A stretch of DNA of 11,367 nucleotides from Oscillospiraceae bacterium (lineage in GTDB: Bacteria; Bacillota; Clostridia; Oscillospirales; Oscillospiraceae): assembly GCA_031263805.1 (NCBI GenBank), contig JAISFB010000065.1, forward strand, positions 1-11,367, read 5' to 3'. Position 1 is the first letter of the stretch; each line of letters begins with the position of its first letter. This document shows, piece by piece, positions 1-11,367 of this stretch. The notes below the pieces were generated by a model. The model had not been told where the DNA came from, did not search any database, and was given only the letters and a program-made list of their open reading frames with translations. Both the position numbers and the translations under genes were made by a program.

Positions 1-1311
1 TCGGATTTTTCGACGGGCTGCGCCGTGTGCGGGAGGGTGACGCTGAGCGCGTATGCGGTCAGCTCCGCCTCAATGTCCTGTACCGTGACGGACGCGAGGC
101 TTGTGTCCGTTGAAAATACGTATGCCACGGCGGGAATCACTCCGTTGACTGTGAGAGTGTCGCTGACAGTCGTTTCGGCGTCCGTGCCCTTTTCAAGCGC
201 GATTTCCACCGTGAAGTGTCCGTCCGCGCCCGTAGGAGCGGCGACGGTTCCGTCACTTACTTCATCCGTCACAACTGCTGTTCCCGCTGTCGCGGTCACG
301 CCGTTTAATCCGTTGTTCTGCGCAAGCGCGTCGAGCTGAGCCTCGATCCACGCCTGAACGCTTTCGCGCGATTTAACGGGAATCGCCAAGTCGTGTTTGC
401 TGATCTTATCTTTTGCCGCCGCTACGTCACTTTCATTACCCTCGCGGGTATCAAGCGCGATTGTGACGTTGATCGTATAATACTCCGGAGTGCCGTCCTC
501 GGCGGTGACTGTGAACGTCCACTCCGCGCCGTCATTTGTCGTGAGCCCACTGACACCCGCGTAGGTATCATTTAGTTCGATTGTGATTGCTTCCGCGGTT
601 GGAAGCCCTGTCGTTCCAAAGGGCAGCTTTACGGCGAATGCCGTATCGGTGGGTATTCCGAGCGTATCGTTGACTTTGACACTCTTGACGGTGTTGTCTG
701 ATTTATACCGCGTCGCGGTGACTTTGCCGGAAATGCCTACCGTGGCAAATGCGTAATACACAGTTTCAGCTTCGCCCTTTGAGAGTGTGAGCGTGGCCGC
801 AAAGCTGCCGGGGATGCCAGCTTTATTTTGCGCGCTGCCTTCGGTTGCAGCATTAACCTCGTTTACTATAGTAACTCTCGCTGATACTCCACCGAGGTCA
901 GTGCTTGCGAGCTCGGTTTCGAGCCACGTTTGGACTTCTGCAACATTATTTGCTTCCACCATCGGGATATCCCACGTAATTTCGGCAATTGCGTTTTTTG
1001 CCGCATCGACAGCCGCCGCGTTTTCGGTGTTCGGGCTCAGCGCTTTCGCCACATTCAGCGTATATGTTTGTTGCGTCACGCCGTCCTTTGCCGTGACTGT
1101 GAACGTCCACGTCGCGCCGTTGTTTGACGGCGTTTTAACGCCGACAGCCGCACCGGAGGCTGCGGTAATCACTTCAATAGTCCCCGCCTCCGTCGGGAGG
1201 TCAATGAGATATGGAAGCTCGGCGGCATATGTCGTGCCGTCCGTCTTTGTTGCGTCGGCATACTGTCCGACGCCATAGCCCACGCGCACGCTTTTCAGCG
1301 ATACATCCGTG
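1..1311 (-). repeat. Tandem ~200-residue protein repeats inside the giant surface protein
   Basis: Three units begin at similar motifs: VSLKSVRVGYG near 1311, NTVKSVKVND near 700 and TSLASVTVQD near 108, so the period is about 585-615 bases. Each unit opens with a Cadherin-like beta-sandwich of about 85 residues ending in a near-identical signature (NNGATWTFTVTAKDGVTQQTYTLNV; NDGAEWTFTVTAEDGTPEYYTINV). It continues with about 115 residues containing VQTWLE or VQAWIE and AAAKDKI-like helices. The third unit runs off the window. The repeats are clear at protein level but diverged at DNA level, so they are old duplications. Probable role: stalk or spacer in an extracellular protein. Confidence 0.75.
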
Positions 1312-4300
1312 TACTGCGCAAACGCGTCGGCCATCACATACAGCGGACTTTGGCCTTTAGCGAATCTGTCATACGCCGCGAGCGCGTAGGCGGCTTGCTC
1401 GGTAGATATCGCGGTCGTGAGTCCACTGCTACCCAACTCGTGCTTGAAGCCTCCGTTGTCATCGTAGAACGACAGTAACGCCGTCAGCGGATCGCCGCCG
1501 CCCATTGCCGTCCACTGCGTACCGGCGGGGCTTTCATTCAGCGCCGTCAGCGCGACGACGACTTGCGCGGCGCTCTCTGAGTTGTACAGCGGCGTGAGCC
1601 CGACGCCGCTATAGAAGCCGCCAGCGGTTTGATCCTGCATCGCCAGCAACGCGTTCTTGCCGCGCTCGACCGCGCTGTTTACGGCTTCGTCGCCGCGGTA
1701 CGGCGCGAGAGCTTGGATCGCCATTGCCGTCATATCGGGGTCGTCCGTCTCGCTGAGCGACCACGAGCCGGAATCCAGCTGCTCCGTCAACAGATGTTCA
1801 ATATACTGCTGACGGATCGCCGTGTTATCCGTCAGATACGGCTTGGAGTCAAGCGCGAGCAGCGCGTAAATCGCCGCGTTCGCTCCCTGCGTGACTGTAT
1901 TAGTATAATCCAGATACGGCGTGATGAAATTATATGTCGTGCCGTTCGCCGAGTAGTTTGACGCGTCTATGCCGAGTGACGAGAGCGCGAGCGTTATTCG
2001 CTCGTATTCCGTGTTTTTATAAGTATCGCCCTCCGGCGCGCCTAACGCAACGAAGCCTCCGTCTTTTATCTCATCATCAAGGCTTTTTAAGTAATTTTTC
2101 GCGATCTGGCTGTCCTTGTCGATCTCACCGGCGCGGGCGAGGGCTATTACCGCCCATTCGCCGCCTTGCGTCGCCACTATCGGGTTGGCAGCCGTAGTCT
2201 TTAGCTTATCAAGCGTCGCGGTGAGGGCTTCGCTCACGTTACCGCTGACGTTCAGCAACGCGGCATACGCCGCTTCCGCATCCGTCAGCGTATCGTAGTT
2301 CGGGACAAGCGCCTGATTTTCCGATGTGAGCGCGTCATACGCCGCGCGCGCCGCCGTGATAGCGCCGCCTTTTTGCGGCGTGACGCCGCCGATGGCGTCG
2401 ATGAGGTCAAGCACGGCAATAACATCTTCCGGAAGATCATACTGTCCCGTACCAGCGTCTTTGAACGCTTCCGTCAACGCCGAGAGCAAATCATTTATCT
2501 GCTTCTGATATTCAGTTGCAGGGATGGAATCGCCGGGTGGGAACCAATTCCTTGAGCGCGTGAGCGCGGCGACATATGCCGGATTCGCGTTCAGCGTCGC
2601 ATCGTCATATTTTTCGCGTAGCGCCGCGAGCGCCCAGACCAAAGAGGCTTGGCGCGGACTCGGAATGCCCTCCAGAAAACCGGAGTTTGCGGCTGAACCG
2701 AGATGCAGCACACCGCGATCCTCCACCGGCATCTGGCTGAAGCCGAGCGGCGCCCAGACATCGTTGTACTTAAATACTAAGCCGCCGTTTTTGCTGCCCT
2801 CATATCTGGCACCGTCGCCGATACCGATATTTGTGATGTATATACTTGGGTCGTCGTTACCCGGCGCGTAGCCTATACCCCATCTGCCGGGGCTGTTCAC
2901 TTCCAAGCTCGCCTCCAGCGCTTTCAGCGCGCGGCCCTTGTTTGCCGGTATATTTCTGAATGCGGGTACATCTGCGTCGGCGCTGCTGCCGAGTTCTAAT
3001 ATATACGCGAAAGCCGGTTTAGCTCCGCTGACGGCAACCTTCAAAACGCCGGGATAGCTTTTATATGCTTCGCCGTCGCCGCCCTTGATAGCCGTGTTCA
3101 GCGTTGCGTAATTGTCCAGCGCGCTGACTGCGCCTGTATATGCGGTAGTTATGGCATTAGTATCAATTGCGGTGTCCGCGTTGCGGATCGCCCACACACC
3201 GTGCTCATACGCTTCGCGCAGCAGATAGCGCACGGATGCGAATGAATCGTAAAGCGCGTCCGGTAAATTCTCCGCTCCGAGCGGGTTATCGCCGAATGTC
3301 GTCTTATAATAGCTTTCCAAACCGGAGAGCGCAGCGCGGCGTTGGTCTCTCGCCGGGTCGTTAATCATATACGCCGAGATATCTATCGTCTCGGTGTCAA
3401 CGACATGGTGAGTCTGCCCATCGCCGCCTGTCGTAAACACGACTGTAATCTTCTCAGTATACGGCATAGTGGGAATTGCTAAGCTGATGCCGCCGCCTCC
3501 ATTCAAAGAACCTGAGAGAGATTTATTCAGCAAAAGATTGTTGTCATCCGCTGTCTCGCCCACGTACACCGCTACCGATAGCGAGAGGGGCGGGTAATCG
3601 CTATATCCGCTGGTACTTACATAATGTGTCGTTTCTATAATCAGCTTCAGTATAGCGGGTATATCCTCCTGAATCGGTACCGCGCTCCCAATAGTACCGA
3701 TAGCTCCTATAGAATAACCGCTTTTATTGAACCACGAGGCATCGCCCACCGACGCAGATAGGTGTGCGGAGAGAACATAGAAGAATCGCTTGTCGAAAAC
3801 AGCCTTATATTCGCGGTCTTCGTCTATGGTGACAGTATAAATTGATTTGCCGTAGGAGTCAGTAGCAAGCGCATACTGTCCGCTTGTGCTTTTACCTTTG
3901 TACTCCCAGTGGTCAAACCCATAGCCATAGGCGGTGGGCGTGGCGACGAGGGTATATTCGTTTGGATTGTTTGTACTATTGACCTTAATGTTGCCATTTT
4001 CACAAGACTCAGGTGTTAAAGTAAAAGAACTTACCTGCTCAGGTTTGAAATACCAAGTTATCGTGATATCGGGATCATCTACTATACAGTTGTACTGCAA
4101 TCTAAGTTTGCCGGACGACATTTGATAATACTGTATTTTGTTGTTTTCGGCTGTCGAAACACTTCCTACAATTATTGTAGAAGCCGACGTTGGCAATGTA
4201 TCGGGAAAATCTATCCTGCCTGAGGTTGCATCCCCTGAGCTTATTTCAAAAGCTAACAGACCTCCAAATCTTGGCGATGTCGATGACGTATAGTTTTCTA

Positions 4301-4535
4301 ATCTGATGAGATTAACACCAGAATTGGAAAATTGATAACTTGTCGGTGCTGTCAACGTTGCCGTCGCATTATTTTGCCCTAAATAAATACTATACGAAGC
4401 ATACTTAGTGGTATCGTCAGTTGTAAACTTGACTGTCGGCAAAGAAGTGCCTGCAGCAGTTACACTTGACGACAACGGCAACAATGAGAAACATAACAGC
4501 ACAGCCAAAAGAAAAGAAAAGACTTTTTTTAGCAT
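1..4535 (-). CDS. Giant secreted multidomain protein with alpha/alpha-toroid (transcobalamin/prenyltransferase-like) domain, C-terminus cut by window edge
   Basis: One frame stays open from the ATG at 4535-4533 to base 3 (1511 full codons) with no stop; the C-terminus lies outside the window. Residues 1-29 (MLKKVFSFLLAVLLCFSLLPL...) form a Sec signal peptide. At about 175-247 lies a divergent InlB-B-like repeat (YTLVATPTAYGYGFDHWEYKG ... YKAVFDK). At about 494-605 a stretch with ALKALEAS, YITNIGIGDGARY and FKYNDVWAPLG resembles DUF4430, the transcobalamin C-terminal-like domain; this match is tentative. At 722-758 is a helical motif common in Gram-positive surface proteins (AYDALTSENQALVPNYD). 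Residues about 790-1065 are helix-pair repeats with GGEWAVIALARAG, GSWSLSETDDPDMTAMAIQAL, GGFYS, SAAQVVVALTAL and GGFKHE, typical of the prenyltransferase/squalene-cyclase/transcobalamin toroid. From about 1075 follow tandem beta-sandwich repeats. No wall anchor is visible; it may be in the missing part. No Shine-Dalgarno precedes the ATG. Secretion and fold class are fairly sure; corrinoid binding is inferred. Confidence 0.88.
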   Translation of the reverse strand, partial: MLKKVFSFLLAVLLCFSLLPLSSSVTAAGTSLPTVKFTTDDTTKYASYSIYLGQNNATATLTAPTSYQFSNSGVNLIRLENYTSSTSPRFGGLLAFEISSGDATSGRIDFPDTLPTSASTIIVGSVSTAENNKIQYYQMSSGKLRLQYNCIVDDPDITITWYFKPEQVSSFTLTPESCENGNIKVNSTNNPNEYTLVATPTAYGYGFDHWEYKGKSTSGQYALATDSYGKSIYTVTIDEDREYKAVFDKRFFYVLSAHLSASVGDASWFNKSGYSIGAIGTIGSAVPIQEDIPAILKLIIETTHYVSTSGYSDYPPLSLSVAVYVGETADDNNLLLNKSLSGSLNGGGGISLAIPTMPYTEKITVVFTTGGDGQTHHVVDTETIDISAYMINDPARDQRRAALSGLESYYKTTFGDNPLGAENLPDALYDSFASVRYLLREAYEHGVWAIRNADTAIDTNAITTAYTGAVSALDNYATLNTAIKGGDGEAYKSYPGVLKVAVSGAKPAFAYILELGSSADADVPAFRNIPANKGRALKALEASLEVNSPGRWGIGYAPGNDDPSIYITNIGIGDGARYEGSKNGGLVFKYNDVWAPLGFSQMPVEDRGVLHLGSAANSGFLEGIPSPRQASLVWALAALREKYDDATLNANPAYVAALTRSRNWFPPGDSIPATEYQKQINDLLSALTEAFKDAGTGQYDLPEDVIAVLDLIDAIGGVTPQKGGAITAARAAYDALTSENQALVPNYDTLTDAEAAYAALLNVSGNVSEALTATLDKLKTTAANPIVATQGGEWAVIALARAGEIDKDSQIAKNYLKSLDDEIKDGGFVALGAPEGDTYKNTEYERITLALSSLGIDASNYSANGTTYNFITPYLDYTNTVTQGANAAIYALLALDSKPYLTDNTAIRQQYIEHLLTEQLDSGSWSLSETDDPDMTAMAIQALAPYRGDEAVNSAVERGKNALLAMQDQTAGGFYSGVGLTPLYNSESAAQVVVALTALNESPAGTQWTAMGGGDPLTALLSFYDDNGGFKHELGSSGLTTAISTEQAAYALAAYDRFAKGQSPLYVMADAFAQYTDVSLKSVRVGYGVGQYADATKTDGTTYAAELPYLIDLPTEAGTIEVITAASGAAVGVKTPSNNGATWTFTVTAKDGVTQQTYTLNVAKALSPNTENAAAVDAAKNAIAEITWDIPMVEANNVAEVQTWLETELASTDLGGVSARVTIVNEVNAATEGSAQNKAGIPGSFAATLTLSKGEAETVYYAFATVGISGKVTATRYKSDNTVKSVKVNDTLGIPTDTAFAVKLPFGTTGLPTAEAITIELNDTYAGVSGLTTNDGAEWTFTVTAEDGTPEYYTINVTIALDTREGNESDVAAAKDKISKHDLAIPVKSRESVQAWIEAQLDALAQNNGLNGVTATAGTAVVTDEVSDGTVAAPTGADGHFTVEIALEKGTDAETTVSDTLTVNGVIPAVAYVFSTDTSLASVTVQDIEAELTAYALSVTLPHTAQPVEKS

Positions 4536-4569
4536 AAAAACAAGGGCGCCGCTTTACGCAAACGCCCTT
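4536..4569 (-). terminator. Intrinsic-terminator-like hairpin between the two surface genes
   Basis: On the minus strand AAGGGCG (4569-4563) and CGCCCTT (4548-4542) form a 7-bp GC-rich stem, extendable by wobble and GC pairs around a GTAAA loop. It is followed by G and then TTTTT (4540-4536). It lies 75 nt after the stop of the propeller gene, where a terminator is expected. The T-run is immediately followed by the ATG of the next gene, so it would also act as a barrier or attenuator in front of that gene. Confidence 0.55.
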
Positions 4570-4583
4570 ACAGATTTACCCTT

Positions 4584-4618
4584 GAGGGCGAGGGCCGCGG
4601 GCGGCGCCCCTCACCCTC
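4584..4618. other. GC-rich inverted repeat (11-bp arms) in the intergenic gap
   Basis: GAGGGCGAGGG (4584-4594) and CCCTCACCCTC (4608-4618) pair over 11 positions with one G-U type mismatch; the loop is 13 bases. On the minus strand it lies just after an orphan purine tract AGGAAGGAGGG (4624-4614) that looks like a ribosome binding site but has no matching start codon. No T-run follows on the minus strand. It may stabilise the 3' end of the propeller mRNA or shape the leader of the giant gene. Confidence 0.5.
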
Positions 4619-4644
4619 CTTCCTATTCTTTCTTGTCTTTTAGC

Positions 4645-6399
4645 TTAGTGCATAATGTATAGGTAGTTCCCATCGTCACCATATACCAAGTATCCTCCGT
4701 CAGAGGCAAACCCTTGAACTGCGTATGGATTGTTGCTTGTTCCACCAGCAGACCACAGCAAAACCGCAGATGCTCCAACGGTGTACGAATAAGCGTATCC
4801 TTTGCCGCTTGAAGAATTGGTTGTAAAATAGATGTAATCTATTTCGTCATCCGTGTCACTATACACAATCGGGCTTGATTGCACCGGGTCGCCGGCGGCG
4901 CTGCCGGTGCCGGCACCGTTGCCGTATACGTCGAAAAGTGCCGTTTGTACGAAGTTCCCCGTCGGAACTCCTACGATGCCGCCGCCACCAAAGCTTTCAG
5001 ACCACCCCACATAGACTTGGCTGTTTGCGGTCGCGACCGGCGTGGATGTGCTGTTTCCGGGAAGCGGAAGGGCAACAAGCGTTGAAAGAGACGAGTTGAT
5101 TTGCCACAGGTACCCTGTCGAACCTGTACCGCGGCTTGTTAAGTAGAAGGTTGTGCCGTTATTGACTATGGACGAACGCACGGCGCCGGCGTCAGCCTGT
5201 GTTTGAGTCAAATCCAAGTACTTTCCTACCGATGAAAAGTCCTGAACAGGCTGAATGTAGATCAGTCCGCTTTCGCTGCCGAAGTATACGTTAGCCCCGT
5301 CGATGTACGATCCCGCTCCGTAGAAATCGTCAAAGCCTTGAGTCGGCAGTGTGGGTGTGCACGTAGTCAGCACACGCGGGGAGACCGAGGTGTTGTACTG
5401 ATAATAGCTGTGCGTCCCGCCGTATATGCCCCAGTAGATATACCCGCGGCTGTCATAGTTTATGGGCGTGTTCGGCTGCCCTTCGTACAGAGGGTTGATA
5501 ACCGTATCGCCAACAGCCAATGTCACCGTCGGGGTTCTCGAGGAAAGGTCCGTGAGCGAATACAGCCGCCAGTCGTAGCGGGTGAGGGTGATTTGATTCA
5601 CGGTCGTGCTTGTCGTGTTGTTATTAACAGTAATTGTGAGCGTATACTCTGTATTCGCCGAGAACTTCCCTGTCGGCCCGTTGTAAATGTCGTATGTGCC
5701 GTACTCTGAAAGCGCTCCGCTCCCAAGTGTCGTGGTTTCAGGCGGCGTGGCACCGTCTGTGAGCGTAATGGTGTATGTACCTGTATCTTCGTCGGAGCTC
5801 GACAGATTTGTCGGTAGGTAAATGTAGCTTACAGGATCCGCGAACGTAACCGACGTGGATATGGAACCTGTCGTACCCGGCGCGAATGTTGCCGTAGTTC
5901 CGTCTATGTCCGCTGTTCCCGATTCAGTCCAACCGCTTACGGTACTCGTCGCGAATATGTTTGAGCTGTACTGGATCGCGGCGAAAAGCTCGCTGTTCGT
6001 CGTGCCTGACGTGACAAGGTATGGTGTGGAAAGCTGATTGTCGTTGTTCGCGTCGCTGTCGATCTGTACGTTCCATACCGTGGCGCCGGTCGAAAGGTTT
6101 GTCGCTTGAACGCGCGCGCCGCCGTTGGCGTTGGACGACGGACCGCCGTTGTACAGCGTGTACGATACGCTGTTGCCGATGACCGATGCCGCGTCTACTG
6201 CGGAATACTTATCCCCGCCGTAGGGAAGGCCCAGCGTGGCGACCGAGGGCGTTGTGATCGGAGGCTGCGTCGCGATGATGCCGTTGTTTGCGCTGGCGTT
6301 CTGGAAGCTCGGCCACGCGGCGAGAGCCGTCAGGCCGAGGGAGAGAACGAGGGCGAGCGCGAGAGCCGCGCTCAGGGGTTTTCTAAAAAACTTTTTCAT
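4645..6399 (-). CDS. Secreted PQQ-like beta-propeller repeat protein with an inserted beta-sandwich region
   Basis: The protein has 584 residues. The ATG at 6399 is preceded by TAGGAG with 9 nt spacing, a good ribosome binding site. Residues 1-28 form a Sec signal peptide (MKKFFRKPLSAALALALVLS...ALAA). The mature protein starts WPSFQNASANNG, the usual blade opening of clostridial PQQ-like/outer-surface propellers, and continues with blade motifs such as GGARVQATNLSTGATVWNV, SRGYIYWGIYGGTHSYYQY, GANVYFGSESGLIYI, SSIVNNGTTFYLTSRGTG, YIYFTTNSSSGKGYAYSY and DGGYLVYGDDGNYLYIMH. Residues about 131-280 do not look like blades: a Thr/Ser/Gly-rich jelly-roll-like segment (SGTADIDGTTATFAP ... NTEYTLTITVNNN) interrupts the propeller. 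The enzymatic PQQ site is not evident, so a binding or structural role is more likely than a dehydrogenase. No wall anchor is visible. It is co-oriented with the giant surface gene 109 nt downstream and lies downstream of the cobalamin-type riboswitch. Confidence 0.85.
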   Translation of the reverse strand: MKKFFRKPLSAALALALVLSLGLTALAAWPSFQNASANNGIIATQPPITTPSVATLGLPYGGDKYSAVDAASVIGNSVSYTLYNGGPSSNANGGARVQATNLSTGATVWNVQIDSDANNDNQLSTPYLVTSGTTNSELFAAIQYSSNIFATSTVSGWTESGTADIDGTTATFAPGTTGSISTSVTFADPVSYIYLPTNLSSSDEDTGTYTITLTDGATPPETTTLGSGALSEYGTYDIYNGPTGKFSANTEYTLTITVNNNTTSTTVNQITLTRYDWRLYSLTDLSSRTPTVTLAVGDTVINPLYEGQPNTPINYDSRGYIYWGIYGGTHSYYQYNTSVSPRVLTTCTPTLPTQGFDDFYGAGSYIDGANVYFGSESGLIYIQPVQDFSSVGKYLDLTQTQADAGAVRSSIVNNGTTFYLTSRGTGSTGYLWQINSSLSTLVALPLPGNSTSTPVATANSQVYVGWSESFGGGGIVGVPTGNFVQTALFDVYGNGAGTGSAAGDPVQSSPIVYSDTDDEIDYIYFTTNSSSGKGYAYSYTVGASAVLLWSAGGTSNNPYAVQGFASDGGYLVYGDDGNYLYIMH

Positions 6400-6643
6400 T
6401 GCCGTTACTCCTAAAATAAACTTTGGGTTTTGCGCTTTCGTTGAATGGGTCGCGTCGCCGTGGGTGATACTTGCGTTGCCGTAGGTCAGGTCATGCGTCG
6501 CCTGTGATGGGGGCGGCCCGCCCCGGGCTTTGCCGTCCGCTTGTATTTCGCTTCACATCGGCGCGGGAGGGAACGGCGTTCCCGCGCTGACGGATATTAT
6601 TTTCCTCCAATTCCATAGGCATCGACTATTCCTTTCTTGTCAC

Positions 6644-6669
6644 GGGCGGATTGCCATCCGCCCCTACGG
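6644..6669. repeat. Dispersed-repeat-like hairpin with CCCTACG tail, copy 1
   Basis: GGGCGGAT (6644-6651) and ATCCGCCC (6656-6663) form a perfect 8-bp stem with a TGCC loop, followed by CTACGGGG. The second copy at 6877-6905 has another stem sequence but the same design and the same CCCTACG-(A)GGG tail, which suggests members of one family of small intergenic elements. Confidence 0.45.
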
Positions 6670-6782
6670 GGTGCGGGCGGGGAGAGCCCGTCCGTCCGGT
6701 GATATGTATCGCTTATATATAAACGGCGCGGTATGCCGGTTATATAACATGGCTGCGGTCCCGCGCGCGGCGGGGGCGTTTT

Positions 6783-6822
6783 CGGTGTTGATTTTCTATC
6801 AACACCGGGGCGGCGTTTTTTT
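6783..6822 (+). terminator. Perfect 10-bp hairpin followed at a distance by a T-run (plus strand)
   Basis: CGGTGTTGAT (6783-6792) and ATCAACACCG (6798-6807) are perfectly complementary with a TTTCT loop. Nine bases later comes a run of seven T (6816-6822) on the plus strand. No plus-strand gene precedes it, so it could end an antisense or convergent transcript. The gap between stem and T-run makes efficient termination doubtful. Confidence 0.3.
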
Positions 6823-6876
6823 CGTGAGGAGTACCCCTCACGATTCCCGTCCGCGGACGGGGGCGGGGCGGCGCGC

Positions 6877-6905
6877 GGGACGCCGAGGGCGGCGTCCCCT
6901 ACGAG
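6877..6905. repeat. Dispersed-repeat-like hairpin with CCCTACG tail, copy 2
   Basis: GGGACGCC (6877-6884) and GGCGTCCC (6891-6898) form a perfect 8-bp stem with a GAGGGC loop, followed by CTACGAGGG. It shares its layout and tail with the element at 6644-6669. Confidence 0.45.
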
Positions 6906-6910
6906 GGAAT

Positions 6911-6950
6911 ATAAAAAGCGCGCTCCGGGTGGTTCCACGGGAGCGCGCTT
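6911..6950 (-). terminator. Intrinsic terminator of the riboswitch leader
   Basis: On the minus strand AAGCGCGCTCC (6950-6940) pairs perfectly over 11 bp with GGAGCGCGCTT (6926-6916). An inner GTGG/CCAC pairing closes the loop, and the stem runs straight into TTTTTAT (6917-6911). This is a textbook rho-independent terminator. It lies about 55 nt downstream of the cobalamin-type aptamer, so it is the probable output of the switch: premature termination when the ligand is bound. Confidence 0.8.
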
Positions 6951-6973
6951 GTATACAATATATAATGTATACG

Positions 6974-6996
6974 CGCCGCTCCGTATCGTGGGGAGC
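6974..6996 (-). promoter_or_regulatory. Expression platform: competing GCTCC/GGAGC segments
   Basis: Downstream of the aptamer, the minus strand holds four alternating complementary segments: GCTCC (6996-6992), GGAGCGGCG (6982-6974), CGCGCTCC (in 6950-6940) and GGAGCGCG (in 6926-6916). The second can pair with the first, or with the third, which would disrupt the terminator stem. This is the usual logic of an antiterminator and anti-antiterminator. Between them, GTATACA/TGTATAC forms a further AT-rich hairpin. The pairing scheme is read by eye and has not been folded. Confidence 0.5.
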
Positions 6997-7003
6997 AACT
7001 TAA

Positions 7004-7132
7004 CTTCTTCGCGACGTATCGGACTTATCCTGCGGCCGGCTGCCGCACAAATTACCGTGACCCGTTCGCGGAGGATTTTCACCTCCATTCCGTCTTTGCG
7101 CCGGGCCTTAAATTGCCCGGTGCGCGAAGAAG
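7004..7132 (-). promoter_or_regulatory. Cobalamin-type riboswitch aptamer (compact)
   Basis: The minus strand holds the cobalamin core in order: GGAAT, the hairpin GGAGGTGAAAATCCTCC containing GGTGAAAATCC (7083-7073), then CACGGTAA, then AAGTCCGATACG near the 3' end. For comparison, the E. coli btuB leader has GGAAT, AGTGCGAATCT and CAGCGGTAA in the same order. CTTCTTCGCG (7132-7123) and CGCGAAGAAG (7013-7004) close the element as a perfect 10-bp P1. Two further hairpins are visible: CCGGGC/GCCCGG and TGCGGC/GCCGCA. At 129 nt it is shorter than many class I cobalamin aptamers, so peripheral arms are reduced. It has its own promoter just upstream and a terminator just downstream; the next genes are the two secreted proteins. 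A divergent member or another riboswitch class is possible but less likely. Confidence 0.72.
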
Positions 7133-7157
7133 CGTTACTGTTATTCAATTTAAGGGC

Positions 7158-7186
7158 ATTTTACCACAGGCTCCCGCGGCTGTCAA
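7158..7186 (-). promoter_or_regulatory. Strong sigma-70/SigA promoter of the riboswitch leader
   Basis: On the minus strand a perfect -35 TTGACA (7186-7181), a 17-nt spacer and -10 TAAAAT (7163-7158) predict a start near 7151-7150, about 20 nt before the P1 stem of the aptamer. It lies after the stop of the rhomboid-like gene, so the riboswitch unit is a separate transcript. Confidence 0.75.
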
Positions 7187-7233
7187 GTCTTTTTCTATAA
7201 CTTTATTTCGATTTTTGGTATTATCGTCCTATC

Positions 7234-8088
7234 TTATTTTATATGCGTATGCTTTTCGATATGCTCCTCGCAGTAGCAGTGGAAGCCCTCGCAACGGGAG
7301 CAGTAGCGGAATTGAAGCTCGGGGTCGGACACGTCCGTGCGGCCGCAGACCTCGCATTTGTGGCGGTACGGCGCGCCTTCGGCGCCGCGGCGGGCGTCGT
7401 TTGAGGCGCGCCTGAAATTTACGTTTATAATGTTGGATTTTGCGCGCGCGCGAAGCGTCCGCAGGCCGGGCACGCCGCAGATGAGCAGGAAATTCAAAAC
7501 CGACACGACGGGGGCAAGCGCGTAAAAATACAGCCCCGCAACGGTGAATTGAACGATAGAATACGCGAAAAGCGCCGCGTCAAGCCACGCGAGCCACTTT
7601 ATCTTTACGGGGATTATAAAGAACAGCATCACTCTGTTGTCCGGAAACAGCGCCGCGAAGGCGAAGAACATCGAAAGGTTCAGATACATCGGCGTGAGAA
7701 AAACGTAGGCGAGCCCCGTCAAATAAGTCGCGAGCGAATAGACGACGTTCAGCAATATCCCCGCGCCGTAGAAGATAGTAAGCTTTCCCGCGCCCCATTC
7801 GCGCTCAAGCGTCGTGCCGATGAAATAATAAAAATACAGCGTTATCGCGGAGAACACGATGTTGTCACCCAGCGGCGTGAGTATCCACGTGACGACGCGC
7901 CATATTTCGCCGCGAAGCACAAGCCGCGGGTCGAAAGCCAAAAAGCCCAAAAGCGCGCCTTGCGTGTCGATAAGGCTGATAACGAGCACGGCGACGGACG
8001 CCGCGACGACGTACAGCATAAGCCGCCTGATGCCAAAACGCCTGTGCGTCAGGCAGAAACGGTCGATTTTGTCTGATAGGAATTTCAC
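7234..8088 (-). CDS. Rhomboid/derlin-like integral membrane protein with Cys-rich C-terminal tail
   Basis: The GTG at 8088 is chosen as start because GGAGG lies 6 nt upstream of it (TCAGCA spacer). The in-frame ATG at 8115 has no ribosome binding site and sits only about 12 nt after the predicted transcript start. The protein has 284 residues with about six membrane segments: LMLYVVAASVAVLVISLI, VFSAITLYFYYFIG, LTIFYGAGILLNVVYSL, a segment around LSMFFAFAALF, VMLFFIIPV with LAWLDAALFAYSIV, and YFYALAPVVSVLNFLLICG. Rhomboid-superfamily marks are the WR in the first loop (EIWRVVTWILTPLG) and GTTLEREWG. The GxSG catalytic serine motif and a membrane histidine are not seen, so it is probably a pseudoprotease. 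The tail has CEVC, CSRC, then HCYC, a likely zinc site (Cys 245, 248, 263, 266, 271, 273). It is transcribed away from the fatty-acid operon. Function unknown. Confidence 0.82.
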   Translation of the reverse strand: MKFLSDKIDRFCLTHRRFGIRRLMLYVVAASVAVLVISLIDTQGALLGFLAFDPRLVLRGEIWRVVTWILTPLGDNIVFSAITLYFYYFIGTTLEREWGAGKLTIFYGAGILLNVVYSLATYLTGLAYVFLTPMYLNLSMFFAFAALFPDNRVMLFFIIPVKIKWLAWLDAALFAYSIVQFTVAGLYFYALAPVVSVLNFLLICGVPGLRTLRARAKSNIINVNFRRASNDARRGAEGAPYRHKCEVCGRTDVSDPELQFRYCSRCEGFHCYCEEHIEKHTHIK

Positions 8089-8130
8089 TGCTGACCTCCG
8101 AAAACTGTAATGCATTTTTTTGCTGAGAAT

Positions 8131-8158
8131 ATTTTAACACGCTTTTCCGGAAACACAA
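8131..8158 (-). promoter_or_regulatory. Promoter of the rhomboid-like gene
   Basis: On the minus strand TTGTGT (8158-8153), a 16-nt spacer and TAAAAT (8136-8131) predict a start near 8125. This gives a leader of about 37 nt to the GTG start at 8088, leaving room for the GGAGG site. Confidence 0.5.
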
Positions 8159-8173
8159 GTTAATTGAATATGA

Positions 8174-8218
8174 ATTATTTTTTTATAGCTTGCCATAGGC
8201 AAGCTATAAAAAAATAAT
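8174..8218. repeat. Perfect inverted repeat (21-bp arms) between divergent promoters
   Basis: Two 21-bp arms are perfectly complementary around an ATA spacer: each is AT-rich outside and ends in ATAGCTTGCC inside. It fills the gap between the two -35 boxes (8153-8158 and 8220-8225). The order is T-run, stem, A-run on either strand, the reverse of an intrinsic terminator. A shared operator, a cruciform or a UP-element-like A/T tract for the rightward promoter is therefore more likely. Confidence 0.75.
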
Positions 8219-8219
8219 C

Positions 8220-8248
8220 TTGACAATGCGGCGCGCAGCGTTTAATAT
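8220..8248 (+). promoter_or_regulatory. Promoter of the acpP-acc operon
   Basis: Perfect -35 TTGACA (8220-8225), a 17-nt spacer and -10 TAATAT (8243-8248) put the transcript start near 8255, within the 32-bp palindrome. An A/T-rich stretch directly upstream of the -35 box could act as a UP element. Confidence 0.8.
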
Positions 8249-8280
8249 ACTTAAAAATATTTAATTAAATATTTTTAAGT
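8249..8280. promoter_or_regulatory. 32-bp perfect palindrome, probable operator of the fatty-acid operon
   Basis: The half-site ACTTAAAAATATTTAA is followed by its exact reverse complement, centred between 8264 and 8265. It begins directly after the -10 box and covers the predicted transcription start, where a bound repressor would block RNA polymerase. FapR, FabT or FabR-type regulators are known to act on such operons in Firmicutes, but this sequence does not obviously match the FabT (TTTGA-N-TCAAA) or FapR consensus. The regulator is unknown. As RNA it would form a weak AU hairpin; there is no T-run. Confidence 0.6.
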
Positions 8281-8304
8281 TTTCGACATAAGGAGCCATC
8301 AAAA

Positions 8305-8541
8305 ATGACAACACTTGAAAAGGTAACGAAAGCGGTCGCGGACAGAACGGGGCGTGAGGTATCCGAAATAACGGCTGAGACGGACGTTCGCGAGGACCTC
8401 GGCATGGACTCTCTCGACGCCGTAGAGCTCTTGATGGAGCTCGAAGAGGAGTTCGGCATCACGCTGCCGTCCGAAAAGACCGCCGACCTGAAAACAGTCG
8501 GCGAGATCGCCGCGCTCATCGACGCCCTCGCCGGTCAATAG
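8305..8541 (+). CDS. acpP: Acyl carrier protein
   Basis: The 78-residue acidic protein has the normal length of bacterial ACP. Ser36 in GMDSLDAVEL is the 4'-phosphopantetheine attachment site (DSL motif), followed by the acidic recognition helix LLMELEEEFGI. It carries growing acyl chains as thioesters during type II fatty-acid synthesis in the cytoplasm. The start has AAGGAG (8290-8295) 9 nt upstream. It is the first gene of the operon, 4 nt before accB, so carrier and malonyl-CoA supply are made together. A carrier for another pathway is unlikely given the acc neighbours. Confidence 0.95.
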   Translation: MTTLEKVTKAVADRTGREVSEITAETDVREDLGMDSLDAVELLMELEEEFGITLPSEKTADLKTVGEIAALIDALAGQ

Positions 8542-8545
8542 AGCT

Positions 8546-8944
8546 ATGACCGAGGTCAAACAGCTCGCGGAGCTGCTCGCCGCCTACGGCCTGACGCGGC
8601 TTGAGTACGAAAAGGACGGCCTGCGTATCGCGCTTGAGCGCCGCGGGCCGCTCCCCTTTTCCGCGCCAAGCCTCGCCGCCGCGCCCGCGCCGGAGCCTCC
8701 CGTGCCAATCGGAACCCCCGTGACGTCGCCGCTCGTCGGCATCGTATACGGCGCGCCAAAGCCGGGGGCGCCGCCCTTCGTCACTGTCGGCCGGCGCGTA
8801 AAAAAAGGCGACGCGCTCTGCGTTATAGAGGCGATGAAGACTTTTTCCGAGATACCCGCCCCGCGCGACGGCGAGATTTTGGAGATATTGTTTGAAGACG
8901 GCCAACTCGCCGAATACGGCGCGGTTCTTTTTATATTGAGCTAA
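8546..8944 (+). CDS. accB: Biotin carboxyl carrier protein of acetyl-CoA carboxylase
   Basis: The 132-residue protein has the classic AccB layout. An N-terminal helical part (VKQLAELLAAYGLTRLEYEKDGLRIALER) is followed by a Pro/Ala-rich linker (about 40-58) and a C-terminal biotinyl domain (about 59-132). Biotin is attached to Lys98 in EAMKTFSEI; the residues after the lysine resemble the Bacillus EAMKLFNEI type rather than E. coli EAMKMM. The segment APKPGAPPFV matches the thumb of acetyl-CoA carboxylase carriers, which argues against a pyruvate or oxaloacetate carboxylase carrier. It accepts CO2 from AccC and delivers it to AccD/AccA. The ATG lies 4 nt after the acpP stop with only a weak purine stretch (AGAGC) before it, so translation is probably coupled to acpP. 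Confidence 0.94.
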   Translation: MTEVKQLAELLAAYGLTRLEYEKDGLRIALERRGPLPFSAPSLAAAPAPEPPVPIGTPVTSPLVGIVYGAPKPGAPPFVTVGRRVKKGDALCVIEAMKTFSEIPAPRDGEILEILFEDGQLAEYGAVLFILS

Positions 8945-8973
8945 TTTTGGGGCTAATTTTATGGTATGATGCT

Positions 8974-10350
8974 ATGCTGAAACGGATACTCGTCGCCAAC
9001 AGAGGCGAGATTGCGGCGCGCGTGATCCGCGCCTGCCGTGAAATGAATATAGAAACCGTCGCCGTGTATTCCGAGGCCGACCGCGGGGCACTGTTCACAA
9101 CGCTCGCCACGCGCGCCGTCTGCATCGGCCCCGCCCGCGCCGAGGAGAGCTATCTGAACGCGGACGCTATCTTATCCGCGGCGCTCGGGACTAATTGCGA
9201 CGGGCTTCATCCCGGCTTCGGCTTTCTGTCCGAAAGCTCCGCGTTCGCCGCCGAGACCATACGGCGCGGCATCGCGTTCGTCGGCCCGCCGCCGGAGGTC
9301 ATCGCCGCGCTCGGCGATAAAAACGCCGCCCGCCGGCTGATGCGCGCAAACGGCGTCCCGTTAGTCCCCGGCTCCGAGGGGCTTGTCGCGACGGCGGACG
9401 AGGCCGGGCGCGAGGCCGCCGCCATCGGCTATCCCGTGCTCATAAAGGCCGCCGCCGGAGGCGGCGGGCGCGGGATTCGCCGCGCGGACTCCCCCGGCGA
9501 CGTCGCGTCCGCGTTCAGCGAAGCGTCGGGAGAGGCGCTTGCCTGCTTCGGCGACGGCGGCGTCTATGTGGAAAAGCTTATCGAAGCCCCGCGGCACGTC
9601 GAGTTTCAGATACTCGCGGACTCGTTCGGCAATATCATACACCTCGGCGAGCGGGACTGCACGCTCCAGCGCCGCCGCCAAAAGGTGCTTGAGGAAGCCC
9701 CGTCCCCCGCCCTCGACAAAGCGGCGCGGGAGCTTTTGGGCGAAACGGCGGTCCGCGCCGCGCGCGCGGCGGGCTACGTGAACGCCGGGACCGTAGAGTT
9801 CATCCTCGACGGCAACGGCAATCACTATTTTATAGAGATGAACACGCGCATACAGGTAGAGCACCCCGTAACCGAGATGGTGACGGGCATCGACATCGTG
9901 CGCGAGCAGCTTCATATAGCCTCCGGCCTGCCGCTTCGATATTCGCAGGCGGACGCCGCCGTTTCCGGACACGCTATCGAGTGCCGCGTGAACGCCGAGG
10001 ACCCCGAAAACGCCTTCTCCCCCGCCCCCGGCAAAATCGGCTTCCTCCATCTGCCCGGCGGCTACGGCGTGCGCGTGGACACGGCAATATATCCGGGCTG
10101 CGAGATCACGCCGTATTACGATTCCCTGCTCGCGAAGGTCATAGTCCACGGCAGAACGCGCAACGAGGCCGTCCTGCGTATGCGCCGCGCTCTCGAGGAG
10201 CTTGTCATCACGGGCGTCAAGACCAACCTCGGGCTGCTGTATATGCTGATGTTCTCCACGGACTTTATCGCGGGGAAAACGGACACGGGCTTCATAGAGC
10301 GCAATATCGGCGCCCTGCTCCGCCCGGTCGAAAAGGATATGACGCTATGA
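8974..10350 (+). CDS. accC: Biotin carboxylase subunit of acetyl-CoA carboxylase
   Basis: The 458-residue protein carboxylates the biotin of AccB with ATP and bicarbonate. From the ATG at 8974 it begins MLKRILVANRGEIAARVIRA, the standard biotin-carboxylase N-terminus. With this start the key residues fall close to or on E. coli AccC numbers: Lys158 (PVLIKAAAGGGGRGI, ATP-grasp glycine loop), Lys237 (QRRRQKV), Glu288 and Arg292 (IEMNTRIQ), Glu296 (VEHPVTE) and Arg338 (ECRVNAEDP). A longer reading from TTG at 8947 adds nine atypical residues and is rejected. The ATG has no clear ribosome binding site and lies 29 nt after accB. The stop overlaps the accD start (ATGA). Pyruvate carboxylase is excluded because only the carboxylase domain is present and accB, accD and accA flank it. 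Confidence 0.95.
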   Translation: MLKRILVANRGEIAARVIRACREMNIETVAVYSEADRGALFTTLATRAVCIGPARAEESYLNADAILSAALGTNCDGLHPGFGFLSESSAFAAETIRRGIAFVGPPPEVIAALGDKNAARRLMRANGVPLVPGSEGLVATADEAGREAAAIGYPVLIKAAAGGGGRGIRRADSPGDVASAFSEASGEALACFGDGGVYVEKLIEAPRHVEFQILADSFGNIIHLGERDCTLQRRRQKVLEEAPSPALDKAARELLGETAVRAARAAGYVNAGTVEFILDGNGNHYFIEMNTRIQVEHPVTEMVTGIDIVREQLHIASGLPLRYSQADAAVSGHAIECRVNAEDPENAFSPAPGKIGFLHLPGGYGVRVDTAIYPGCEITPYYDSLLAKVIVHGRTRNEAVLRMRRALEELVITGVKTNLGLLYMLMFSTDFIAGKTDTGFIERNIGALLRPVEKDMTL

Positions 10351-11237
10351 GCGACAATTTCATCGGCGCCTTCTTAGAGCGCCGCCGCACGCTGAACGCG
10401 CTTAAAAAAACGAGAGAGAGCACCCGCGCGGCGTCAAATTTAACACGCACAGCTTCCGGACATATATGCCCCAAATGCGGCAAAACAGCGGCGAAAACAG
10501 CCCTGTACCTCTGCTCCAAATGCGGTTATCATTACTCTATGCCCGCCCGCGCGCGTCTCGACCGCCTGTTTGACGCCGCCGAGGGCTCCCCCGGCGCCGC
10601 TCCCCCGCTCTTTGCCGAAATTATGTCCCGCGACCCGCTGGACTTCCCCGGCTACGGCGAAAAGCTCGCCGAGGCCCGCGCGAGGACGGGACTGTCCGAC
10701 GCCTTTCATTGCCGGGAGGGGGCTATAAACGGCAGGGCCGTTATCGCTCTCGCGCTGGAGCCGGCGTTTATGATGGGCAGTATGGGCACGGCGGTCGGTG
10801 AGGGCGTCGCCCTCGCGTTTGAGCGCGCGGGCGAAAAAGGTATCCCGGTGATAATCTTCTCCGCCAGCGGCGGGGCGCGGATGCAGGAGGGTATTTTCTC
10901 GCTTATGCAGATGGCTAAAACGGCGGCCGCGGCCCGCGCGTTTTCAGACTCCGGCGGTTTATACGTATCCGTGATGACGAACCCGACGACGGGCGGCGTG
11001 ACCGCCAGCTTTGCCTCTCTGGGCGATATAATCCTCGCCGAGCCCGGCGCGCTTATCGGCTTCGCCGGCCCCCGCGTCATAGAGCAGACGATGGGCGCCA
11101 AGCTCCCCGAAGGCTTCCAGCGCGCGGAATTTCAGCTTGAACACGGCTTTATAGACGCCATAGTCCCAAGGCAGGATATGCGCGCCGCGATATCGCGCTT
11201 GCTGCGATTACACCCCGAAAGGAGCGCGAAGTTATGA
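10347..11237 (+). CDS. accD: Acetyl-CoA carboxylase carboxyltransferase subunit beta
   Basis: The 296-residue protein forms the carboxyltransferase with AccA and moves the carboxyl group from biotin to acetyl-CoA. A four-cysteine zinc ribbon is present: CPKC (41, 44) and CSKC (56, 59). The crotonase-fold core carries the typical [35 protein letters not shown] and [13 protein letters not shown] motifs. The start is the ATG overlapping the accC stop by 4 nt; the frame is also open further upstream inside accC, but that part encodes only arginine/proline-rich shadow sequence. The stop overlaps the accA start in the same ATGA way, so AccD and AccA are probably made in balanced amounts. Confidence 0.96.
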
Positions 11238-11367
11238 CAGCAATCACCCCATATGAGCGCGTCGCCCTGGCCCGCAGCCCAAGCCGCCCGCGCGCGCGCG
11301 ATTATATCGGAGAGCTGTTCACAGATTTCTTTGAGACCCACGGGGACCGTCTTTCCGGCGACGACGG
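11234..11367 (+). CDS. accA: Acetyl-CoA carboxylase carboxyltransferase subunit alpha (partial, cut by window edge)
   Basis: Only the first 44 codons are present. They read [20 protein letters not shown], then [23 protein letters not shown], matching the AccA start around LARHPKRP, DYI and F-x-ELHGDR. The N-terminus is shorter than in E. coli AccA. The start codon overlaps the accD stop by 4 nt. AccA pairs with AccD in the carboxyltransferase. The rest of the gene lies to the right of the window. Confidence 0.92.

Follow-up and report, generated by a model that had tools for sequence, protein, structure and literature searches.

A compact cobalamin riboswitch upstream of propeller and giant surface-protein genes in an Oscillospiraceae bacterium: a candidate corrinoid-capture locus

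In an Oscillospiraceae bacterium, a compact cobalamin riboswitch stands upstream of the genes for a secreted-looking beta-propeller protein and a giant surface protein, and the coupling of such a switch to this pair of genes is real and recurs in relatives far beyond chance. The window, that is, the whole stretch of DNA analysed here (11,367 nt), is the entire contig, and the genome is 63% complete. The best reading of the locus, with a probability of roughly 0.66, is a B12-repressed, S-layer-anchored corrinoid-capture system. Its regulatory part is well supported: the promoter, the aptamer, the terminator, their alternative pairing (as computed), their conservation, the operon arrangement in relatives and the transporter genes in the bacterium's own genome are established. 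What we infer is that the switch responds to its ligand in vivo, that the proteins are exported, and that corrinoid is bound and handed over. Extracellular corrinoid capture under B12 repression had been proposed for this Gram-positive bacterium in a first-pass annotation; the switch, its coupling to the genes, the toroid and the surface setting of that proposal stand, and corrinoid binding stays a prediction.

On the minus strand, to which all features described here belong, a sigma-70-like promoter of the extended type lies at 7186-7158 (TTGACA-17-TAAAAT with TG before the -10 element; 11 of 12 consensus matches). It is followed by a compact cobalamin riboswitch aptamer at 7143-6994, which matches RF00174 in a targeted covariance-model scan at 38.6 bits (gathering cut-off 31.5, E 4e-8), and then by the expression platform, an intrinsic terminator at 6948-6913 composed of a GC-rich hairpin and T5 (-23.3 kcal/mol). 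The promoter, compact cobalamin aptamer and terminator that the first-pass annotation had placed on one strand upstream of the surface genes are thus found at 7186-6913, and the cobalamin identity of the leader holds against the Rfam families. The -35 and -10 elements are identical to those in the syntenic leader of a congener (L109), and the two leaders share 83% identity over 360 nt. If the bacterium's own genome is scanned alone, RF00174 is matched once, at the window aptamer. The match is absent from the default gathering scan of the whole window, and a scan of 61 genomes with stricter filters also missed this switch; therefore, default annotation can lose it.

Is the match a product of chance? 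The element recurs in L109, in L130 and in a covarying set of 37 related elements, in which 42 of 44 pairs have changes on both sides and covariation amounts to 358 cells against 102.5 after shuffling, a value reached by 0 of 500 shuffles, with the caveat that this alignment was fitted to the model. Three sequences alone are uninformative for covariation (158 of 500 shuffles), and the 37-sequence set was used instead. Covariation and genomic context together rule out a chance match. The element resembles the cobalamin riboswitches of RF00174 (clan CL00101) in its aptamer core, P13-type hairpin and terminator, and in the uptake genes downstream in relatives of the locus, while it differs from them in being compact and in conserving GGUCACUGU and GAUAAGUC across the 37-element set. 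Rfam missed some members before DUF4430/toroid operons (L130 and L209), which are recovered by direct alignment or by R1, a switch model built in this analysis; the R1 survey count of 17 of 41 excludes L172 and L165, which had been selected on account of their DUF4430. A search of viral contigs for the aptamer-core pattern gave no match. Since this covarying compact subset of cobalamin switches is partly missed by Rfam, counts of B12 regulons in these genomes are probably too low.

Immediately 3′ of the aptamer, folding and covariation mark a P13-like hairpin at 6996-6978 (helix 8 of alignment A7, with changes on both sides in 6 of 6 pairs), and its 3′ arm is computed to be able to pair with the 5′ arm of the terminator, which makes it an antiterminator. 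The folding energy of 6900-7160 gives z = -4.96 against 200 shuffles. A simple terminator scan does not list 6948-6913 in the window and does list its counterpart in the congener. The minus-strand transcript from near 7150 would carry the riboswitch, and high intracellular B12 would turn transcription off: bound corrinoid would stabilise the aptamer and the P13 hairpin so that the terminator is free to form, while without corrinoid the P13 3′ arm would pair with the terminator 5′ arm and permit read-through into the propeller and giant genes.

How general is this arrangement? In the congener, also of the Oscillospiraceae, the same promoter, switch and terminator are followed by genes for a propeller and for a giant of 2227 aa, in which toroid and SLH are present and DUF4430 is matched by local profile alone. 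Altogether, 15 homologous propeller loci were found, and a cobalamin switch lies upstream in 10 of the 12 with assessable upstream DNA: seven over gathering (the window, L129, L131, L155, L160, L161 and L162), two below it (L109 at 27.5 bits, E 9e-5, and the first copy in L159 at 30.0 bits, E 7e-6) and L130 by leader identity to the window (78% over 225 nt, E 2e-46). The expectation that homologous pairs elsewhere carry cobalamin riboswitches was strongly borne out by this survey. No convincing switch was seen upstream of L158 (AdoCbl-II at 19 bits, E 0.26; no R1 match) or of the second propeller copy in L159, which may ride on the transcript of the first copy; Rfam gave no cobalamin-family match over gathering on the leaders of these two and of L130. 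All 15 loci have an ORF on the same strand after the propeller, with toroid, DUF4430 or SLH in 14 of them by local profiles; that of L129 is cut after 283 aa. If DUF4430 matches in the family are taken as the starting point, 29 of 77 have a same-strand RF00174 switch within 8 kb upstream, against about 0.24 expected (downstream 1, other strand 2), and 48 have no RF00174 switch in that range; with R1 added, 35 of the 77 have a switch.

The propeller gene (6399-4645) encodes a protein of 584 aa, secreted-looking as the first-pass annotation had claimed, and is assigned to the PQQ/BamB type by its ORF, structure model and homology. The model (pLDDT 84.9, pTM 0.85) is probably eight-bladed and, like the homologs, points to a beta-rich domain inserted at about residues 140-275 (5982-5575), which is missing from some propeller homologs. 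Its structure matches are YxaL, BamB and designed propellers, and neither a known corrinoid binder nor a BtuG-named chain is among the matches listed; Pfam and NCBIfam give no informative family for the propeller or the giant. The propeller is rare, being found in its own and one other among 12 genomes of the genus and in 13 of 400 family genomes (own included), several matches being weak and partial; weak or partial profile matches (L163/L142, L115, L121/L147, L174/L144 and L145), the G295 fragment and the G372 match were left out before the propeller loci were counted.

The second gene encodes a giant, secreted-looking surface protein, of which the first 1511 aa are visible (4535-3, an ORF open at the contig end). 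The alpha/alpha-toroid claimed for it is confirmed by homology and model at about residues 765-1062 (2243-1350), while the DUF4430-like region claimed beside it was overstated: the visible giant has no Pfam match to DUF4430, also not around residues 579-606, where a very weak trace lies (2801-2718; local profile iE 0.056; hhalign probability 9.7%, E 0.0033) in a region modelled at pLDDT under 50, too poor for use. The trace takes the pre-toroid position, at which several relatives have a DUF4430 match. Judging from relatives, whose giants combine alpha/alpha-toroid and DUF4430, a clear DUF4430 of the window giant would lie past the contig end; from comparison with L109 it is predicted some 200 aa past residue 1511, and SLH domains some 600 aa past it. 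Pfam places DUF4430 over cut-off in the giants L110, L130, L131, L132 and L159 and does not list it in L109, L161 and L162, where the local profile alone matches; this local seed profile, two seeds of which came from L131 and L132, was run on 13 giants and matches 12 of them, all but L133, with a domain iE under 1e-4. SLH domains number three in each of two congener giants; the window contig ends first.

Toroids are also part of animal transcobalamin and intrinsic factor. Foldseek matches the window toroid to transcobalamin chains, among others (7qbe at rank 11, E 6e-4), the best structural matches being squalene-hopene cyclase, other terpene cyclases and sugar epimerases. By profile against the PDB, no transcobalamin is matched at E up to 0.1, and the toroid is closer in sequence to squalene-hopene cyclases than to animal transcobalamins. 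The toroid fold is common to many families with many functions.

What would take up the captured corrinoid? In one relative (G026) the next genes of the operon encode a toroid-SLH protein, a DUF4430 protein, EcfT (CbiQ) and a fusion of two ABC regions with an ECF S component, and gene order is similar in L205, L209, L243 and L127 by local profiles. The bacterium's own genome encodes the same EcfT (63% identity) and a 917-aa fused EcfA-A-S protein elsewhere (G000:C153). Switch control in relatives suggests that the substrate of this transporter is a corrinoid. On these grounds one may picture that the propeller and giant are exported and that the giant is anchored to the wall by SLH domains, present in relatives and past the contig end here. 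The two proteins would form a surface corrinoid trap, in which the toroid and DUF4430 modules act as predicted, transcobalamin-like binders and the propeller either binds corrinoid as well, in functional analogy to BtuG of Bacteroides, or serves as a dock; the cargo would then be handed to the membrane-bound DUF4430 protein and the ECF-type transporter. More tentative, at somewhat under even odds, is the fuller picture that Clostridia possess an S-layer-mounted corrinoid machine of their own, with a switch-controlled eight-bladed propeller of an origin separate from BtuG and a toroid plus DUF4430 giant working like transcobalamin to deliver B12 to the ECF transporter.

Another reading is that B12 regulates a surface layer: the propeller and giant would be adhesins, S-layer parts or shields, B12 supply would be a niche cue, and the small DUF4430 protein and the ECF transporter alone would handle corrinoid. 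The two proteins do diverge strongly from those of the congener (propeller 36-43% identity) behind the 83%-identical leader and beside an upstream gene that is 96% identical, and the window propeller clusters with those of a Peptococcaceae and a Family XIII MAG (support 97/99) and not with the congener's syntenic copy, which is typical of surface antigens; toroids, too, serve many functions. However, operons that are switch-controlled and end in an ECF transporter repeatedly contain DUF4430 and toroid modules, and 9 of the 77 DUF4430 matches have a switch no more than 1 kb away; this reading appears the less likely one.

Quite improbable is that the riboswitch is uncoupled, making a short terminated RNA or controlling the short ORF alone, with the surface genes served by their own promoter. 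The strong terminator and the short ORF speak for this, as does the distance of about 510 nt to the propeller gene, which had been named as the weak point of the locus; this gap is real and partly explained, as it has the same arrangement in the congener (about 735 nt). When the two gaps are aligned, blocks of conservation appear, along with repeats that look palindromic by eye, a hairpin at 6807-6783 (base changes on both arms, read by eye) and a predicted ORF of 43 aa at 6622-6491, with Shine-Dalgarno-like purines and a C-terminus, PITGDA, common to both. Against a separate promoter, the scan of 6300-7300 on both strands lists one sigma-70-like site, that at 7186-7158 (shuffles mean 0.5), and in each of the two species scanned, window and congener, the one such promoter is located before the switch. 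The order switch-propeller-giant is, moreover, kept in other lineages with gaps from 184 to about 1160 nt (some starts by eye), which rules out the 510 nt as a sign of unrelated genes, and L131 (Thermacetogenium) has a separate switch for each of the two genes, the second of them (70.5 bits) lying between propeller and giant. Read-through across the 510 nt past the terminator is nevertheless an assumption of the capture reading. A last reading, in which the toroid is exported to work as a terpene-cyclase-like enzyme or to act on glycans and the operon serves a corrinoid-dependent pathway, is hardly credible. The top PDB profile matches of the toroid, drimenyl and squalene-hopene cyclases, speak for it; against it stand the toroid's size of about 300 aa, the signal-like start of the protein that contains it, and the DUF4430 and SLH modules found alongside it in relatives.

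Collection of B12 outside the membrane by Gram-positive bacteria is little known, and the corrinoid-capture reading offers in this locus a candidate that can be tested: a family of surface proteins that are recognisable by their cobalamin-switch control, are operon-linked to ECF transporters and carry a toroid, joined in relatives by DUF4430, both being modules of vertebrate B12 carriers. If the fuller, more tentative picture of a Clostridial machine is true, animal B12 carriers would share a two-module design with bacterial surface proteins. A DUF4430-type C-terminal domain is present in animal transcobalamin and intrinsic factor (PMC4350170); the relatives' giants likewise combine it with a toroid, while here the modules are bacterial and set in a very long S-layer-type protein with other repeats between. 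BtuG, a surface beta-propeller of Bacteroides, has a femtomolar affinity for B12 (PMC6977713 and PMC8941943). The window propeller is likewise a beta-propeller, presumably at the surface, in a cobalamin-switch locus, and differs from BtuG in its PQQ/BamB type, probably eight-bladed model, inserted domain, Gram-positive host and pairing with an SLH giant instead of BtuB. BtuH of a Firmicute is likewise predicted to bind B12 and lies next to an ECF-like transporter, but it belongs to a different protein class, and the portion seen of its source describes no propeller-giant pair. In searches of the open-licence PMC literature, no paper was seen that connects cobalamin switches with DUF4430 in bacteria or with a propeller of Gram-positive origin, including in the portions seen of PMC8941943, PMC4350170, PMC6977713, PMC11287211, PMC9600662, PMC11260477, PMC11477304 and PMC2667541. 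A mycobacterial propeller, Rv3035, forms a complex with FecB (PDB 9p3g and 9p3f), its function being known from the entry titles alone. In L129, the gene for a corrinoid-binding protein lies directly upstream of the switch and propeller, with a RACo-type activase gene further upstream.

The RNA switch of the window is a real, conserved RNA. The first-pass annotation had recognized a cobalamin aptamer here, and a covariance search bears this out: the Rfam Cobalamin riboswitch model RF00174 matches 7143-6994 on the minus strand with 38.6 bits (gathering threshold 31.5, E 4e-8), its single match when the own genome was scanned by itself; a whole-window Rfam scan at default settings reported nothing. 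It is to be noted that this genome is fragmented (1.1 Mb, 63% complete) and that the window is an entire contig, C3. A near-consensus promoter found by promoter scan (7186-7158, minus) precedes the aptamer, which is followed by the P13 hairpin (6996-6978, minus) and then by an intrinsic terminator (6948-6913, minus). The gene before the promoter (7234-8115, minus), whose stop lies about 47 nt away, encodes a membrane protein that looks rhomboid-like by eye and had no match in a Pfam search. The same locus is present on contig C297 of the congener G002, where this upstream gene is 96% identical, the leader is 83% identical across 360 nt, and the -35 and -10 elements are identical; RF00174 scores 27.5 bits there, under gathering, and whole-genome RF00174 scans of G002 reported no match. 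A leader from a Clostridiales Family XIII MAG (L130) shares aptamer, P13 hairpin and terminator with the window (78% identity over 225 nt, E 2e-46), and Rfam reports nothing for it even at E up to 1.

A covariance model, R1, was built from these three leaders and matched in 54 of 400 family genomes (63 rows, own genome included). Among 37 hand-chosen R1 matches from 36 sources, 42 of the 44 base pairs, including all six of P13 (helix 8), show both-sided changes, and 358 covariation cells were counted against 102.5 in shuffles, a value reached in 0 of 500 shuffles, with slid structures giving at most 82 cells, although this result is helped by an alignment that had been fitted to the model. When 41 of the 62 rows outside the own genome were followed downstream, the ORFs listed there included a toroid, DUF4430 or SLH gene for 17 of them, and SLH only for two of these (L221 and L227). 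The element of G006, another congener, scores 52.5 bits with R1 and precedes an operon of toroid-SLH, giant, DUF4430, EcfT and EcfA genes; Rfam gives no cobalamin family for it at E up to 10. Many of the remaining rows seem, by eye, to lead into B12 ABC transporters, cobalamin biosynthesis genes or small ECF S-type proteins. The R1 matches form a compact cobalamin-switch subset, in part missed by Rfam, that merits a covariance model of its own.

What does this switch precede? About 510 nt downstream of the terminator lies the gene of a beta-propeller with a signal-like start (6399-4645, minus), and 109 nt after it begins, on the same strand, the giant surface-protein gene, which continues past the contig end; the plus strand carries an ordinary set of acyl carrier protein, biotin carboxyl carrier, biotin carboxylase and carboxyltransferase genes. 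Homologous gene pairs were surveyed for cobalamin switches at 15 distinct propeller loci, three of which (L110, L132, L133) have less than 250 nt upstream. A same-strand switch was found upstream in 10 of the 12 assessable loci, seven above gathering, two under it and one through nucleotide identity, at 184 to about 1160 nt from the propeller (some start codons were placed by eye). The leader of L158 gave nothing beyond an AdoCbl-II match of 19 bits, and the second propeller copy of L159 has no cobalamin switch upstream. Tandem cobalamin switches stand before the propeller of L161 in G112 (12070-11937 and 11548-11412, minus), and in L131 (Thermacetogenium) a second switch lies before the giant. 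All 15 propellers are followed by a same-strand ORF; local profiles pick up toroid, DUF4430 or SLH modules at 14 of the loci, and at the fifteenth, L129, the ORF is cut at 283 aa. The propeller itself is rare: it occurs in two of 12 genomes of the genus, the own one and one other, and in 13 of 400 of the family, some with weak partial matches only. A real cobalamin switch lies before a conserved propeller-giant pair, and all the comparative evidence indicates that the pair is under its control.

In a family survey of 61 genomes, one per genus, 29 of 77 DUF4430 matches had RF00174 on the same strand in the 8 kb upstream, where random placement, with genomes taken as 2.1 Mb each, predicts about 0.24; one had a match downstream and two had one on the other strand; addition of R1 raised the upstream count to 35 of 77. 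These counts are not independent events, because several matches fall within a single protein and many contigs break off early. In G026 the operon runs from the switch through a giant with DUF4430 and SLH, a toroid-SLH protein, a DUF4430 protein and a CbiQ-type EcfT to a fused protein of two ABC ATPase regions and an ECF S component. Contig C153 of the own genome encodes the same EcfT, 63% identical to that of G006, and a 917-aa fused protein. This EcfT is found at 62% identity or more in seven of 12 genus genomes, G006 included, and the others have shorter or more distant matches only.

BtuG is a surface propeller with femtomolar affinity for B12 (PMC6977713, PMC8941943), BtuH is an additional B12 binder of Bacteroidetes, and vertebrate transcobalamins carry DUF4430 as their C-terminal domain (PMC4350170); no description of the propeller-giant pair was found in the literature listings and passages searched. 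The explanation that fits best is a putative surface trap for corrinoid. Of the earlier proposal of B12-repressed capture, the switch before the pair stands, with comparative evidence for control, while the capture itself is a candidate function.

How might the switch work? By computation, the 3' arm of P13 and the following bases can form a duplex with the terminator's 5' arm, at -18.2 kcal/mol in the window and -17.4 in L109, the G002 locus. Cobalamin switches sense ligand via an L5-L13 kissing loop, and predicted intrinsic terminators occur in 37 of 38 working switches of a Bacillus subtilis reporter set (PMC9600662). Taken together, this computation and analogy suggest that the switch is probably off with corrinoid and on without it: a bound aptamer would keep P13 stable and leave the terminator free, and an aptamer without corrinoid would allow the antiterminator to form.

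Despite the similarity of leader and upstream gene, the propeller is only 36-43% identical between window and congener, and in the comparison of window 4645-6399 with L109 7190-9010 the surface genes are far more divergent than leader and flanking gene. In a propeller tree, with weak support at most other forks, the window copy groups with Peptococcaceae and Family XIII MAG copies (97/99), apart from the congener copy. Either the surface genes are swapped while the leader in front of them stays constant, or their evolution is very rapid; for the named MAGs, binning error is a possible explanation.

Both congeners have a short ORF between terminator and propeller (window 6622-6491, L109 about 9270-9142, both minus), and the two differ in sequence and both end in PITGDA, where the DNA is strongly conserved. 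They may be translated leader ORFs; short ORFs 3' of B12 switches are able to control the gene that follows (PMC11260477). Another short ORF, with an MNMARSG[TS] start and Shine-Dalgarno-like purines, lies upstream of three further propeller genes (L132 119-138, plus; L158 11270-11251, minus; L159 6718-6737, plus). In the L155 leader, between 6035 and 5049 (minus), a 65-aa DUF2292 protein (22.7 bits, cut-off 22) separates switch and propeller, and a second short ORF, similar by eye, has no DUF2292 match. The window leader (6400-6910) contains a short repeat of the GTAGGGGCGGATGGCAATCCGCCC type, palindromic by eye, which recurs on contigs C190 and C135 of the same genome. In L129 (194-9418, Peptococcaceae), a corrinoid-binding protein gene precedes the propeller locus, and further upstream lie a RACo-type activase gene and a PYLIS_1-like element (67.5 bits, gathering 70).
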